In this document: positions 1 through 64,000 of the stretch, in pieces | Layout: every line of letters begins with the position of its first letter | Position numbering within the stretch: position 1 is the first letter of the stretch | Source of the DNA: Microbacteriaceae bacterium | GTDB taxonomy: Bacteria; Actinomycetota; Actinomycetes; Actinomycetales; Microbacteriaceae | NCBI GenBank assembly: GCA_027487865.1 | Contig: JAIYCT010000003.1 | Location: 124,001-188,000 of the forward strand | Direction: 5' to 3' | Length of the DNA: 64,000 bases | The notes under the pieces: generated by a model | Seen by the model: the letters and a program-made list of their open reading frames with translations, nothing else | Database searches by the model: none | What the model was told of the DNA's origin: nothing | Program-made: the position numbers and the translations under genes

Positions 1-2
1 CT

Positions 3-1010
3 TCACCAACAACTTTCAGAACCACCTACGCGGAGATCGCGGCAAAGGCTGGAGTCAGCCGCGCCACGGTATCCAGGGTTCTAAATGGTGATGACCGCGT
101 CCACTCCGATCGAGCTCAGGCTGTAATCGAAGCCGCTAACAAACTTGGCTACCGCACCAATCGTGCTGCCAGGGCACTATCCACCGGTCGCACCGGGCAG
201 ATTGCAGTGGTAATTGATGATTCCCCAGCTGTTCTCACCGACCCATTCTGGGGAGTGGTTCTTGCCGGTATCTCCAGGGTTTTGATCGTCCATGACATCC
301 ACTCGGTGTTGATGATTTCCCCGCTGGAGTCGGAAGACAGCCCTATCGCCCACTACCTAGAGGGGGGCGATGTCGATGGCGCAATTTTCCTAACCGTCCA
401 CCAGGAGCACGTGGTTCAAAGCCTCGTGAAAAAAGGCCTACCGGTGGTCGTTATAGGAACTCCAATAGATCTCAAGTCGGAGATTGTTTATGTCGATACC
501 GATAACCGCCTGGGTGCAGAACTTGCGACCAAGCACCTGCTCTCAAGCGGTTGCAAGAAGGTCGCAACCATCACCGGTGACATTTCAGCAGTCGCAGGAA
601 TTGACCGCCTAGAGGGTTACCACGCAGCACACCTCAGCCTAGGCATCGAGGTGAACGAGGATTTGATTGCTCACGGCGACTGGTCCTTCGAAAACGCCAA
701 GACGCTAACCTTGCGCCTACTTGCCAGAAACCCAGATATCGATGGCATCTTTGCCGCGAATGACACCATGGCTCTTGGAGTTATGGCGGCAATTCACGAG
801 CGAGGCCGAATGGTTCCCGATCACGTTGCAGTTGTTGGTTTTGACGACAACCTGATGGCTCAAACCCATCGCCCAGGACTCACCACAATCCGTCAGGACA
901 TCGTGGGCCTAGGGGCCGCAGCTGCGGAATCTATGTTGTCGATACTGCAGGGTGAAACCCCGGCTCCAAAGATTTTGCCGACCGAACTTATTTTGCGAGA
1001 ATCTGCTTAG
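3..1010 (+). CDS. LacI-family transcriptional regulator (5' end cut by window)
   Basis: The reading frame is open from base 3, so the track start at GTG 207 is internal and the gene begins left of the window. The first codons encode a LacI helix-turn-helix (YAEIAAKAGVSRATVSRVLN) and hinge (NRAARALSTGRTG). The rest is a periplasmic-binding-protein-like effector domain with typical segments (DGIFAANDTMALGVM, VAVVGFDD, LTTIRQD). LacI-family proteins are usually sugar-responsive repressors; the ligand cannot be read here. A LacI-type operator lies at 2574-2587, in front of the second downstream secreted-protein gene, so that gene is a plausible target. It could equally serve an upstream sugar operon outside the window. 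Confidence 0.93.
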   Translation, partial: SPTTFRTTYAEIAAKAGVSRATVSRVLNGDDRVHSDRAQAVIEAANKLGYRTNRAARALSTGRTGQIAVVIDDSPAVLTDPFWGVVLAGISRVLIVHDIHSVLMISPLESEDSPIAHYLEGGDVDGAIFLTVHQEHVVQSLVKKGLPVVVIGTPIDLKSEIVYVDTDNRLGAELATKHLLSSGCKKVATITGDISAVAGIDRLEGYHAAHLSLGIEVNEDLIAHGDWSFENAKTLTLRLLARNPDIDGIFAANDTMALGVMAAIHERGRMVPDHVAVVGFDDNLMAQTHRPGLTTIRQDIVGLGAAAAESMLSILQGETPAPKILPTELILRESA

Positions 1011-1071
1011 TCAAAAAGAATAAAAAGAGTGTGTGCGCACTCGCCAATATGGACAGCGTCGAAAGGTAATT

Positions 1072-2502
1072 ATGCGCACTCAGAATCGTCTCATCGCAGC
1101 TGCCGCCGCGATGGCCATGCTTGTAACTCTGCTTGGACCTGCCGGTCCATCCACTGCAGTCAACTGGGTGACCTCGCTTGCCTGGGGCAACCTTCACGTG
1201 AAGAAGCAGCCCGGGGTCTTTGAACGTTTTACTCGTGAGTTCAACGAAAAGGAGCAGCTACTTGCAGACTCCGAGACCCAGCACAACCAAGCCTGGATTC
1301 GTACCGACCAGACCAGCGTCACTGTGCAGTACGTTGGCACACCAGCTAACGCTGGCCAGCAGGTTAAGTTTGTGGTCGACAGCGACATCGCTTACACAGA
1401 CAACATCCCGGGCGATGAGAATATCGGCACCGTTGATGCAACCGGTATCGCAGAGCTTGTAATCACTCCAACCAAAGCGGCTGTCGAAGATGACTCGATT
1501 CGAGTAGATCTAACCAACGGCACCACAACCGTTGGAACCATGCTTTTGCTTTTCAAGAACCCAGGCTTCTACCCGGTGGTCAAGCTGCTTGGCACCTCAA
1601 CCGGTCCGGAAGCGGCCTGTGACTATAAGTACGACTGTCAGGGATCGGATCTTTGGGAGGCAACCTACGAGTGGAGCGTATTCAAGCGCGGCTGGTTGCC
1701 CGAGTATGCCCAGGTTTACGCAAAGTCTTACCTCTACGGTTCAACCATTGCGCTGAAGTATCGCGTCTTTGATATCTGGGGCACCCCGCAGGCAAAGCGC
1801 GACGTGAACCTGCTGGTCGACACCGCCTGCAGCGTCTGCAAGTGGGCCAAGTTCACCGACAAGAAGGTCACCGACTCCAGGGGTTACGTTTCGTTCTCAA
1901 TCAAGAACCTCAACACCAAGGCTCAGGTTTTGGGCTACAAGTCGGTCAACCCAGACACCAAAGAACCAGGTGCTGGCTTCTTGCCATTCAGCATGCACAC
2001 CACAACCAATGAGCTAGAAGAGTCGGTTGACTACTACTGGCCACAAATTGTGCCGGATCTTTCAATTCGCCCAACTGCAGTTTCGATGCTGGTTCGAACC
2101 AGAGGTAACCAACCTGCTGACACCGACGGTAACGTCGTCGTCGGCACCGAGGAGAACCCTGCTCTAAAGCTTGACCCAGCAAACCTCTCAACCGACGACA
2201 ACGTTGTGGTGAAGCTTGCAATCAGCTACCTAAGGAACGCGCAGGCAAACGCCATGTATTCGCCAGATATCAAGGTGACTGCAACCAACGGTGGAGTAGC
2301 AGTTTTGGTTACCCCATCCAACAAGTTGGAGACTATTGCTTCGACCAAGGTGGGCAAGAATGCGCTGACCTTTGGCTACAACAGCTCGAATAAGCGCCGC
2401 GACGCCGAGATTGTTTTGATCGGAACCAAGGTGGGAAAGACCACCTGGACCTTCACCATCGGTGGCGTAAAGCGAACTGTCACACAGACCTACAAGAAGT
2501 AG
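1072..2502 (+). CDS. secreted protein with Ig-like/Cys-pair domain, function unknown
   Basis: This 476-aa protein has a clear signal peptide (short basic N-terminus, then an Ala/Leu-rich core ending near GPSTAVNW). I chose ATG 1072 over GTG 1033 because GAAAGG sits just upstream and the signal peptide then starts at the N-terminus. The mature part looks all-beta. It has an early Ig-like stretch (TSVTVQYVGTPANAGQQV), then two cysteine pairs (ACDYKYDC, ACSVC) around a segment TIALKYRVFDIWGTPQAKRDVNLLVD. That segment resembles STFKLSYTVTDADDKPMANALVTLIVN in the next gene, so the two probably share a homologous domain. I see no LPXTG or membrane anchor. It is probably released or loosely bound to the surface. 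I do not recognise a named family. Confidence 0.8.
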   Translation: MRTQNRLIAAAAAMAMLVTLLGPAGPSTAVNWVTSLAWGNLHVKKQPGVFERFTREFNEKEQLLADSETQHNQAWIRTDQTSVTVQYVGTPANAGQQVKFVVDSDIAYTDNIPGDENIGTVDATGIAELVITPTKAAVEDDSIRVDLTNGTTTVGTMLLLFKNPGFYPVVKLLGTSTGPEAACDYKYDCQGSDLWEATYEWSVFKRGWLPEYAQVYAKSYLYGSTIALKYRVFDIWGTPQAKRDVNLLVDTACSVCKWAKFTDKKVTDSRGYVSFSIKNLNTKAQVLGYKSVNPDTKEPGAGFLPFSMHTTTNELEESVDYYWPQIVPDLSIRPTAVSMLVRTRGNQPADTDGNVVVGTEENPALKLDPANLSTDDNVVVKLAISYLRNAQANAMYSPDIKVTATNGGVAVLVTPSNKLETIASTKVGKNALTFGYNSSNKRRDAEIVLIGTKVGKTTWTFTIGGVKRTVTQTYKK

Positions 2503-2518
2503 AACCTGCAATCGGTTT

Positions 2519-2550
2519 CTAAGGCCAGATACTGCGGTATTTGGCCTTAG
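2519..2550 (+). terminator. stem-loop after the first secreted-protein gene
   Basis: Arms CTAAGGCCA (2519-2527) and TGGCCTTAG (2542-2550) are perfectly complementary. The stem extends inward through a G-T pair and ATAC/GTAT to a TGCG loop, giving about 14 pairs. It begins 16 nt after the stop codon. No T-run follows, so it is either a weak intrinsic terminator or an RNA-stabilising end. Confidence 0.6.
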
Positions 2551-2560
2551 ATAACGGTTG

Positions 2561-2566
2561 TATAAA
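2561..2566 (+). promoter_or_regulatory. candidate -10 box (TATAAA) of the repeat surface-protein gene
   Basis: TATAAA matches five of six -10 positions and stands 8 nt before the LacI-type operator, so transcription would start close to the operator's left edge. I do not see a convincing -35 box at 16-18 nt upstream, where the terminator stem lies. The arrangement fits a promoter blocked by a LacI-family repressor, but the call is tentative. Confidence 0.35.
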
Positions 2567-2606
2567 TTCGGTGTGAAATCGGTTTCATAATCTCAAACAC
2601 CGAATT
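2565..2606. repeat. 10-bp inverted repeat enclosing the operator
   Basis: AATTCGGTGT (2565-2574) and ACACCGAATT (2597-2606) are perfect inverted copies separated by 22 nt. The enclosed stretch contains the LacI-type operator, whose first base is shared with the left arm. It may be a second, wider protein-binding site or a cruciform/hairpin in the leader RNA. Confidence 0.6.
2574..2587. promoter_or_regulatory. LacI-family operator
   Basis: TGAAATCGGTTTCA is a near-perfect palindrome with a central CG, matching the well-known LacI/PurR-type operator pattern TGAAANCGNTTTCA. It sits directly after a candidate -10 and 158 nt before the ATG of the three-repeat surface protein. A weaker copy, TGCAATCGGTTTCT, lies at 2507-2520. 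The regulator at 3-1010 is the obvious candidate ligand, though other LacI proteins of the cell could bind. Confidence 0.65.
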
Positions 2607-2711
2607 AGTCTTTGCTCACAAATAAATACATCCATCATCTCGACGAGTGTGCGACCGCGAGACCCGGTGAATCGACGTGAGAACTGTGTGCGCAACTTCT
2701 TCTCTCGGTCA

Positions 2712-2734
2712 CCTTTCAGCCCCTGCTTGAAAGG
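2712..2734 (+). promoter_or_regulatory. hairpin covering the ribosome-binding site
   Basis: CCTTTCA (2712-2718) can pair with TGAAAGG (2728-2734) across a 9-nt loop. The right arm contains the AAGG core of the ribosome-binding site for the ATG at 2745. Pairing would hide the site, so translation may be tuned by this hairpin. The stem has only 7 pairs, so this is a possibility, not a demonstrated switch. Confidence 0.4.
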
Positions 2735-2744
2735 AACTATCTTC

Positions 2745-5501
2745 ATGAAGCTTAAAAATTCGAAGTTAGCATCGATGCTAACTTCCGCAGTGCTTCTAGC
2801 TACATCTCTAGTGACATTCGCTGCGGCTCCTGCCAGTGCAGACGCCCCTGCTCCAGCAATTTTGTTCGACTACGAGTCAAACGAGATAGGCATGAACGGC
2901 TGGAGCAACGTGCTCGGCTACACCTCTGCCAACGACAACTCCGCCTGGGGTAACTACGTCTCTGCTGCCGATCAGGCTGGTGGGTCGTCCTATGGAACCA
3001 AGATGGTCAAGGGCCAAAAGGGTAACGCCGTCTCCAACACTGCGATTGGAAGTATTGCCAACGGCTCGAGCTTGATTTCCTCCACCACTCGTATAGTCAC
3101 GATGAGGCTCTATGCCCCAGAGGCTGGTAAAACCGTTCAACTGCAGCTAACCAAGAACGACTACTCAGCTGCTCAGAACGCAACTGCATCGCAAGTGACC
3201 TCTGTCGGATGGCAGACTCTAAGCTTTGAGTTCTCAGCAGGGATTGACTTCACCCAGTCTTTCAATAGGGCGAATGTCTCCTACGACATCGCCTCAAATG
3301 TTGGTGGCAGCACCAGCGCAAACTACATGTATTTCTACGATGACGTTTCCTTTAACGGAGCACCTCTTGCTCCACCAACCTTGTTTAACTATGAGTCAAA
3401 CGAGGTAGGCATGAACGGTTGGGGCAACGTGCTCGGCTACACCTCCGCTGGTGATAACACTGCCTGGGGTAACTACGTAAACGCTGCTGACCAGGCAGGT
3501 GGTTCAGCAACTGGAACCAAGATGGTAAAGGGACAAAAGGGAAACGCATCCTCTAACACCGCCATTGGCGCAGATGCAATCTCTGCTAGCTCTAGCTTGA
3601 TCTCCTACCAGAACCGCTCAGTCACAATGAACTTCTACGCACCAGCAGCCGGCAAGACTGTTGTGCTCGGTGTTCAGACTGTTGACTACTCAGCTACCCT
3701 GACCACCTCCGCCACCGCAACTACAACTGCTGGTTGGCAGACCCTAACCTTCACCTTCCCAACCAGTGCAAACTACGCGGTGGAGTGGAGAAGGGCTTGG
3801 GTCGCCTATGAGCCAGAGCGAACCACTGGTGGCGGAAACGCAACAGAGAACGTTTACTTCTACGACGATGTAGCGTTCAACGGCGCAACCCCTGCTGGAC
3901 TAACAGTTCAGAACTCGGGCGTCACTTTGGTCACCACCTTGTCCCAGGCTGTCCAGTACACCTTCGAGACGAAGTCTTCAGTCTGGGAGACATTCGGAGG
4001 TGCAACTGGTGACTTGGTAGCTACTCCAGCGGGTGCTAACGCACCTTCGGGAACCAACAGCGGATACGTCACCGAGTCCCCAAGCGTAGAGACTTGGACT
4101 GGCTTGACTGTCGATGTGCGGAGCGCCACAGAGGTTATCTCTGCAACTAGCAAGATCGTCCAGCTCAGGGTTAAGGCTCCTACTGCCACGACAAGTGTCC
4201 TCCTGAAATTAGAGGCACCGGGCAATGCATCAAATGGCAGCACTCCAAATCTGTACGTCGAAAAGAGCGCTACCGCTGGAACCACCAGCTGGCAGGTTCT
4301 AACCTTCGACTTCACCTCGCCTTCGGCAGGTACCTACACCGAAGGTTCTAACTACACCAAGATTGTGCTGTTCTTCAACTTGGGAACCGCTGATCCAAGC
4401 GCACAAACGTTCTACTTCGATGACCTAGCGTTTACCCCTAGTGCGGTAACGGCAGCTGCTGCTGCGCCTAGAACTGGTGAGAACAAGAACAACTACCCAC
4501 ACATTCGTTTGGACAAGTCGTTCTTGGACACCAACCTGGATGCAACCTGGTGGGATGGCGTTTGGCAGTACCGCGACGAGGACACCAGAGCGTACCTAAA
4601 GTACATTCCAGTTCGAAGCACCTTCAAGCTCTCCTACACCGTCACCGACGCAGATGACAAGCCAATGGCTAACGCCCTGGTAACTCTGATCGTGAATGCG
4701 AACTACTCATGTGCGAAGACCTTCTTCATGTATGAGAACTCGCTTATCGGTCCAGACGACTGTGCCGGCAACGGTGAAACCCAGTTGCCTGCAAAGCGCA
4801 CCGACGCCGACGGTAAGGTCACCTTCGTGTTGACCAACACCAACGCCGAGGGTGAGAAGATGCCTACCAACCTAAATGGTGCACCAAACGGTAAGGAGCT
4901 CGGAACCAACATCAAGCCTCACCTAGTTGGAGCAACCAAGGAAGGTATCGACATGCTGTTCGCTCACTTCGTTGAGCAGTCAGATGCCGCAAAGGTACTC
5001 ACTACTGCCACCCAGACTGTCAAGACTGGCGTGCCTCACCTTGCTAACTTCCAGTTCCTTGATGAAGCCGGTAAGCCAATGGCAAACCAGTTGGCTGAGT
5101 ACTACATCAACGGACCGGATTCCAAGCAGGACTGGGTGCTAACCGATGCTCAGGGCCGTGTGCAGATCCCAGTTCCAAACTCGACTAACGCAGAGGGAAC
5201 CTCAGCGGTAGGCGTGTCTGTGAAGCGAACTGGACGTCTGCCACTAACTGCCACCTCTATGGTCAACTGGGTACCGGGTGCCATGAAGGTGACTATGGCT
5301 CCAAGCAGCAATTCCGTTGAGGTGAAGATCGCAAACGCTACCAACCAGAGCGTCAAGATCGTCGTCAACGGTAAGTCCTACGAAAGGACCCCAACTGCGG
5401 GTCTAGTGACCTACAAGTTCCCAGCAACAGTGGGCAAGGCGGTCATTCGAGTCACCATTGGCAAGAAGCTCCACGTCAAGGGTGTGATTGTAAGAAAGTA
5501 G
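2745..5501 (+). CDS. secreted three-repeat jelly-roll-like surface protein
   Basis: This 918-aa protein starts at ATG 2745, preceded by GAAAGGA; the track's GTG 2649 would put 32 extra residues before an obvious signal peptide (MKLKNSK... ending ASADAP). Residues about 40-210 and 212-383 are close repeats (shared YESNE-GMNGW, AWGNYV, GTKMVKGQKGN, FYDDV-FNGA). A third, diverged copy spans about 403-565 (FETKSSVWETFGG ... FYFDDLAF). The pattern of beta-strands with a final FYDD motif resembles carbohydrate-binding jelly-roll modules; that is inference. Residues about 590-780 hold an Ig-like domain with a cysteine pair, shared with the preceding gene. A further Ig-like stretch and a basic tail (GKKLHVKGVIVRK) follow. 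There is no catalytic signature and no sortase signal. Likely role: glycan binding or surface layer. Confidence 0.82.
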   Translation: MKLKNSKLASMLTSAVLLATSLVTFAAAPASADAPAPAILFDYESNEIGMNGWSNVLGYTSANDNSAWGNYVSAADQAGGSSYGTKMVKGQKGNAVSNTAIGSIANGSSLISSTTRIVTMRLYAPEAGKTVQLQLTKNDYSAAQNATASQVTSVGWQTLSFEFSAGIDFTQSFNRANVSYDIASNVGGSTSANYMYFYDDVSFNGAPLAPPTLFNYESNEVGMNGWGNVLGYTSAGDNTAWGNYVNAADQAGGSATGTKMVKGQKGNASSNTAIGADAISASSSLISYQNRSVTMNFYAPAAGKTVVLGVQTVDYSATLTTSATATTTAGWQTLTFTFPTSANYAVEWRRAWVAYEPERTTGGGNATENVYFYDDVAFNGATPAGLTVQNSGVTLVTTLSQAVQYTFETKSSVWETFGGATGDLVATPAGANAPSGTNSGYVTESPSVETWTGLTVDVRSATEVISATSKIVQLRVKAPTATTSVLLKLEAPGNASNGSTPNLYVEKSATAGTTSWQVLTFDFTSPSAGTYTEGSNYTKIVLFFNLGTADPSAQTFYFDDLAFTPSAVTAAAAAPRTGENKNNYPHIRLDKSFLDTNLDATWWDGVWQYRDEDTRAYLKYIPVRSTFKLSYTVTDADDKPMANALVTLIVNANYSCAKTFFMYENSLIGPDDCAGNGETQLPAKRTDADGKVTFVLTNTNAEGEKMPTNLNGAPNGKELGTNIKPHLVGATKEGIDMLFAHFVEQSDAAKVLTTATQTVKTGVPHLANFQFLDEAGKPMANQLAEYYINGPDSKQDWVLTDAQGRVQIPVPNSTNAEGTSAVGVSVKRTGRLPLTATSMVNWVPGAMKVTMAPSSNSVEVKIANATNQSVKIVVNGKSYERTPTAGLVTYKFPATVGKAVIRVTIGKKLHVKGVIVRK
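2862..3380 (+). repeat. intragenic tandem repeat, copy 1
   Basis: First copy of a repeat of about 519 nt inside the surface-protein gene. It begins TTGTTCGACTACGAGTC and stays similar at DNA level for the first 180 nt. The high DNA identity at the start suggests a fairly recent duplication or gene conversion. Confidence 0.75.
3381..3892 (+). repeat. intragenic tandem repeat, copy 2
   Basis: Second copy, starting TTGTTTAACTATGAGTC, offset 519 nt from copy 1 at its start and 525 nt near its end, so small codon indels have occurred. The third protein repeat (about 3950-4440) is too diverged to see at DNA level. Confidence 0.75.
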
Positions 5502-5516
5502 CCCTAGGGCAAAAGC

Positions 5517-5551
5517 AAAGAGCGGGTGGTCATAACGACCACCCGCTCTTT
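5517..5551 (+). terminator. strong intrinsic terminator
   Basis: A perfect 15-bp stem: AAAGAGCGGGTGGTC (5517-5531), loop ATAAC, GACCACCCGCTCTTT (5537-5551). The T-rich end of the right arm serves as the U-tract. It begins 16 nt after the surface-protein stop. The flanking A-run and T-run would let it work in both directions, and the next gene converges from the right. Confidence 0.92.
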
Positions 5552-5614
5552 TGCATTTAAGGTGAGCAGGGAGTCAGGTGGAACCTCCCCAAAAACCCAA
5601 GACGTCCGACACTT

Positions 5615-6352
5615 CTATCTTTTCTTGGAAAGCTGAGCCGCCTGGTTCCGGATGCCATCAATTACATCCTGAGCGTGGGTTCTTGCTGCTTCTGGCCCTT
5701 CTTTGAAAAGCTCAATACAAACAGACGCCATGATTCCAGGTGTGATGCCGTTTTGGCTATCGCCTGCGATGGCAGAAACTCTTGGGCGGTTGCTGACTGC
5801 AATGTCCGCGACAAATCCGTTGTCGCCGGTTGAGAAGTTGATCAGTTTGTCAAACTCCCATTCACGGGCATGGTTAGGACCTGCGAACAAGATTCTCTGG
5901 TTGGTGAAGATCACAGTACCCACGTCAAGCACGGTCTGTTCCTCTGGGTTAGGAGTAAGCGAACCTCGACTGCCGCCCAGCGTCACGCCGATGTTGTTGG
6001 TGGCACGAAGAATGACACCGGCATTGCCACTTTGGAAGCTAGAACCGGTGCCCTTGTATTCGCGAAGCTGAACCTCGCCACGTTCGTAGATTGCCTTTTC
6101 GCCCTTTTGCAATGCTAGGTAGGTATCAATACCCTCAAACTTGCTACTTATCGCCTCTAGCTCATCTGCGACCCTAACCATGTAGCCGATGTTTTTCTCT
6201 CGCTTGTATTGTCGAATTAGGTACCAGGCAATTGCGATTGCGCCAATGACTATAAAGACAACCCACCAGGCCTCAGGGTTTTGCTGAAGGTAATTGCCAG
6301 ACGATACGAAAACGAAAATCAGAACAAGAGCTCCAGCGATAAAACCGCACAT
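5615..6352 (-). CDS. two-TM protein with a PH-like cytoplasmic domain, unknown function
   Basis: This is a 245-aa protein. Two hydrophobic segments lie near the N-terminus (about 4-18, and 28-46 WWVVFIVIGAIAIAWYLI). A soluble region follows, with the pattern GTVIFTNQRILFAG ... WEFDKLINF. That pattern is typical of bacterial PH-like/SHOCT-associated domains, where a strand-turn-strand precedes a membrane-proximal role. No catalytic motif is visible. It starts 2 nt after the stop of the upstream gene, so the two form an operon reading away from the methylase-helicase pair. It may be a membrane sensor or scaffold. The family is not recognised with certainty. Confidence 0.65.
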   Translation of the reverse strand: MCGFIAGALVLIFVFVSSGNYLQQNPEAWWVVFIVIGAIAIAWYLIRQYKREKNIGYMVRVADELEAISSKFEGIDTYLALQKGEKAIYERGEVQLREYKGTGSSFQSGNAGVILRATNNIGVTLGGSRGSLTPNPEEQTVLDVGTVIFTNQRILFAGPNHAREWEFDKLINFSTGDNGFVADIAVSNRPRVSAIAGDSQNGITPGIMASVCIELFKEGPEAARTHAQDVIDGIRNQAAQLSKKR

Positions 6353-6354
6353 GG

Positions 6355-6888
6355 CTAGTTCTCCTCAATCTCAATCGGCAGCTTCACATCAAGCAGCAGC
6401 TGATAGGTATCACCGTACTTCAGTCGCGTAAGCCTCGCATCACAGGTGACTGCGCCGCCTGCGAGCCTGATGGCTTCGGCCAGGTCCTGTTGATCAGCAA
6501 CCGACAAGATTCCCACGTGAGCGCCACTTAGCTCAACCTCAACGGCGTCGGGGTTTTCAAAGACATCAATCTTTAGAAGTGCTGCAACGCCAGGCTCACC
6601 CTTTTGCATGATGTCTAGGTACTGAGTGAATGACTCAAGTGCAAAGCGGTCACCGGTAGAGGTGTCTGCCACAAGGGTGTAACTGCCATCACCCACTAGG
6701 TTCGGCAGGCTTCGCATGTATTTCTCGTAATCTGCCTGCTCACCAGCATGTTGCTGCTGAGAGTCGCGAAGGGCAGTGCGGTAATCGCCCTCTAGTTCAG
6801 TTCTCTTGTCTTTGTAGTTGCGGTAAGCAGCAAAAGCCAACTGCCCCAGCATCAAACTAACAAATGCACCAACTGATCTCTTTGCCAT
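6355..6888 (-). CDS. hypothetical protein with N-terminal hydrophobic segment
   Basis: This 177-aa protein starts at ATG 6888, where GAGGGGGAG stands directly upstream; the track start at 6918 adds ten residues and lacks such a site. The N-terminus (MAKRSVGAFVSLMLGQLAFAAYRNYKDKR) is a probable membrane segment or uncleaved signal. It is followed by a charged, probably helical stretch (ELEGDYRTALRDSQQQHAGEQADYEKYM) and a mixed domain (GDGSYTLVADTSTGDRFALESF). It is first in a two-gene unit with the PH-like membrane protein (2-nt gap) and divergent from the adenine methylase. No family recognised. Confidence 0.65.
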   Translation of the reverse strand: MAKRSVGAFVSLMLGQLAFAAYRNYKDKRTELEGDYRTALRDSQQQHAGEQADYEKYMRSLPNLVGDGSYTLVADTSTGDRFALESFTQYLDIMQKGEPGVAALLKIDVFENPDAVEVELSGAHVGILSVADQQDLAEAIRLAGGAVTCDARLTRLKYGDTYQLLLDVKLPIEIEEN

Positions 6889-7039
6889 GGCTCCCCCTCT
6901 GAAAAGACTATTCAACATTGCTGGCTTTCAGCTTCCCGTAGGCATCCGACAATAAAGATGTCAGAGGCACTCTTTAGTTTCTATTCGGGACGAGCGGGAA
7001 CCTTCGCCGTGGGTTGAAATCGCCTTCTCTTCTCAAAAA

Positions 7040-10000
7040 ATGTCCTTCGTGACAAGTAGGCTCGAAGCGAATTCAAAATTGGGGTGCAAGTTGAAGCTAA
7101 ATTCCACGAAGCAGATCACCTGGAACGTAGAAACCCAGGGGCAGGGCGTGAAGGGGCGCGAGATTCATTTCGGTCACGGTCCACAGCCAATTCAAGTAGC
7201 CGTGGCCGAAGCCCCTAGCGAGCCAACCCGCGCAGTTCTAAAGACCCTTTTTGCAGAGCGTAAAGGCAATCTAAACACCCTCATCGTTGTCGTTGTTCAC
7301 GGCGACCAGGCAAGTTTTTTCGGCCCGGATGCTGACACAGAAGTTATGCGTCAAAAGGCCTCTACGACGGAGGCTATCCTCAATTCGATTCTCGATCAGC
7401 CCAGTGAAGTTCTGGCTTACCAGCGAGCCACTTCTATATGGCGATCCAAGCAGACGACCGATCTTGTTGGCTTCACAAACAATGGTCTTTTCGCCAGTCA
7501 CTACATTCGAAGCAGCGTGAACCATCACCCAAAGTGGAAGGCCACCCAAGAGGCGTCTCTAAAGATACAAAATTTGAGAGGTTTAGAGCTCATCACCGCA
7601 TTGGGCTTTGAGGTCACTTCTCGCCCGTCAAACACCATTGTTCTCAGTGCCAAAGGCCAAGAACACCGGGCGGTCGCGATCCTGCTGGATCACTCGGAGA
7701 GCTTCGAGTCAAAAAGTACAAGACTCCAGGCGTCGCCCGTCGAGTGGAGCTTGGCCATTGCCGCAGAGCAGGGCGCTCCTTGGGTTATCGCAATCAAGGA
7801 CTCTCAGATTCGCCTTTACCCAGCTAAAGACGGCGTCGGAGTAGGGCAGAAGAGCCAGGCGGAGACCTATTTTGAAATAGACCTGCTCACAATCGATCAC
7901 GACAAGACCGGACTACTTAATTTGATTTTCTCTGCCGAGGCACTTGCCGAGGATGGAACCGCAGATGATTTGCTTGCCAACAGCCGCAAGTTCGCATCAG
8001 AACTAGGAGTTCGACTCAGGGAGCGGGTATACGAGTCCGTTGTTCCGCTGCTTGCGACCGAAGTTGCTAATCAACTCCGCTCTAAGGGTCACCAACTTGA
8101 CTCCAAGGGTCTCCAGATGTCTTATGAGCTAACCTTGCGCATTTTGTTCCGTCTTTTGTTCCAGGCTTACGCCGAGGACAGAGGCCTTCTTCCTGCGGGT
8201 AGAAATGAAAACTTCGACAAGAACAGCATGAAGCATTGGGCTCAGTACCTTCGCGATAGGGATGTGGATGCCCCCTATGGCGACGCTTCAACAATCTGGT
8301 TCGACCTGATTCAAGTTTGGGATGCAATCGACCAGGGCAATCCAGACATGCAGATCCCTGCCTACAACGGAGGTCTATTTGGCTCAAGCCCGGAACTCCA
8401 CCCAGAAGGTGCCTTAATCAGGACCCTGTCTATTCCAGATCGTGTTCTAGCCCCAGCCCTTAGAGCGTTAGTCATCGATGACAACACCGAAGACGGTGTT
8501 GCAGGCGCTGTTGACTTTAGATCGTTGAGCGTTCGTGAATTCGGAACGATTTACGAAGGCCTTCTTGAAAGCTCTCTCTCGGTTGCGGACCAGGACCTGA
8601 CGGTTGACTCTAAGGGCGCATGGGTGCCGGCAAAACCAGGCGATCAAGTGCTCGCAGCAGCAAATGAGGTTTACTTCCACTCAGCATCCGGCGAGCGCAA
8701 GGCAACTGGCTCCTACTACACACCGTCATTTATTGTGGACCACCTAATCGAGCGTTCCGTAGAGCCGGCGCTTAACAAACATTTGGCCCGAGTAAAGAGC
8801 CTGATAAACACTGGCGATCAGGCCGGTGCATACAAGCTTTTCTTTGATTTCCGAGTCGCAGACTTGGCTATGGGCTCTGCGCACTTCCTGGTCGCAGCCA
8901 TCGATAAGATCGAAACTGGCATGAGGTCGTTCTTGATCCAGCCCGGGAACCACATAGAAGGCGTAACCGCTGAGTTGATCCGACTCGAGGCTGCGGCCAG
9001 AGAGTCCCTAGGTAAAGACGAAGCTGCCTATGCTGAGATTGAGCGCCACAGCTTGCTAAGGCGGCAAATTGCACGACGTTGCATCTACGGCTTAGATATC
9101 AATTCAATGGCTGTGGAACTGTCGAGGCTGGCTATTTGGATCCACACTTTTGTGCCTGGATTACCAATGTCGAGCCTCGAGCACAATTTGGTTTGCGCAA
9201 ACAGCCTTACCGGAATCGGGTCTGTTGACGAGGGCTTAAACGCCCTAATTCCTGAGCGAGCCAAGGGGCACTCGACGTTATTCGACGACATCGTAGAGCA
9301 ATCCCTAACTCAAGCTAAGGAGCTCCTAGAGGATGTCGCGAAAGCGGATGAAGCTGATAAAAAGCAGGCTATAAAGGCTGCTGAAGTGGCGAAGAAAGCT
9401 CGTGTTGCAGCAGCAAAGTCAAAGTTGATTTTCGACCTTGCTATCGCGAATAGAAACGGGATCATCTCAATTGGTGCAGCACTTTCGGATACCGCCCTGG
9501 AGGAGCTACGCGCAAATCCGGGAGTCCAAGAGTTTGTTGAAGCAGTCCAACCAGCGCACATGCCATACCTATTTCCAGAGGTTTTCTTGAGAGACGAACC
9601 TGGATTTGACGCACTTGTTGGCAATCCCCCATGGGAGGAGCTTGTTTATGAGGAGATAAAGTTTTGGCTGGCAAGGTTCCCAGGGCTCAAAGGAAATCCA
9701 GTGTCGGTACAACGAAATCTAATGACCGAATACAGAAATCAACGAAATGACCTTTACGCCCAAATGATAAGTGAGCGTAGCAGTTCCGAGTTCATGCGTA
9801 AGGCTATTTCTTCGGGCCCGTTTCCGGGAATGGAAACCGGTCACGCTGATTTATACAAAGCTTTCGCCTGGAGGTTTTTCGAGTTACTTCGAAGCGGTGG
9901 CTTCTGTTCATTGGTTCTACCCCGTTCCGCCCTCGCAGCAAAGGGGTTGGAGCTTTGGAGGCGAACCGTTGCTGAAAGGGGCAGGTTCTCCGAAGTGGTT

Positions 10001-11077
10001 ACCCTATCGAATAAAAAGGGATGGGTCTTCAAGGGGGTGCATGAACGCTATTCTTTCGCTCTCCTGAGTCTTCAAATGGGAGTAAAGGGGGACATGGAGC
10101 TGGCTGGTCCAATCAGCTCTCCAGAAGGCTTCAAAGCACTCAAGGAGTACGCCAACACGTTCAGGAGTGAAGACGTTCTGTCTTGGAATGAGGCAGCTAG
10201 TTTCCCAAATTTGCAGAGCAAAGTTGCTGCAGAGATTTTTTCGAAAATGCGCTTGCAGCCGAGCATCAGAGCTTCAGCAAGGAGCGATTTGAGATTCGTA
10301 CCGGTCCAAGGAGACCTAAATCAGACTTCCGGAGCCTCTCTCTACTTTGCGGATGATCATTCGTCAGGTGACATGCCCGTGGTCAAGGGATCAACGTTTA
10401 ACATTTGGTCTCCGCAGGATGGTGATTTTGCAGGATCTGCTAACTCAGACACAGTTATTCCCGCGTTGCGATCGAAGTTCAGGCGAAAGTTGCCCTTGGC
10501 GCATGGCTACCCCTCTAATCCAGAGTGGCTTCCAATACTTAGCCCCAGGATCGCGTTCAGAGATATAACCAACCCAACTAACTCCAGAACCATGATTGTC
10601 TGCATGCAGCCTGCAGGAATGATCCTCCTAAATTCCGCACCCTATCTCATCAACCTAAATGGTGATGCACTGGCCGAAGCTTATCTTTTGGGCGTTCTTA
10701 GCTCCCTGCCGTTTGACTGGTACTCACGTTGCTTCGTTGAGCTGCACATGAATTTCTTCATTTTCAACTCTCTTCCAGTACCGAAATTCGATCCGGACAA
10801 CGCGGTTTGTCGTCGGGTTGCCCAAATCGCAGCTTTGCTTGCATCAGAGGACAAGCGCCTAGGAGGCTGGTTTGATTCAGCGTTGTCGATAAGCGAATCA
10901 CGCTTTGAGAGTTCGAACTTCGAACAGCTAACTGCCGAGCTCGACGGCTTGGTCTCAGCGCTCTACGAATTGACATCCGACCAACTGACCTACATTTTTG
11001 ACCATTTCCAACTCGGGTGGTCTGATTCGGGCCGTCTCGGAATCGCCCTTCAGGCCCTCAAGGAGACGAGAAAGTGA
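7040..11077 (+). CDS. large N6-adenine DNA methyltransferase (Eco57I/DISARM-like class)
   Basis: This 1345-aa protein carries a class I N6-adenine methylase core. KATGSYYTP (about 554-562) precedes the core, the AdoMet motif is DLAMGSAHFL (about 608), DINSMAVELSRLAIW follows, and the catalytic motif is NPPWE (about 862). Family members usually read DPACGSGHF at the AdoMet motif, so this copy diverges. The N-terminal 500 residues resemble the front of type IIG-like enzymes (WVIAIKDSQIRLY), but I cannot find a convincing PD-(D/E)XK nuclease. The C-terminal part is probably for target recognition (LPRSALAAKGLELWR, FIFNSLPVPKFD). Its stop overlaps the start of the PLD-helicase gene by 4 nt (GTGA), implying translational coupling. 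Likely role: modification or recognition subunit of a restriction/defence system. Confidence 0.88.
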   Translation: MSFVTSRLEANSKLGCKLKLNSTKQITWNVETQGQGVKGREIHFGHGPQPIQVAVAEAPSEPTRAVLKTLFAERKGNLNTLIVVVVHGDQASFFGPDADTEVMRQKASTTEAILNSILDQPSEVLAYQRATSIWRSKQTTDLVGFTNNGLFASHYIRSSVNHHPKWKATQEASLKIQNLRGLELITALGFEVTSRPSNTIVLSAKGQEHRAVAILLDHSESFESKSTRLQASPVEWSLAIAAEQGAPWVIAIKDSQIRLYPAKDGVGVGQKSQAETYFEIDLLTIDHDKTGLLNLIFSAEALAEDGTADDLLANSRKFASELGVRLRERVYESVVPLLATEVANQLRSKGHQLDSKGLQMSYELTLRILFRLLFQAYAEDRGLLPAGRNENFDKNSMKHWAQYLRDRDVDAPYGDASTIWFDLIQVWDAIDQGNPDMQIPAYNGGLFGSSPELHPEGALIRTLSIPDRVLAPALRALVIDDNTEDGVAGAVDFRSLSVREFGTIYEGLLESSLSVADQDLTVDSKGAWVPAKPGDQVLAAANEVYFHSASGERKATGSYYTPSFIVDHLIERSVEPALNKHLARVKSLINTGDQAGAYKLFFDFRVADLAMGSAHFLVAAIDKIETGMRSFLIQPGNHIEGVTAELIRLEAAARESLGKDEAAYAEIERHSLLRRQIARRCIYGLDINSMAVELSRLAIWIHTFVPGLPMSSLEHNLVCANSLTGIGSVDEGLNALIPERAKGHSTLFDDIVEQSLTQAKELLEDVAKADEADKKQAIKAAEVAKKARVAAAKSKLIFDLAIANRNGIISIGAALSDTALEELRANPGVQEFVEAVQPAHMPYLFPEVFLRDEPGFDALVGNPPWEELVYEEIKFWLARFPGLKGNPVSVQRNLMTEYRNQRNDLYAQMISERSSSEFMRKAISSGPFPGMETGHADLYKAFAWRFFELLRSGGFCSLVLPRSALAAKGLELWRRTVAERGRFSEVVTLSNKKGWVFKGVHERYSFALLSLQMGVKGDMELAGPISSPEGFKALKEYANTFRSEDVLSWNEAASFPNLQSKVAAEIFSKMRLQPSIRASARSDLRFVPVQGDLNQTSGASLYFADDHSSGDMPVVKGSTFNIWSPQDGDFAGSANSDTVIPALRSKFRRKLPLAHGYPSNPEWLPILSPRIAFRDITNPTNSRTMIVCMQPAGMILLNSAPYLINLNGDALAEAYLLGVLSSLPFDWYSRCFVELHMNFFIFNSLPVPKFDPDNAVCRRVAQIAALLASEDKRLGGWFDSALSISESRFESSNFEQLTAELDGLVSALYELTSDQLTYIFDHFQLGWSDSGRLGIALQALKETRK

Positions 11078-14000
11078 CTAACTATCAACCAACTTTCGCA
11101 ACTAATCGCCCAGGAAAAGGTGAGTCCGTTGAGGCTGAGGTCAATCGCCTCTTCAGATTTCTTCGAGAAAACCTCAAATCCACGCCAGAGGTTGCCATTG
11201 CGACTGCCTACATTAATCCTGCGGGATTCAACCTCTTAGCCGACGAGTTGGAGAAGGCTCCTCGCATTCGATTGCTACTTGGCGCAGAGCCAGACCAGCA
11301 ATTGATTCAAGCCAAAGTGCAAGCTGAAAAGGGTGTTGAGAAAAGACTCGCTGATGCAACTCTGTCTCATGAGGAGTGGCTAAGGCGTGAACGAGACCTT
11401 ACTGGATTCACGTTGGAGTCGCTGGCAGATGCAGAGCGCATGGTGGCCTGGCTACGTGAGGTTGACCCTGAAGGGAAGGCAAAGGTTGAGGTCAGACGCT
11501 TCACAAAAGGCTTCCTGCACGGCAAGGCTTACATTTCTTCTGCTCCTGGCATGGACGGGGTGCTTGCTGGATCCAGCAACATGACCTATGCCGGACTCAA
11601 GCTGAATGCTGAATTGAATCTTGGCTATCCGGCTGGAGATCAGCAAAACGGCAAGAAGGTTGTTGAGTGGTTTGAGGAGTATTGGGCACAGTCTGAGGAC
11701 TACGACCTTGCTGGGGTTTACGAGGCCATTTGGGCACCGCATTCCCCTTGGGATGTGTTCTTGAGAATGCTGCTGGAGCTGTATGGTTCGGTCTTGGACG
11801 AGGAGCGTCCAACAGCTGGCACATTCGACCTAGCTAGCTTCCAGTTAGATGGCATCGCGCGAATGAAGCGACTCTTGGAGACCAATGGCGGCGTGATAGT
11901 TGCAGATGAAGTTGGTCTTGGTAAGACCTTCCTTGCTGGTGAAGTTATTAGAGACGCGACAGATGAGCACAGACAACGGGTCCTAATCATTTGCCCTGCT
12001 GCCCTGAAGAGCAGCATGTGGGAGCCATTCCTGAGTAAATATGGGTTCCGACTAACAGATGTAATGTCCTATGCAGAAGTCCGAATCAAGATGGAGCCCG
12101 ACCACCCTGAACACAGGGCATTTGTGAACCAAGTTCGCGACTACGCGATGATCGTGGTTGATGAGGCTCACAATCTCCGTAACTCGGGAGCAGATCAATC
12201 TAAGGCGATTGATCGAGTGATTCTCGAGGGGAAGTATCCAAAGAAGGTTGTTCTGCTGACTGCAACCCCGGTCAACAATTCCCTTACGGATTTAGACACC
12301 CTCGTGCGTTACTTCATTCGCGATGACGCCCGTTTTGCAAACTTGGACATACCGAGCATCCGCAAGTACATTCGCCGCGCTCAGGACATGGATCCAGAGA
12401 ACCTGTCTCCTGAACACCTATTCCAGCTAATGGATCAGGTGGCTGTCAGGCGCACAAGGAAGTTCGTGAAGGAGTTCTATCCAAACGATTCCATTAAGAA
12501 TCCAAAGGGTGAATTGGTTCCGATCAAGTTCCCAACTCCAAGGGTTCGGAGAATCGACTACGACCTAAACGATGCCGCAGAGGCTTTAGTTTCTGCGGTC
12601 TTAACTGCCCTGACAATTGATGAAAAAGATGACTTGTTTTCTGCTTACACATCGGCCAAGGCGGACCCAGATCGACTGATGCTCGCTAGGTACACTCCTA
12701 GCCGTTATCTAAGAACTTCCGGCGGTGTGGAGAGAATTCAAATTCAAAACGCTGGGCTATTGCGCAGCGCTTTACTCAAGAGACTTGAGAGCTCCGCTAG
12801 GGCTTTGAGTTTCACGATCCAGACCTTGATCTCCTCCCACAGCAAGTTCATTCAGGCCATTGAAGCTGGCTACGTGCTCGAAGGAGAAGCACTTCGCGAA
12901 TGGGTTTCTTCAGACTCAGACGATCTGGAAGAGGCTCTTGCAGAGCTAGACGAGAAGGCTTTGCAAAAAGCACGTCCTGTAGCGGACTACTTCATCGACG
13001 CCCTCCTTGCCGATGCTAAGTCAGATTTGGAGTTACTGACTTCGCTATCTAAGTTGGCAGACACTGCGCTGCTTCTGGAAGACCCTAAGTTCGTTGCCCT
13101 CGCTCAACAGCTAGAGAACCTCGCTAAGCAGTCGAGGAAGCCACATCCATCAGGAGTGAGCCAAGGCGACCGTCGTAAGGTGATCGTTTTCTCCACATAC
13201 TCGGACACTGTTATTGATGTGCACGAGAGGTTGGAGAAGCTAATGACCCTTCAGCCAGAAGGGGCGATCGTTGACTACAAGGGAAGGATCGCCGAACCGC
13301 AATTTGGTTCTTATAAGTCTGTCCATAAGGCTGGTAAATCTGGTGGTGTCGATCAAGGGGGACGCGCCAACGTTATCGAGGGCTTCTCACCTAAAACCGC
13401 AAGTCGATTCAACGATGCGGGAGAGCCAACTGGTGAAGATAACTACGACATTCTGGTAACCACAGACGTCCTCGCGGAAGGTGTTAACCTCCAACAGTCT
13501 GGTCAGATCATTAACTATGACCTGCCGTGGAACCCCATGAGGATCGTTCAGCGTCATGGACGTGTTGATCGCCTCTTTAGCGAGCATGATGAAGTGCATC
13601 TAGGATTGTTTTTCCCCGCAAAGCACCTAGATGAAATGCTGGGACTTCAGAAGACTTTGGAGCGTAAGCTCGCTCAAGCTGAGGCGGCTATCGGTGCTGC
13701 CAACGTGCTGCCAGACCGCGATGGATCTTTGGATGTGATCTACCATGATCCGGCAAACATCGAGCGCGAGTTTGAAGATCTTCTTGATCGCGGAGGAGTC
13801 GGATCGGCCATTTCGGGAGAAGAGTTCCGAAGGAGGCTTTTCAAGGAACTCAATGACTTCAAACTTCTAAGAGACCAAGTTAGCCACCTTCCTTACGGGG
13901 CTGGCAGCGGATTTGTAAATCCTCGAGCTAAGAGCAACGGTTATGTATTCTGCGTGAAAATCGCCGGACACCCAGACCCCTGGTTTAGGTTCGTAAAAAC

Positions 14001-14544
14001 TAATCAAGATTGGTCAATTTCCGAACTCGATGGCAAGCCGATGATTCAAGACGAGCATTTGTTCAGTTTGACGATGGCTGACCCAAGGTCCAAAGACTTA
14101 CCAAGAGAGGTATCCGACGCGGCATTCGCCGGAGCCTTCCCTGCTTGGCAGGTCGCCCAGGCGTCAGTGCATGAGACATGGAAAAAGCTGACGGATCCTA
14201 TCAACCTCCAAGCAGAACCCCCTAAGGCCTTCCAGGATGCTGCGAGTTTTGTTCGGCAAAAAGGCGGGGAACTTGGGCCAGAGCTGCAAGCGCTAACGAT
14301 CATGAGATTGCGGAGCGTACCAAGTCGCAGGGTCTCAAACGGAATGCGAGCACTTTTGAACCAGGGCCTGAGTGATTCAGATTTGCTTTCCGAAATCGTT
14401 AAACTGCTGGACTTTGAAGGAGTACAGCCCGCGCCTGAGCCAAAGCCGCTGCCGGAAGTAAACCTTTCCGAGGTGAGGCTAATCGCATGGATGGCTGTCG
14501 CGAAAGAGGATGCGGTCAGAATTCAAGAGATGGGGTCGCAATAG
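11074..14544 (+). CDS. PLD-nuclease / SNF2-type helicase fusion
   Basis: This 1156-aa protein starts at GTG. An N-terminal phospholipase-D-like nuclease domain shows one HKD motif (HGKAYI at 149, GSSNMTY following). A superfamily 2 helicase follows: ADEVGLGKT (Walker A, about 277), DEAH (363), LTATPVNN (about 397), then the second RecA domain with TDVLAEGVNLQ and QRHGRVDR (about 826). The DEAH box and the ADEVGLGKT style place it with SNF2-like translocases, as in DISARM DrmD. A single HKD motif suggests that two subunits form the nuclease site. With the overlapping methylase it forms a two-gene module in which methylation could protect self DNA and the translocase-nuclease attack foreign DNA. 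That mechanism is inference. Confidence 0.88.
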   Translation: MTNYQPTFATNRPGKGESVEAEVNRLFRFLRENLKSTPEVAIATAYINPAGFNLLADELEKAPRIRLLLGAEPDQQLIQAKVQAEKGVEKRLADATLSHEEWLRRERDLTGFTLESLADAERMVAWLREVDPEGKAKVEVRRFTKGFLHGKAYISSAPGMDGVLAGSSNMTYAGLKLNAELNLGYPAGDQQNGKKVVEWFEEYWAQSEDYDLAGVYEAIWAPHSPWDVFLRMLLELYGSVLDEERPTAGTFDLASFQLDGIARMKRLLETNGGVIVADEVGLGKTFLAGEVIRDATDEHRQRVLIICPAALKSSMWEPFLSKYGFRLTDVMSYAEVRIKMEPDHPEHRAFVNQVRDYAMIVVDEAHNLRNSGADQSKAIDRVILEGKYPKKVVLLTATPVNNSLTDLDTLVRYFIRDDARFANLDIPSIRKYIRRAQDMDPENLSPEHLFQLMDQVAVRRTRKFVKEFYPNDSIKNPKGELVPIKFPTPRVRRIDYDLNDAAEALVSAVLTALTIDEKDDLFSAYTSAKADPDRLMLARYTPSRYLRTSGGVERIQIQNAGLLRSALLKRLESSARALSFTIQTLISSHSKFIQAIEAGYVLEGEALREWVSSDSDDLEEALAELDEKALQKARPVADYFIDALLADAKSDLELLTSLSKLADTALLLEDPKFVALAQQLENLAKQSRKPHPSGVSQGDRRKVIVFSTYSDTVIDVHERLEKLMTLQPEGAIVDYKGRIAEPQFGSYKSVHKAGKSGGVDQGGRANVIEGFSPKTASRFNDAGEPTGEDNYDILVTTDVLAEGVNLQQSGQIINYDLPWNPMRIVQRHGRVDRLFSEHDEVHLGLFFPAKHLDEMLGLQKTLERKLAQAEAAIGAANVLPDRDGSLDVIYHDPANIEREFEDLLDRGGVGSAISGEEFRRRLFKELNDFKLLRDQVSHLPYGAGSGFVNPRAKSNGYVFCVKIAGHPDPWFRFVKTNQDWSISELDGKPMIQDEHLFSLTMADPRSKDLPREVSDAAFAGAFPAWQVAQASVHETWKKLTDPINLQAEPPKAFQDAASFVRQKGGELGPELQALTIMRLRSVPSRRVSNGMRALLNQGLSDSDLLSEIVKLLDFEGVQPAPEPKPLPEVNLSEVRLIAWMAVAKEDAVRIQEMGSQ

Positions 14545-14593
14545 TCTGAGAGGCAAAGTACCAGACTGCAGACGAACGCACTAGAAGAACTAG

Positions 14594-14962
14594 TTACTCC
14601 GCGCAGTAAATAGTCTGATCCCCAAAACCAATAAACAATGCATCTAGCGTCTGCACCATGGCATCGCCATCGCTGTCTGCGATGTTCTGGTTTAGGTAAC
14701 TGGCAAGAGCGCTAATGCTGGCAGCCCACTGGGCCTTCTCGCCCTTAGAACCTTCGGACGCAGCGGTTAGATCTGCTGCAGCCTTAGTGAATACCTCACT
14801 TGCGGATTCTGGGGTGGCCTCTGGGTCGTCAAAGGTGAACATCATTGAGTCAATTGCCCCACCAATTAGGTCACAGCTTTCGGCATCGGTCATTGAAGGA
14901 CCTGTTGCACAGCCGGCAAGTAGTGCAAGAGAAGACAGTGCTGCGATGTATTTGATGTTCAT
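14594..14962 (-). CDS. small lipoprotein, unknown function
   Basis: A 122-aa protein with a classic lipoprotein signal (MNIKYIAALSSLALLAGC; lipobox LAGC, Cys18). The mature part is acidic and probably helical (TDAESCDLIGGAIDSMMF ... DAVMVQTLD-like region), ending in TIYCAE, with two further cysteines that could form a disulfide. It follows purL on the same strand after 50 nt and converges on the helicase gene. No family recognised; probably anchored outside the membrane. Confidence 0.7.
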   Translation of the reverse strand: MNIKYIAALSSLALLAGCATGPSMTDAESCDLIGGAIDSMMFTFDDPEATPESASEVFTKAAADLTAASEGSKGEKAQWAASISALASYLNQNIADSDGDAMVQTLDALFIGFGDQTIYCAE

Positions 14963-15012
14963 AGCGACCTTAGTTAGATAGGGGTAATGCTAGCGAGATA
15001 GGGCTTTGGTGA

Positions 15013-17301
15013 CTAGCCAAATAGTTCAGGCAGGGTGTTAGCCCAACCCTTGCGAACCTCGTTCAGTTCAAAGCTTGCTAGGTCCTTGATCTCGATTGAT
15101 CCAGAAGCTTTGTCGGTAACACCAATTCGCAGCACCGAAACTCCACGTGCTTCGCAGAGTGCTTGGAACTTGACGTCATCCTCACGACCAACGCTCACAA
15201 TCACTCGAGCCTGAGACTCGGAGAACAGCGCTGCGGTTAGGTCTAGGTTGTCGCGCTCAAGAACTTCATCGAGCCAGATTCTTGCTCCAACGTTAAAGCG
15301 CAATGCGGCTTCAACAATGGCGATTGCAATCCCACCCTCGGAGATATCGTGGGCTGCTTCGATCATGCCCTGGATAGCTGCACCGTGAATAAGGTCAGCA
15401 AGCTTCCTCTCGCTTGCTAGGTCAACAACCGGTGGCTTACCACCAAGGTGCTGGTGGATGGTCTCAGCCCAGGCTGAGCCATCTAGCTCATCTTTGGTGG
15501 CTCCTAGCAGGTAGATGTTGTTGCCATCGTCTTGCCAACCGGAAGGTATGCGTCTTGCAACGTTGTCGATAACACCTAGAACTCCAACCACCGGGGTTGG
15601 GTAGATGGCAACGTCACCGGTTTGGTTATAGAACGAAACGTTTCCACCGGTGACCGGGATGCCTAGCTCCATGCAGGCATCCGCTAGACCTGCGGTGGCC
15701 TCTTTGAACTGCCACATAACCTCTGGGTTCTCCGGGCTTCCAAAGTTCAGGCAGTTGGTTACTGCCTTTGGCTTTGCTCCGGTTACTGCGACATTTCTGT
15801 ATGCCTCAGCGAGTGCTAGCTGTGCTCCGTGATATGGATCTAGCTGGCAGTACTTGCCATTAGCGTCGGTTGCCAGGGTGATGCCGAGGCCGGTTTCTTC
15901 GCTGACGCGAATCATGCCGGCATCATCTGGCATAGAGAGTGCTGTATTACCCATGACGTAGCGGTCATACTGCGCGGTGATCCAAGACTTGTCAGCCTGG
16001 TTAGGGCTGGTTACGATCGCCAAGATTTGCTTTGCAAGCTCTGTAGGTTCTTTTGCCCTTGGGAGAGAGCTTGAGCTGTTGACGTTAAGTGCGTCTTGAT
16101 ACTTTGGGTACTCGACTGGGCGGTGGTAGACAGGTCCGTCGTGAGCCACGGTTCTTGGTGGCACGTTAACGATCTCTTGCTCGCCCCAGTTGATGTACAG
16201 GCGGTCTTCGTCGATTACCTCACCGAGTACTGAGTACTCCACTTCCCACTTGGTAACAATCTCTTCGAAAGCCAATAGGTCCTTGGTTGGAACAATCGCC
16301 ATCATGCGCTCTTGAGACTCACTCATCAGAATCTCTTCTGGGGTTAGCGAGTCATCTCTTAGTAGCACGTTCTGAAGCTGAACCTTCATGCCCTTGCCTC
16401 CGTTGGAGGCAAGCTCTGAGGTGGCGCAGGAAATACCTGCTCCACCTAGGTCTTGAATACCTGCAACTACGCCTGCGTAGAAAAGCTCAAGGCAGCACTC
16501 GATTAGTACCTTCTCGGCAAATGGGTCACCAACCTGAACCGCTGGGCGCTTGGTGGGTCCGGTTGAGTCAAAGGTTTCTGAGGCTAGAACGCTAACGCCA
16601 CCAATACCATCGCCACCGGTCCTGGCGCCAAACAGGATTACTAGGTCGCCTGGGTTTGATGCCTTAGCAAGCTTTAGGTCTTCGTGCTTCATGACGCCAA
16701 CGGCTAGTGCGTTGACTAGTGGGTTGCCCTGGTAGACCTTGTCAAAGACAGTCTCGCCGCCAATGTTTGGAAGGCCTAGGCAGTTGCCGTAGAAAGAGAT
16801 GCCTGAGGTGACACCGTGAACCACACGTGCGGTGTCAGGGTCACTCGGTGCACCAAAACGTAGCTGGTCCATAACTGCAATTGGTCTTGCACCCATGGTC
16901 AAGATGTCGCGGACGATACCGCCGACGCCGGTTGCTGCGCCCTGGAAAGGTTCGATGTAGCTTGGGTGGTTGTGGCTCTCCACCTTGAAGGTGACAGCTA
17001 GGCCTTCGCCGATGTCGACCACACCTGCGTTTTCACCCATGCCGACCATGAGGTCTTTTTTCATCTCAGGGGTGACCTTCTCGCCAAACTGGCGAAGGTA
17101 GATCTTGGAGGACTTGTAGCTGCAGTGCTCGGACCACATAACCGAATACATCGCAAGCTCTGAGGAGGTTGGACGTCTGCCGAGAATGGTTTTGATCTCT
17201 TGGTACTCGTCTTGCTTGAGGCCGAGTTCTTTCCAAGGTTGTTCTTTATCTTTTGCGATTGCGTCTGAGACGGTGTCGACGATGGTAGGTCTTTTACTCA
17301 T
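15013..17301 (-). CDS. purL: phosphoribosylformylglycinamidine synthase, large subunit
   Basis: PurL converts FGAR, ATP and glutamine-derived ammonia to FGAM in purine synthesis, working with PurQ and PurS. The 762-aa length fits the small (non-fused) PurL of Gram-positive bacteria. Visible family segments include [12 protein letters not shown] near residue 55, [52 protein letters not shown] and [11 protein letters not shown]. Its start overlaps the purQ stop by 1 nt, so purS-purQ-purL is one transcription unit read right to left. Confidence 0.97.
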
Positions 17302-17996
17302 CAGCTATTCACCAGAGCCTTCAAAACCGACTGGAAGAACCTAAGTCCATCAACACCTGATCTGGTAGCGATGTCGGTGTCAGGTCCAAAGCCAGCTTCG
17401 GTGGCGTGCTCTGGGTGAGGCATAAGTCCAACCACATTGCCACGCTCATTGGTAAGACCTGCAATGTCATTCATTGAGCCATTTGGGTTTACGTCTAGGT
17501 AGCGGAAGACTACGCGGTTCTCGGCTTCCAGCATCTTTAGGGTCTCAGCACTTGCGATGTAGCCACCCTCTGCGTTTTTGAGCGGAATGGTGATTTCTTC
17601 ATCCTGCTCGAACAGGTTGGTCCAGGCGGTGCTCGTGTTCTCAACCCTGATGCGTTGGTCTCTGCAAATAAAGTGCTGGTGTTCGTTGCGAATCAATCCA
17701 CCTGGTAGCAGGCGAGATTCAACAAGGATCTGGAAGCCATTGCAAATGCCTAGAACAGGTAGTCCTTGGGCAGCAAGTCTTACTACCTCTTGGGTTGCAG
17801 GGGCTTGAGCGGCAATTGCTCCGCAACGTAGGTAGTCACCGTAGGAGAACCCTCCCGGCAGTACTACGGCGTCAACCTTTTTAATGTCGCTGTCTGCGTG
17901 CCAAAGTGGAACCGGTGTTCCACCGGCTAGTCGAATAGCGCGCTGTGCATCCCGGTCATCCAATGTTCCCGGGTACGTGATTACGCCAATCTTCAT
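17301..17996 (-). CDS. purQ: phosphoribosylformylglycinamidine synthase, glutaminase subunit
   Basis: PurQ releases ammonia from glutamine for PurL. The 231-aa protein has the class I amidotransferase triad: nucleophile Cys85 in LGICNGFQ, with His and Glu in [10 protein letters not shown] near residue 195. [17 protein letters not shown] is also diagnostic. It overlaps purS and purL by 1 nt on each side, consistent with fixed stoichiometry of the PurS-Q-L complex. Confidence 0.97.
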
Positions 17997-18244
17997 TAGT
18001 CCTCTTTGGTGATTGCAACGACGTCTTCAATGACGTCGTTGGAGAGGAAAGAGGCTGCGACGCTCTTAGCGTCATCTAGGTCTGATTGAGTAATTGGGCG
18101 ATCGAAGTGCAGCTCGATGCGCTTACCAATTCTTACGTTCACGATGTCGTTGTGGCCTGAGCGCTTTAGTGCGTTTGCTACTGCCTTGCCTGGAGGGTCA
18201 AGTAGATCTTGCTTTGGCATGATCTCAACAATGATTTTTGGCAC
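17996..18244 (-). CDS. purS: phosphoribosylformylglycinamidine synthase subunit PurS
   Basis: The 82-aa PurS bridges PurQ and PurL. The sequence fits the family ([30 protein letters not shown], ending in VIEDVVAI). It is first in the purSQL unit. The ORF 18178-18375 on the same strand is a frame shadow. Confidence 0.95.
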
Positions 18245-18365
18245 TTTTCCCCTTCGGTTGGCAGGAGGTCCTGTTTCGGGATGGATATTTGGCTCGCGAC
18301 ACTGCGGAATGTCAATAGTTTACTGGGCTGACAGACGCTTCCGCACAGCCACTCGGGAAGCGAAG

Positions 18366-18374
18366 TTATCCACA
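18366..18374 (+). other. isolated perfect DnaA box
   Basis: TTATCCACA matches the DnaA-box consensus exactly. It stands alone in the 228-nt gap between purS and the toxin-antitoxin module. There is no dnaA/dnaN gene or box cluster, so it is not an origin. It may titrate DnaA or regulate the divergent purS promoter, or be chance. Confidence 0.4.
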
Positions 18375-18436
18375 TTTAGAGCAGCTCAATGACCGCTCAC
18401 CTTGGTCCTTGCTAGCTTTGAAGTTCAAAACTAAAT

Positions 18437-18453
18437 CTAGTCAAAATGACTAG
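18437..18453. promoter_or_regulatory. palindromic operator of toxin-antitoxin module 1
   Basis: CTAGTCA (18437-18443) and TGACTAG (18447-18453) form a perfect 7-bp inverted repeat around AAA. It lies 19 nt before the antitoxin ATG and overlaps a possible -10 (CAAAAT). Phd/YefM-type antitoxins repress their own promoters through such palindromes, so this is the likely autoregulatory site. Confidence 0.65.
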
Positions 18454-18472
18454 TTTGTTGTAGCATTTGAGA

Positions 18473-18733
18473 ATGGCAGGAACAATGAGCGTTACCGAGG
18501 CAAAGGCCGTACTCTCACTTTTGGTTGAGGATGCAATCCGAGGTGAAGAGACAATAATCACAAAGTACGGTAAGCCGGTAGCAAAGATCGTGCCCATTGA
18601 GAAACCAAAAATCATCTTCGGCCTCCTCGAGGGAAAGCTTGAAGGCTGGGATGACGTTGATTTTGACGACAACTCCCACATGGATGAGGCTTGGGATAGC
18701 TGGCGTAAAAAGCTCGAGAGGCTTGGCGAGTGA
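18473..18733 (+). CDS. Phd/YefM-type antitoxin (module 1)
   Basis: This 86-aa protein begins with the antitoxin DNA-binding fold (MSVTEAKAVLSLLVEDAIRGEETIITKYGKPVAKIVP), the standard Phd/YefM pattern. The acidic C-terminus (WDDVDFDDNSHMDEAWDSW) would wrap the toxin. I use ATG 18473; ATG 18485, preceded by CAGGA, is an equally plausible start and the track's TTG 18467 is less likely. The stop overlaps the toxin start by 4 nt (GTGA), so the pair is translationally coupled. A palindrome directly upstream is its likely operator. Confidence 0.88.
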   Translation: MAGTMSVTEAKAVLSLLVEDAIRGEETIITKYGKPVAKIVPIEKPKIIFGLLEGKLEGWDDVDFDDNSHMDEAWDSWRKKLERLGE

Positions 18734-19113
18734 GGCTTCTTCTCGATACCAACGTTTTGACCTGGATACACCAAAAGCCCAATCGCATTGGCAAGGCAAC
18801 TAAATCCAAACTCTCTACCGCTCACACCATTTACTTTTCCCCGCTGAGTGTCTTTGAGTGGTCTCAGAAGGATGACGACCTTCAGGTCAACACCAAGAAA
18901 TTGGTTGAGGCAACTAGGTCTCTGGACTTCTTAGAACTTCCGCTAACCGTTGAAGCAGTTTTGGAAGCGAATCGTTTTGGCTCACTTCGACAAAGTGATC
19001 CATTGGACCTGCTTCTACTTGCCCAGGCAGCATCCGAACGCATGGAGTTTCTCACCTCGGATATGAGGATTTTGAGTTTGGGATTTGATTTTGTTTCGGA
19101 CTCAACGCTTTAG
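18730..19113 (+). CDS. PIN-domain toxin (VapC-like)
   Basis: This 127-aa protein has the PIN ribonuclease layout: LLLDTNVLTWI at the start (Asp6), an internal acidic residue near SVFEWSQ, SDPLDLLLLAQA and SDMRIL toward the end. These acidic residues bind the metal that cleaves RNA. PIN toxins with Phd-like antitoxins are common and usually act on tRNA or rRNA; the target is unknown. Its TAG stop interlocks with the hutG stop on the other strand in the 4-mer TTAG. Confidence 0.9.
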   Translation: MRLLLDTNVLTWIHQKPNRIGKATKSKLSTAHTIYFSPLSVFEWSQKDDDLQVNTKKLVEATRSLDFLELPLTVEAVLEANRFGSLRQSDPLDLLLLAQAASERMEFLTSDMRILSLGFDFVSDSTL

Positions 19114-19988
19114 CGCGAGTTCCTGCTTGAATATCCGGCCACAGTCTCCAGTACCAACAGCGCAGCTAGCCTGACGGTTCGACCATCTTCGCTATCTTTC
19201 GAGGCGTCGATTTCGGTGATATCGATTCCTCGAACTAGCTCATGGCTTGCCAGGATTCTGGTTGCTTGGCGCAACTCAAAAGCAGACAGTCCGCCAGGGG
19301 CTGCTGCCGGGCAGGCAGGAACTACGCTTCGGTCACAAACATCGACATCTAAGTCAACGTGAATCGCGCCTTCGGCGCTACCGGCAACAGTCAGGGCGAT
19401 GTTGCAGGCTTCTTTGATGCCGATCTCGGCAACCATCTCTCTTGAGATAACTGTTATTCCGAGATCGCTTGCTAGCTGGGCGTAGCTTGCGGAGTTTGAG
19501 AAGTCGTTAATGCCAATCTGCACGATTCGCTTTGGGTCCAGGCCGGCTTCGATGAGCCTTCTGACTGGAGAGCCATTAGAAATGCCATCTCTTAGGTCGT
19601 GGTGGGCATCGAGAGTGATTAGTCCTGCCGCTGCTAGGTCATCACCAAAAACACCTAGACCAACCGCATAGGTAATTGAGTTATCGCCTCCAAGGGCAAT
19701 GGTTAGTTTATTGCCTGCTGCCTGGATTGCTTTTGTGGTCTTGGCTTCGTTGTTGTCTGGGTCTTCGATTGCACCTAGGTCCTCGATGCTGAGGCTAGAG
19801 AGGTCTTTACCGGTTGAGTAGCTGTAGGTGCTGTATCGAAGCAGTGCTTCGCGAATCGCTTTTGGAGTCAGGTGAGCATTGGTTGGAGAGATTGAAGTCT
19901 TGGATGCTGGAACGTCTATTAGCCCGATTGGGGAGCTTGCGCTCCCAATAAGGGATGCAGCTCTTGGCCACTTTGCATCTTCAGCCAT
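19110..19988 (-). CDS. hutG: formimidoylglutamase (arginase family)
   Basis: Last enzyme of histidine breakdown: it hydrolyses N-formimidoyl-glutamate to glutamate and formamide. The arginase/ureohydrolase manganese ligands are visible in GGDNS, DAHHDLR and HVDLDVDVCDRS. The start ATG 19988 overlaps the iclR stop by 8 nt (ATGGCTGA); the track's TTG 19997 is less likely. Agmatinase or arginase activity cannot be excluded by sequence alone, but hutU, hutI and hutH next door support HutG. With HutG, no formiminotransferase is needed. Confidence 0.88.
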   Translation of the reverse strand: MAEDAKWPRAASLIGSASSPIGLIDVPASKTSISPTNAHLTPKAIREALLRYSTYSYSTGKDLSSLSIEDLGAIEDPDNNEAKTTKAIQAAGNKLTIALGGDNSITYAVGLGVFGDDLAAAGLITLDAHHDLRDGISNGSPVRRLIEAGLDPKRIVQIGINDFSNSASYAQLASDLGITVISREMVAEIGIKEACNIALTVAGSAEGAIHVDLDVDVCDRSVVPACPAAAPGGLSAFELRQATRILASHELVRGIDITEIDASKDSEDGRTVRLAALLVLETVAGYSSRNSR

Positions 19989-20751
19989 TGTGACCAAACT
20001 TTCTCGATAGATCGTTTGCGGATGCGATTAGCACCTGCGCTAATTGAGACAACTGTAGCTTTTCTAGCTCTCTTGATTGCAAGGTGATTGCCAATCCGGC
20101 GATTGGATGACCTAGGTGATCGACAATGGCAACTCCCACCGAGGCGTATCCCATTGTTACCTCGTCCACCTCTAGGGCAAAGCCCTGATCCTTCTCCTGC
20201 GCTAAGAGCTGCTTTAGCTCAATCAGGCTCTTAGGTCCAAGGTTTGTGCGGGTGGCGAGCTCTCTTCCCCTAAATGAAGCGGAGAGCTGCTTTTGATCTA
20301 GTCGGGCAAGCATTGCTCTGCCCGATGCAGTTAGGTGGGCAGGGAGTCTCACCCCAACATCGGTTACCAGCTTGAGAGACTTAGCCGGACGCTGCTCCAA
20401 AAGGTAAAGCACATCTGAGCCATCTAGCACCCCAAGGTGCCCAACCACCGGAGTTTTTGCGGCGAACTCCGAAACCAATTTTGTAATGACTGGCTTCGCC
20501 AGTCTTTCAAGTGGTTCATGGCGTTGGTATGCACTACCCAGCTCCCAGGCGGCTAGCCCCAGACCCCAGCGCTTTTCCTTTTCGAAGTGGATGGCAAAGC
20601 CTTGGTTTTTGAGCACTTCGAGTAGCTGGTAGCAGGAGGAACGCGGGATTCCGATGCGTTTTGCGAGCCTTGCTGCGGTGGCAGGCTGACCGATATCGGC
20701 CATGGTGCGAAGCAGATTGAGAGTGCGTTCGGCGGCTGGGATTTTGCTCAC
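19981..20751 (-). CDS. IclR-family regulator of the hut cluster
   Basis: This 256-aa protein (GTG start) has an N-terminal winged helix (ERTLNLLRTMADIGQPATAARLAKRIGIPRSSCYQLLEVLKNQGF) and the C-terminal IclR effector domain (LPAHLTASGRAMLARL, FALEVDEVTMGYASVGVAI). It is transcribed with hutG and divergently from hutUIH, so it probably controls both directions, perhaps responding to urocanate or histidine. A TGTCTG-N6-CAGACA palindrome lies just upstream of its start. Confidence 0.9.
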   Translation of the reverse strand: MSKIPAAERTLNLLRTMADIGQPATAARLAKRIGIPRSSCYQLLEVLKNQGFAIHFEKEKRWGLGLAAWELGSAYQRHEPLERLAKPVITKLVSEFAAKTPVVGHLGVLDGSDVLYLLEQRPAKSLKLVTDVGVRLPAHLTASGRAMLARLDQKQLSASFRGRELATRTNLGPKSLIELKQLLAQEKDQGFALEVDEVTMGYASVGVAIVDHLGHPIAGLAITLQSRELEKLQLSQLAQVLIASANDLSRKFGHNG

Positions 20752-20761
20752 TCTAAAAGTA

Positions 20762-20779
20762 TGTCTGAAATACCAGACA
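20762..20779. promoter_or_regulatory. candidate IclR operator in the hut divergent promoter
   Basis: TGTCTG (20762-20767) and CAGACA (20774-20779) form an inverted repeat with a 6-nt spacer, in the 80-nt gap between iclR and hutU. IclR proteins bind short palindromes of this size. Its closeness to the iclR start suggests autorepression and control of hutU. Confidence 0.5.
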
Positions 20780-20831
20780 CATCTTTGTTTTGAACATTGT
20801 TTGTTACCTGAGTTAGTTGTGAACTTTAGTT

Positions 20832-22493
20832 ATGAATGCAATGGCGCGTACTCTCAAGGCAGCAACCGGATCTACTTTGACCGCTCAGGGTTGGCAGCAA
20901 GAGGCAGCAATTCGAATGCTGCACAACAACCTTGACCCTTCGGTGGCCGAACACCCAGAAGAACTAATCGTTTACGGCGGTAACGGTAAGGCCGCTCGAA
21001 ACTGGGAAAGTTTCGATGCTTTGGTAAAGACCCTCACCCACCTCAAGAACGACGAGACCATGCTGGTGCAGTCGGGCAAGCCGGTTGGCGTATTCCAGAC
21101 CCACGAGTGGGCACCTCGCGTATTGCTTGCAAACTCTAATTTGGTTGGCGATTGGGCCAACTGGCCAGAATTCCGCAGGTTAGAAAAGCTTGGCCTCACT
21201 ATGTATGGCCAGATGACTGCTGGTTCTTGGATCTACATCGGAACCCAGGGCATTTTGCAGGGAACCTACGAGACCTTTGCCGCAGTTGCCCAAAAGCGCT
21301 TTGGTGGCACCTTGGCTGGAACCCTTACTTTGACCGGTGGTTGCGGTGGCATGGGTGGAGCTCAGCCTCTTGCCGTCACCATGAATGAGGGCACATGTTT
21401 GATCGTTGACATCGACGAGTCTCGCTTGCGCAAGCGCATCGAGACTCGCTACTTGGACGAGATTGCCGACAGTTTGGATGACGCAATCGAGCGCGTAGTT
21501 CGCTACAAGAACCAGCGCAAGGCAATCTCGGTTGGTGTGGTTGGGAATGCCGCGACCATCTTCGCGGAACTTCTAAAGCGCGATGTGCCAATCGATATCG
21601 TTACCGACCAGACCTCGGCTCACGACCCGATGTATTACATCCCTGAGGGGATTGATCTTGCGGATGCGCGCGACTATGCGCTTGCAAACCCGAAGGACTT
21701 TACTGACCGGGCTAAGGCTTCTATGGCTAAGCACGTTGAGGCGATGGTTGGGTTTATGGCCAAGGGTGCTGAGGTCTTTGACTACGGCAACTCTATTCGC
21801 GATGAGGCTCGTCAGGGTGGATACCAAGACGCCTTCAAGTTCCCGGGCTTTATCCCTGCCTATATCCGCCCACTTTTCTGTGAGGGTAAGGGTCCATTTA
21901 GGTGGGTCGCACTCTCGGGTGACAAGAAAGACATCTACCGCACCGACCAGGCGATTCTGGAGCTGTTCCCAGAGAACGAGCACCTACACCGCTGGATAAA
22001 GATGGCTCAGGAGCGCGTTGAGTTCCAGGGACTGCCTGCTCGTATTTGCTGGCTTGGCTATGGCGAGCGCGACAAGGCTGGCGCGGTCTTCAACGATCTA
22101 GTGAAAAAAGGTGAGGTTTCCGCTCCGATTGTTATCGGTCGCGATCACCTTGACTGCGGCAGCGTGGCGTCGCCATACCGCGAGTCCGAGGCGATGCTCG
22201 ATGGCTCAGACGCCATTGCAGACTGGCCGCTACTAAACGCAATGATCAACATTGCCTCTGGAGCATCCTGGGTTTCCATTCACCACGGTGGTGGTGTTGG
22301 CATGGGTCGCTCTATTCACGCAGGTCAGGTCTCGGTTGCCGATGGCACCGAGTTGGCAGCTCAGAAGTTGCAGCGCGTTTTGACCAATGACCCTGGTATG
22401 GGAGTTATTCGTCACAGCGATGCCGGATACCCAGAAGCCCAGGCAGTTGCTCGCGCCAAGCACGTGCACGTTCCAATGCTGGACACCGAATAG
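20832..22493 (+). CDS. hutU: urocanate hydratase
   Basis: HutU turns urocanate into imidazolonepropionate using tightly bound NAD. The 553-aa length is normal for the family. Visible motifs: [41 protein letters not shown] (about 168-181), [16 protein letters not shown] and [12 protein letters not shown]-like [22 protein letters not shown] 20832 is used; ATG 20841 is possible. The stop overlaps hutI by 1 nt. Confidence 0.97.
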
Positions 22494-23656
22494 TGACTAC
22501 AACCCTCTTCACCAAAATCGGCTCGCTGGTACTGCCAGCGGCCGAAGTTGGCGTTTTGGAGACAATGTCGAACGCTGCTTTTGTGGTCGAAGATGGGCTA
22601 ATCACCTGGGTAGGGCATGCTGATGCAGCACCAAGCTGTGACTCGGTGGTTGATGTTGCAGGTCTTTGTGTGATTCCTGGCTTTGTTGATAGCCATGCGC
22701 ATTTGATGTTTGCCGGCAGTCGAGAGCAAGAGTTTGAAGCCCGCATGGCAGGTGTTTCTTACTCGGCCGGTGGTATCAAAACCACGGTTGCAAAAACTCG
22801 TGCTGCATCTGATTCAGAGCTGCGCGCCAACGCTCAAAAATTGATCTCCGAGTTTTACCAATCCGGCGTCACGCACTTTGAAATCAAGAGTGGTTACGGG
22901 TTGGATGTTGAAACCGAGGTTCGCTCGCTAAAGATTGCTCGCGAGTTCACCGAAGACACCACTTTTTTGGGTGCTCACGTCGTCCCTGCGGATCAAGACC
23001 CAAATAAATACATCGAGTTAGTCTCGACCACCATGCTGGACGCAGTGCAGCCTTATGCCAAGTGGATAGATGTTTTCTGCGACAGAGGTGCGTTTACTTT
23101 GGCTCAGACCCGCAAGGTTCTAGAAGCAGGCATCGCTAAGGGACTTCTGCCTAGATTGCACGCCAACCAACTGGAAAATCTTGGGGCTATTGCTTTAGCC
23201 GTGGAGCTGGATTGCGCATCGGTTGATCACTGCACGCACCTGAGCGAAAATGACATTGAGCTTTTGGCAGGCAGCAACACCGTTGCGACGCTTTTGCCAG
23301 GTGCTGAGTTCTCAACTAGAAGCACCTACCCAGATGCCAAGAAGCTTTTTGCAGCGGGAGTGACCGTTGCACTTGCCACCGACTGCAACCCGGGCTCTAG
23401 CTTCACGACCTCTATGCCTTTCTGTATTGCGGTTGCGGTGAGAGACATGGGTTTCACTATCGATCAGGCGGTTTGGTCTGCGACCAGAGGCGGCGCTCTA
23501 GCGCTGCGCGATTCATCGCGCGGAACATTGGCGGTTGGTTCGCGTGCGGACTTTGCAGTCCTCGATGCACCAAATCACTTGTTCCTGGCCTATCGCCCAG
23601 GGGTGCAATTAGTTGCGAGCACATACGTTGCTGGCAAAAAGGTTTACGGAAGGTAA
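22493..23656 (+). CDS. hutI: imidazolonepropionase
   Basis: HutI hydrolyses imidazolonepropionate to formimidoyl-glutamate. This 387-aa amidohydrolase-fold protein shows VIPGFVDSHAHLMFAG (metal HxH near residue 67), FEIKSGYGLD, FLGAHVVP, LHANQL, VDHCTH and ATDCNPGSS. The GTG start overlaps the hutU stop by one base, so the two are coupled. hutH follows after 3 nt. Confidence 0.97.
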   Translation: MTTTLFTKIGSLVLPAAEVGVLETMSNAAFVVEDGLITWVGHADAAPSCDSVVDVAGLCVIPGFVDSHAHLMFAGSREQEFEARMAGVSYSAGGIKTTVAKTRAASDSELRANAQKLISEFYQSGVTHFEIKSGYGLDVETEVRSLKIAREFTEDTTFLGAHVVPADQDPNKYIELVSTTMLDAVQPYAKWIDVFCDRGAFTLAQTRKVLEAGIAKGLLPRLHANQLENLGAIALAVELDCASVDHCTHLSENDIELLAGSNTVATLLPGAEFSTRSTYPDAKKLFAAGVTVALATDCNPGSSFTTSMPFCIAVAVRDMGFTIDQAVWSATRGGALALRDSSRGTLAVGSRADFAVLDAPNHLFLAYRPGVQLVASTYVAGKKVYGR

Positions 23657-23659
23657 GTC

Positions 23660-25156
23660 ATGGAAAAAGTAGTTCTCTCCACCTCTGGATTGACCGCAAG
23701 CGATGTGATTGCGGTTGCAAGACACAATGCGCAGATTGAGATCAGTGCCGAGTCGCTGGCAGCCATGGCCGAGACCCGGGAGCACATCGAACGTCTTGCA
23801 GTATCCGAAGAGCCGGTCTACGGCATCTCAACTGGCTTTGGAGCACTTGCCCAGCGTCACATTCCAATGGCGGATCGCGTTCAGTTGCAGAAGTCTTTGA
23901 TTCGCTCCCACGCAGCCGGCATGGGTGAGCCGGTTGAGCGTGAAGTGGTTAGAGCGTTGATGTTTTTGCGTCTAAAGACCATGTGTTCTGGCCAGACCGG
24001 AGTCAGGCCAGTTGTTGCTCAGACTTACGCTCAGATTTTGAATGCCGGCATTACCCCTCGAGTTTTAGAGTTTGGTTCGCTTGGTTGCTCGGGTGATCTT
24101 GCTCCACTGGCTCACTGCGCAATGGTGCTGATGGGCGAGGGAAGGGCCACTGGCAAAGATGGCGTTGAGCGTCCGGTTGCACAGTTGCTCGCAGAAGCGG
24201 GTATTTCCCCGGTTGAGCTTCGCGAAAAAGAAGGACTCGCTCTAATCAATGGCACCGATGGCATGCTCGGCATGCTGCTTCTTGCAATCCACGACCTCGA
24301 TATCCTGTTGGATCAGGCCGACGTAATTGCGGCGATAAGCGTCGAGGGCCAAATGGGAACCGACCAGGTATTCCGCTCAGCCCTGCACGAAGACCTAAGA
24401 CCTCACCCTGGTCAAGCCCAGAGTGCAAGCAACATGTTCAATGCCTTACAGGGCAGCGAAATCGTCGCATCTCACCGTCACGGCGATGGCGTTGTGCAGG
24501 ATGCCTATTCGCTGCGCTGCGCCCCACAGGTCGCCGGAGCAGTGCGTGACACCATCTCACACGCTCGGCTGGTTGCCCATCGCGAACTAGCTGCGATTAT
24601 TGATAACCCAGTTGTGCTAAAAAACGGTGAGGTCACCTCGAACGGCAATTTCCACGGTGCCCCGGTTGCCTATGTCTTGGACTTCTTGGCAATCGCGGTT
24701 GCTGACCTGAGTTCAATTTCTGAGCGTCGCACCGACAGGTTCCTCGATGTCTCCAGAAATCGAAAGCTGCCGGCATTTTTGGCTTTTGATCCAGGTGTGG
24801 ACTCGGGCTTGATGATCGCCCAGTACACCCAGGCTGCACTGGTTAGCGAGAACAAGCGCTTGGCTGTTCCTGCCAGCGTCGATTCGATCCCATCCTCAGC
24901 TATGCAGGAGGACCACGTTTCTATGGGTTGGCATGCGGCGAGAAAGCTTCGCAAGGCAGTCGATAACACTCGTATGGTCCTGGCAATCGAGTTGGTGGCA
25001 GCAGCGCGCGGTGTCGAACTTCGCGCACCACTAAAGCCAGCGCCAGTTACCGGTGAGCTAATTGCGATCCTGAGGGAACAGGTCCCAGGATTTGGCCCAG
25101 ATCGCGATCTAAGTATTGAGCTTGAGGCTGCTAACAAACTTTTGATGCCTCGCTAA
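23660..25156 (+). CDS. hutH: histidine ammonia-lyase
   Basis: HutH removes ammonia from histidine to give urocanate, using an MIO group made from three residues of its own chain. Here the tripeptide is Cys143-Ser-Gly in GSLGCSGDLAPLAH, where Ala-Ser-Gly is the textbook form; the essential Ser-Gly is kept. Other family segments: YGISTGFGALA, LIRSHAAGMG, NGTDGMLGM, NPVVLKNGEVTSNGNFHGAP and QEDHVSMGWHAARKL. At 498 aa it is full length. It ends the hutUIH unit. Confidence 0.96.
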   Translation: MEKVVLSTSGLTASDVIAVARHNAQIEISAESLAAMAETREHIERLAVSEEPVYGISTGFGALAQRHIPMADRVQLQKSLIRSHAAGMGEPVEREVVRALMFLRLKTMCSGQTGVRPVVAQTYAQILNAGITPRVLEFGSLGCSGDLAPLAHCAMVLMGEGRATGKDGVERPVAQLLAEAGISPVELREKEGLALINGTDGMLGMLLLAIHDLDILLDQADVIAAISVEGQMGTDQVFRSALHEDLRPHPGQAQSASNMFNALQGSEIVASHRHGDGVVQDAYSLRCAPQVAGAVRDTISHARLVAHRELAAIIDNPVVLKNGEVTSNGNFHGAPVAYVLDFLAIAVADLSSISERRTDRFLDVSRNRKLPAFLAFDPGVDSGLMIAQYTQAALVSENKRLAVPASVDSIPSSAMQEDHVSMGWHAARKLRKAVDNTRMVLAIELVAAARGVELRAPLKPAPVTGELIAILREQVPGFGPDRDLSIELEAANKLLMPR

Positions 25157-25203
25157 CATCCTTCAAAAAGTCTGAGTTATCAACAGATTTGTTCTGGGCA
25201 AAG

Positions 25204-25222
25204 TGGTATCAACTTGATACCA
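25204..25222. promoter_or_regulatory. palindromic operator of toxin-antitoxin module 2
   Basis: TGGTATCAA (25204-25212), a central C, then TTGATACCA (25214-25222) is a perfect 9-bp inverted repeat, 7 nt before the antitoxin ATG. It overlaps a possible -10 (TACCAT, 25218-25223), which would make the mRNA nearly leaderless. This is the likely site of antitoxin/toxin-complex autorepression. Confidence 0.72.
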
Positions 25223-25229
25223 TTACGTT

Positions 25230-25436
25230 ATGGCTATGACTATTAGATTGACTGAAGCACAGGATGAAGTGCTCACAAACATCGCTGAACAGCTAGGTTG
25301 CTCCAAGCAGCAAGCTGTAATTACCGCCATCGAAGCATTTGATGCGAAAGCCCACAGGCAGAAGCAGCTCAAAGAGATCATGGACATTGTCCTGGTAAGG
25401 GACAAGGAGTTGCTCGATCGCTTGGCTGACGCGTGA
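25230..25436 (+). CDS. small antitoxin of Fic/Doc module (module 2)
   Basis: This 68-aa protein starts TIRLTEAQDEVLTNIAEQLGCSKQQAVITAIEAF, a ribbon-helix-helix-like DNA-binding pattern, followed by a helical charged tail. It overlaps the Doc-like toxin by 4 nt (GTGA). ATG 25230 and 25236 are both possible starts and neither has a clear ribosome-binding site. The pairing with a Doc-type protein and the upstream perfect palindrome support an antitoxin role. Confidence 0.85.
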   Translation: MAMTIRLTEAQDEVLTNIAEQLGCSKQQAVITAIEAFDAKAHRQKQLKEIMDIVLVRDKELLDRLADA

Positions 25437-25800
25437 CGCACTATCTCGAACTTGAGGATGCCCTTCAGCAAATAGCGGTTGCGGGCTTCTATGTGAAAGA
25501 CCTGGGTCTTCTTAACTCGGCACTAGCGAGACCAAAAACCAGGCTATTCGCCGAAGACGCCTACCCAACGCTGGAGCTCAAGGCAGCGGCCATGGTTCAC
25601 TCCATCATTAAAAATCATGCGATGGTTGATGGAAACAAACGCACCTCTTGGTTCATGCTGTCGTCTTTCCTCTACATCAACGGCTATTTCATAGCGATGA
25701 ATGCCGATCAAGGTATGGAATTCACGTTAGGAATTGCAACCGACAAGTTGACACTTGCTGAAGCGGCGGAAATGATCCGCAAACACATGGTAGAAGTCGG

Positions 25801-25804
<4 letters not shown>
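25433..25804 (+). CDS. Doc-family (Fic-fold) toxin
   Basis: This 123-aa protein carries the Fic/Doc active-site motif [12 protein letters not shown] (residues about 62-73), matching the HxFx(D/N)xNKR pattern. The downstream helix ([13 protein letters not shown]) also fits. P1 Doc phosphorylates EF-Tu, and related proteins may do likewise; activity here is inferred. Its TAG stop interlocks with the gcvP stop on the opposite strand (CTAG). Confidence 0.92.
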
Positions 25805-28629
<2,825 letters not shown>

Positions 28630-28632
28630 CTA

Positions 28633-29004
28633 TTACTCCCCGGTTAGCTGGCCGTATTCGGCAGCGGTTAGTAGCTCTGGCAATTGGGTGTACTTGATCT
28701 TGATTAGCCAACCAGCACCGTATGGGTCCTGGTTGATTGCCTCTGGGGCGTTGCCCAGGGCAGAGTTTGACTCGATGACCTCACCGTCCATTGGCGCGTA
28801 TAGCTCGCCCACCGACTTGGTGGACTCGATCTCGCCACAAATCTTCATGTAGCTGGTTGAGCTACCTGGCTTTGGTAGATCGACGTAAACAATTTCACCA
28901 AGCGCATCGGCTGCGTACTGGGTGATGCCCACGGTTGCGACATCGCCGTCTACAAGCACCCACTCGTGCTCTTTGGTGTACTGAAGGTTCTCTGGATTTG
29001 CCAT
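28633..29004 (-). CDS. gcvH: glycine cleavage system H protein
   Basis: The 123-aa lipoyl carrier of the glycine cleavage system. The lipoylated lysine is Lys63 in ESTKSVGELYAP. EHEWV near residue 13 and the DPYGAGWLIKI segment are also typical. It lies between gcvT (2-nt gap) and gcvP. Confidence 0.97.
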   Translation of the reverse strand: MANPENLQYTKEHEWVLVDGDVATVGITQYAADALGEIVYVDLPKPGSSTSYMKICGEIESTKSVGELYAPMDGEVIESNSALGNAPEAINQDPYGAGWLIKIKYTQLPELLTAAEYGQLTGE

Positions 29005-29006
29005 TT

Positions 29007-30104
29007 TTATCTCTCTGCCTTGTAGAACGGTAGCTTGACGATTTCATAGGGGACTCGGGTGCCGCGAACATCGGCCTCGAGCTTGCTGCCGGGGGTTAGA
29101 TCTAAATCTGCTTTTAGGTACGCCATTGCGATTGGGTAGCCAAGGGTGGGGGAAAGAACTCCTGAGGTGATCTTGCCTATTGAAGTTTCGCCGCCCGGTA
29201 GGAAGATTTCGTAGTCCGCTCTAGCTGCTCGCTTACCTTCGCCCTTGAGACCAAAGAGCTTGGTCTCAAGCTTTTGGCCTGAGACCTTCAGCAACTCGGT
29301 CTTTGAGTTGAACTCGCCCTTATCAAAAGCCACGATTCTGCCGAGGTTCGCCTCAAAGGGAGTCAGGGTTCTATTCAGCTCATGACCGTAGAGCGGCATT
29401 CCGGCCTCAAGACGCAAGGTGTCGCGAGCTGCCAGGCCGCAGGGCAATAGGTCTTTCCCACCGGTAGCCAAGAGCTTGCGCCAAATCGAAGCTGATTCCA
29501 GAACCGGGATATAGATTTCGAAACCGTCTTCGCCGGTGTAGCCGGTGCGGGCTAGTAAAACCGGAACTCCGGCAAGGTTGGCTTTTGCGATCGAGTAATA
29601 CTTCAATTCGGTTAGGTCGGTATCGACCAGCTTGCCCAAAATGTCTTTTGCCTTTGGTCCCTGGATTGCAACCAGTGCCCAGTCTTCGGTCTCGTCGAAG
29701 ATGTCAACCTTGAAGCCGTAGTCGGCCATATCTTGCATCGCAACCAAAACCGCATGGCGGTTTGAAGCATTGGCAACAATCAGGTAATCCTCGGGGTCCA
29801 TCTTGTAGACGATGAGGTCATCGATGATGCCTCCGTCTTTCGCGCAGATAATCGTGTACTTGGCTTGGCCAATCGAAAGCTTAGAAATATCCGACACCAA
29901 AATGCTGTCCAGGAACTTGGTTGCCTCAGCGCCAACAACGTGAAGTTCACCCATGTGAGAGATGTCAAAAAGGCCCGCGCTGTTTCGCACTGCGTGGTGC
30001 TCATCGAGGTCCGAGCCATAGCGAACCGGCATGTTCCAGCCACCGAAATCGGTAAAGGTTGCACCCAGGGAAACATGCTCGTCATTAAGCGGTGTTGTTA
30101 GCAC
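29007..30104 (-). CDS. gcvT: aminomethyltransferase (T protein)
   Basis: GcvT transfers the methylene group from GcvH to tetrahydrofolate and releases ammonia. Family marks in the 365-aa protein: NMPVRYGSDLDEHHAVR, FDISHMGE, ARTGYTGEDGFEIY and LEAGMPLYGHEL. It starts with GTG only 19 nt after purC, so no glycine riboswitch can sit directly in front of it; expression must come from the purD side or from within purC. Confidence 0.97.
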   Translation of the reverse strand: MLTTPLNDEHVSLGATFTDFGGWNMPVRYGSDLDEHHAVRNSAGLFDISHMGELHVVGAEATKFLDSILVSDISKLSIGQAKYTIICAKDGGIIDDLIVYKMDPEDYLIVANASNRHAVLVAMQDMADYGFKVDIFDETEDWALVAIQGPKAKDILGKLVDTDLTELKYYSIAKANLAGVPVLLARTGYTGEDGFEIYIPVLESASIWRKLLATGGKDLLPCGLAARDTLRLEAGMPLYGHELNRTLTPFEANLGRIVAFDKGEFNSKTELLKVSGQKLETKLFGLKGEGKRAARADYEIFLPGGETSIGKITSGVLSPTLGYPIAMAYLKADLDLTPGSKLEADVRGTRVPYEIVKLPFYKAER

Positions 30105-30123
30105 TACACAAGTCTATTACCAA

Positions 30124-30966
30124 CTAAAGAGCGGTCAGTCTCCCACGCAGCTCTTGGTACTTAGATGCCGTAGTTGAGACTATATCGTTAGGTAATTCAG
30201 GTGGAACACCCACCTGATTCCAGTTCGCCGAAAGCCAGTTTCTCACAATCTGCTTATCAAAACTTTGGTCGCGAATGCCCTGCTCCCATGCATCCTTATC
30301 CCAGTACCGAGATGAGTCCGGAGTCAGCACCTCATCGCCCAGGGTGAGCTGGTTGGATCCCGGGTCATTGCCAAATTCGAATTTGGTGTCCGCGAGTATT
30401 AGCCCAGCCTTTTCGCAAAGTTGAGACGCTTCAATAAAGATGCGAATCGACTCGTCTCTCAGGCGCTCGGCTATTTCTTTCCCGACCAGCTCAACGCTCT
30501 GGGCAAAGGTGATGTTCTCATCGTGCTCACCCTGCTCGGCTTTGAATGCCGGGGTGTAGATCGGGTGGGGTAGTCGATCTCCAAATTCCAAACCTGCCGG
30601 CAGTTCGATGCCGCAGACGCTGCCGGTTTGCTGGTATTCCTTCCAACCGGAGCCGGAGAGGTAGCCACGAACCACGCACTCGATTGGATACATATCCAAC
30701 TTCTTGGCGATCATGGCTCGACCGGTGACTTCTTGTGGAACCGCAAGGTCGCTGGAACGGTGATTGTTTATCTCTAGCCGGTCAAACCACCAGTTGGTCA
30801 TCGCAGTCAGGTTCTCACCCTTGCCCGGGATCTCAGGGGAGAGCACGTGGTCGAAGGCACTTACTCGGTCGGAGGCGACAATCAAAACCAGGTGAGAAAA
30901 GTCTGAATCTGTAGGGACGTAGAGATCGCGAACCTTGCCGGTGTAGACGTGCTGAAACCCCTGCAC
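30124..30966 (-). CDS. purC: SAICAR synthase (phosphoribosylaminoimidazole-succinocarboxamide synthase)
   Basis: PurC joins aspartate to CAIR in purine synthesis. The 280-aa protein shows TGKVRDLY, ASDRVSAFDHVLS, VVRGYLSGSGWKEYQ, ADTKFEFG and DEVLTPDSSRYW, all diagnostic. Its GTG start overlaps the purD stop by one base. Confidence 0.97.
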   Translation of the reverse strand: MQGFQHVYTGKVRDLYVPTDSDFSHLVLIVASDRVSAFDHVLSPEIPGKGENLTAMTNWWFDRLEINNHRSSDLAVPQEVTGRAMIAKKLDMYPIECVVRGYLSGSGWKEYQQTGSVCGIELPAGLEFGDRLPHPIYTPAFKAEQGEHDENITFAQSVELVGKEIAERLRDESIRIFIEASQLCEKAGLILADTKFEFGNDPGSNQLTLGDEVLTPDSSRYWDKDAWEQGIRDQSFDKQIVRNWLSANWNQVGVPPELPNDIVSTTASKYQELRGRLTAL

Positions 30967-32189
30967 TAGTTCACAACCTTGAGCGCGATGTCATGCCTAA
31001 AGTGTCCACCCTGCAATTGAATTCGAGACATTCCCTCGTAGGCCAAAGTTCTTGCCTCCTGGAATGTCGCACCCGAGGCAACCACCGACAGCACGCGTCC
31101 GGTGGCACTTGCCTTGCAGACCTCTACGCCGTCAATCTCCTCAGCACTGGCAATCCCCGTTACCTCGCGAACCGGTGCGCTAGTGACCGGATATCCTTCG
31201 GATGCCAGCACCACTGTGACTGCGCAGTCGCTCGAGAAGGTGGCCTCTGGCCCAATATCCAATTTGCCGGTTGCGCTTCGCATCAATAGGTCAGCCAGGT
31301 CGTTGTTCAATCTCTTGAGCACGACCTGGGTTTCTGGGTCTCCAAAACGAGCATTGAACTCGATGACTTTTACTCCGCGTGAGGTGATGATTAGTCCGCA
31401 ATACAGCAGCCCCACAAACTCGGTTCCGCGTCGATAAAGCTCATCAATCGTTGGCTGAGCGACTCGGTGGGTGATCTCTTCGACAAATCCTTCGGGTAGC
31501 CAAGGAAGTGGTGAGTAGGCACCCATGCCCCCGGTGTTTGGACCTTCGTCATTATCGAATGCTCGCTTGTAATCCTGGGCGGGGCTAAGCGGCATGACGT
31601 GCTTGCCGTCTGAGAGGAAGAAAAGTGAAACCTCTTGGCCATCTAGAAACTCTTCAACCAGAACGCCATCGTCGATGAACTTCTTGGCGTGCTCCAAAGC
31701 CTCTTCGCGATTTGAGGTGACGATTACGCCCTTGCCTGCGGCAAGTCCATCGGCCTTCACTACATATGGAGCACCAAGTTGTGCCATCGCGCTTTCGACC
31801 TGAGACATGGTTGAGCACTCATAGGCCATACCGGTTGGGATATCGGCTGCGGCCATGATCTCTTTGGCAAACTGCTTGCTGCCCTCGAGCGCTGCTGCCT
31901 CTTGGGATGGTCCAAATACTGCGATGCCCTGCGCGCGAAGTGCATCGGCAACTCCGGCAACCAGAGGTGCTTCCGGACCAATAACTACTAAATCAACTGC
32001 TTCTTCCAAGGCGAGCTTTACAACCTCTAGTCGGTCGGTTGCCACAATTTCGGGCTTTACCTCAACCTCTTGGGCGATGCCTTCGTTTCCAGGGGCACAA
32101 ACAATTTGTTCGCGCTCGGTGCCGGTGCGCAGCAGGGCCTTTACTATGGCGTGCTCTCTGGCACCAGAACCAATCACGAGGATCTTCAC
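30966..32189 (-). CDS. purD: phosphoribosylamine-glycine ligase
   Basis: PurD attaches glycine to phosphoribosylamine. This 407-aa ATP-grasp protein shows GSGAREHAI at the N-terminus, GPEAPLVAGVADAL, VVKADGLAAGKGVIV, DYKRAFDNDEGPNTGGMG and EFNARFGDPETQ. It uses a GTG start and heads an operon that continues into purC and the glycine cleavage genes, so glycine use and one-carbon supply for purines are co-expressed. It is divergent from rlmN across 59 nt. Confidence 0.97.
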   Translation of the reverse strand: MKILVIGSGAREHAIVKALLRTGTEREQIVCAPGNEGIAQEVEVKPEIVATDRLEVVKLALEEAVDLVVIGPEAPLVAGVADALRAQGIAVFGPSQEAAALEGSKQFAKEIMAAADIPTGMAYECSTMSQVESAMAQLGAPYVVKADGLAAGKGVIVTSNREEALEHAKKFIDDGVLVEEFLDGQEVSLFFLSDGKHVMPLSPAQDYKRAFDNDEGPNTGGMGAYSPLPWLPEGFVEEITHRVAQPTIDELYRRGTEFVGLLYCGLIITSRGVKVIEFNARFGDPETQVVLKRLNNDLADLLMRSATGKLDIGPEATFSSDCAVTVVLASEGYPVTSAPVREVTGIASAEEIDGVEVCKASATGRVLSVVASGATFQEARTLAYEGMSRIQLQGGHFRHDIALKVVN

Positions 32190-32248
32190 ATGCGCGAGTT
32201 TACCCTGCTAGCTATTGGGTACTTGGCCCAACAACCTAGACTTAGCAA

Positions 32249-33421
32249 GTGGAGAACAAACAGGTAAAGCCAAGGACCGAAGGCTGGACTCAGCGCAAAG
32301 ACGCCGAGGGCAAGCCGCTTCTGCAATTTGCCGAGGTAAAGCGTGGCAAGCCACCGGTTCACTTAGCTGATCTTTCGATTGCTGATCGCACCGAGCGCAT
32401 CAAAGAACTAGGCATTCCAGGCTTTAGAGCCAAGCAGATTTCCACCCACTACTTCACGCACTACTCATCCGATCCCGAGACCATGACAGACCTTCCAAAA
32501 GAAGGTCGTGCTGAGTTGGTTCAGAAGGTATTGCCGCCACTACTAACCCAGGTCAAAAGACTGCAGACCGATAAGGGCGACACCGTCAAGTTCCTATGGA
32601 GACTCTTCGATGGAGCATTGGTGGAATCGGTTTTGATGCGCTATCCAAACCGCATCACACTTTGCATTTCCTCTCAAGCCGGTTGCGGTATGAACTGTCC
32701 GTTTTGCGCAACCGGACAGGCGGGTCTCACCAGAAACATGTCTGCCGCAGAGATTGTCGACCAAATTGTGCAGGCAAACCGAGCGATTCGCGCAGGCGAA
32801 CTCGGACCTAATCGTCACGAGGATGAGCGCGTAAACAACATCGTCTTTATGGGTATGGGTGAACCGCTTGCCAACTACTCAAAACTTATGGACTCAATCC
32901 GCACCATGGTTGAGCCTCAGCCAAATGGTCTTGGTATGAGCGCAAGACAAATCACGGTTTCAACCGTTGGTTTGGTGCCGGGAATTGTGAAGTTGGCCGA
33001 GGAGGATCTGCCACTGACCTTTGCACTTTCGCTGCACGCGCCAGATGACCAGCTGCGCGATGAGCTAATTCCGGTGAACTCGAAGTGGAAAGTCGATGAG
33101 GCACTTGATGCTGCAAAGGCCTACTACGACAAGACCGGTCGCCGAGTTTCTATTGAGTATGCGCTAATCCACAACATGAATGACCACGACTGGCGAGCAC
33201 AACTTTTGGCCGACAAACTAAACGATCGCGGCAAGGGCTGGGTTCACGTAAACCCGATTCCACTAAACCCGACCCCGGGCTCAGTCTGGACATCCTCCAC
33301 CAAGGAGCAGATCAACTCGTTTATCGACATCTTGGATAGAAACGGCATCCCCACCACGCTGCGCGATACCCGCGGCAAGGAAATCGACGGGGCTTGCGGC
33401 CAGCTGGCTGCAGCCAACTAG
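32249..33421 (+). CDS. rlmN: dual-specificity rRNA/tRNA adenine-C2 methyltransferase
   Basis: RlmN is a radical-SAM enzyme that methylates C2 of A2503 in 23S rRNA and A37 in some tRNAs. The iron-sulfur CxxxCxxC motif is at Cys146/150/153 (CGMNCPFC), and the C-terminal methyl-carrying cysteine lies in [22 protein letters not shown] is also typical. At 390 aa it is of normal length. GTG start. Confidence 0.97.
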
Positions 33422-33453
33422 CGCTTTTTGTCTAGACCCCCTAGACTGAAACC

Positions 33454-34491
33454 ATGAACGTCTCGGAATTGCAATTTGGATTAGACACCTTTGGAGATAT
33501 GTCACTTGATGACCAAGGTCATCCAGTCTCCGCCGGTCAGGTAATTCGCGATGTGGTCGAGCAAGCCAAGCTTGCCGAAGAAGTAGGTCTAAACAGTTTC
33601 AACATCGGCGAACACCACCGTGATGACTATGCGGTTTCAGCACCCGACACCATCTTGGCCGGCATCGCAACCGTGACCAGCAAGATCAAGCTCGGCACCG
33701 GAGTTACTGTTTTGTCTTCCGATGACCCGGTTCGCGTCTACCAGCGCTTTGCCACCATCGACGCTTTATCAAATGGTCGTGCCGAAATCACCGCGGGACG
33801 CGGTTCGTTTATTGAGTCTTTCCCGCTATTTGGTTATGAGCTTGCAAACTACGGCGATCTATTCGAAGAGAAGCTAGAGCTACTGGTTGAACTTCTAAAG
33901 GAGAAGCCGGTCACCTGGTCGGGAACAATGCGCGCAGCGCTTGAAAACCAAGAGGTGTTCCCAAAGACCGAGCGCGGTGCGATTCCACTTCGCGTTGGTG
34001 TTGGTGGCTCACCCGATTCAGTTGTGCGAGCCGCTCGCTTGGGAATCCCGATGGCGCTTGCCATCATCGGTGGCGACCCAGCGAGATTCGCTCCCTACTC
34101 GAACCTCTATAGAGAACAGCTTGCGAAGTTTGGTCACGCTGAGCTTCCAGTTTCGATTCATTCGCCTGGCTTTATTGCAGATACCGATAGCGATGCGGTC
34201 GAGACCCAGTGGCCACACTACGAAACTGCATTCGGTCGAATTGGCAGAGAGCGCGGTTGGGGTCCAACCACCAAGATGCACTTCATCTCCGAGGTGAATG
34301 GCGGTTCGATGTATGTCGGTTCTCCGGAGAAGGTTGCCAAGAAGATTGCCTATGCGCTTGAGAGCGTGGGGGCCACCAGGTTTGACCTGAAATACGCCAA
34401 TGGGCCAATGCCGCACTCGAAGTTGATGAAGGCAATCGAGCTATACGGAACCAAAGTTGTTCCGATGGTTCGGGAGCTTTTGGCTTCCTAA
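33454..34491 (+). CDS. LLM-class flavin-dependent oxidoreductase
   Basis: This 345-aa protein belongs to the luciferase-like monooxygenase fold. Its LAEEVGLNSFNIGEHHRDDYAVSAP segment, TSKIKLGTGVTVLSSDDPVRV and RAEITAGRGSF are typical. It would use FMN or, in actinobacteria, perhaps F420; the substrate is unknown. It stands alone between rlmN and a convergent P450 gene whose stop it interlocks with (CTAA). Confidence 0.9.
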   Translation: MNVSELQFGLDTFGDMSLDDQGHPVSAGQVIRDVVEQAKLAEEVGLNSFNIGEHHRDDYAVSAPDTILAGIATVTSKIKLGTGVTVLSSDDPVRVYQRFATIDALSNGRAEITAGRGSFIESFPLFGYELANYGDLFEEKLELLVELLKEKPVTWSGTMRAALENQEVFPKTERGAIPLRVGVGGSPDSVVRAARLGIPMALAIIGGDPARFAPYSNLYREQLAKFGHAELPVSIHSPGFIADTDSDAVETQWPHYETAFGRIGRERGWGPTTKMHFISEVNGGSMYVGSPEKVAKKIAYALESVGATRFDLKYANGPMPHSKLMKAIELYGTKVVPMVRELLAS

Positions 34492-35672
34492 GCCGTTACG
34501 TAAACCGACTCATATCCGCGCAACACAAAGGTGGGCCTGCGCTCAGGTTCTCTTGCAAGTTTGATATTTGGATAAGCCTTCATGAGCATCGGCAGCGATG
34601 TCGTCATCTCCATCCGAGCCAAGGGTGCTCCAATGCAGAAGTGAATGCCGGCACCAAAACCAATGTGTGGGTTTGGGTCACGGGTTAGATCTAGCTGGTG
34701 CGCATTCTCAAAGACGCTCTCATCGCGGTTAGCACTACCAAGTAGTGCGCCGATCTTTTGACCCTTGCGTATCTCGACCCCGCCCACTTCGGTGTCTTGA
34801 GTAGCGGTCCTATCAAAGAGGTGCAGTGGGGCATCAAAGCGCAAGAACTCGTCAATGGCAGTTGCGGAATGCTGATCCGGTGCCTGTCGCAATAGCGCCA
34901 TTTGGTCCTCTTGCCCCAGGGCCGCAACAAAGCCATTGCCAAAGCCATTCACGCTAGCTTCGTGCCCGGCATTTAGCAGCAATACACAGGTGGCAATTAG
35001 CTCGTGAGCGTTTAGTTTTTCGCCGTCCTCTTCAACAAGTGCAAGCTCGGTAATCAAATCTGTGCCTGGATTCCTCTTGCGCTCAACCATTAGCCCTTGG
35101 ACATAGTCTGCGAATTCAGCCGAGGCCTGCATCGCATCTTGCTCGTCCGCCTCAGTCGGCGCTACCTCATACATCTTCACAATGGCTTGGGACCAGGGTC
35201 GAAGCAGGTGCTCATCCTCGTCGGGGAAACCAAGCATGGAAGCAATTACCTTCACCGGTAGTGGTTCTGCAAAATCTGCAATCACATCAAATTCGCCGGT
35301 TTTTTCAACCTTTAGCTTGATCTCATCCAAAAGCTTTTGAGTGATGCGCTCGACATCTGGGCGCATGCTTTCGATCTTCTTTGGGTTGAATGCCTTCATC
35401 ACCAGCGAGCGCAATCTCGTGTGTTTTGGTGGCTCAGAATCCAAAATCGAATCGGCATGCAGCCAGTTGAAGGTGTCCCATTCGTTTTGTGGCTCTCTGG
35501 GTTCAAAGATTCTTCCGAGCGAGCGATTGCGCAAAACTGCACTCGAGTCAGCATGGGTAGCTGCTAGAAAAAGCTGCAGACCTTCGTGCCAGATCGGCTT
35601 GCCAACTTTTCTTAGCTCTGCAAGCTGTGGGTATGGGTCAACGACAAAGTCTGGGTCTTGAAAGTCGATCAT
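34488..35672 (-). CDS. cytochrome P450 with altered oxygen-activation motif
   Basis: A 394-aa soluble bacterial P450. The haem-thiolate motif FGAGIHFCIGAP places the ligand at Cys346; ExxR is in DEFLRFDAP. The I-helix reads NAGHEAS (Glu238-Ala239-Ser240), where most P450s have a Thr after the acid. P450eryF has the similar AGFEAS, so the change is known in working enzymes that depend on the substrate for proton delivery. No ferredoxin or reductase gene is adjacent. The start overlaps the nitroreductase stop by 4 nt, so the two are co-expressed. Confidence 0.93.
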   Translation of the reverse strand: MIDFQDPDFVVDPYPQLAELRKVGKPIWHEGLQLFLAATHADSSAVLRNRSLGRIFEPREPQNEWDTFNWLHADSILDSEPPKHTRLRSLVMKAFNPKKIESMRPDVERITQKLLDEIKLKVEKTGEFDVIADFAEPLPVKVIASMLGFPDEDEHLLRPWSQAIVKMYEVAPTEADEQDAMQASAEFADYVQGLMVERKRNPGTDLITELALVEEDGEKLNAHELIATCVLLLNAGHEASVNGFGNGFVAALGQEDQMALLRQAPDQHSATAIDEFLRFDAPLHLFDRTATQDTEVGGVEIRKGQKIGALLGSANRDESVFENAHQLDLTRDPNPHIGFGAGIHFCIGAPLARMEMTTSLPMLMKAYPNIKLAREPERRPTFVLRGYESVYVTA

Positions 35673-36403
35673 TTGTTTTTAAGTTTGATATCGCTAATTG
35701 GCAGGCGGTCAGCATTGAAGCCATTCACCTTGTGATCGCTTGGGTAACCAAGGGCAATACCGCAAAGTAGCTTGTAACCCTCCGGCACCTCAAACTCTTT
35801 TCGGACGGCATCTGCCCAAACTGCGCTTGCACCCTGTGCGCAGGTGCCAAGACCGTGGGCATGAGCCGAGAGCATCAGGTTCTGCATAAACAATCCCGCA
35901 TCTGAAACCGAGTACTCGCCCAATCCAGAGTGAGTGAAGATAAAGAATGAAACCGGAGCACCAAAGAACTCGTAGTTTCTTGCCCACTGAGCCTGGCGGG
36001 CTTTTTGGTCCTTGCGATCGATTCCCAAAAGCGCGTAAAGCTCAGCACCAACACGAGCGCTTCTTGGCTGCAGCACCTTTGGGTAGACCCGATTCACCTT
36101 GTAGTCGCTAGTGGGAAGACCGTAGCGGGTAACAAAGAGTTTGGCCTTAGCCAAAAATCCGCCGCCCAGAGCCTTTGAAGCCTGCTCCCACCTAGCCAAA
36201 AATTCTTTTGAGATTCGGTCTCTGACTTCGCCCTGCGCAGTTGCCACCAAATATGGCCGGGTATTTGACCAGGAAGGTGCGGTCATCGCATCGGTGAGGA
36301 GCGTATCGATTAGCTCCTGTGGGACAGGTGTTGGGAGGAAATCACGGGTTGTTCGCCTAGATGCGACGAAGTCGCTAAAGGATTCTGCGTTGAATTTAGG
36401 CAC
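35669..36403 (-). CDS. nitroreductase-family FMN oxidoreductase
   Basis: A 244-aa protein of the nitroreductase fold: SRRTTRDFLPTPVPQELIDTLL, APSWSNTRPY, the segment DAGLFMQNLMLSAHAHGLGTCAQG and CGIALGYPSDHKVNGF. Such enzymes use FMN and NAD(P)H to reduce nitro groups, quinones or enones. It lies upstream of and overlaps the P450, so it may act on the same compound or supply electrons; the latter is only a guess. Confidence 0.9.
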   Translation of the reverse strand: MPKFNAESFSDFVASRRTTRDFLPTPVPQELIDTLLTDAMTAPSWSNTRPYLVATAQGEVRDRISKEFLARWEQASKALGGGFLAKAKLFVTRYGLPTSDYKVNRVYPKVLQPRSARVGAELYALLGIDRKDQKARQAQWARNYEFFGAPVSFFIFTHSGLGEYSVSDAGLFMQNLMLSAHAHGLGTCAQGASAVWADAVRKEFEVPEGYKLLCGIALGYPSDHKVNGFNADRLPISDIKLKNK

Positions 36404-36417
36404 CTTAGAAATCTACG

Positions 36418-36870
36418 CTAAAAACCAAGACTTATCTTGCTCTCAGCCAGCTCTTTAGCGGTTCCCGTGAAGAAGAATTCGAGGTAGATCGGACCCTTTG
36501 CCTTTAGTTCCAACCAGATCTTCATGCCCTCGCGAAGGTTTCCCGCAGGGCTATAAACCTTGGCCCAAACCTCACGTTTTCCAACGAGTTGCCCGTGGTT
36601 CAAAACTTGAATTTTGATTGTGGTGCCAAATTCAGATTCAGCAACATCCGTGATGCCCAAAACCTCAAGACCGGCGAGTTCGGAAACGGAGGTCGCATCT
36701 TCGAGTGGATAGAAGTTGACCTCGCCAAATTGCAGTTGCGAAACAGCTGTTCTGGTGGCTTCGGTCGCGAGGGTGAAGCTCAGTGGAATTAGCGAGAGCA
36801 AGGCCAAAAAGGTGCCCAAAAGCATTGTGACGCGTTGACCGTTTGGGGTCGTGAGCCAGGGCCGCTTCAA
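36418..36870 (-). CDS. hypothetical protein with one membrane segment
   Basis: This 150-aa protein has a short basic N-terminus, one hydrophobic segment (about 15-35, MLLGTFLALLSLIPLSF) and an extracytoplasmic, probably beta-rich domain (GTTIKIQVLNHGQLVGKREVWAKVYSP). It precedes the nitroreductase gene by 14 nt on the same strand and is divergent from psuG. Family not recognised. Confidence 0.65.
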   Translation of the reverse strand: MKRPWLTTPNGQRVTMLLGTFLALLSLIPLSFTLATEATRTAVSQLQFGEVNFYPLEDATSVSELAGLEVLGITDVAESEFGTTIKIQVLNHGQLVGKREVWAKVYSPAGNLREGMKIWLELKAKGPIYLEFFFTGTAKELAESKISLGF

Positions 36871-36933
36871 GCTATCTCCGAATCAAATTACTTGGTTATG
36901 AATCTACCCAAGAAACCGCAGTAGCCTTATCCG

Positions 36934-37830
36934 GTGCTCAAAATTCACCCAGAAGTCCTAAATGGCCTGCAGAACAATTTGCCGGTGGTTGCCCTTGAAT
37001 CAACCATCATTTCTCACGGTCTACCTCGTCCAAGAAACCACCAGGCGGCACTGGACTTCGAGCAGATTTTGCGCGATAAAGGGGTTGTCCCTGCCACCAT
37101 CGCGGTGATCGATGGCATTCCAAACATCGGTTTGGATGACGCTGCGCTAGATGTAATTGCAAATCAGGACATCGCAAAAGCTTCGGTTCGTGACCTGCCG
37201 ATTTTGGCAGCCAAGGGCCTCTCGGGAGCTACCACTGTGGCTGCCACCGCATTCCTTGCCGCTCAAGCTGGCATTCGAGTATTTGCCACCGGAGGACTTG
37301 GCGGCGTCCACCGCGGAGCGCAGGACAGCTTCGACGAATCGGCTGACCTAACTGTGGTCTCTCAGGTTCCGGTAACCGTTGTAAGCGCTGGTGTGAAGAG
37401 CGTCTTGGACATCGCAGCTACCCTGGAGCGACTAGAGACCTTGAGCGTTCCAGTGATTGGTTACGGCACCAAAATCTTCCCAAGCTTCTGGCTTCGCGAG
37501 TCCGACTTCACCTTGGAATACCAGGCAGATGACGCCAATGAGGTTGCGCTAATCATGGCCGCTCGCGGAGACCAGGGCGGCATCGTGGTTGCCAACCCAG
37601 TTCCAGCTCACCAGGCTTGGGAGCGCGTCGAGCATGATCGAGTGCTTGCTATCGCATTTGAAGCCGCGGCAAAGGCCGGCGTTACCGGCAAGGCAGTTAC
37701 CCCGTTCTTGTTGCAGTACATCGTTCAGGCATCTGGCGGAGTATCACTTGAGGTGAACCTAAATCTTGCTAAGAACAACGTTTCGGTGGCGGCAGATATC
37801 GCTACCGCTTGGTGCAGGCTGCAGGGCTAA
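36934..37830 (+). CDS. psuG: pseudouridine-5'-phosphate glycosidase
   Basis: PsuG cleaves pseudouridine 5'-phosphate to uracil and ribose 5-phosphate (reversibly). The 298-aa protein shows ALESTIISHGLPRPRN, GVVPATIAVIDG, KGLSGATTVAAT, VFATGGLGGVHRG and VTPFLL. GTG start. Its stop and the next gene's ATG overlap (TAATG), the standard psuG-psuK arrangement. Confidence 0.95.
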   Translation: MLKIHPEVLNGLQNNLPVVALESTIISHGLPRPRNHQAALDFEQILRDKGVVPATIAVIDGIPNIGLDDAALDVIANQDIAKASVRDLPILAAKGLSGATTVAATAFLAAQAGIRVFATGGLGGVHRGAQDSFDESADLTVVSQVPVTVVSAGVKSVLDIAATLERLETLSVPVIGYGTKIFPSFWLRESDFTLEYQADDANEVALIMAARGDQGGIVVANPVPAHQAWERVEHDRVLAIAFEAAAKAGVTGKAVTPFLLQYIVQASGGVSLEVNLNLAKNNVSVAADIATAWCRLQG

Positions 37831-38690
37831 TGCCTAAGGTTTTGGTGGTTGGTGATGTCATGGACGACATCTTGGTTCTCCCTAAGGGAGAGATTCGTCT
37901 GGACACCGATACCGATAGCCAGATCCAGCAGCAGCCCGGCGGTTCGGCCGCAAACTTTGCCTGCTGGCTAGCCAGCCTTGGAGTCGAAACCCACTTCGTG
38001 GGAAGAGTTGGTGCTGAAGACTTCGAACGTCACTCGCAGATTTTGCGAAAGTACAAAGTAGTTCCGCACCTGCAGGTGGATAACGAACTGCAAACCGGTC
38101 GCATTGTGGTTTTGGTGCAGGGGCAACAGCGCAGTTTTCTCACTGACCGCGGAGCCAACAAAAACCTCGATCTATCCGCTATTCCAGATGAGCTATTTGG
38201 CGATGCGCTATACCTTTCCGGCTACACGGTTTTTGACCAGTCGGTTGAGGTGATGCAGGGCCTAATCAAACGAGCCAAGGCCTATGGTTTTGTTGCCTGC
38301 GACCCCGGCAGCGCCGGCTACATCGCAGACCACTCGGTTCACACTTTCTTGGCTGCGATTCAAGGGGTAGATCTGCTTTTGCCTTCCTTGGAGGAGGGCC
38401 GAGTGCTGTCTGCTGAGTCAAGACCTGAGATTGTCGCAGCCCTGCTGGGTGAGTGGTTCCCTCAGGTCACACTCACCTTGGGTGCAGAAGGTGTTCAGTT
38501 GCAGTCGGCCGAAACCAATGAGCACATTCCAGCCTTTGCTGCCGATGAAATCGATGTCACCGGAGCCGGAGATGCTTTTGCCGCGAAGCTAATTGCTGAG
38601 TTACTCGGTGGCAAGGACTTGAATGCGGCAGCCCAAGCTGCGGTTAGGTTTGCCGCCAAGGCGGTTACCAAACTAGGTGGTAGGCCTTAG
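37830..38690 (+). CDS. psuK: PfkB-family kinase, probable pseudouridine kinase
   Basis: This 286-aa protein begins at ATG 37830 (MPKVLVVGDVMDD); the track start at 37809 lies inside psuG. PfkB signatures are present: GGSAANFACWLASLG and DVTGAGDAFAAKLIAEL. Coupled to psuG, it most likely phosphorylates pseudouridine. Ribokinase-like activity is the alternative. Its stop interlocks with that of the convergent aldehyde dehydrogenase-like gene (TTAG). Confidence 0.85.
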   Translation: MPKVLVVGDVMDDILVLPKGEIRLDTDTDSQIQQQPGGSAANFACWLASLGVETHFVGRVGAEDFERHSQILRKYKVVPHLQVDNELQTGRIVVLVQGQQRSFLTDRGANKNLDLSAIPDELFGDALYLSGYTVFDQSVEVMQGLIKRAKAYGFVACDPGSAGYIADHSVHTFLAAIQGVDLLLPSLEEGRVLSAESRPEIVAALLGEWFPQVTLTLGAEGVQLQSAETNEHIPAFAADEIDVTGAGDAFAAKLIAELLGGKDLNAAAQAAVRFAAKAVTKLGGRP

Positions 38691-39538
38691 TGACCCTTTG
38701 GGTGCCAGACGGTTTTGACTTCCATCAGGTTCGTAATGTGGTTCAGCGATCCCTTGGATCCGAGACGTGCAAAATCACCCTTGCGAATAACCCGCTTTAG
38801 GTTCTGGGCTGCCTGAATCTCGAGCTCCACGAAGTTGCTGGTTCCCACAAGGTCAATTGCATTGACATCCTGGTGAGAGGCAAGCCACGGAGCAATCTCT
38901 GCTTCTTTACCGGTCAACACATTTACAACGCCACCCGGTAGATCGCTGGTGGCAAGCACCTCGGTCAGAGTGATTGCTGGAAGCGGTAGTGACTCACTCG
39001 AAACAACAACGATGGCATTGCCCGAGACAATCGCCGGGGCGATGGTGTTTACCAGACCCAAAAGTGCGCTGTCTTGAGGGGCAAAGGCAGCGACAACGCC
39101 GGTTGCCTGCAGGGTTGAAATGTTGAAGAACGGACCTGCCACCGGGTTCATGTTTCCCGCAACAGCATCAATCTTGTCGGTCCATCCTGCGTGCCAAACC
39201 CAAGAATCGATTGCGGCATCAAACTCTTGGTTGGCCTGTCGATCGCTCTTGCCGGTTAGGGCTCTAATCTCGGCAACAAACTGCTCGCGACGACCCTCGA
39301 GCATCTCGGCGATGCGATAGAGAACCTGACCGCGGTTGTATGCAGTTGCCCCAGCCCAACCGGACTGAGCAGCGCGAGCTGCAACCACGGCATCCCTGGC
39401 ATCCTTGCGGGAGGCCATTGCAACGTTCGCTAGGAACTCGCCCTTGGAATCTGCAACTGGGTATACGCGACCGGATTCAGATCTTGGGAACTTGCCACCG
39501 ATAAAGAGCTTGTATGTCTTTCTAACGTCTAAACGCAT
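38687..39538 (-). CDS. truncated aldehyde dehydrogenase-like protein lacking the catalytic domain
   Basis: At 283 aa this is little more than the NAD-binding half of an aldehyde dehydrogenase. It keeps FIGGKF at the start and ATGVVAAFAPQDSALLGLVNTIAPAIVSGNAIVV, but the usual conserved residues are eroded and there is no catalytic Cys region. Its start overlaps the stop of the full-length dehydrogenase by 1 nt. The pair resembles the two-domain ALDH16 architecture (one active, one non-catalytic domain) split into two genes. It is intact and coupled, so it is probably a structural partner, not a decaying gene. Confidence 0.82.
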   Translation of the reverse strand: MRLDVRKTYKLFIGGKFPRSESGRVYPVADSKGEFLANVAMASRKDARDAVVAARAAQSGWAGATAYNRGQVLYRIAEMLEGRREQFVAEIRALTGKSDRQANQEFDAAIDSWVWHAGWTDKIDAVAGNMNPVAGPFFNISTLQATGVVAAFAPQDSALLGLVNTIAPAIVSGNAIVVVSSESLPLPAITLTEVLATSDLPGGVVNVLTGKEAEIAPWLASHQDVNAIDLVGTSNFVELEIQAAQNLKRVIRKGDFARLGSKGSLNHITNLMEVKTVWHPKGH

Positions 39539-40971
39539 CAGTAACCACCCTTCAGATAAGCGGCCAATCCTTGCTTGCCGCCCTCCCTGCCGTAGCCGGA
39601 CTCCTTGAAGCCACCAAATGGGCTGGTTGGGTCAAACTGGTTGAAGGTGTTCGCCCAAACCACGCCAGCGTTTAGCTGGTCGGCAAGTTTCAGGATCCTC
39701 GAACCCTTTTCGGTCCAAATGCCGGCACTCAGACCAAACTCGGTGTTGTTGGCCTTGGTTACAGCTTCTTGCGGGGTGCGGAAGGTCATAACCGAAAGCA
39801 CCGGTCCAAAGATCTCCTCGCGAGCCACAGTGTTAGCAGGGCTAACGCCAAGCATCAGGGTAGGTGCGAAGTAGAAACCGTTCTTTGGAATTACACAGGC
39901 TGGAGACCAGCGCTCTGCGCCTTCTTTCTCACCCTGCTTCACAAGCGCTTCGATCTTCTTTAGCTGAGCCTTTGAGTTGATTGCACCGATGTCGGTGTTC
40001 TTGTCCATCGGGTCGCCAAGTCTTAGTGACTCCATGCGGCGCTGCAGCTTCTTTAGAAGTTCGTCTTGGATTGATTCCTGCACCAAAAGTCTGGAACCTG
40101 CGCAGCAGACGTGACCCTGGTTGAAGAAGATGCCGTTGATGATTCCCTCAACCGCTTGGTCAAGTGGGGCATCATCAAAGACGATGTTGGCGGCCTTGCC
40201 GCCTAGCTCCAAGGTGACCTTCTTGTTAGTTCCGGCAACCTGGCGGGCGATGATTCGACCAACCTCGGTTGAGCCGGTGAAGGCAACCTTGTTGACATCT
40301 TTGTGGCCAACGAGTGCTGCTCCGGTGTCACCAAAGCCGGTAACGATATTCACTACGCCATCTGGCAGCTCTGCCTGCTGGCAGATCTCAGCAAACAACA
40401 AGGCGGTTAGCGGTGTGGTTTCGGCAGGCTTTAGTACAACGGTGTTTCCGGCGGCAAGCGCTGGGGCGATCTTCCAGGCCAGCATCATCAACGGGAAGTT
40501 CCATGGGATGACCTGAGCTGCTACTCCGAGAGCCTGCGGGTTTGGGCCAAGACCCGCATAGTCAAGCTTGTCCGCCCAACCGGCGTAGTAGAAGAACCAG
40601 GCTGCCACCAAAGGGATGTCCACGTCGCGGGTTTCCTTGATTGGCTTGCCATTGTTCAAAGTCTCGGCAACCGCTAGCTCGCGAGCTCGCTCCTGAATGA
40701 TTCTGGCGATGCGGTAGAGGTACTTGCCGCGCTCAGCGCCAGGAAGTTTTGACCAAACTTTTTCGTATGCGTGCCTGGCGGCCTTCACGGCGAGGTCGAC
40801 ATCCTTCTCGGTGCCGTATGTGATATCTGCGAGCACTTTTTCGTTGGCCGGGTTGATGGTCTGGTAGGTCTTGCCTGGCTTTTGGAACTTGCCGTCAATA
40901 AAGTGACCGTAGCTGTCCTTGAAGTTCACAAGTGCTTGTGACTCTGGTGCTGGTGCGTATTCGAACATCAT
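39538..40971 (-). CDS. aldehyde dehydrogenase
   Basis: A full-length 477-aa aldehyde dehydrogenase: PWNFPLMMLAWKIAPALAAGN, FTGSTEVGRII, ELGGKAANIVFDDA, the catalytic Cys in NQGHVCCAGSRL (about residue 291) and EEIFGPVLSV. It lies 5 nt downstream of deoC. DeoC makes acetaldehyde from deoxyribose 5-phosphate, so acetaldehyde is the likely substrate. It probably forms a complex with the truncated partner encoded next. Confidence 0.93.
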   Translation of the reverse strand: MMFEYAPAPESQALVNFKDSYGHFIDGKFQKPGKTYQTINPANEKVLADITYGTEKDVDLAVKAARHAYEKVWSKLPGAERGKYLYRIARIIQERARELAVAETLNNGKPIKETRDVDIPLVAAWFFYYAGWADKLDYAGLGPNPQALGVAAQVIPWNFPLMMLAWKIAPALAAGNTVVLKPAETTPLTALLFAEICQQAELPDGVVNIVTGFGDTGAALVGHKDVNKVAFTGSTEVGRIIARQVAGTNKKVTLELGGKAANIVFDDAPLDQAVEGIINGIFFNQGHVCCAGSRLLVQESIQDELLKKLQRRMESLRLGDPMDKNTDIGAINSKAQLKKIEALVKQGEKEGAERWSPACVIPKNGFYFAPTLMLGVSPANTVAREEIFGPVLSVMTFRTPQEAVTKANNTEFGLSAGIWTEKGSRILKLADQLNAGVVWANTFNQFDPTSPFGGFKESGYGREGGKQGLAAYLKGGY

Positions 40972-40976
40972 TTTCC

Positions 40977-41942
40977 TTAGTCCACGCTCACATAATCTGG
41001 GCCGGAGTAGTTACCGGTCTTTAGTTTCTGACGCTGCATCAAAACATCGTTTAGCAAACTCGATGCACCGAATCTAAACAGGTCTGGGTTTAGCCACTGC
41101 TCGCCAGCGGTTTCTTTCACGACCACCAAATACTTGATGGCGTCTTTTGCGGTTCTAATGCCACCGGCTGGCTTTACGCCAATAAGAACACCGTGCTCGT
41201 CATACCAATCGCGAACCGCCTGCAGCATCAGCATGGTGATAGGAATCGTCGCGTTAACCGTGACCTTGCCGGTTGAGGTCTTAATGAAATCTCCACCAGC
41301 CAACATCGCAAGGTAGCTTGCTCTGCGGATGTTGTCGTAGGTCTGCAATTCTCCGGTTTCCAAGATCACCTTTAGGTGAGCGTAGGAACCATCGCTTCGC
41401 TTGCAGGCCTCTTTGACTGCCTGAATCTGCTTATAAACCTCTAGGTAGTTGCCGCTTAGGAATGCACCGCGGTCGATGACCATGTCAATCTCGTCTGCGC
41501 CAGCCTTGACCGCATCCTTGGTATCGAGCAGCTTCACAGCGACGCTTGCGCGTCCAGACGGAAAAGCAGTGGCAACGGCGGCGACATAGATCCCGCTATT
41601 GCCAAGGGCCTTTTTCGCATGCTTGACCATGTCACCGTAAACACAAATTGCGGCAGGCCTTGGGCAATCTAAATCGGTTGGGTCTGGTGTCAGTGCCTTT
41701 AGGCAAAGGCTCTTCACGCGCTCCGGGGTGTCCATGCCTTCCAAGGTGGTGAGATCCATCATCTTGATGGCGGAATCTAGTGCCCATGCTTTGGAGGAGG
41801 TCTTTATTGAACGGGTACCAAGGGAAGCGGCTCTAGCCTCAAGGCCAACCTTGTCAACGCCAGGCAGCGAGTGCAGCCAGCGCTTAAGGCTTTGATTTGT
41901 GATCCGAGAACCGACGATGGCTTCCGGGCTATGTGGCTGCAA
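40977..41942 (-). CDS. deoC: deoxyribose-phosphate aldolase
   Basis: DeoC splits 2-deoxyribose 5-phosphate into glyceraldehyde 3-phosphate and acetaldehyde. The Schiff-base lysine lies in GGDFIKTSTGK, and GADEIDMVIDRG and GVKPAGGIRTAKDA are typical. The TTG start at 41942 is supported by AAGGAG six bases upstream. At 321 aa it is longer than E. coli DeoC because of an N-terminal extension, as usual in this actinobacterial group. It leads the deoC-ALDH-ALDH-like operon. Confidence 0.95.
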   Translation of the reverse strand: MQPHSPEAIVGSRITNQSLKRWLHSLPGVDKVGLEARAASLGTRSIKTSSKAWALDSAIKMMDLTTLEGMDTPERVKSLCLKALTPDPTDLDCPRPAAICVYGDMVKHAKKALGNSGIYVAAVATAFPSGRASVAVKLLDTKDAVKAGADEIDMVIDRGAFLSGNYLEVYKQIQAVKEACKRSDGSYAHLKVILETGELQTYDNIRRASYLAMLAGGDFIKTSTGKVTVNATIPITMLMLQAVRDWYDEHGVLIGVKPAGGIRTAKDAIKYLVVVKETAGEQWLNPDLFRFGASSLLNDVLMQRQKLKTGNYSGPDYVSVD

Positions 41943-41969
41943 GATAACTCCTTGAAATCTCCAGCAAGC

Positions 41970-42833
41970 CTACCTCTTAGTTAGGAATTTCACCCCGGTG
42001 AGATCTTCGCTGGTGCGCCAAAGCGCTGCCATTGCCTGAGCATCGTGAGAGCGCTTAGAACCCTTGATTTTCTTTGGCTTGCCCCAAAGCTCGAGGTTTG
42101 GACCGATGAAGTCGCCGCCATGAATATCGCTGCCGAGGGATGCGCAAATCTGGCTCTGTGCGCCTTGCTTTGCCGTTTGTGCGAACGGGTCCAGCACGTG
42201 AGGAAAGTTTTCCTGCAGTCCGGTTACTGCCCAGCCAGGGTGCGCTGCTATAGATTTAATTTGACCGCCTTCGGCGGTAATGCGGTTGTGCAGCTCACGT
42301 GCAAACCAAAGGCATGCCAATTTCGAATCGGCATAACGCTGCCAGCGGTTGTAGCTCGTTTCATCTGCTCCGCGAACAGTCTCGATGTTTGAACTATCGA
42401 AGTTACCCCTGCGGTGGACCACCGAGCTAAGGGATATCACGCGCGGATCTGCGGCGCGATTTAGCTGCTCCCAAAGCCCTGCGGTCAGCACAAAGTGTCC
42501 TAGGTGATTGGTCGCCATCTGGATTTCGATGCCATGTTTGGAAAGCTTGAAATCTGGACCCATAAGTCCAGCATTGTTCATCAAAACATCTACCGGCCTG
42601 GAGATTGAAGCGGCAAAAGTTTTGACCTGGTCGAAGTCGGAAACATCAAGCACCTTGGCGGTTAGCGAGACTTGTGGGTTGTTAGCTTGAGTGTCTCCAG
42701 CGGCAGCAAGAAGTCGCTTTTCACCTCTTGCCAGAAGTATTAGATCGAAGCCCTTGGCGGCTAGCGCTTTGGCAGATTCAAGACCGAGTCCGGAGCTTGC
42801 TCCGGTGATAATCGCAAGTGGTTTCACAGCCAA
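41970..42833 (-). CDS. short-chain dehydrogenase/reductase
   Basis: A 287-aa SDR. It has the nucleotide-binding TGASSGLGLESAKAL, the NNAGLMGP motif, a Ser before the active-site YADSK, and AAHPGWAVTG. The length and the middle region resemble the retinol-dehydrogenase/WW-oxidoreductase-like SDRs often called oxidoreductase in bacteria. Substrate unknown. It lies upstream of deoC (27-nt gap) on the same strand, so it may be co-transcribed. Confidence 0.9.
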   Translation of the reverse strand: MAVKPLAIITGASSGLGLESAKALAAKGFDLILLARGEKRLLAAAGDTQANNPQVSLTAKVLDVSDFDQVKTFAASISRPVDVLMNNAGLMGPDFKLSKHGIEIQMATNHLGHFVLTAGLWEQLNRAADPRVISLSSVVHRRGNFDSSNIETVRGADETSYNRWQRYADSKLACLWFARELHNRITAEGGQIKSIAAHPGWAVTGLQENFPHVLDPFAQTAKQGAQSQICASLGSDIHGGDFIGPNLELWGKPKKIKGSKRSHDAQAMAALWRTSEDLTGVKFLTKR

Positions 42834-42883
42834 AAGCTACCACTGCGGTTGGCTAAACTTGAGGGGATCACATCGAGGTGTCC

Positions 42884-44083
42884 ATGCAAACCAGCACGAA
42901 GCTGACATTGAAGCTGGGCATACCTCAAATCATTACCTGGGGATCCGGCTTCTACCTCCCGGCAATCCTCGCGGTTCCAATCTCCAAAGAGCTAGGCATC
43001 CCAACCGGAACTTTCTTTTGGGCGTTCACCATTTCACTCTTGGTTTCAGGGCTGATAGGTCCGCGGATTGGCAAGGCGATTGACCGTCTTGGTGGGCGTC
43101 GGGTTTTGCCAGTCGGCAACCTGGCTTTCGCTCTCGGGCTTTCAATGCTTGCCTTGAGCACAGAACCGGTCTTGCTTTTTGTGGCCTGGATTTTCATGGG
43201 CATTGGGTCAGCAATGGGTAACTACGACTCGGCTTTTGCAACGGCGGTATCGTTCCTGGGAACTGAAGCCAACAGGGTCATTGCCGGCATAACCGTGTTT
43301 GCCGGTTTCTCATCGACAATTTCCTGGCCGCTGACATCTTTATTGAACGACAACTTCAGTTGGCAAACGGCGGTTTGGTTCTGGGTTTTGATGCACCTTT
43401 TGGTGGCAATGCCAATTCACCTTTCGATTCCAAGGGTCGAACGCAAAGTGGTGGCTGATGCCACTGGGCCGATTCGCAAGATCATCAAAAACCGATTCCG
43501 GTTTGACCCGCTGCTTGTGGTCTTTGCGCTGATGTTCGCACTTGAGGGCTTCATTGTTTCCAGCGTGAACAGCACGCTGCCATTCATGTTGGGTGAGCTT
43601 GGCGCAGATGCGCAGTTGGCGATCTTTGCGGCTGCCATTTTGGGACCTTCGCAGGTGGCTGCCAGATTGCTTTTGGTTGGGCTTGATCGCTACCTAACAC
43701 CAATGCGGGTGGCGGCTTTATCGATTCTGGTTCACCCGGCGGGTGTGATTTTGCTTTTGGTTTTTGGGGCTAATGCGATTTTGCCGTTTGTGATTTTGCA
43801 CGGTATTGGCGTTGGCCTAAACCCATTTATCCGAGGCTCGCTGCCGCTACTTTTCTTTGGTTCTGAGAGCTATGGCCAGCGCCAGGGTTACGTGATGATG
43901 CTCAGCAAAATTGTTTCGGCGCTGAGCCCGACCTTGCTTACTTTGATGTTGCTGGCAAATCCGCAAATGGCAATCACTGCAACCATGTCGATGGGCACTG
44001 CGGCAATGGCACTACTTATCTTGCTGGCATTTATGCGCAGGGCTCGAAAGCAAACTAGCGTGCTAGTAAAGCCTGCGGATTAG
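42884..44083 (+). CDS. MFS transporter
   Basis: This 399-aa protein has about twelve hydrophobic segments and the MFS motif between TM2 and TM3 (GPRIGKAIDRLGGRRVLPVG). ATG 42884 is preferred over GTG 42878 because GAGG precedes it by five bases. The family resembles MFS carriers with an OFA/YbfB-like layout; the substrate is unknown. Its 3' end overlaps the convergent hydrolase by 29 nt. Confidence 0.9.
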   Translation: MQTSTKLTLKLGIPQIITWGSGFYLPAILAVPISKELGIPTGTFFWAFTISLLVSGLIGPRIGKAIDRLGGRRVLPVGNLAFALGLSMLALSTEPVLLFVAWIFMGIGSAMGNYDSAFATAVSFLGTEANRVIAGITVFAGFSSTISWPLTSLLNDNFSWQTAVWFWVLMHLLVAMPIHLSIPRVERKVVADATGPIRKIIKNRFRFDPLLVVFALMFALEGFIVSSVNSTLPFMLGELGADAQLAIFAAAILGPSQVAARLLLVGLDRYLTPMRVAALSILVHPAGVILLLVFGANAILPFVILHGIGVGLNPFIRGSLPLLFFGSESYGQRQGYVMMLSKIVSALSPTLLTLMLLANPQMAITATMSMGTAAMALLILLAFMRRARKQTSVLVKPAD

Positions 44084-44651
44084 CGGTTTCGACCCAAGTT
44101 CCTAGCCCTGGCCAAGCACCCCAGCCATCATCAAGAGAGAAGTGACCTGCGCCTAGCACCTCAATGGTTTCAATCCTCAATTGCTGATAGAAATCTGTGC
44201 CATTTGGCTGCCAGCGATCTTTGTCACTCGCTACCGCTGTGACGCTAGCCGCCCACTTGTTCATCTGAGGCCCTAGGGCCGGGTTTCTAAACTCCAGTGG
44301 CTCACTCTCAATGCCGGTGGTTTCCGAGGTCATAACCGGGTCTGGGATTGCCACCAGTAGTGCTCGGTCAAATGGCTTGGTGAATAAATCTGTGAGTGCG
44401 CCATAGAGAAAATTAATGGTTCCAAGGGAATGGGCAATCACTATCTTTTCGCCGCCTTCAACCTCATCCATCATGTTGGACTCTTGCCTAAGCAAATCCT
44501 GCCATTCCGCAGGGCTTGGCGTTTCTGGAGCGGGAAACTGCGGATACCAAACTTGGTGACCCTGATTGCGCAGCGCCGCTGCCGTCAGGCGCATCCAGTG
44601 ACCTTCGGGGCGACGGTTGGTCCAACCGTGGAGCAGTAAGACCCGCGACAT
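44055..44651 (-). CDS. RBBP9/YdeN-type alpha/beta hydrolase
   Basis: This small 198-aa hydrolase has the nucleophile in IVIAHSLGTINFLYGAL, an N-terminal VLLLHGWTNRRPEGHW, and a closing His in GAGHFSLDDGWG. The RBBP9/YdeN family are serine hydrolases with unclear physiological substrates. It starts 3 nt after gabD, so it belongs to the copZ-copA-gabD unit. Confidence 0.87.
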   Translation of the reverse strand: MSRVLLLHGWTNRRPEGHWMRLTAAALRNQGHQVWYPQFPAPETPSPAEWQDLLRQESNMMDEVEGGEKIVIAHSLGTINFLYGALTDLFTKPFDRALLVAIPDPVMTSETTGIESEPLEFRNPALGPQMNKWAASVTAVASDKDRWQPNGTDFYQQLRIETIEVLGAGHFSLDDGWGAWPGLGTWVETANPQALLAR

Positions 44652-44654
44652 TAG

Positions 44655-46130
44655 TTAGCCCATTGGGTCGGCGATGCCGACATAAACGGTCTCTAGGTAT
44701 TCCTCGATGCCCTCGAGAGAACCTTCGCGACCAAGACCAGACTGCTTCACGCCACCAAATGGACCGGCTGGGTTCGATACCAAACCGGTGTTTAGTCCAA
44801 ACATGCCTGTCTCTAAGCGCTCAGCGAGTCTCAGACCACGGTTTAGATCCTTGGTGAAGGCATAGGCAACCAGACCGTATTCGGTGTTATTGGCCATTTC
44901 AACGGCTTCGTCTTCGGTGTTGAAGGTGCAAATCGGCGCTACCGGACCAAAGATTTCATTGCGAAGAATCTCACAGCTTGCTGGCACGGCCTTGAGAACT
45001 GTTGGTGGGTAGAAGTAGCCCTCACCATCTGGAATAACTCCACCGGTCATTAGCTGTGCACCCTTAGAGGTGGCATCAGTTACGAGTGCGTGAATCGAGT
45101 TTCTAGCCTTCTCGTCAATTACCGGACCGATGTTAGTGCCCTCTGCGACTCCTCTTGCGACCTTGAGGGCAGCAAACTTTGCACTCAGCTTTTGTGCAAA
45201 TTCGTCTGCAACAGACTCGTGAACTAGGAATCTATTGGCTGCGGTGCAGGCCTCGCCCATGTTGCGAAGCTTTGCCTGCATCGCGCCTTCAACTGCCTTG
45301 TCGACATCAGCGTCTTCGAAAACCAAGAACGGTGCATTGCCGCCAAGTTCCATCGAGGTGCGAAGCACCTGGTCGGCAGAATCCTTAATCAGCATCTTGC
45401 CGATTGGTGTTGACCCGGTGAAAGAGAGCTTGCGAAGGCGGGCGTCTTTAATAATCGGTCCGGTGACCTCGGAGACTCTAGAGGTCTGGATGACGTTCAC
45501 CACACCGGCTGGAACTCCAACCTCCTGCAGCACCTTGGCGAATAGCAAAGAGGTCAGCGGGGTTAGGGCGGCTGGCTTGAGGATCGAGGTGCAACCGGCT
45601 GCGATTGCTGGACCAATCTTTCTGGTGGCCATGGCCAGCGGGAAGTTCCACGGGGTAATCAAAAGTGCAGGTCCAACAGGCTTTTTTAGAACCATCAAAC
45701 GGTTTTTGCCATCAGGAGCGGTTTGGTAGCGACCGTTTACGCGGACTGCTTCTTCGGAGAACCAGCGCAAAAATTCAGAACCGTAAGCGACCTCGCCCTT
45801 GGCTTCTAGAAATGGCTTACCCATTTCAAGCGACATCAAAATTGCAAAGTCATCGCTCATTGCGGTGATCTTCTCGAATGCTGCGCGAAGCAGCTCAGCC
45901 CTTACGCGAGGTGCGGTGGCGGCCCAAGACTTTTGGGTGTCGTGGGCTGCTGCCATGGCGTCTTGGCCATCTTGGTAGGAGGCATCGGCAATGGTCTTGA
46001 GTAGCTTGCCCGTAGCAGGGTCAAAGACATCGAAGGTCTTGCCATCGGAGGCATCACGCCAAACTCCGTTGATGTAGAGACCGGTTGGAACTAGATCGAG
46101 AACGCGCTTCTCGTCGGCAGAGGTAATCAA
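44655..46130 (-). CDS. gabD: NAD(P)-dependent succinate-semialdehyde dehydrogenase
   Basis: A 491-aa aldehyde dehydrogenase closest in style to GabD: LYINGVWRDASDGKTFDVFDPATGK at the start, TPWNFPLAMATRKIGPAIAAGC, FTGSTPIGKML, ELGGNAPFLVFEDADVD, the catalytic Cys in RNMGEACTAANR (about 293) and PFGGVKQSGLGREGSLEGIEEYLE. Glutarate semialdehyde is an alternative substrate. It starts with TTG overlapping the copA stop (TTGA), an unexpected neighbour for a copper pump. Confidence 0.9.
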   Translation of the reverse strand: MITSADEKRVLDLVPTGLYINGVWRDASDGKTFDVFDPATGKLLKTIADASYQDGQDAMAAAHDTQKSWAATAPRVRAELLRAAFEKITAMSDDFAILMSLEMGKPFLEAKGEVAYGSEFLRWFSEEAVRVNGRYQTAPDGKNRLMVLKKPVGPALLITPWNFPLAMATRKIGPAIAAGCTSILKPAALTPLTSLLFAKVLQEVGVPAGVVNVIQTSRVSEVTGPIIKDARLRKLSFTGSTPIGKMLIKDSADQVLRTSMELGGNAPFLVFEDADVDKAVEGAMQAKLRNMGEACTAANRFLVHESVADEFAQKLSAKFAALKVARGVAEGTNIGPVIDEKARNSIHALVTDATSKGAQLMTGGVIPDGEGYFYPPTVLKAVPASCEILRNEIFGPVAPICTFNTEDEAVEMANNTEYGLVAYAFTKDLNRGLRLAERLETGMFGLNTGLVSNPAGPFGGVKQSGLGREGSLEGIEEYLETVYVGIADPMG

Positions 46131-48232
46131 TTAGCCACTCCTTTGTGTACTGCTATATCTTGCCACTTCAGGCGTTGTGAATTCACCACAACCGAGACCG
46201 AGCTAAATGCCATGGCGGCTCCCGCGAGCATCGGGTTCAATAGCCCGAGGGCTGCAACCGGAATCAAGATCAGGTTGTAGCCAAAGGCCCAACCGAGGTT
46301 TTGCAGGATGTTGCGATGGGTGCGTTTGGCAAGCGAGAGGGCGTAGGCAACGTTTAGCGGATTGTCATCCAAGATTGTGATTGCACTAGCGGCCTGGGCC
46401 GCGTGAGCACCAGAACCCATGGCAATGCCAATGTCTGCACGAGCAAGCGCGGCAACATCGTTGATGCCATCGCCAACCATCGCGGTTACCTGGTCTTCAC
46501 TGTGAAGAAGTTCTAGTTTTTGCTCTGGGGTTACACCACCGCGGAACCTCTCGATTCCAAGCTGCTTGGCGATTACCTCGACGCGAGCGGGGTGGTCACC
46601 GGAGAGTAGCTCCACCGCGATGCCCATCTCGGTCAGCGCGGAAACAGCTTCTTGGGCTCCTTCGCGGACCTGGTCGCTGAGTTCAATTAAGCCGTGTGCC
46701 CAACCTTCCCAAGCAACGACAACCAAGGTGTTGGGTCCGGCGTTAGATAAAGCCTCATCCAGCTCCTGTTGGTTTTCATACCGGCCTGGTCGTTCAACGC
46801 TCACGAGCTTGCCCTCGACCAAACCGGTAAGCCCAACACCGGCCTGCTCACTAACCTCGGTCGCGATGAATTGGCTGCTGAGTTTGCTAATTGCCTTAGC
46901 CACCGGGTGGTTTGAACCCTGTTCGACTGCTGCTGCATAAGCCAGCATGGTGGCGCTACCTACGCCACCTAGCCCACGGGAGTTCACAACTCGAAGCTGA
47001 CCATCGGTGAGCGTTCCAGTTTTGTCAAAAATCACGCGTTTCACGCGAGACGCCAACCGAAGCGCATCTGGGTTTCTAATCACCAAAGACTTCTTAGTTC
47101 CCAATCCGGTGGCAACCGTAAGGCTCATTGGAACCGCAATGCCAAGAGCACAAGGGCAGGCAATCACCAAGACCGCAACAGCTGCCGACACCGCAAAGTC
47201 GGTGCTGGCTCCAAGCAGGCTCCATACCGCGAAGGTGGCTGCAGCAATGACGATAACGCTCGGCACAAAGATGCTGGAAATGCGATCCGCCAAAGAACCA
47301 AGTTGAGTCTTTTGAGCGGTCGCCTCGCGAACCAGGTCTGCAATTCGAGACAGCCGAGAAACACTCGCGCTTCCAGTTGCTTCAAGCTCAATCTGGCCAT
47401 CAAGCGATGTGGCACCAGCGGAGAGCTCACCACCCTGGGTAATTGCCACCGGAAGGCTTTCTCCGGTCAGAGTTGAAAGGTCTATCAGTGCATTCGCAGA
47501 GAGCAACTTGCCATCGACCGGGATCCGCTCACCGGCGTTTACAAATACCTTGTCGCCATGTCGCACTTCTTGAGATGCGACCGTCAAGCGCTCGCCATCA
47601 CGTTCGATGTTTGCGGTTTCTGGGATGGCTGCAAGTAGTGCTCTAACCGCATCGGTCGCGCTTCTTCTAGCGCGGACTTCGATGTAGCGGCCAATTAGTA
47701 CAACCGCTGGCACGACAGCGCTGACCTCGAAGTAGTTGTGCGGGTGGCCATCGAGAGTTAGGTAGACGCTGTATCCGTATGCCACTAGCGACCCAAGCGA
47801 CACCAGGGTGTCCATGGTGGAATCGAGATGTCTTAGGTTCTTGAGCGCAGCTTTGTGGAAGGGGTATGCCACATAAACAATCACGACGGTGGCCAAAGCC
47901 CAGACCAGGTACTGGGAACCGGTGAATGCGAACCATGGCACCATGCCAAACAGCATGGTTAGCCCCGCAAAGATTGAACCGACCCAGAGTCTTGGTTTTA
48001 GGTTTTGAAGTTCTGACCTACCAGATCCGACTTTGTACCCGGCGGATTCAACGGCTTGAGAAAGCTCGGCCTGAGTTACTTCCGGACTTAGTTGAAGGTG
48101 AGCCTTTTCGGTGGCGAAGTCGACGTAGGCAGTTACTCCAGAGAGCTTGTTGAGATTCTTTTCAACCCGCCTAGCGCAAGCCGTGCAGGTCATCCCCTCA
48201 ATTTCAAGCTCTTGAAGATTAGTTTTAGGCAT
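46127..48232 (-). CDS. copA: copper-exporting P-type ATPase
   Basis: A 701-aa P1B-type ATPase. It has one N-terminal metal-binding domain (GMTCTACA, Cys16/Cys19), the intramembrane CPC motif (VIACPCALGIAVP), phosphorylation site DKTGTLTDG (about 400), SNHPVAKAI and GDGINDVAALARADIG. This set marks a Cu(I) exporter. It overlaps copZ by 8 nt (ATGCCTAA). A copper chaperone next door supports copper over zinc or cadmium. Confidence 0.95.
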   Translation of the reverse strand: MPKTNLQELEIEGMTCTACARRVEKNLNKLSGVTAYVDFATEKAHLQLSPEVTQAELSQAVESAGYKVGSGRSELQNLKPRLWVGSIFAGLTMLFGMVPWFAFTGSQYLVWALATVVIVYVAYPFHKAALKNLRHLDSTMDTLVSLGSLVAYGYSVYLTLDGHPHNYFEVSAVVPAVVLIGRYIEVRARRSATDAVRALLAAIPETANIERDGERLTVASQEVRHGDKVFVNAGERIPVDGKLLSANALIDLSTLTGESLPVAITQGGELSAGATSLDGQIELEATGSASVSRLSRIADLVREATAQKTQLGSLADRISSIFVPSVIVIAAATFAVWSLLGASTDFAVSAAVAVLVIACPCALGIAVPMSLTVATGLGTKKSLVIRNPDALRLASRVKRVIFDKTGTLTDGQLRVVNSRGLGGVGSATMLAYAAAVEQGSNHPVAKAISKLSSQFIATEVSEQAGVGLTGLVEGKLVSVERPGRYENQQELDEALSNAGPNTLVVVAWEGWAHGLIELSDQVREGAQEAVSALTEMGIAVELLSGDHPARVEVIAKQLGIERFRGGVTPEQKLELLHSEDQVTAMVGDGINDVAALARADIGIAMGSGAHAAQAASAITILDDNPLNVAYALSLAKRTHRNILQNLGWAFGYNLILIPVAALGLLNPMLAGAAMAFSSVSVVVNSQRLKWQDIAVHKGVAN

Positions 48233-48446
48233 CTAGAGGGGTGAATTCCTTGGCGGTGTAACCGGCGGCGGTAATTGCCTCGGAGAGCTGGTCATTGGAA
48301 AGACCGCTCTGCTCAACGGTGGCAATGCCCTTGGCGTGATCTGCCTGCACAGTTGCAACTCCAGCAAGGCCACTGAGTTCCTTGGTGATGGTCATGGCGC
48401 AGTGACCGCAGGTCATGCCCTCAATCTGAATCTCGATCTTGCTCAA
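48225..48446 (-). CDS. copZ: copper chaperone
   Basis: A 73-aa heavy-metal-associated domain protein with the metal site GMTCGHCAMTI. It would hand Cu(I) to CopA. It starts 69 nt after the ArsR gene on the same strand, with no clear copper-specific regulator (CsoR, CueR) in the window, so the ArsR-type protein may share control. Confidence 0.93.
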   Translation of the reverse strand: MSKIEIQIEGMTCGHCAMTITKELSGLAGVATVQADHAKGIATVEQSGLSNDQLSEAITAAGYTAKEFTPLDA

Positions 48447-48515
48447 TTTGCCTCCTCTATTTGCTGCTTCTGCTACCAGGACAACCCATGAAGGTTGCTT
48501 GAAAATTTCACGCCA

Positions 48516-48854
48516 CTAAGCGTTGAACAGGTTGGCTATTTGGGCCCAACGCTCTCGGTTCAGTGAATACCAAACCCAGGTTCCGCGGCGCTCGCCGCTG
48601 ATTAGACCCGCTTCGGCGAGCTTTTTTAGGTGGTGGCTAATGGTTGGCTGGGTGAGATCCAGTGGTTCGGTTAGGTTGCAGACGCAGGACTCTTGGTTTT
48701 CACTGGCGGCAATCATCGCCAAGATCTGAAGCCTGGTTGGATCTGCAACTGCCTTAAGTGCGGCTGCCATTGACTCCGCGGTCGTGCGAGCAAGCGGCTC
48801 TGTGCCGGCCTTTGGAAGGCAGTCCAGTAGCTGCAATGGAATTCTGGTCACCAC
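48516..48854 (-). CDS. arsR: ArsR/SmtB-family metalloregulator
   Basis: This 112-aa winged-helix repressor has ESCVCNLTEPLDLTQPTISHHLKKL: the CVC motif in the DNA-recognition region is the As(III)/Sb(III) site of classical ArsR proteins. It is divergent from the aquaporin-arsC pair, and the gap contains a palindrome on a TATAAT box. copZ-copA lie downstream on the same strand, so arsenite-type inducers could also raise copper-pump expression. GTG start preceded by CAGG. Confidence 0.92.
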   Translation of the reverse strand: MVTRIPLQLLDCLPKAGTEPLARTTAESMAAALKAVADPTRLQILAMIAASENQESCVCNLTEPLDLTQPTISHHLKKLAEAGLISGERRGTWVWYSLNRERWAQIANLFNA

Positions 48855-48870
48855 TTGTTTACCTGTCTGT

Positions 48871-48886
48871 ATAGATACTTATCTAT
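48871..48886. promoter_or_regulatory. ArsR operator in the divergent ars promoter
   Basis: ATAGATA (48871-48877), CT, TATCTAT (48880-48886) is a perfect inverted repeat of the AT-rich type bound by ArsR/SmtB proteins. It overlaps the -10 TATAAT of the rightward promoter, so binding would block transcription of the aquaporin and arsC. Confidence 0.68.
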
Positions 48887-48889
48887 AAT
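48884..48889 (+). promoter_or_regulatory. -10 box (TATAAT) of the aquaporin-arsC promoter
   Basis: A perfect TATAAT whose first three bases lie inside the right arm of the ArsR palindrome. No good -35 match is found at 16-18 nt, which is common for activator-free repressed actinobacterial promoters. Transcription would start about 27 nt before the GTG at 48923. Confidence 0.5.
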
Positions 48890-48922
48890 GACAACCAGTC
48901 GGCTAAATAGTTAGGTATCTAA

Positions 48923-49591
48923 GTGAAGTTTACGCTAGCGCAGCGCCTGTCTGCCGAATTCTTAGGGACCGCAGGCATTGTCGCGGTGGTTATTGGAGCC
49001 GGCCACATGGCAGCACAGCTGGCAGCAGTTCCTTCTGTTGACCTCGTGATGAATGCATTGGCAACCGCAGGTGTGCTTTTCGTGCTCATCTCACTCTTTG
49101 CCCAAGTCTCCGGATCTCACTTCAACCCTGTGGTGACGATGGTTTTCTGGATTCGCAAGGAAATCGCAAGCGCTGATGCCGCAGGCTATGTGGTCGCTCA
49201 AATTGCCGGGGCAATTTCTGGAGCACTGCTGGCGAATCTAATGTTTGGCGAGGCAGTTTTCACTCAAAGCCCGAACATCAGATCAGGCCTGGGTATCCAT
49301 GTCGCAGAGGTAGTTGCAAGCTTTGGCCTATTGCTGGTAATTCTTCTGCTGATCCAACAGGGCAAGAACAACCTGGTTCCGGTTGCGGTCCCGCTTTGGA
49401 TCTTGGCCGGTTACTTTTTTACCTCATCAACCTCTTTCGCTAACCCAGCGGTGACAATCGGTCGTGGCTTCTCTGACGCCGGAAGCTCGATTGCCTGGGA
49501 GTCAGTTCCAATGTTCATAGTTACTCAAGTGCTTGGAGCGCTCCTTGCTCTAGGCGTAGCAACTTTTTTCAAATCAAAGACCGAAGGGTAG
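48923..49591 (+). CDS. aquaporin-family channel, probable arsenite exit channel (AqpS-like)
   Basis: This 222-aa MIP-family protein has about six membrane segments and the two half-helix motifs, NPV in SGSHFNPVVTMVFW and NPA in FANPAVTIGRG. It sits between a divergent arsR and a downstream arsC (4-nt gap). In Sinorhizobium meliloti a similar channel, AqpS, lets arsenite leave after ArsC reduces arsenate. No ArsB or Acr3 pump is encoded in the window, so that route is likely here. Function by context; the channel could also pass glycerol or water. Confidence 0.9.
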   Translation: MKFTLAQRLSAEFLGTAGIVAVVIGAGHMAAQLAAVPSVDLVMNALATAGVLFVLISLFAQVSGSHFNPVVTMVFWIRKEIASADAAGYVVAQIAGAISGALLANLMFGEAVFTQSPNIRSGLGIHVAEVVASFGLLLVILLLIQQGKNNLVPVAVPLWILAGYFFTSSTSFANPAVTIGRGFSDAGSSIAWESVPMFIVTQVLGALLALGVATFFKSKTEG

Positions 49592-49595
49592 AAAC

Positions 49596-50012
49596 ATGTC
49601 CACTCCAATTGCCTCAGTAATGTTCGTTTGCGTCCACAACGCAGGTCGCAGCCAGATGGCTGCTTCCTACCTTCAGCACCTAGCTGGTGACCGAGTCGAG
49701 GTTCGCTCTTCCGGAACTGCGCCTGCCGACACCGTGAACCCGGCGGTGGTTGAGGCAATGCTCGAAGAGGGCATCGACATCTCGGGCAACACTCCAAAGA
49801 TTCTCACCGACGAGGCTGTTTTGGCCTCTGACTACGTGATCACCATGGGTTGCGGCGACAAGTGCCCGTTCTACCCAGGTAAGACCTACCTGGACTGGAA
49901 GCTTGCAGACCCAGCCGGTCAAGGTGTCGACTTTGTGCGACCAATTCGCGATGAGATCCGCGGCATGGTGGAAGATCTGATTTCTCAGATCGATGCCAAG
50001 TTTGGTAACTAG
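49596..50012 (+). CDS. arsC: arsenate reductase (LMW phosphatase type)
   Basis: A 138-aa protein of the low-molecular-weight phosphatase fold: P-loop CVHNAGRS (Cys12), and downstream cysteines Cys86 and Cys90 in MGCGDKCPFYPGK, with DWKLADP following. It reduces arsenate to arsenite. Related actinobacterial enzymes (Corynebacterium ArsC1/C2) use mycothiol and mycoredoxin; that cofactor use is inferred. Co-transcribed with the aquaporin. Confidence 0.93.
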   Translation: MSTPIASVMFVCVHNAGRSQMAASYLQHLAGDRVEVRSSGTAPADTVNPAVVEAMLEEGIDISGNTPKILTDEAVLASDYVITMGCGDKCPFYPGKTYLDWKLADPAGQGVDFVRPIRDEIRGMVEDLISQIDAKFGN

Positions 50013-50056
50013 CCGTTCAATTGACATTCACCTTGTGAACAGCTAGCTGAAAGCTG

Positions 50057-50075
50057 GGGGCGTTATTTTCGCCCC
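50057..50075 (+). other. GC-rich hairpin abutting the GT4 start codon
   Basis: GGGGCG (50057-50062), loop TTATTTT, CGCCCC (50070-50075), immediately followed by ATG 50076. It may end the arsC transcript or block ribosome entry at the next gene, which has no visible ribosome-binding site. Confidence 0.45.
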
Positions 50076-51224
50076 ATGCTGAAGCGCGTCGCCATTGTCA
50101 CCGAGTCATTTTTGCCTCAGATTAATGGCGTCACCAACTCCGTTGTGAGAGTTCTAGAGACTCTGAAGCAAAACGAAATTGAAGCGATGGTCATCGCTCC
50201 TTCCTCGCAATCTCCTAAGCACCTAGGTTTTGACGTTCACACCACAGCCGCCATCTCGGTGCTGCAGTTCCCGGTTGCGATGCCAGGACCTGGAATCTCG
50301 AAGCTGCTTGAGGATTTTGCTCCAGATGTGATTCACGTCGCCGCCCCATTTATGATCGGCGCTCAGGCTATTGCCTGGGGGCAGAGAAACAATGTGCCAA
50401 CGGTCGCGATCTATCAAACCGATGTTGCAGGTTACCTAGAGCGCTACAACCTAGCTTTTGCAAAGCCAATTCTGGAGAAAATCGTCGGCGGCATTCACTT
50501 TGGCGCGACTTTGAATTTGGCTCCAACCAAGGAGACCGCCGAGTACCTGCGTCAGATCGGTGGCGGCAAGGTAGAAGTTTGGGGGCGTGGGGTCGACCTA
50601 GACCTATTCAGCCCTAAAAATGTGGGCGATGCCGAGACCCAGATCATTAGGTCTCGCATCGCACCACCTCACCACAGGGTAATTGGCTTTGTGGGGAGGT
50701 TGGCCGCGGAGAAGCAGGTCAATCGCATGATTGAACTGATGGATCTGCCAAACACCAGTTTTGTGATCGTGGGCGATGGTCCGGAGCGTGCGAAGCTGGA
50801 AGAACTGTTTAGGGGCAAGCCGGTGCTATTCACCGGAGCGCTAAGCGGTTTGGAATTGGCAAGGACCTACGCTGCGATGGATATTTTTGTTCACTTTGGA
50901 ACCGAGGAGACCTTCGGCCAGACCATCCAGGAGGCGCAGGCCACTGGACTTGCGGTGGTGGCACCAAACATGGGTGGTCCTAGACACCTTATTGAACACA
51001 AGAAATCCGGCATGCTGGCTGACCCATTTGTGCCAAACGGATACCGAAACTTGGTTGCTCAGCTCTTGGCGAGCGAGAGGCTTCGTCAGGAGATTGCCTT
51101 GGGGGCAGCAAGAAGCGTTGAGGGCCGTTCCTGGGCCGCCAACAACGCTAAACTCTTGCAGTACTACCAAGACGCCCTGACTGCTTCTGGCGCGCTAAGA
51201 CTGGAGCGAATTGAACTGGCTTGA
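50076..51224 (+). CDS. GT4-family glycosyltransferase
   Basis: A 382-aa GT-B glycosyltransferase of family 4. It has FLPQINGVTNSVVRVLETL at the N-terminus, VGRLAAEKQVNRMIELM and the E-x7-E signature in EETFGQTIQEAQATGLAVVAPNMGGPRHLI. Actinobacterial homologues (MgtA/PimB-like) mannosylate lipids such as glucuronosyl-diacylglycerol or phosphatidylinositol mannosides; the acceptor here is unknown. It overlaps the DedA gene by 14 nt. Confidence 0.92.
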   Translation: MLKRVAIVTESFLPQINGVTNSVVRVLETLKQNEIEAMVIAPSSQSPKHLGFDVHTTAAISVLQFPVAMPGPGISKLLEDFAPDVIHVAAPFMIGAQAIAWGQRNNVPTVAIYQTDVAGYLERYNLAFAKPILEKIVGGIHFGATLNLAPTKETAEYLRQIGGGKVEVWGRGVDLDLFSPKNVGDAETQIIRSRIAPPHHRVIGFVGRLAAEKQVNRMIELMDLPNTSFVIVGDGPERAKLEELFRGKPVLFTGALSGLELARTYAAMDIFVHFGTEETFGQTIQEAQATGLAVVAPNMGGPRHLIEHKKSGMLADPFVPNGYRNLVAQLLASERLRQEIALGAARSVEGRSWAANNAKLLQYYQDALTASGALRLERIELA

Positions 51225-51846
51225 CGCCCAACAGATAATTAACGCCTTTGGCGACTACGTGGCCTTGGCCGTCACCCTGATCATCTTTTTAGAGACAGCT
51301 TTCATCCTTACCTCGTTCTTACCTGGCGATTCGCTACTGTTTTTGACTGGCCTGGCCCTTGCCACCAGCACCTCCTGGCTTCCGGACTGGGTGGGATTCA
51401 TCCTGATTTGGCTGGCAGCTTTTGTCGGCACCCAGGTCGGTTATTGGATCGGTTACAAAATCGGCCCGCCACTGTTTGAGCAGAACCGCAATTTCATCCT
51501 CAACGAGAAGGTGCTGGCCCGCACCCACGAGTTCTTTGAGAAATACGGCGCTCGCGCCGTGGTGCTGGCTCGTTTCGTGCCAATCCTTAGAGCTTTGATT
51601 CCTATGCTGGCCGGTATCTCCCGGATGGATCTCAAGCGCTTCACGCAGCTAAACCTGATTGGCGCAACCGTCTGGGTTGGCGTTTTCATGCTTGCTGGTT
51701 ACTGGTTGGGTCAGATCCCATACGTCAAGGAAAACCTTGAGACCACGGTTATCTTGATCATCATCTTTACGTCGCTACTTTTGCCTGTTGAGCTGTTGCG
51801 AGATCGAATCTCAAAGGGCATTAAATCAAAGCGTTCTAACGGATAG
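51211..51846 (+). CDS. DedA-family membrane protein
   Basis: A 211-aa DedA/SNARE-associated (VTT) membrane protein: FLETAFILTSFLPGDSLLFLTG, the re-entrant-loop region GTQVGYWIGYKIGPPLF, and FVPILRALIPMLAGISRMDLKRF. DedA proteins act in lipid carrier (undecaprenyl phosphate or phospholipid) flipping. TTG start inside the glycosyltransferase end suggests coupling with glycolipid synthesis. The 3' end overlaps the convergent hydrolase by 11 nt. Confidence 0.92.
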   Translation: MNWLDAQQIINAFGDYVALAVTLIIFLETAFILTSFLPGDSLLFLTGLALATSTSWLPDWVGFILIWLAAFVGTQVGYWIGYKIGPPLFEQNRNFILNEKVLARTHEFFEKYGARAVVLARFVPILRALIPMLAGISRMDLKRFTQLNLIGATVWVGVFMLAGYWLGQIPYVKENLETTVILIIIFTSLLLPVELLRDRISKGIKSKRSNG

Positions 51847-52642
51847 TCATTTCCCAGTTGGGGTGTTTTACCCTTGGGCTGTATGGGCTGAGCGCACTGT
51901 GCTTAGGCTGCATGCCATCTCCGGAGGTAACACCCTTGAGCTTGCGGTCGAAAAACGGCAGTACGTCTCTTGTGACCCACTTTGCGGTCTCCACCAGTCC
52001 ACGAGACACCGCTGTCAGCTCTGGGTTTACGTATCGGTAATTTAGGTCTAGCAGAGCAGCCGCATCATTGGCGACTCGGATGTGGCCCTGACCGGAGAAG
52101 TGGACCATGTCCTCGGCCCAGTAGGCCAAGTTCTCAAAATCTTGAATACCAAAGACATCGAGCATCGGAATTTCAAACTCGTCCGCAACGGTTTCGATCA
52201 GGGTGGAGAAAAGCTCAGCCTTTTGCCTCATCGGCTTGAAAAGCTTCAGGTGAATTGGGTTGATGGTGTTTGCCAACATAACATCGCAACCGGCTGCTAG
52301 CAGCTGGTGGACCCCGTCGCGCAGGCTATCGCGCAGCTGTGGCAGTGAGCTCGGGCGGGTCATGATGTCATTCGAACCTGCCATCACGGTGACCAGGTCC
52401 GGCTGCAGGTAGAGCGCTTGCGGCAACTGACCCTGAATGATCTTCTGCAGCTTGGCCCCCCTGAGGGCAAGATTTGCGTATTGAAACTCAAAACCTGAGT
52501 CGGCGGCCTCTTGGGCCAGAAGACCTGCCAAGCGGTCGGTCCAGCCGTTGTGGTGGCGAGAGTTTTTGAAGGTGAAGTCACCAAGTCCTTCGGAGAGCGA
52601 GTCTCCGATTGCAACGTATGAGCGGTAAGGCTTTCCAATCAC
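51836..52642 (-). CDS. SGNH/GDSL hydrolase
   Basis: This 268-aa esterase-type protein shows the four SGNH blocks: GDSLSEGLGD (Ser), a Gly block around ANLALRGAKLQ, GSNDIMTR (Asn) and DMVHFSGQGHI (Asp/His). No signal peptide, so it is probably cytoplasmic. A C-terminal extension of about 60 residues after the catalytic His is of unknown role. Substrate unknown. Confidence 0.92.
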   Translation of the reverse strand: MIGKPYRSYVAIGDSLSEGLGDFTFKNSRHHNGWTDRLAGLLAQEAADSGFEFQYANLALRGAKLQKIIQGQLPQALYLQPDLVTVMAGSNDIMTRPSSLPQLRDSLRDGVHQLLAAGCDVMLANTINPIHLKLFKPMRQKAELFSTLIETVADEFEIPMLDVFGIQDFENLAYWAEDMVHFSGQGHIRVANDAAALLDLNYRYVNPELTAVSRGLVETAKWVTRDVLPFFDRKLKGVTSGDGMQPKHSALSPYSPRVKHPNWEMTIR

Positions 52643-52787
52643 GAATTCATCAAATGATGCCTAATCGAACAAAAGGCAAACCAACGGTGACGTGTTTGGT
52701 TCGGATTGGTGAATTAGCTGACCCAAGTTGACAAAGCCGGCAAAAGTATGCAAAATTCTTCCAATGTCTACTCGAGCCTTTTCCAGC

Positions 52788-52804
52788 GCGTTGGTTACCA
52801 ACGC
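52788..52804. repeat. inverted repeat in leader (1)
   Basis: GCGTTGGT, T, ACCAACGC: perfect 8-bp arms. It could be an operator for the downstream regulator or an RNA hairpin (with only one unpaired base the DNA-binding reading is more natural). Confidence 0.65.
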
Positions 52805-52845
52805 AATGATGTGTTGCTCGATGTGTATGTGCCTTTCGTGCCGCT

Positions 52846-52867
52846 AATCGAAAAATCTATTTCGATT
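52846..52867. repeat. inverted repeat in leader (2)
   Basis: AATCGAAA (52846-52853) and TTTCGATT (52860-52867) with a 6-nt loop AATCTA: perfect 8-bp arms. It can form an RNA hairpin in the leader. Confidence 0.6.
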
Positions 52868-52895
52868 CCCCTTCGGCACCAGCACCCCAACAAAC

Positions 52896-52910
52896 GCACG
52901 TGATTCGTGC
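52896..52910. repeat. inverted repeat in leader (3)
   Basis: GCACG, TGATT, CGTGC: perfect 5-bp arms, 40 nt before the start codon. Weaker on its own; notable only because it is the third in 125 nt. Confidence 0.4.
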
Positions 52911-52949
52911 ACTCAAAATCGCACACACATCGACGAAGGATTAGAACAA

Positions 52950-53546
52950 ATGACCCAGCTACTAACCAACCAGGAAACCGAAGCTAAGGGCTTCGCGCTA
53001 TACGTCGGAATCTCAGAATCCGAGGCTCAGGCTGCCGGATACTCGCTAGCCGAGATTGCCACCAAGCTGCGCGAAACAATCGCAGAGCTGTTGCCAGAAA
53101 AGGCAAGCGAAACCTATGCAACTTTGGCTATTGCGCCTGTCACTGCAACCGGTCGCAACCTAGACATCACCCGCATTGCACTCAAGGAGCCAAAGGCGAC
53201 TTCGATCAAGTCGGGCAAGCACGAAGAAGCAAAGGCAGCCAAGGGATTGGTGGTTGACCTAACCCGTCGTCGCCTCTTTGTCGATGGTCAGAACGCAAAC
53301 CTCACCTGCAAGGAGTTTGAACTTCTCGCATTCTTGATCGAGAACACCGGCAGGACAGTATCTCGCCAGGAGATCGCAGGAATCTCAGACCGTTGCGGAG
53401 AAGCGACTCCAAACGCTCGAACCATCGATGTTCACGTTCGTAGGTTGCGCGGCAAGATTGCCGGTTACGAGGATGTGGTTCGCACCGCCAGGGGCCAGGG
53501 CTACCGCTTCGATAGGCACCCAGACGTGCTTATCGAACAGCTCTAG
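52950..53546 (+). CDS. winged-helix DNA-binding protein without receiver domain
   Basis: A 198-aa protein. The C-terminal 100 residues form an OmpR/PhoB-type winged helix (LTCKEFELLAFLIENTGRTVSRQEI ... TIDVHVRRLRGKI ... VRTARGQGYRF). The N-terminal 90 residues (ALYVGISESEAQAAGYSLAEIATKLRETIAEL) are not a response-regulator receiver: no phospho-acceptor pattern is visible. It is therefore probably not part of a two-component pair. GAAGGA precedes the ATG. The P-loop kinase follows after 9 nt. Confidence 0.87.
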   Translation: MTQLLTNQETEAKGFALYVGISESEAQAAGYSLAEIATKLRETIAELLPEKASETYATLAIAPVTATGRNLDITRIALKEPKATSIKSGKHEEAKAAKGLVVDLTRRRLFVDGQNANLTCKEFELLAFLIENTGRTVSRQEIAGISDRCGEATPNARTIDVHVRRLRGKIAGYEDVVRTARGQGYRFDRHPDVLIEQL

Positions 53547-53555
53547 ACTGAGCTA

Positions 53556-54140
53556 ATGCAAGATTTCCACCAGGCGGTTGCTGCCATAACCAAGCAGGTA
53601 GTTAGCCTGGTGGATAAAAATCCAGCGCCAATCATTTTGATTGACGGTAGAGCAGCCAGCGGTAAATCCCACCTGGCTGCACAGCTCAAAAACGTTCTGT
53701 TCAAGGAACTTGAGCAAGCCCCTCGGCTTATCCATATGGATGATCTTTATCCAGGCTGGGAGGGCTTGCAGATCGGTTCCTTCTACCTAAACCAGCAGAT
53801 CCTGCAGCCACTAAGCGCAGGCAAGGCCGCGCACTGGCAACTGTGGGATTGGCAAAAAGGAGAACGCGGTAGGACCGATGAACCGGGTAACGGCTGGCGC
53901 GAATTCTCCGGGGGAACTCCACTGATTGTTGAGGGCTGCGGCGCAATCTCCCGTGTCTCCAGCGAGCTAGCCGACTTTCGGGTTTGGATCGAAGCACCAA
54001 AAGAGATTCGTCATGCTCGCTGGCTGGAGCGCGATGGTGAAAAGTTCAACGACTTTTGGCACATTTGGGCAGCCCAGGAAGATGAGTTTTACCAGCAGGA
54101 AAAATCTCAGCAGCTGGCTGATCTGGTAATTGAAAACTAG
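53556..54140 (+). CDS. P-loop kinase, uridine-kinase-like
   Basis: This 194-aa protein has a Walker A in LIDGRAASGKSHLAAQL, a second motif HMDDLYPGWEGL and LIVEGCGAISR, the layout of uridine/nucleoside kinases. The exact substrate is unclear; the gene is usually annotated only as an ATP-binding protein. It follows the winged-helix gene on the same strand and its stop interlocks with that of the convergent DedA gene (CTAG). Confidence 0.8.
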   Translation: MQDFHQAVAAITKQVVSLVDKNPAPIILIDGRAASGKSHLAAQLKNVLFKELEQAPRLIHMDDLYPGWEGLQIGSFYLNQQILQPLSAGKAAHWQLWDWQKGERGRTDEPGNGWREFSGGTPLIVEGCGAISRVSSELADFRVWIEAPKEIRHARWLERDGEKFNDFWHIWAAQEDEFYQQEKSQQLADLVIEN

Positions 54141-54775
54141 CTGTTGCGGTTGAGGCGCCAGGTTCTAACACCGGCGATGATGCTCAGGCCAATTACGACC
54201 AAGGCGATGATGTAAACAAAAGACCTCACCCACTCAATTGAGTAGGTGAAGTAACCGGCAACCGTAAGGCCCGTTCCCCAAAGCACCGCTCCAACAAAAT
54301 TGGCGGAGAAGAATTTGTAGTAGTTCATTTTGCCAATGCCCGCTAGCGCTGGAATTATCACTCTGGCCCAGGGGATAAATCGGGCAACCACCACCGACCA
54401 CCAGCCATAGCTTTGGTAGAACTGCTCGGAGCGAACAATCGCCTTTTTGAGCCAGCTACCTTTTCGCTTGTCGAGGTATGGCCTGCCGTAGTGTCGCCCC
54501 AGGGTGTAGCCCACTTGGTCACCGAGCCAGGCTGCGATGCCGACACCAATTGCCATGACGTAAATGTTTATCGAGTCTGTGTGAGCGGCTGCAATTAGTC
54601 CTGCTGCAAATACCAGTGAGTCACCGGTGATAAAGGGTATGAATGCGCCTATAAACAAGCCGGTCCCTGCGAATACCAGACCGAATACCGCAAGGTAAAA
54701 AAGCACCGGACCAATCACATCGAACCAGCCAACGATATCGTCGGTAACAGAGGCACGAATATTGATTAGATTCAC
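54137..54775 (-). CDS. DedA-family membrane protein
   Basis: A 212-aa second DedA paralogue: FAGTGLFIGAFIPFITGDSLVFAAGLIAA, AWLGDQVGYTLGRHYGRPYL, and FIPWARVIIPALAGIGKMNYYKFF. GTG start. It differs clearly from the copy at 51.2 kb, so the two are old paralogues. Likely a lipid scramblase/flippase-type role. Confidence 0.92.
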   Translation of the reverse strand: MNLINIRASVTDDIVGWFDVIGPVLFYLAVFGLVFAGTGLFIGAFIPFITGDSLVFAAGLIAAAHTDSINIYVMAIGVGIAAWLGDQVGYTLGRHYGRPYLDKRKGSWLKKAIVRSEQFYQSYGWWSVVVARFIPWARVIIPALAGIGKMNYYKFFSANFVGAVLWGTGLTVAGYFTYSIEWVRSFVYIIALVVIGLSIIAGVRTWRLNRNS

Positions 54776-54854
54776 CCGACAAGTTTACCCGCCTATCCGC
54801 AATGGCCTAATCGGGCCAAATCGCCTGAGTAAACTTGGGGGAATGCATATCGGT

Positions 54855-55931
54855 ATGAAAATCTCCTCCCTGTTTTTGCTTAGTGCTTTGGTGCTAACCG
54901 GCTGCTCAGCAGCCCCTGAAGTAAGCCCCAGTGCATCACCAACCATCACCGAGGAACCGGCTCCAGAGCCGGTTTACCTGACTGCCCCATTGACTGGTGT
55001 GCAGTATTTGGAGGGCACCAATCAGTTCCTAGCGCTACCTGCAGTCTCCGCGAAGATCGACAACACCTACGCCGGTCGTCCACAGCTTGCGCTGAATGAT
55101 GCCGACATTGTCTACGTCACTCGCGTCGAAGGTGGCATGACCAGGCTGGTGCCGGTTTGGCACTCCCGCATGCCAGAGAACATTGGACCGGTGCGATCGG
55201 TTCGTCCGGTAGATGCCAGCATCATCGATCAGTACGGCGGCGTATTTGTTTACTCCGGTGGTCAGAGCCCATTCAAGAACGCGGCTCGGGACACCGGCTT
55301 GGTGATGAGCGATGAGGACACCGAGAACGGCAATGACACCTACTTCCGCGAGCCTTCGAGAAACGCTCCGTGGAACCTGTTCTTCCGCGCTCAGAAATTG
55401 CAGTCAATCCATGTCGAGCAACCAGCCCCAACTCAGTCTCTAGTCTTTGATGCCTCACCAAGTGCTGTTGAACTAGGCGAAGCGGTGACCGAGATTGACG
55501 TGAAGTACACCTCACTGCGCTCGACCTGGAAGCCTGGCACCGCAGCTCTGCCATGGACTGCGACCTCGGAGCCAGTTTGGATGCGCTGGATGGACAAGAC
55601 CGAACACCTGCAAGAAGGTGGCGAGCAGGTAATCGCGAAGAACGTGATCGTGATGGAGGTTGAGCATGACCTCAGCTTTATCGACCCTAAGTACGGCGCA
55701 ATCCCTAAGGCCAAGATCAACGACAACACCGGCGTTGCCCACATATTTAGCGATGGCTTCTACCTAAAGGCTGTTTGGACCAAGGCCGGTAACGACCAGC
55801 CGATTCTCTACACCCTAGAAACCGGTGAACCGGTAAAACTTGCAATTGGTAACACCTGGGTTGAAATGATGGATCTTCCGCGCTCGAAGCTAACCATCAC
55901 CAAGCCTGAGGTTGTAGAAGAGACCGAGTAG
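54855..55931 (+). CDS. DUF3048 lipoprotein
   Basis: The protein begins MKISSLFLLSALVLTGC, a lipoprotein signal with the lipidated Cys at 17; the track start at 54762 and an ATG at 54843 only add residues before it. The mature 340 residues match DUF3048 (YerB-like): SAKIDNTYAGRPQLALNDADIVYVTRVEGGMTRLVPVWH, IGPVRSVRPVD, and YLKAVWTKAG near the end. The function of the family is unknown; it faces the cell exterior. The first 30 residues after the Cys are a Pro/Glu/Ser linker. Confidence 0.9.
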   Translation: MKISSLFLLSALVLTGCSAAPEVSPSASPTITEEPAPEPVYLTAPLTGVQYLEGTNQFLALPAVSAKIDNTYAGRPQLALNDADIVYVTRVEGGMTRLVPVWHSRMPENIGPVRSVRPVDASIIDQYGGVFVYSGGQSPFKNAARDTGLVMSDEDTENGNDTYFREPSRNAPWNLFFRAQKLQSIHVEQPAPTQSLVFDASPSAVELGEAVTEIDVKYTSLRSTWKPGTAALPWTATSEPVWMRWMDKTEHLQEGGEQVIAKNVIVMEVEHDLSFIDPKYGAIPKAKINDNTGVAHIFSDGFYLKAVWTKAGNDQPILYTLETGEPVKLAIGNTWVEMMDLPRSKLTITKPEVVEETE

Positions 55932-55934
55932 TTT

Positions 55935-56078
55935 GTGCGCGGAGTGAAAAAGGAAAACCTTCCCGAGAAACTCTGCCTACGCTGCCAAAAGCCAATGGTC
56001 TGGCGCAAAAAGTGGGAAAAAACTTGGGACGAAGTGAAGTACTGCTCAGAAAAGTGCCGTCGCACTAAAGATCAGTAG
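55935..56078 (+). CDS. DUF2256 small protein with four-cysteine zinc-ribbon-like motif (not in ORF track)
   Basis: A 47-aa ORF, too short for the track: the translation reads LPEKLCLRCQKPMVWRKKWE, then WDEVKYCSEKCRR. This is the DUF2256 pattern (CxxC ... FxWRKKW ... VKYCSxxCR), with four cysteines likely to bind zinc. It starts at GTG 55935 (or 55944), 3 nt after the DUF3048 stop, and its end overlaps galU by 14 nt. Function unknown. The family match makes it a real gene. Confidence 0.85.
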   Translation: MRGVKKENLPEKLCLRCQKPMVWRKKWEKTWDEVKYCSEKCRRTKDQ

Positions 56079-56964
56079 CAAACTCTTTCAGCCAGGACCG
56101 AAGGTCCTTACCAATGTCATCGCGATCGATACCGATCTTTAGGGTCGCCTTTATAAAGTCGAGCTTGTCACCGGTGTCATAGCGTCTTCCGGTGAAGACC
56201 ACACCACGAACTCCGCCTGCAACTTCTGGGTGCGCAGCCGCATACTGCAGAGCATCGGTGAGCTGGATCTCGCCACCTCGACCCGGGTCAGTCTTCTCTA
56301 AGATGTCGAAGATTTCTGGGCGAAGCACATACCGTCCAATGACGGCAAGGTTCGATGGGGCTTCCTCGGCGGCTGGCTTTTCAACCAAGCCGTTGACCTG
56401 AACGACATCTGACTGGTTTGTGGCATCAGCCGATGCGCAACCGTAGAGGTGAATCTGATCCTTTGGAACAACCATCAGTGCGATGACGTTATCGCCGGTC
56501 TGCTCGTGAACCTCAAGCATGCGAGGCAGGATTGGGTCGCGATTGTCAATCACGTCATCACCCAATAGCACCGCAAAGCTGTGCTCGCCTACGTGGGACT
56601 TAGCTCGCAAGACTGCGTGACCTAGACCGCGTGGATCGCCCTGGCGGGTGTAGTGAATATCTGCCAGTTGAGAGGACTCCTGAACCGCGAAAAGCTTTTT
56701 CTCGTCGCCCTTTTTAGCCAAAACCTGCTCAAGTTCGGCAACCCGGTCGAAGTGGTTTTCGAGCGCGTTCTTGTTGCGACCGGTGATCATCAACAGATCA
56801 ATTAGTCCGGCCTCTACGGCTTCCTCAACCACGTACTGGATGACTGGCTTGTCGACGATCGGCAGCATCTCTTTTGGCATGGCCTTGGTGGCTGGCAAAA
56901 AACGAGTTCCCAGGCCTGCTACTGGAATAACGGCCTTGCTGACTTGAAAGCGGGGATTAGACAT
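56065..56964 (-). CDS. galU: UTP-glucose-1-phosphate uridylyltransferase
   Basis: GalU makes UDP-glucose. The 299-aa protein shows AVIPVAGLGTRFLPATKAMPKEMLPIVDKP, FAVLLGDDVID, and GRGGEIQLTDALQ. It is the last gene of the polysaccharide block and feeds Ugd, encoded upstream on the same strand, which oxidises UDP-glucose to UDP-glucuronate. Confidence 0.97.
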   Translation of the reverse strand: MSNPRFQVSKAVIPVAGLGTRFLPATKAMPKEMLPIVDKPVIQYVVEEAVEAGLIDLLMITGRNKNALENHFDRVAELEQVLAKKGDEKKLFAVQESSQLADIHYTRQGDPRGLGHAVLRAKSHVGEHSFAVLLGDDVIDNRDPILPRMLEVHEQTGDNVIALMVVPKDQIHLYGCASADATNQSDVVQVNGLVEKPAAEEAPSNLAVIGRYVLRPEIFDILEKTDPGRGGEIQLTDALQYAAAHPEVAGGVRGVVFTGRRYDTGDKLDFIKATLKIGIDRDDIGKDLRSWLKEFATDL

Positions 56965-57035
56965 GTTACAAGCCTAGGGGGATAACTCGAACTAGTCACT
57001 TAGGGCTAGTCCCACAACTCAGTGGTTGCGAACTT

Positions 57036-57812
57036 CTAGCGGCCCAATACAAAAAGCAGCAGGTTCTTTAGTGACCCAAGCTCTCTGAAGCGCCTGAGAC
57101 CAAAAGGCAATCTCACAAATGGTGCTAGTGCTCCAAAGACTCTCGTAAAGATGATGGCCCTTGCCCTGCGGTCCTGAGCGCTGCCCCATCTGGAGCCGGA
57201 GGATTCGGTTGGGTGTTGAGCCAAAGTAATTGGAGCAAAAACTGCCTTGCCACCGGCTTTGATTAGGTCAACCACAAAGATGTACTCATCACCGAGGTAA
57301 TTCTTTGCCCCGGCCCCAAAATCCTCATCAAACCGAACTCCAAGCCTGCGGATATCAGAAACTCGAATGATCATCTCGTAGGTGGCGGCTCTTGCGGAGT
57401 TGAAGCTTCCGAGTGTTTCGATAGTTGTCGGGTAGCGCTTTCTTAGCGCTCCAGTTTCATCGGTTGCTTGCCCAAGCATTAGCGAGACATCTGGATGTGA
57501 ATCTAGGTATTCAATTGCCTGGCGAAGCCCAAATGCGTCAAAGGTTATGTCGTCATCGCTGAAGATCAGGTACTCACCAAGGGCTAGATCAATTGCCTTG
57601 TTGCGGCTCTTTGCAACGCCTTTGCTAATTAGCTCATGGTGGCGGAAGTCTTTGCGGGTCGATAGCTCTTTGAACCTTTGACCTTGCCAATCGATTTGGT
57701 TTGGGTTCTGCACCACCAGCAAGGTTTCCCACTCTGGATTGCTTGGGGGTTCGACCAGGGTCGCGACGCGCTCAGCGAGGGTCGAATAACCCAGGGTCAG
57801 CTTGGGGCTCAT
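57036..57812 (-). CDS. GT2-type glycosyltransferase
   Basis: This 258-aa protein has a GT-A fold: NPNQIDWQG region, KSRNKAIDLALGEYLIFSDDDITFD with the metal-binding DDD motif, and GAGAKNYLGDEYIFVVDL. It has no membrane segments. Its ATG overlaps the stop of the ABC-type membrane gene (TAATG). Likely transfers a sugar during surface-glycan assembly; donor and acceptor unknown. Confidence 0.88.
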   Translation of the reverse strand: MSPKLTLGYSTLAERVATLVEPPSNPEWETLLVVQNPNQIDWQGQRFKELSTRKDFRHHELISKGVAKSRNKAIDLALGEYLIFSDDDITFDAFGLRQAIEYLDSHPDVSLMLGQATDETGALRKRYPTTIETLGSFNSARAATYEMIIRVSDIRRLGVRFDEDFGAGAKNYLGDEYIFVVDLIKAGGKAVFAPITLAQHPTESSGSRWGSAQDRRARAIIFTRVFGALAPFVRLPFGLRRFRELGSLKNLLLFVLGR

Positions 57813-58582
57813 TAGAAGCTGTTGGCCTTGGCTCTGGCAAAGCGCATTAGGGATGAGGAAACCGAGCTAAAGGTGGTGTTCTGGATTCGAAGCGCGAGGA
57901 ACAGCACGATGGCATTTGAAAGTGAGACCCAACCCTCAAGGCTGAACCAGATCAAAACTGCAAGCAGCACCACGACACCAAAAGATGCCATCAGGGTTGC
58001 AAACTCGGCCTGCTGAATTCTTGAACCCAAGCGCTCTGCGGGGGTAACGGTCTTCTTGGCACGCTTTTTCTCTACGAACCCGCGCTGCTTCTTGAGCTGA
58101 CGCTTGAATATCACGCCCATTAGCTGCAGCACTAGGACGATGAGCAACAGGTTTAGCAGCCCAAAGTTTGGTGAGAGCACAATTAGCATCGAGGCAATCA
58201 CAAACATCTGGGTTATGAAGGAAAGCGCATTTACAAGCTCAAGCCCCATTGCCCACTCCCAAGATTCCTTGGTCGAGCTCTTCTCTCTGGTGTCAGCGCC
58301 AAATGCCTTATCGAAGAACTTCACGCGGTAGGTCTTCTGCATGTAGTTCGCGATTCTGGTGGAGACAAACAAAACCGCAAACAAAAGCAGCTGCAAGATA
58401 ATCTCGGTGATCGGTCTGGAGTTGCCGGCGATAACCAAGTCTGTGAAGAGCTTCGCTACCAACAGCTCTGTCACAGGGATCATGGCTGCAATTAGAACCA
58501 GCAGCATTAGTTGCCAGCGATGGCGCTTGGTTGGAACCAAGAGCTTGGTGGCGGCGAACAGCTGGGTAAAGATTGTGCGCAA
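57812..58582 (-). CDS. ABC-exporter-like membrane domain without ATPase
   Basis: A 256-aa protein with about five or six hydrophobic segments (LMLLVLIAAMIPVTELLVAKLFTD, EIILQLLLFAVLFVSTRIANY, and later pairs). The order and the end (LFLALRIQNTTFSSVSSSLMRFARAKANSF) match the transmembrane half of ABC exporters just before the linker. The nucleotide-binding domain is absent and no ABC ATPase gene is nearby. TTG start 2 nt after the upstream gene, stop overlapping the next, so it is an intact operon member. It may act with an ATPase encoded elsewhere or have a different job. Confidence 0.75.
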   Translation of the reverse strand: MRTIFTQLFAATKLLVPTKRHRWQLMLLVLIAAMIPVTELLVAKLFTDLVIAGNSRPITEIILQLLLFAVLFVSTRIANYMQKTYRVKFFDKAFGADTREKSSTKESWEWAMGLELVNALSFITQMFVIASMLIVLSPNFGLLNLLLIVLVLQLMGVIFKRQLKKQRGFVEKKRAKKTVTPAERLGSRIQQAEFATLMASFGVVVLLAVLIWFSLEGWVSLSNAIVLFLALRIQNTTFSSVSSSLMRFARAKANSF

Positions 58583-58584
58583 GG

Positions 58585-60348
58585 CTACTTCTTCCCAAAC
58601 CTTTGCAGGGCTTGGCGAATGTGGTCTTCGACCTCATCCTTCTTCGCCTCGGATACTCTGATGTCTTTAATTAGCGCATCGAGGTTTTCTTTTCTTAGGT
58701 CAAGGCCAATAACCTGCGGGTTCATAACCTCAACCCCGGCACCCAGGGCGTAGTCCTCGTACTTTATTCCAGAACCGTGAACATTTTCTTCGTAACCGGC
58801 AAAAGTCACCAGTCCACATGGAATGCCATAGGACTGGCAGGTGATCATCACGTGCATGGCGGAGGTGACCACCTTGTCATACTTTGCAAGCTCTCCCACG
58901 AACTCTTTAATTGTTTCCGGCTTTGACATCAGGACCGAAAGCTCGTCCATGTTTGCTGGAAGCTGCATAGGAATAGAGGTGTGAGAGAAGTGACGCACGA
59001 AAGCGATGCGACCGTTGGTCTTCCCCCTCTTCACAGGGATGATTCGGCTGATTGCAAGACCTGGGTCACCAAAGGCGGTAACGGTAGGGCCGCCAGATTC
59101 CTTTAGCACACGAGCGGTTATTGGTCCGCGGACCGATACGTAGTCGGCCTTGGTGTTTAGCTCAAGGTCGTCGGTAGAGATACCGGTTCCCAAAACCACC
59201 GAGTTGGATTTGATGAATCTTCCAATCGAACCAAGCGCGATGATGTGCTTTTTGCCAGCAGGCTTCACAGGTGACTGCAGGGTAATTGCGGCATCGGTGT
59301 AGTGCGAGACGATTAGTGGGCTGAGCCAGTCACCAAAGTTTCCAGGGAACGGCTTTGACCACCAGGCCAGCTTGATCTTCTTCTCAGACTCTTTTGCGGA
59401 GTAGCTCAAGAAAGCTTCGGCAGCGTGAATCATCGACTCTTCACCAAAGGAGGCGATGTACTTATTGTCGAACTCGGCTTTAGCCGTTACAAACAGCACG
59501 CCATCGCCCTTGATACCGCCACCAAGCATCTCACCCATCATGCGGGAGCGCTCTGGGTCGATGCTCTTGGCTTTGCCCGAGGTTAGAAGACCGGTTAGGC
59601 CGCTTGAATCCGCAATCCGACGAAGCGGCTTCTTGATGGAATCTGGCAGTGCCTTTTCAATCTTCTTGGCCTGCTTCAGAAGCTTCTTCGTGGTGGACTG
59701 CTTAGATCCACCGCCGTGTTGGACAACCTTGTCCTTGAAATCGGCAACATTGCCGGAAGAGCCAAACTGGAAAAATGCATCGCGTGAACCAGGTTCGACC
59801 AGCTTGCGATCACGAACGATTGCGGTTGAAGGAATCATCTGGAAGGTGATCTTGCGGGCATTGGCTCGCCATGCCTCTTCCAAGAAGTAGTCGTCGGTTG
59901 CCTTTAGCACTGCACGCTGCTCTAGGTCATAGGCATCGTCAACAATCTTGCGACCCTGGACTGTGGCGTTTACGCCCCAGAAGCTCGGCTCCCAGAATCT
60001 GGTGCGGTTGTGGTAACCGATCTGAAGCGGAGAACCAAAGCTGCGCTGGAAGCCAATGAAGTCCGCGGTGGTGTTGGTGATGTAATCCGGGAGGTGAGTG
60101 ATGCGGCAGTCAACATCGATCCAGAACACCATCTTGTCCGGGTGCTTATGGCAGATGTCGCGGATAAAGCCAATCTTGCGGCGGGTGACATCGGCCCAGT
60201 CCTCACCGGGACGCTTTTGAATTTCTAAAAGCTCGTGGCCAATGCCCAAAGATTCGAGTTGCTCCCTGAGCTCTCGGGCATGACCCCCGTAATACTCGTC
60301 CTGGGTATAGAAGCTGCAGATCACTACGTCGCGGTTACTCACGCCCAA
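58585..60348 (-). CDS. glycosyltransferase-like / polysaccharide pyruvyl-transferase-like fusion
   Basis: A 587-aa two-part protein. Residues about 1-200 look like a nucleotide-sugar transferase domain (VVICSFYTQDEYYGGHARELREQL, with WIDVDCRI carrying a DxD-type motif). Residues about 330-550 fit the polysaccharide pyruvyl transferase family (GNFGDWLSPLIVSHYT, VLGTGIS, VSVRGPITARVLKESG, GDPGLA, and a C-terminal SAMHVMITCQSYGIPC). Pyruvyl ketals make glycans acidic. The domain pairing is unusual. It is in the middle of the polysaccharide operon. Activities inferred from motifs only. Confidence 0.78.
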   Translation of the reverse strand: MGVSNRDVVICSFYTQDEYYGGHARELREQLESLGIGHELLEIQKRPGEDWADVTRRKIGFIRDICHKHPDKMVFWIDVDCRITHLPDYITNTTADFIGFQRSFGSPLQIGYHNRTRFWEPSFWGVNATVQGRKIVDDAYDLEQRAVLKATDDYFLEEAWRANARKITFQMIPSTAIVRDRKLVEPGSRDAFFQFGSSGNVADFKDKVVQHGGGSKQSTTKKLLKQAKKIEKALPDSIKKPLRRIADSSGLTGLLTSGKAKSIDPERSRMMGEMLGGGIKGDGVLFVTAKAEFDNKYIASFGEESMIHAAEAFLSYSAKESEKKIKLAWWSKPFPGNFGDWLSPLIVSHYTDAAITLQSPVKPAGKKHIIALGSIGRFIKSNSVVLGTGISTDDLELNTKADYVSVRGPITARVLKESGGPTVTAFGDPGLAISRIIPVKRGKTNGRIAFVRHFSHTSIPMQLPANMDELSVLMSKPETIKEFVGELAKYDKVVTSAMHVMITCQSYGIPCGLVTFAGYEENVHGSGIKYEDYALGAGVEVMNPQVIGLDLRKENLDALIKDIRVSEAKKDEVEDHIRQALQRFGKK

Positions 60349-60358
60349 AATCTACCAG

Positions 60359-61300
60359 CTAGGTTGTTTTATTACCCCGAAATAGCCCCCACCAAAAACC
60401 TGTGCCCCAGGCATAGTGCATGGTAGGTAGCACAACCAGCAGCCAAAGCTTCTGGCGCTCGGTGATCACTTTGGCGCTTCCAGCCAAGATCGCAATAGCT
60501 ATTAGATAGATCCAAAGCGGGAACCAGAACAGTGTGCCAAGCACCAGTAGTGGCGGAATCCAGTAGCGCACCGAAGAACCGGCTGGGTTCTCTCGCGTCA
60601 GCGCTCCGCGCCAAACACCGGTCTTGAAAAACTGCTTGGCAAGTGACTCCCAGTCACTTCTGGGGTAGTAGCTCACCTGAAGCCTTGGATCAAACCAGAC
60701 AATCAGCCCCGCTTTCCTCAGTCTTTGGTTTAGCTCCCAGTCCTGCCCACGAACCCAGGCTTCAGAGAAGCCACCAACCTGCTCGATGGCAGCTTTTCTA
60801 AAGACGCCCAGGTAAACAGTGTCGGCGGGACCCGCCTCACCGCCAACATGGAAAGAGCCACCGCCGAGACCAACTTTGTTGTTATAGCCGTAGGCAACTG
60901 CCGACTGGAAATCGTTCTTGCCCTTGGCAACCATCATTCCGCCGACATTGGCTGCGCCAGTTTCATTCAAAAGCTTTACCGCAAGAGCTGCGTAACCTTC
61001 GGAGAGTTCGGAGTGGGCATCGACTCGAAGGATGACCTCGTACTTAGCCTTTGCAATCGCAAGATTTAGCGAGATAGAGGTAAGGCCGGGAGAGTGAACC
61101 AATTGCAATTTGGCACCGTATTTGCGCTTCAGCTTCTGCGCTACCTCGTCGGTCTTGTCCTTGGATGGACCAAGCGCCACAACTAATTCCATCTCACCGG
61201 GCACCACCTGGCTAAAAACAGACTCAACAGCGGTGGCTAGGTAGGCCTCTTCGTTCAGCACCGGCATCACGAAGCTGATGTTTTTTAGAGCCTTAGCCAT
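60359..61300 (-). CDS. membrane-anchored GT2 glycosyltransferase
   Basis: The 313-aa protein starts at ATG 61300, overlapping the ugd stop by 8 nt (ATGGCTAA); the track start at 61324 is internal to ugd. It has a GT2 domain (ISFVMPVLNEEAYLATAVESVFSQ, VILRVDAHSELSEGY with DxH, VRGQDWELNQRLRKAG). It ends with hydrophobic segments (YWIPPLLVLGTLFWFPLWIYLIAIAILAG). Such enzymes build or prime surface polysaccharides at the membrane. Overall layout resembles succinoglycan ExoA-type transferases. Confidence 0.9.
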   Translation of the reverse strand: MAKALKNISFVMPVLNEEAYLATAVESVFSQVVPGEMELVVALGPSKDKTDEVAQKLKRKYGAKLQLVHSPGLTSISLNLAIAKAKYEVILRVDAHSELSEGYAALAVKLLNETGAANVGGMMVAKGKNDFQSAVAYGYNNKVGLGGGSFHVGGEAGPADTVYLGVFRKAAIEQVGGFSEAWVRGQDWELNQRLRKAGLIVWFDPRLQVSYYPRSDWESLAKQFFKTGVWRGALTRENPAGSSVRYWIPPLLVLGTLFWFPLWIYLIAIAILAGSAKVITERQKLWLLVVLPTMHYAWGTGFWWGLFRGNKTT

Positions 61301-62609
61301 TGTGGACGTTTCTACCAAGCGCAATTACGCGCCAGCCGGTCGCCTGCCACTTGGCTACATCCAAAACATTTCGACCATCGATGATGGTCTTAGTTGCGAC
61401 AACCCTGCCAAATTCGACCGGGTCAATCTCGCGATACTGCTTCCACTCTGTGCCAAGAATTACTAGGTCTGCACCGGTGGCGGCTTTGAGTAAATCTTCT
61501 TCGCGATACAGCTCAGGGCAGCGGGTGGCAAGCGGGGTTAGCGACACCGGATCGTGCACGGTCACCTTTGCACCATGGGCAGTTAGTCGCTGAGAGATCT
61601 CCAGGGCAGGAGAGTCTCTTAGATCATCACTGTCCGGCTTGAAGGAGATGCCAAGCATGGTGACTGCTTTGCCAGTTAGTGATCCAAGTTCTGATTTGGC
61701 AAGTTCGACAACTTTGTCACGCCTACGCAGATTCACAGCGTCGACATCTTTTAGGAAGTCAACGGCAGAACCAACACCCAGCTCTTCAGCTCTTGCCACA
61801 AAGCCACGAATGTCCTTCGGAAGGCAACCGCCACCAAAGCCAATGCCCGTTCTTAGGAACTTGTTTCCAATGCGCTCGTCATAACCAATCGCCCTGGCAA
61901 GAGCCACCGCGTCCGCCCCAGAGACCTCAGCAACCTCGGCCATGGCATTGATAAAGCTGATCTTGGTTGCCAAAAACGCGTTAGCGGCAACCTTCACTAA
62001 CTCAGCGGTTGGGACATCGAGCTCCAGGAACGGAGTGCCGGTGGCAAGGATTCGTGCGTAGACCTCTCGCAGCACATCTACCGAGTGCTGACTCCAGGTG
62101 CCAACCACAATGCGGTCAGGCTTTAGTGAGTCCTCTAGGGCGGTGCCTTCCCTTAGGAACTCCGGGTTCCAAGCCAGGTGAACATCAAAGCCGGCAATCT
62201 CAGTCATCGCAGTCTTGAGCGTTGCAGCGGTTCCAACCGGAACGGTGGACTTTCCTGCAACCACCGCGGTTGGCTTGATCCATCTCGCAAGCTCTTTGGC
62301 TGCGGCAATTACATAAGTGGTGTCGGCAGCATCGCTACCTTTGGTTTGCGGAGTGCCAACGCAGATGAAGTGGAGGTCGGCGCTCGCTGAATTCTCATTG
62401 TGCTCGTGCTGGAATGTGAGTTTTCCACTCGAGATTGCCTTTGGCAAAGCAGCATCTAGGCCTGGCTCGTGGAATGGCAATATGCCGGCTGCGAGCGATT
62501 CAAGTTTCTTGGAATCTGGCTCAATACCTATGACTTCGTGGCCCAATTCAGCCATGGCAACAGCGTGTGTTGCACCCAGATATCCAAGACCAATAACAGT
62601 TACCTTCAC
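61293..62609 (-). CDS. ugd: UDP-glucose 6-dehydrogenase
   Basis: Ugd oxidises UDP-glucose to UDP-glucuronate with NAD. The 438-aa protein has a Rossmann start (VIGLGYLGATHAVAMAELGHEVIGIE), NPEFLREGTALEDSL, the catalytic Cys in GIGFGGGCLPKD (about 262) and LGISFKPDSDDLRDSPALEI. It leads the polysaccharide operon; UDP-mannose/other nucleotide-sugar dehydrogenases share the fold, but galU in the same unit supports UDP-glucose. Divergent from the sigma-factor gene across 77 nt. Confidence 0.94.
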   Translation of the reverse strand: MKVTVIGLGYLGATHAVAMAELGHEVIGIEPDSKKLESLAAGILPFHEPGLDAALPKAISSGKLTFQHEHNENSASADLHFICVGTPQTKGSDAADTTYVIAAAKELARWIKPTAVVAGKSTVPVGTAATLKTAMTEIAGFDVHLAWNPEFLREGTALEDSLKPDRIVVGTWSQHSVDVLREVYARILATGTPFLELDVPTAELVKVAANAFLATKISFINAMAEVAEVSGADAVALARAIGYDERIGNKFLRTGIGFGGGCLPKDIRGFVARAEELGVGSAVDFLKDVDAVNLRRRDKVVELAKSELGSLTGKAVTMLGISFKPDSDDLRDSPALEISQRLTAHGAKVTVHDPVSLTPLATRCPELYREEDLLKAATGADLVILGTEWKQYREIDPVEFGRVVATKTIIDGRNVLDVAKWQATGWRVIALGRNVHNG

Positions 62610-62686
62610 AAGCCCAGAGTTTATCTGTCAAACCTAAACTCGCTGGGACCGTAACGCCTATTGACAGCCTGCGTATATTGGAGGTG

Positions 62687-64000
62687 ATGGCACACGAACC
62701 GAACGAAGATCTTTATCAAGAAGATCCACTCGAGCAGCTCTTGGATCAAGAGACTGACGAGGAGTTTGGCCTGCCTGAATTTAAAGAGCACTTTGCTGAC
62801 TCTTTGACCCCTGCCGTCCTAAAAGACTGGACCGCGCAAGACTTCGCGAGCATCTATGTTCGCTTCCGCCCACACCTTGAGCGTCACGCTCGTCGCTTCC
62901 TAACCAACCGCTCCCAGGTTGAAGAGGTTGTCCAGGATGCCTTCCTATATCTAATGACCACGCTTCCGGAGCTGGACTCCGAGGTTGGCGTACTGCGCTT
63001 TTTGAAGTGGAAGACCAGGCTTCTGGCCCTGGACGTGATTCGTGCCAACTCCAGAGCTAGCTTTGCTCCTATTGATGACCAGCCAGAGTTTGCAGCGAAC
63101 CTGCCTGAGATGAGCGACTCGCTTCAGCAGGCAGACGATGCAGCCATCGTGAGCTTGGCACTTGCAAAGCTTCAACCGCGTCAGCGCGAAGCCTTGATTG
63201 CCACCTTGTATGAGGAGAAGAGCGCTGAGGTTGTAGCCGCTCAGATGAACCTCTCCGACAACGCCTTCCGTCAGCTGTTGTTCCGCGCTCGATCTGCCTT
63301 CAAGAAGGCTTTGGTCGGAGAAGCGGAAACCGCAGGCAAGACGGTTTCACAGATTCTTTCCATCGCAGCCCGCAAGGCAGCTGCCGAAAGCGGCAAGTAC
63401 ATCTCGGCTGCCGGTGCATTCCTACTAGTTCTAGCAATCGCGATTGGCGTGGTTCCGAACCTCTCCAACGATGTTGTGAGCGAACAGGTTGCTCTGCCAG
63501 AACCAACCATCACCTCACCTGAAAACCCTGTGGCTGAGACCGAGACCGGAGTTCTACCAACTGAAGAGCCAGGTCCAGGTGCTGAGGTAGTCGAGACTCA
63601 AGATCTCGCAGTGGCGACAAACACTCAGTTGAATATCGCTCCTGCAAGCAACATCACTCCAAAGCCAAGACCTGCGCCAACCGCCGAAGCGGTTGCTCAG
63701 AAGCAGGCTGAGAATGCAATGCGCAACGCATTGAGCGTGACCACTGTGAAGATGCTTAGCCGCGAAGGTCAGGTAAGTGCTGACGCAACAGTCAGCAACG
63801 CGAACCAGGGAACCGTCACGCTGGCTGGCTCAAACGGCCTGAAGGCAATCATTTCCTACGACCTAGCCAGCACCCGCGGTGTTAGCGGTGCTTGGATCTC
63901 ATTTGATGTTTCTGGAACCACCTTCGTGGCTGGTACCAAGGTGGATCACGCTGAGAAGACCGTGAACTCAGATGGCTCAGTAACCCTTACCTACCTCGCC
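62687..64000 (+). CDS. ECF-type sigma factor with transmembrane and extracytoplasmic C-terminus (3' end cut; not in ORF track)
   Basis: Open from ATG 62687 to the window end (438 codons, no stop). After an acidic N-terminus comes sigma region 2 (YVRFRPHLERHARRFL, VEEVVQDAFLYLM) and region 4 (LAKLQPRQREALIATLYEE, MNLSDNAFRQLLFRARSAFKKAL). A membrane segment (AGAFLLVLAIAIGVV, about 240-258) then leads to a Pro/Glu/Thr-rich linker and an extracytoplasmic domain (VTTVKMLSREGQVSADATV). GGAGG lies 2 nt before the ATG. Fusion of a sigma factor to a membrane-spanning sensory part suggests control without a separate anti-sigma factor. Confidence 0.85.
   Translation, partial: MAHEPNEDLYQEDPLEQLLDQETDEEFGLPEFKEHFADSLTPAVLKDWTAQDFASIYVRFRPHLERHARRFLTNRSQVEEVVQDAFLYLMTTLPELDSEVGVLRFLKWKTRLLALDVIRANSRASFAPIDDQPEFAANLPEMSDSLQQADDAAIVSLALAKLQPRQREALIATLYEEKSAEVVAAQMNLSDNAFRQLLFRARSAFKKALVGEAETAGKTVSQILSIAARKAAAESGKYISAAGAFLLVLAIAIGVVPNLSNDVVSEQVALPEPTITSPENPVAETETGVLPTEEPGPGAEVVETQDLAVATNTQLNIAPASNITPKPRPAPTAEAVAQKQAENAMRNALSVTTVKMLSREGQVSADATVSNANQGTVTLAGSNGLKAIISYDLASTRGVSGAWISFDVSGTTFVAGTKVDHAEKTVNSDGSVTLTYLA

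Follow-up and report, generated by a model that had tools for sequence, protein, structure and literature searches.

Methylase and PLD-SNF2 gene pair at a purL-linked site: a probable two-gene ATP-dependent restriction-modification system

Two adjoining genes on a 64,000-nucleotide stretch of a Microbacteriaceae genome (the window), coding for an N6-adenine methylase and for a PLD nuclease joined to an SNF2 translocase, probably make up a complete restriction-modification system that depends on ATP and belongs to a distinct, as yet uncharacterised two-gene kind (probability about 0.78), and the pair is very probably a restriction-type defence. This reading is based on intact conserved motifs in both proteins, pairing at 53 of 55 loci across several bacterial phyla and archaea, a methylase fold like that of sequence-specific N6-adenine methylases, and a target-recognition domain (TRD) that is also found as separate, duplicated ORFs. 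The genomic setting points the same way: the window copy lies at what looks like a purL hotspot where relatives hold other defence-like genes, and further copies lie on plasmids and beside defence genes. Precedent exists in CglI (PMC5737866) and SauUSI (PMC7913695), two characterised cases of a PLD-family nuclease coupled to an SF2 motor. Some points count against the proposal: a PLD protein can at times be dispensed with, DrmC of DISARM being a case in point (PMC9142583); the pair was absent from the 22 other same-genus genomes searched (0/22); and accessory genes, such as the RAMA-domain gene that some relatives carry at the locus, could be required. Full-text literature searches of partial coverage returned no account of the pair or of the three-frame cassette described below.

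Domain architecture and predicted roles

The initial annotation had described two ORFs overlapping by 4 nt, one for an adenine methylase and the other joining a PLD nuclease to a DEAH SNF2-like translocase. ORF calls reproduced both genes with their coordinates, lengths and overlap, and the domains and motifs were all recovered (Table 1).

Table 1 Features of the gene pair and its surroundings in the window.
Feature	Position	Strand	Details and basis
9.0-kb segment with the pair and two minus-strand genes of no assigned function	5566..14584		Absent here in closest relative G014
N6-adenine methylase with fused C-terminal recognition domain	7040..11077	+	1345 aa; ORF, Pfam Eco57I, PADLOC PDLC03620, pairing
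N-terminal alpha/beta region, residues ~120-300	7397..7939	+	Tentative; AlphaFold model, Foldseek, conservation
Methylase catalytic core, residues 541-1000	8660..10039	+	YYTP 559-562; conservation, fold match of residues 541-1345
Motif I in methylase core	8861-8890	+	DLAMGSAHFL, residues 608-617; conservation
NPPW (motif IV) in methylase core	9623-9634	+	Residues 862-865; conservation
QGDLN, the window's single linker module	10307..10321	+	Alignment of 35 single-frame members; AELH-type and RELD-type alternatives in homologues
C-terminal target-recognition-like domain, residues ~1113-1335	10376..11044	+	HMM mapping
PLD nuclease-SNF2 translocase, presumed restriction subunit	11074..14544	+	1156 aa, GTG start, overlaps methylase stop by 4 nt; ORF, Pfam, PADLOC 'HKD+Snf2'
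PLD (HKD-type) nuclease domain	11176..11685	+	PLDc_2, residues 35-204; HGK 149-151 (H149, K151), GSSN 166-169 (N169), E180; signature in homologues
SNF2 translocase core	11821..13683	+	SNF2-rel_dom (SNF2 from residue ~250), Helicase_C; Walker A ADEVGLGKT 277-285, DEAH 363-366, motif VI QRHGRVDR 826-833

The methylase matches Pfam Eco57I (E = 6e-17), with NPPW kept in all 28 homologues that were aligned and the motif-I pattern in all but one. Among PADLOC models, the Type IIG model PDLC03620 fits it end to end (688 bits, residues 47-1328), compared with 236 bits for the DISARM methylase DrmMI, and methylase core and TRD lie in one polypeptide as in Type IIG enzymes. A model of residues 541-1345 (pLDDT 85.7) matches BrxX/PglX, CamA, M.BseCI, MmeI and M.TaqI, the top match being BrxX bound to DNA (9ewz, E = 5e-16). 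As modelled, the core and the C-terminal domain share the fold of sequence-specific N6-adenine methylases; the label TRD is based on position and fold. In a branch of relatives that carries simple repeats, the TRD is a separate ORF, sometimes in two to three copies. The best reading of the 1345-aa protein is that of a predicted modification and specificity subunit.

The N-terminal 540 residues yielded an AlphaFold model (pLDDT 86.6), for which Foldseek returned weak, non-significant matches to the Type IIG enzymes BpuSI and DrdV (E about 0.01-0.02). A sequence profile of this domain gave no relevant match in the PDB, and no conserved (D/E)xK was found among 21 methylase N-terminal sequences. 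The alpha/beta arrangement of residues ~120-300 would tentatively fit a PD-(D/E)XK-like domain that is inactive. We infer with moderate confidence that cutting falls to the PLD protein and not to the methylase itself.

In the second protein, the relaxed HxK...GSxN signature is present in 59 of 60 PLD-SNF2 homologues, DEAH in 53 and QxxGRxDR in 57. The best PADLOC model is 'HKD+Snf2' (136 bits), slightly above any PADLOC DrmD model, and the closest solved sequences to the SNF2 core are a Snf2/Rad54-family helicase and RapA. The window's PLD domain has one HKD-type motif with BfiI-like H, K, N and E residues. In single-HKD-motif enzymes of the BfiI type, the active site is formed by a dimer, so a dimeric active site is expected here as well.

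Taken as a working scheme for phage defence, the C-terminal domain of the methylase would read a DNA site, at which the catalytic core would methylate adenine and so mark host DNA. On meeting an unmethylated site, presumably by way of a complex with the methylase-TRD protein, the PLD-SNF2 protein would act as the restriction subunit: powered by ATP, its motor would translocate along the DNA, and both strands would be cut by its PLD domain, which probably pairs with that of a second copy.

Pairing, distribution and mobility

The initial annotation had proposed a neighbourhood survey for constant pairing and had named missing linkage as an outcome that would speak against its proposal. The survey found the opposite. 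Among 55 non-redundant PLD-SNF2 loci whose upstream DNA extends for 2.5 kb or more, the methylase, or recognisable remnants of it, lies upstream on the same strand everywhere except in L039, a distant spirochaete locus with a methylase downstream, and L168, an apparent loss. The junction between the two genes is commonly an NTGA stop/start overlap.

About 35 long homologues turned up when GTDB genomes were scanned with the PLD-SNF2 protein as query; they come from Actinomycetota, Acidobacteriota, Gemmatimonadota, Rhodothermota, Planctomycetota, Chloroflexota and archaea. The pair family was present in 9 of 397 genomes in a phylum-level search and in 20 of 345 genomes of Acidimicrobiia, the class of L018. 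The pair also occurs in the same-family relative G046, whose helicase is a close neighbour of Microbacterium helicases in the tree, so that the window's host is probably a Microbacteriaceae member with a small genome. Members also occur on plasmids, and copies adjoin GmrSD, MrcB-like, Zac and Iet genes; phage-borne copies amount to one distant match. Public plasmid records list the methylase as 'hypothetical protein' and its partner as 'helicase-related protein' or 'helicase, SNF2 family'.

The pair is horizontally mobile. In the closest relative of the window genome (1.465 Mb, 13 contigs), G014, PurL is 96% identical and the DNA aligns at 90-91% identity up to position 5565 and again from 14585. 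Between these flanks, G014 carries an unrelated 4.75-kb segment in place of the 9.0-kb segment of the window. At purL there seems to be a defence hotspot, in which the pair is swappable cargo. Judged by eye, one product of the G014 segment is an Mrr-like endonuclease and another is GIY-YIG/helicase-like. In another relative, an SNF2 helicase and an Hsp70-like gene lie next to purL.

Repeat tracts and reading-frame modules in relatives

Simple repeats lie between the methylase core and the TRD, or within TRD ORFs, in 28-29 related loci, mostly from Acidimicrobiia (L011, L014, L018, L019, L020, L021, L022, L024, L031, L148, L151, L156, L158, L159, L161-L165 and all ten held-out loci L225-L234); two of these, L158 and L231, lie at the ends of contigs from the same genome and could be the two halves of a single locus. 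The repeat units are G, C, CT/GA, CAGC, GTCC, ATCC, ACCA, ACGA, CCGAC, CCGAG, GCCGA, GATACTC, CAGCACC, AGGCCGAC, GAACACACGG and GTACCGGGAT. Their lengths are 1, 2, 4, 5, 7, 8 or 10 nt, with no multiple of three (no 3, 6 or 9). In the discovery set, 27 tracts fell within 23.5 kb of junction sequence and 9 within 925 kb elsewhere (p = 3e-36, treating tracts as independent although the loci share ancestry). The ten held-out loci, fetched by methylase-core similarity with repeats disregarded, gave 26 tracts in 19.0 kb, a region that also spans the TRDs, and 1 in 58.7 kb, again with tracts counted as independent.

In the single-TRD loci L020 and L148, the frame from core to TRD is open as sequenced, and in seven others (L011, L019, L021, L156, L163, L164 and L165) the gain or loss of one unit gives a continuous core-TRD protein. 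A cross-species pair of 79% identity illustrates both conditions, with (CAGC)25 in frame in L020 and (CAGC)17 out of frame in L021. Repeat bearers occupy two places in the helicase tree, a mainly Acidimicrobiia clade (17 of 21 rows) and the pair L011/L164, which adjoins the window's own clade. Frame-shifting repeats inside the coding region, a mark of phase-variable restriction-modification genes, are a feature of this branch. The window methylase has no repeats, so any switch is a property of the relatives and not of the window locus.

Errors in the assembly of metagenomic genomes were considered as a general cause of the split TRD ORFs, and were first suspected because the G21 run of L022 resembles a short-read artefact. 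We rejected this explanation because many different units are involved, because tracts are also found in contigs of 2.5-3.3 Mb (L163/L164, L031/L156, L226) and recur at the same profile positions, and because a one-unit change restores the core-TRD frame in seven single-TRD loci while two are already in frame.

Up to three tandem modules follow 3' of the tract, 65-74 nt apart and each in a different frame. Each codes for a similar peptide, W-x-x-R-P...D-x-H-x-F-x-x-D, with a QGDLN (Q), AELH (H) or RELD (D) core. All three frames are present in fifteen loci, nearly always in the order Q-H-D. When tract length was changed in silico in seven loci, different frames closed the methylase on different modules, and in six of the seven all three modules were reached within the changes tried. 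In the RELD frame, an NTGA overlap usually joins the stop codon to the start codon of a separate TRD ORF (L022, L031, L151, L158, L159, L161, L162, L227, L229, L230 and L232), often with a GGAG-like ribosome site; at other loci, the RELD, AELH or QGDLN frame reads straight through the TRD. A further tract is found at profile position ~236-243 in twelve TRD copies.

Most single-frame members have one module type: Q in the window, L008, L029 and L087; H in L009, L026, L028 and L037; D in L010, L016, L027, L030 and L105. The type differs between the close relatives L026 and L027 and between L009 and L030. L007, L089, L093 and L106 have no module and a different junction. The occurrence of the same three types as natural alleles in fixed members suggests that they play a part in specificity, possibly in the way that contact residues do in Type IIL enzymes.

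Judged by its sequence, the repeat-bearing branch looks like a phase-variable, possibly three-way specificity switch. Slippage may pick among three frame-stored modules and one to three tandem TRDs, many with a tract of their own, and so act as a multi-state switch, a proposal to which we give slightly less than even odds. On/off control of the recognition subunit, in place of a change in specificity, explains the data nearly as well.

Alternative explanations and known systems

The alternative that survives best, at a low probability, is a BREX-related system of the DUF499/Hma type that has lost its DUF499 ATPase and retains an HKD-Swi2/Snf2 helicase with an N6-methylase, as described for the Type-2 DUF499 BREX-related systems (PMC12839542). 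The pair shares this effector architecture, an HKD endonuclease fused N-terminally to a Swi2/Snf2 helicase beside an N6-methylase, and BrxX is the top structural match of the methylase half. Against this, the hallmark DUF499 and DUF3780 were missing from the 25 Pfam families that occur most often in the 89 flanking proteins of 18 homologous loci; a further 22 rarer families lie outside this listing, which makes the absence of DUF499 likely rather than proven. The PADLOC HmaA match of the helicase is also just 76 bits. The pair is therefore probably not a member of the Hma-type systems, close as the functional resemblance to Type-2 BREX-related systems is. BREX proper is no better a fit, as the methylase scores 23.5 bits against a PglX cutoff of 500 (NF033452) and neither PglZ nor BrxC was among the PADLOC and Pfam families listed for the flanks.

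Slightly less probable is a system that is mainly an epigenetic regulator (phasevarion), in which the PLD-SNF2 protein would be a restriction subunit of secondary importance or in decay. Switching by repeats in the specificity region, for which one branch here appears equipped, is typical of phasevarions, and the Type IIG enzyme Cj0031 provides an example (PMC4889913). The PLD and motor motifs are, however, conserved both in the repeat branch and in the window, where the methylase is free of repeats.

Least probable of all is the descent that the initial annotation had proposed, a condensed DISARM in which the PLD nuclease is fused to DrmD and DrmA/DrmB are lost, acting in DISARM fashion on incoming DNA with free 5' ends. 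DISARM does include an adenine methylase, an SNF2 helicase and a PLD domain among its parts, and the pair's PADLOC/NCBIfam matches include DrmMI and DrmD. Yet the helicase falls far below the DrmD equivalog cutoffs (NF038317, 153 versus 610 bits; NF038318, 122 versus 950 bits), for the methylase the Type IIG model scores three times as high as DrmMI, and the PLD domain is fused to the motor. None of the conserved core genes drmA and drmB was found among the window's own neighbours, and none of DrmA, DrmB and DrmC was among the 16 PADLOC families matched by the flanking proteins (E <= 1e-35), which represented different defence genes, ZacC, Iet and MkoA for example. As DrmAB is the active DISARM complex (PMC9142583), a system without both cannot work in the same way. 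DISARM membership was rejected on the low DrmD scores and the absent DISARM genes. What stands of the earlier proposal is a constant, mobile module without DrmA/DrmB; to say that these were dispensed with implies an ancestry absent from the data.

The proposed two-gene restriction-modification system also differs from its other nearest counterparts. Type IIG/IIL enzymes (BpuSI, DrdV, MmeI) and Cj0031 share the large N6-adenine methylase with a C-terminal TRD, but cut by a nuclease domain of their own within one protein, whereas the pair lacks a conserved (D/E)xK and has its nuclease and motor in a second protein. For Cj0031, there is also no report of a cassette with modules in three frames. 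CglI and SauUSI likewise restrict by a PLD-family nuclease with an SF2 motor, but in CglI nuclease and ATPase are split into two proteins, and SauUSI is a modification-dependent single protein, whereas in the pair recognition is expected in the methylase. The CxC-ABC ATPase (Pbe-type) systems also use an HKD domain fused to an SF2 helicase (PbeA) as effector, but are centred on an ABC ATPase and DndE, with cytosine methylases if any (PMC10853773).

If the main reading is right, a widespread two-gene restriction system has been overlooked, in which a Type IIG-like methylase is coupled in trans to a PLD-SNF2 cutter and which is compact enough to be moved and tested. If the repeat-bearing branch is read correctly, it would add a coding trick in which alternative modules are kept in all three reading frames, and this in uncultured bacteria, for which there has been little work on phase-variable restriction. 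It would also pose a testable question, namely whether the reading frame chosen by slippage changes the methylated DNA motif.

Methylase-TRD junction and recognition domains in relatives

In related systems, a frame-shifting repeat tract at the junction of the methylase and its target-recognition-like domain (TRD) immediately precedes linker modules of the QGDLN, AELH and RELD types, one in each of the three reading frames; the four loci tabulated are examples, and further loci show such modules too. At locus L232, copies 1 and 2 of the recognition domain are each broken by a G12 tract, both at profile position ~242. In L018 the additional gene matched RAMA (Restriction Enzyme Adenine Methylase Associated); its L019 counterpart is a homologue at 38% identity.

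Features at the loci (L) and in the window
Location	Strand or orientation	Feature
L018:8143-8432	with system	three-frame linker modules behind tract
L022:8167-8435	with system	as above
L159:7671-7949	with system	as above
L232:3357-3618		as above
L232:3620-5932		three tandem recognition-domain copies
L018:9165-9959		additional gene between recognition ORF and helicase; RAMA match
L019:9289-9972		additional gene, same position; L018 homologue
L198:1582-8655		cargo: SNF2 helicase (1136 aa), Hsp70-resembling gene (549 aa), unknown protein (673 aa)
Window 5615-6918	minus	two genes (245 aa, 187 aa) in the exchanged segment shared with the pair
L094:3172-12310		distant SNF2 homologue and downstream genes; Citrobacter/E. 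coli plasmid family

Genomic surroundings and distant homologues

The two minus-strand genes accompanying the pair had no match in Pfam or NCBIfam. The purL hotspot of a same-genus genome (L198) holds different cargo, adjoining purL. In Luteimicrobium album (L013:6169-7548), an apparent transposase gene, read by eye, splits the methylase gene, and several Acidimicrobiia-type genomes (G492, G493, G494, G497, G498, G499, G770) carry two system copies each. Behind the distant SNF2 homologue of L094 come genes for a DUF4391 protein, a site-specific DNA methyltransferase and a DEAD/DEAH helicase, an arrangement that recurs on enterobacterial plasmids.
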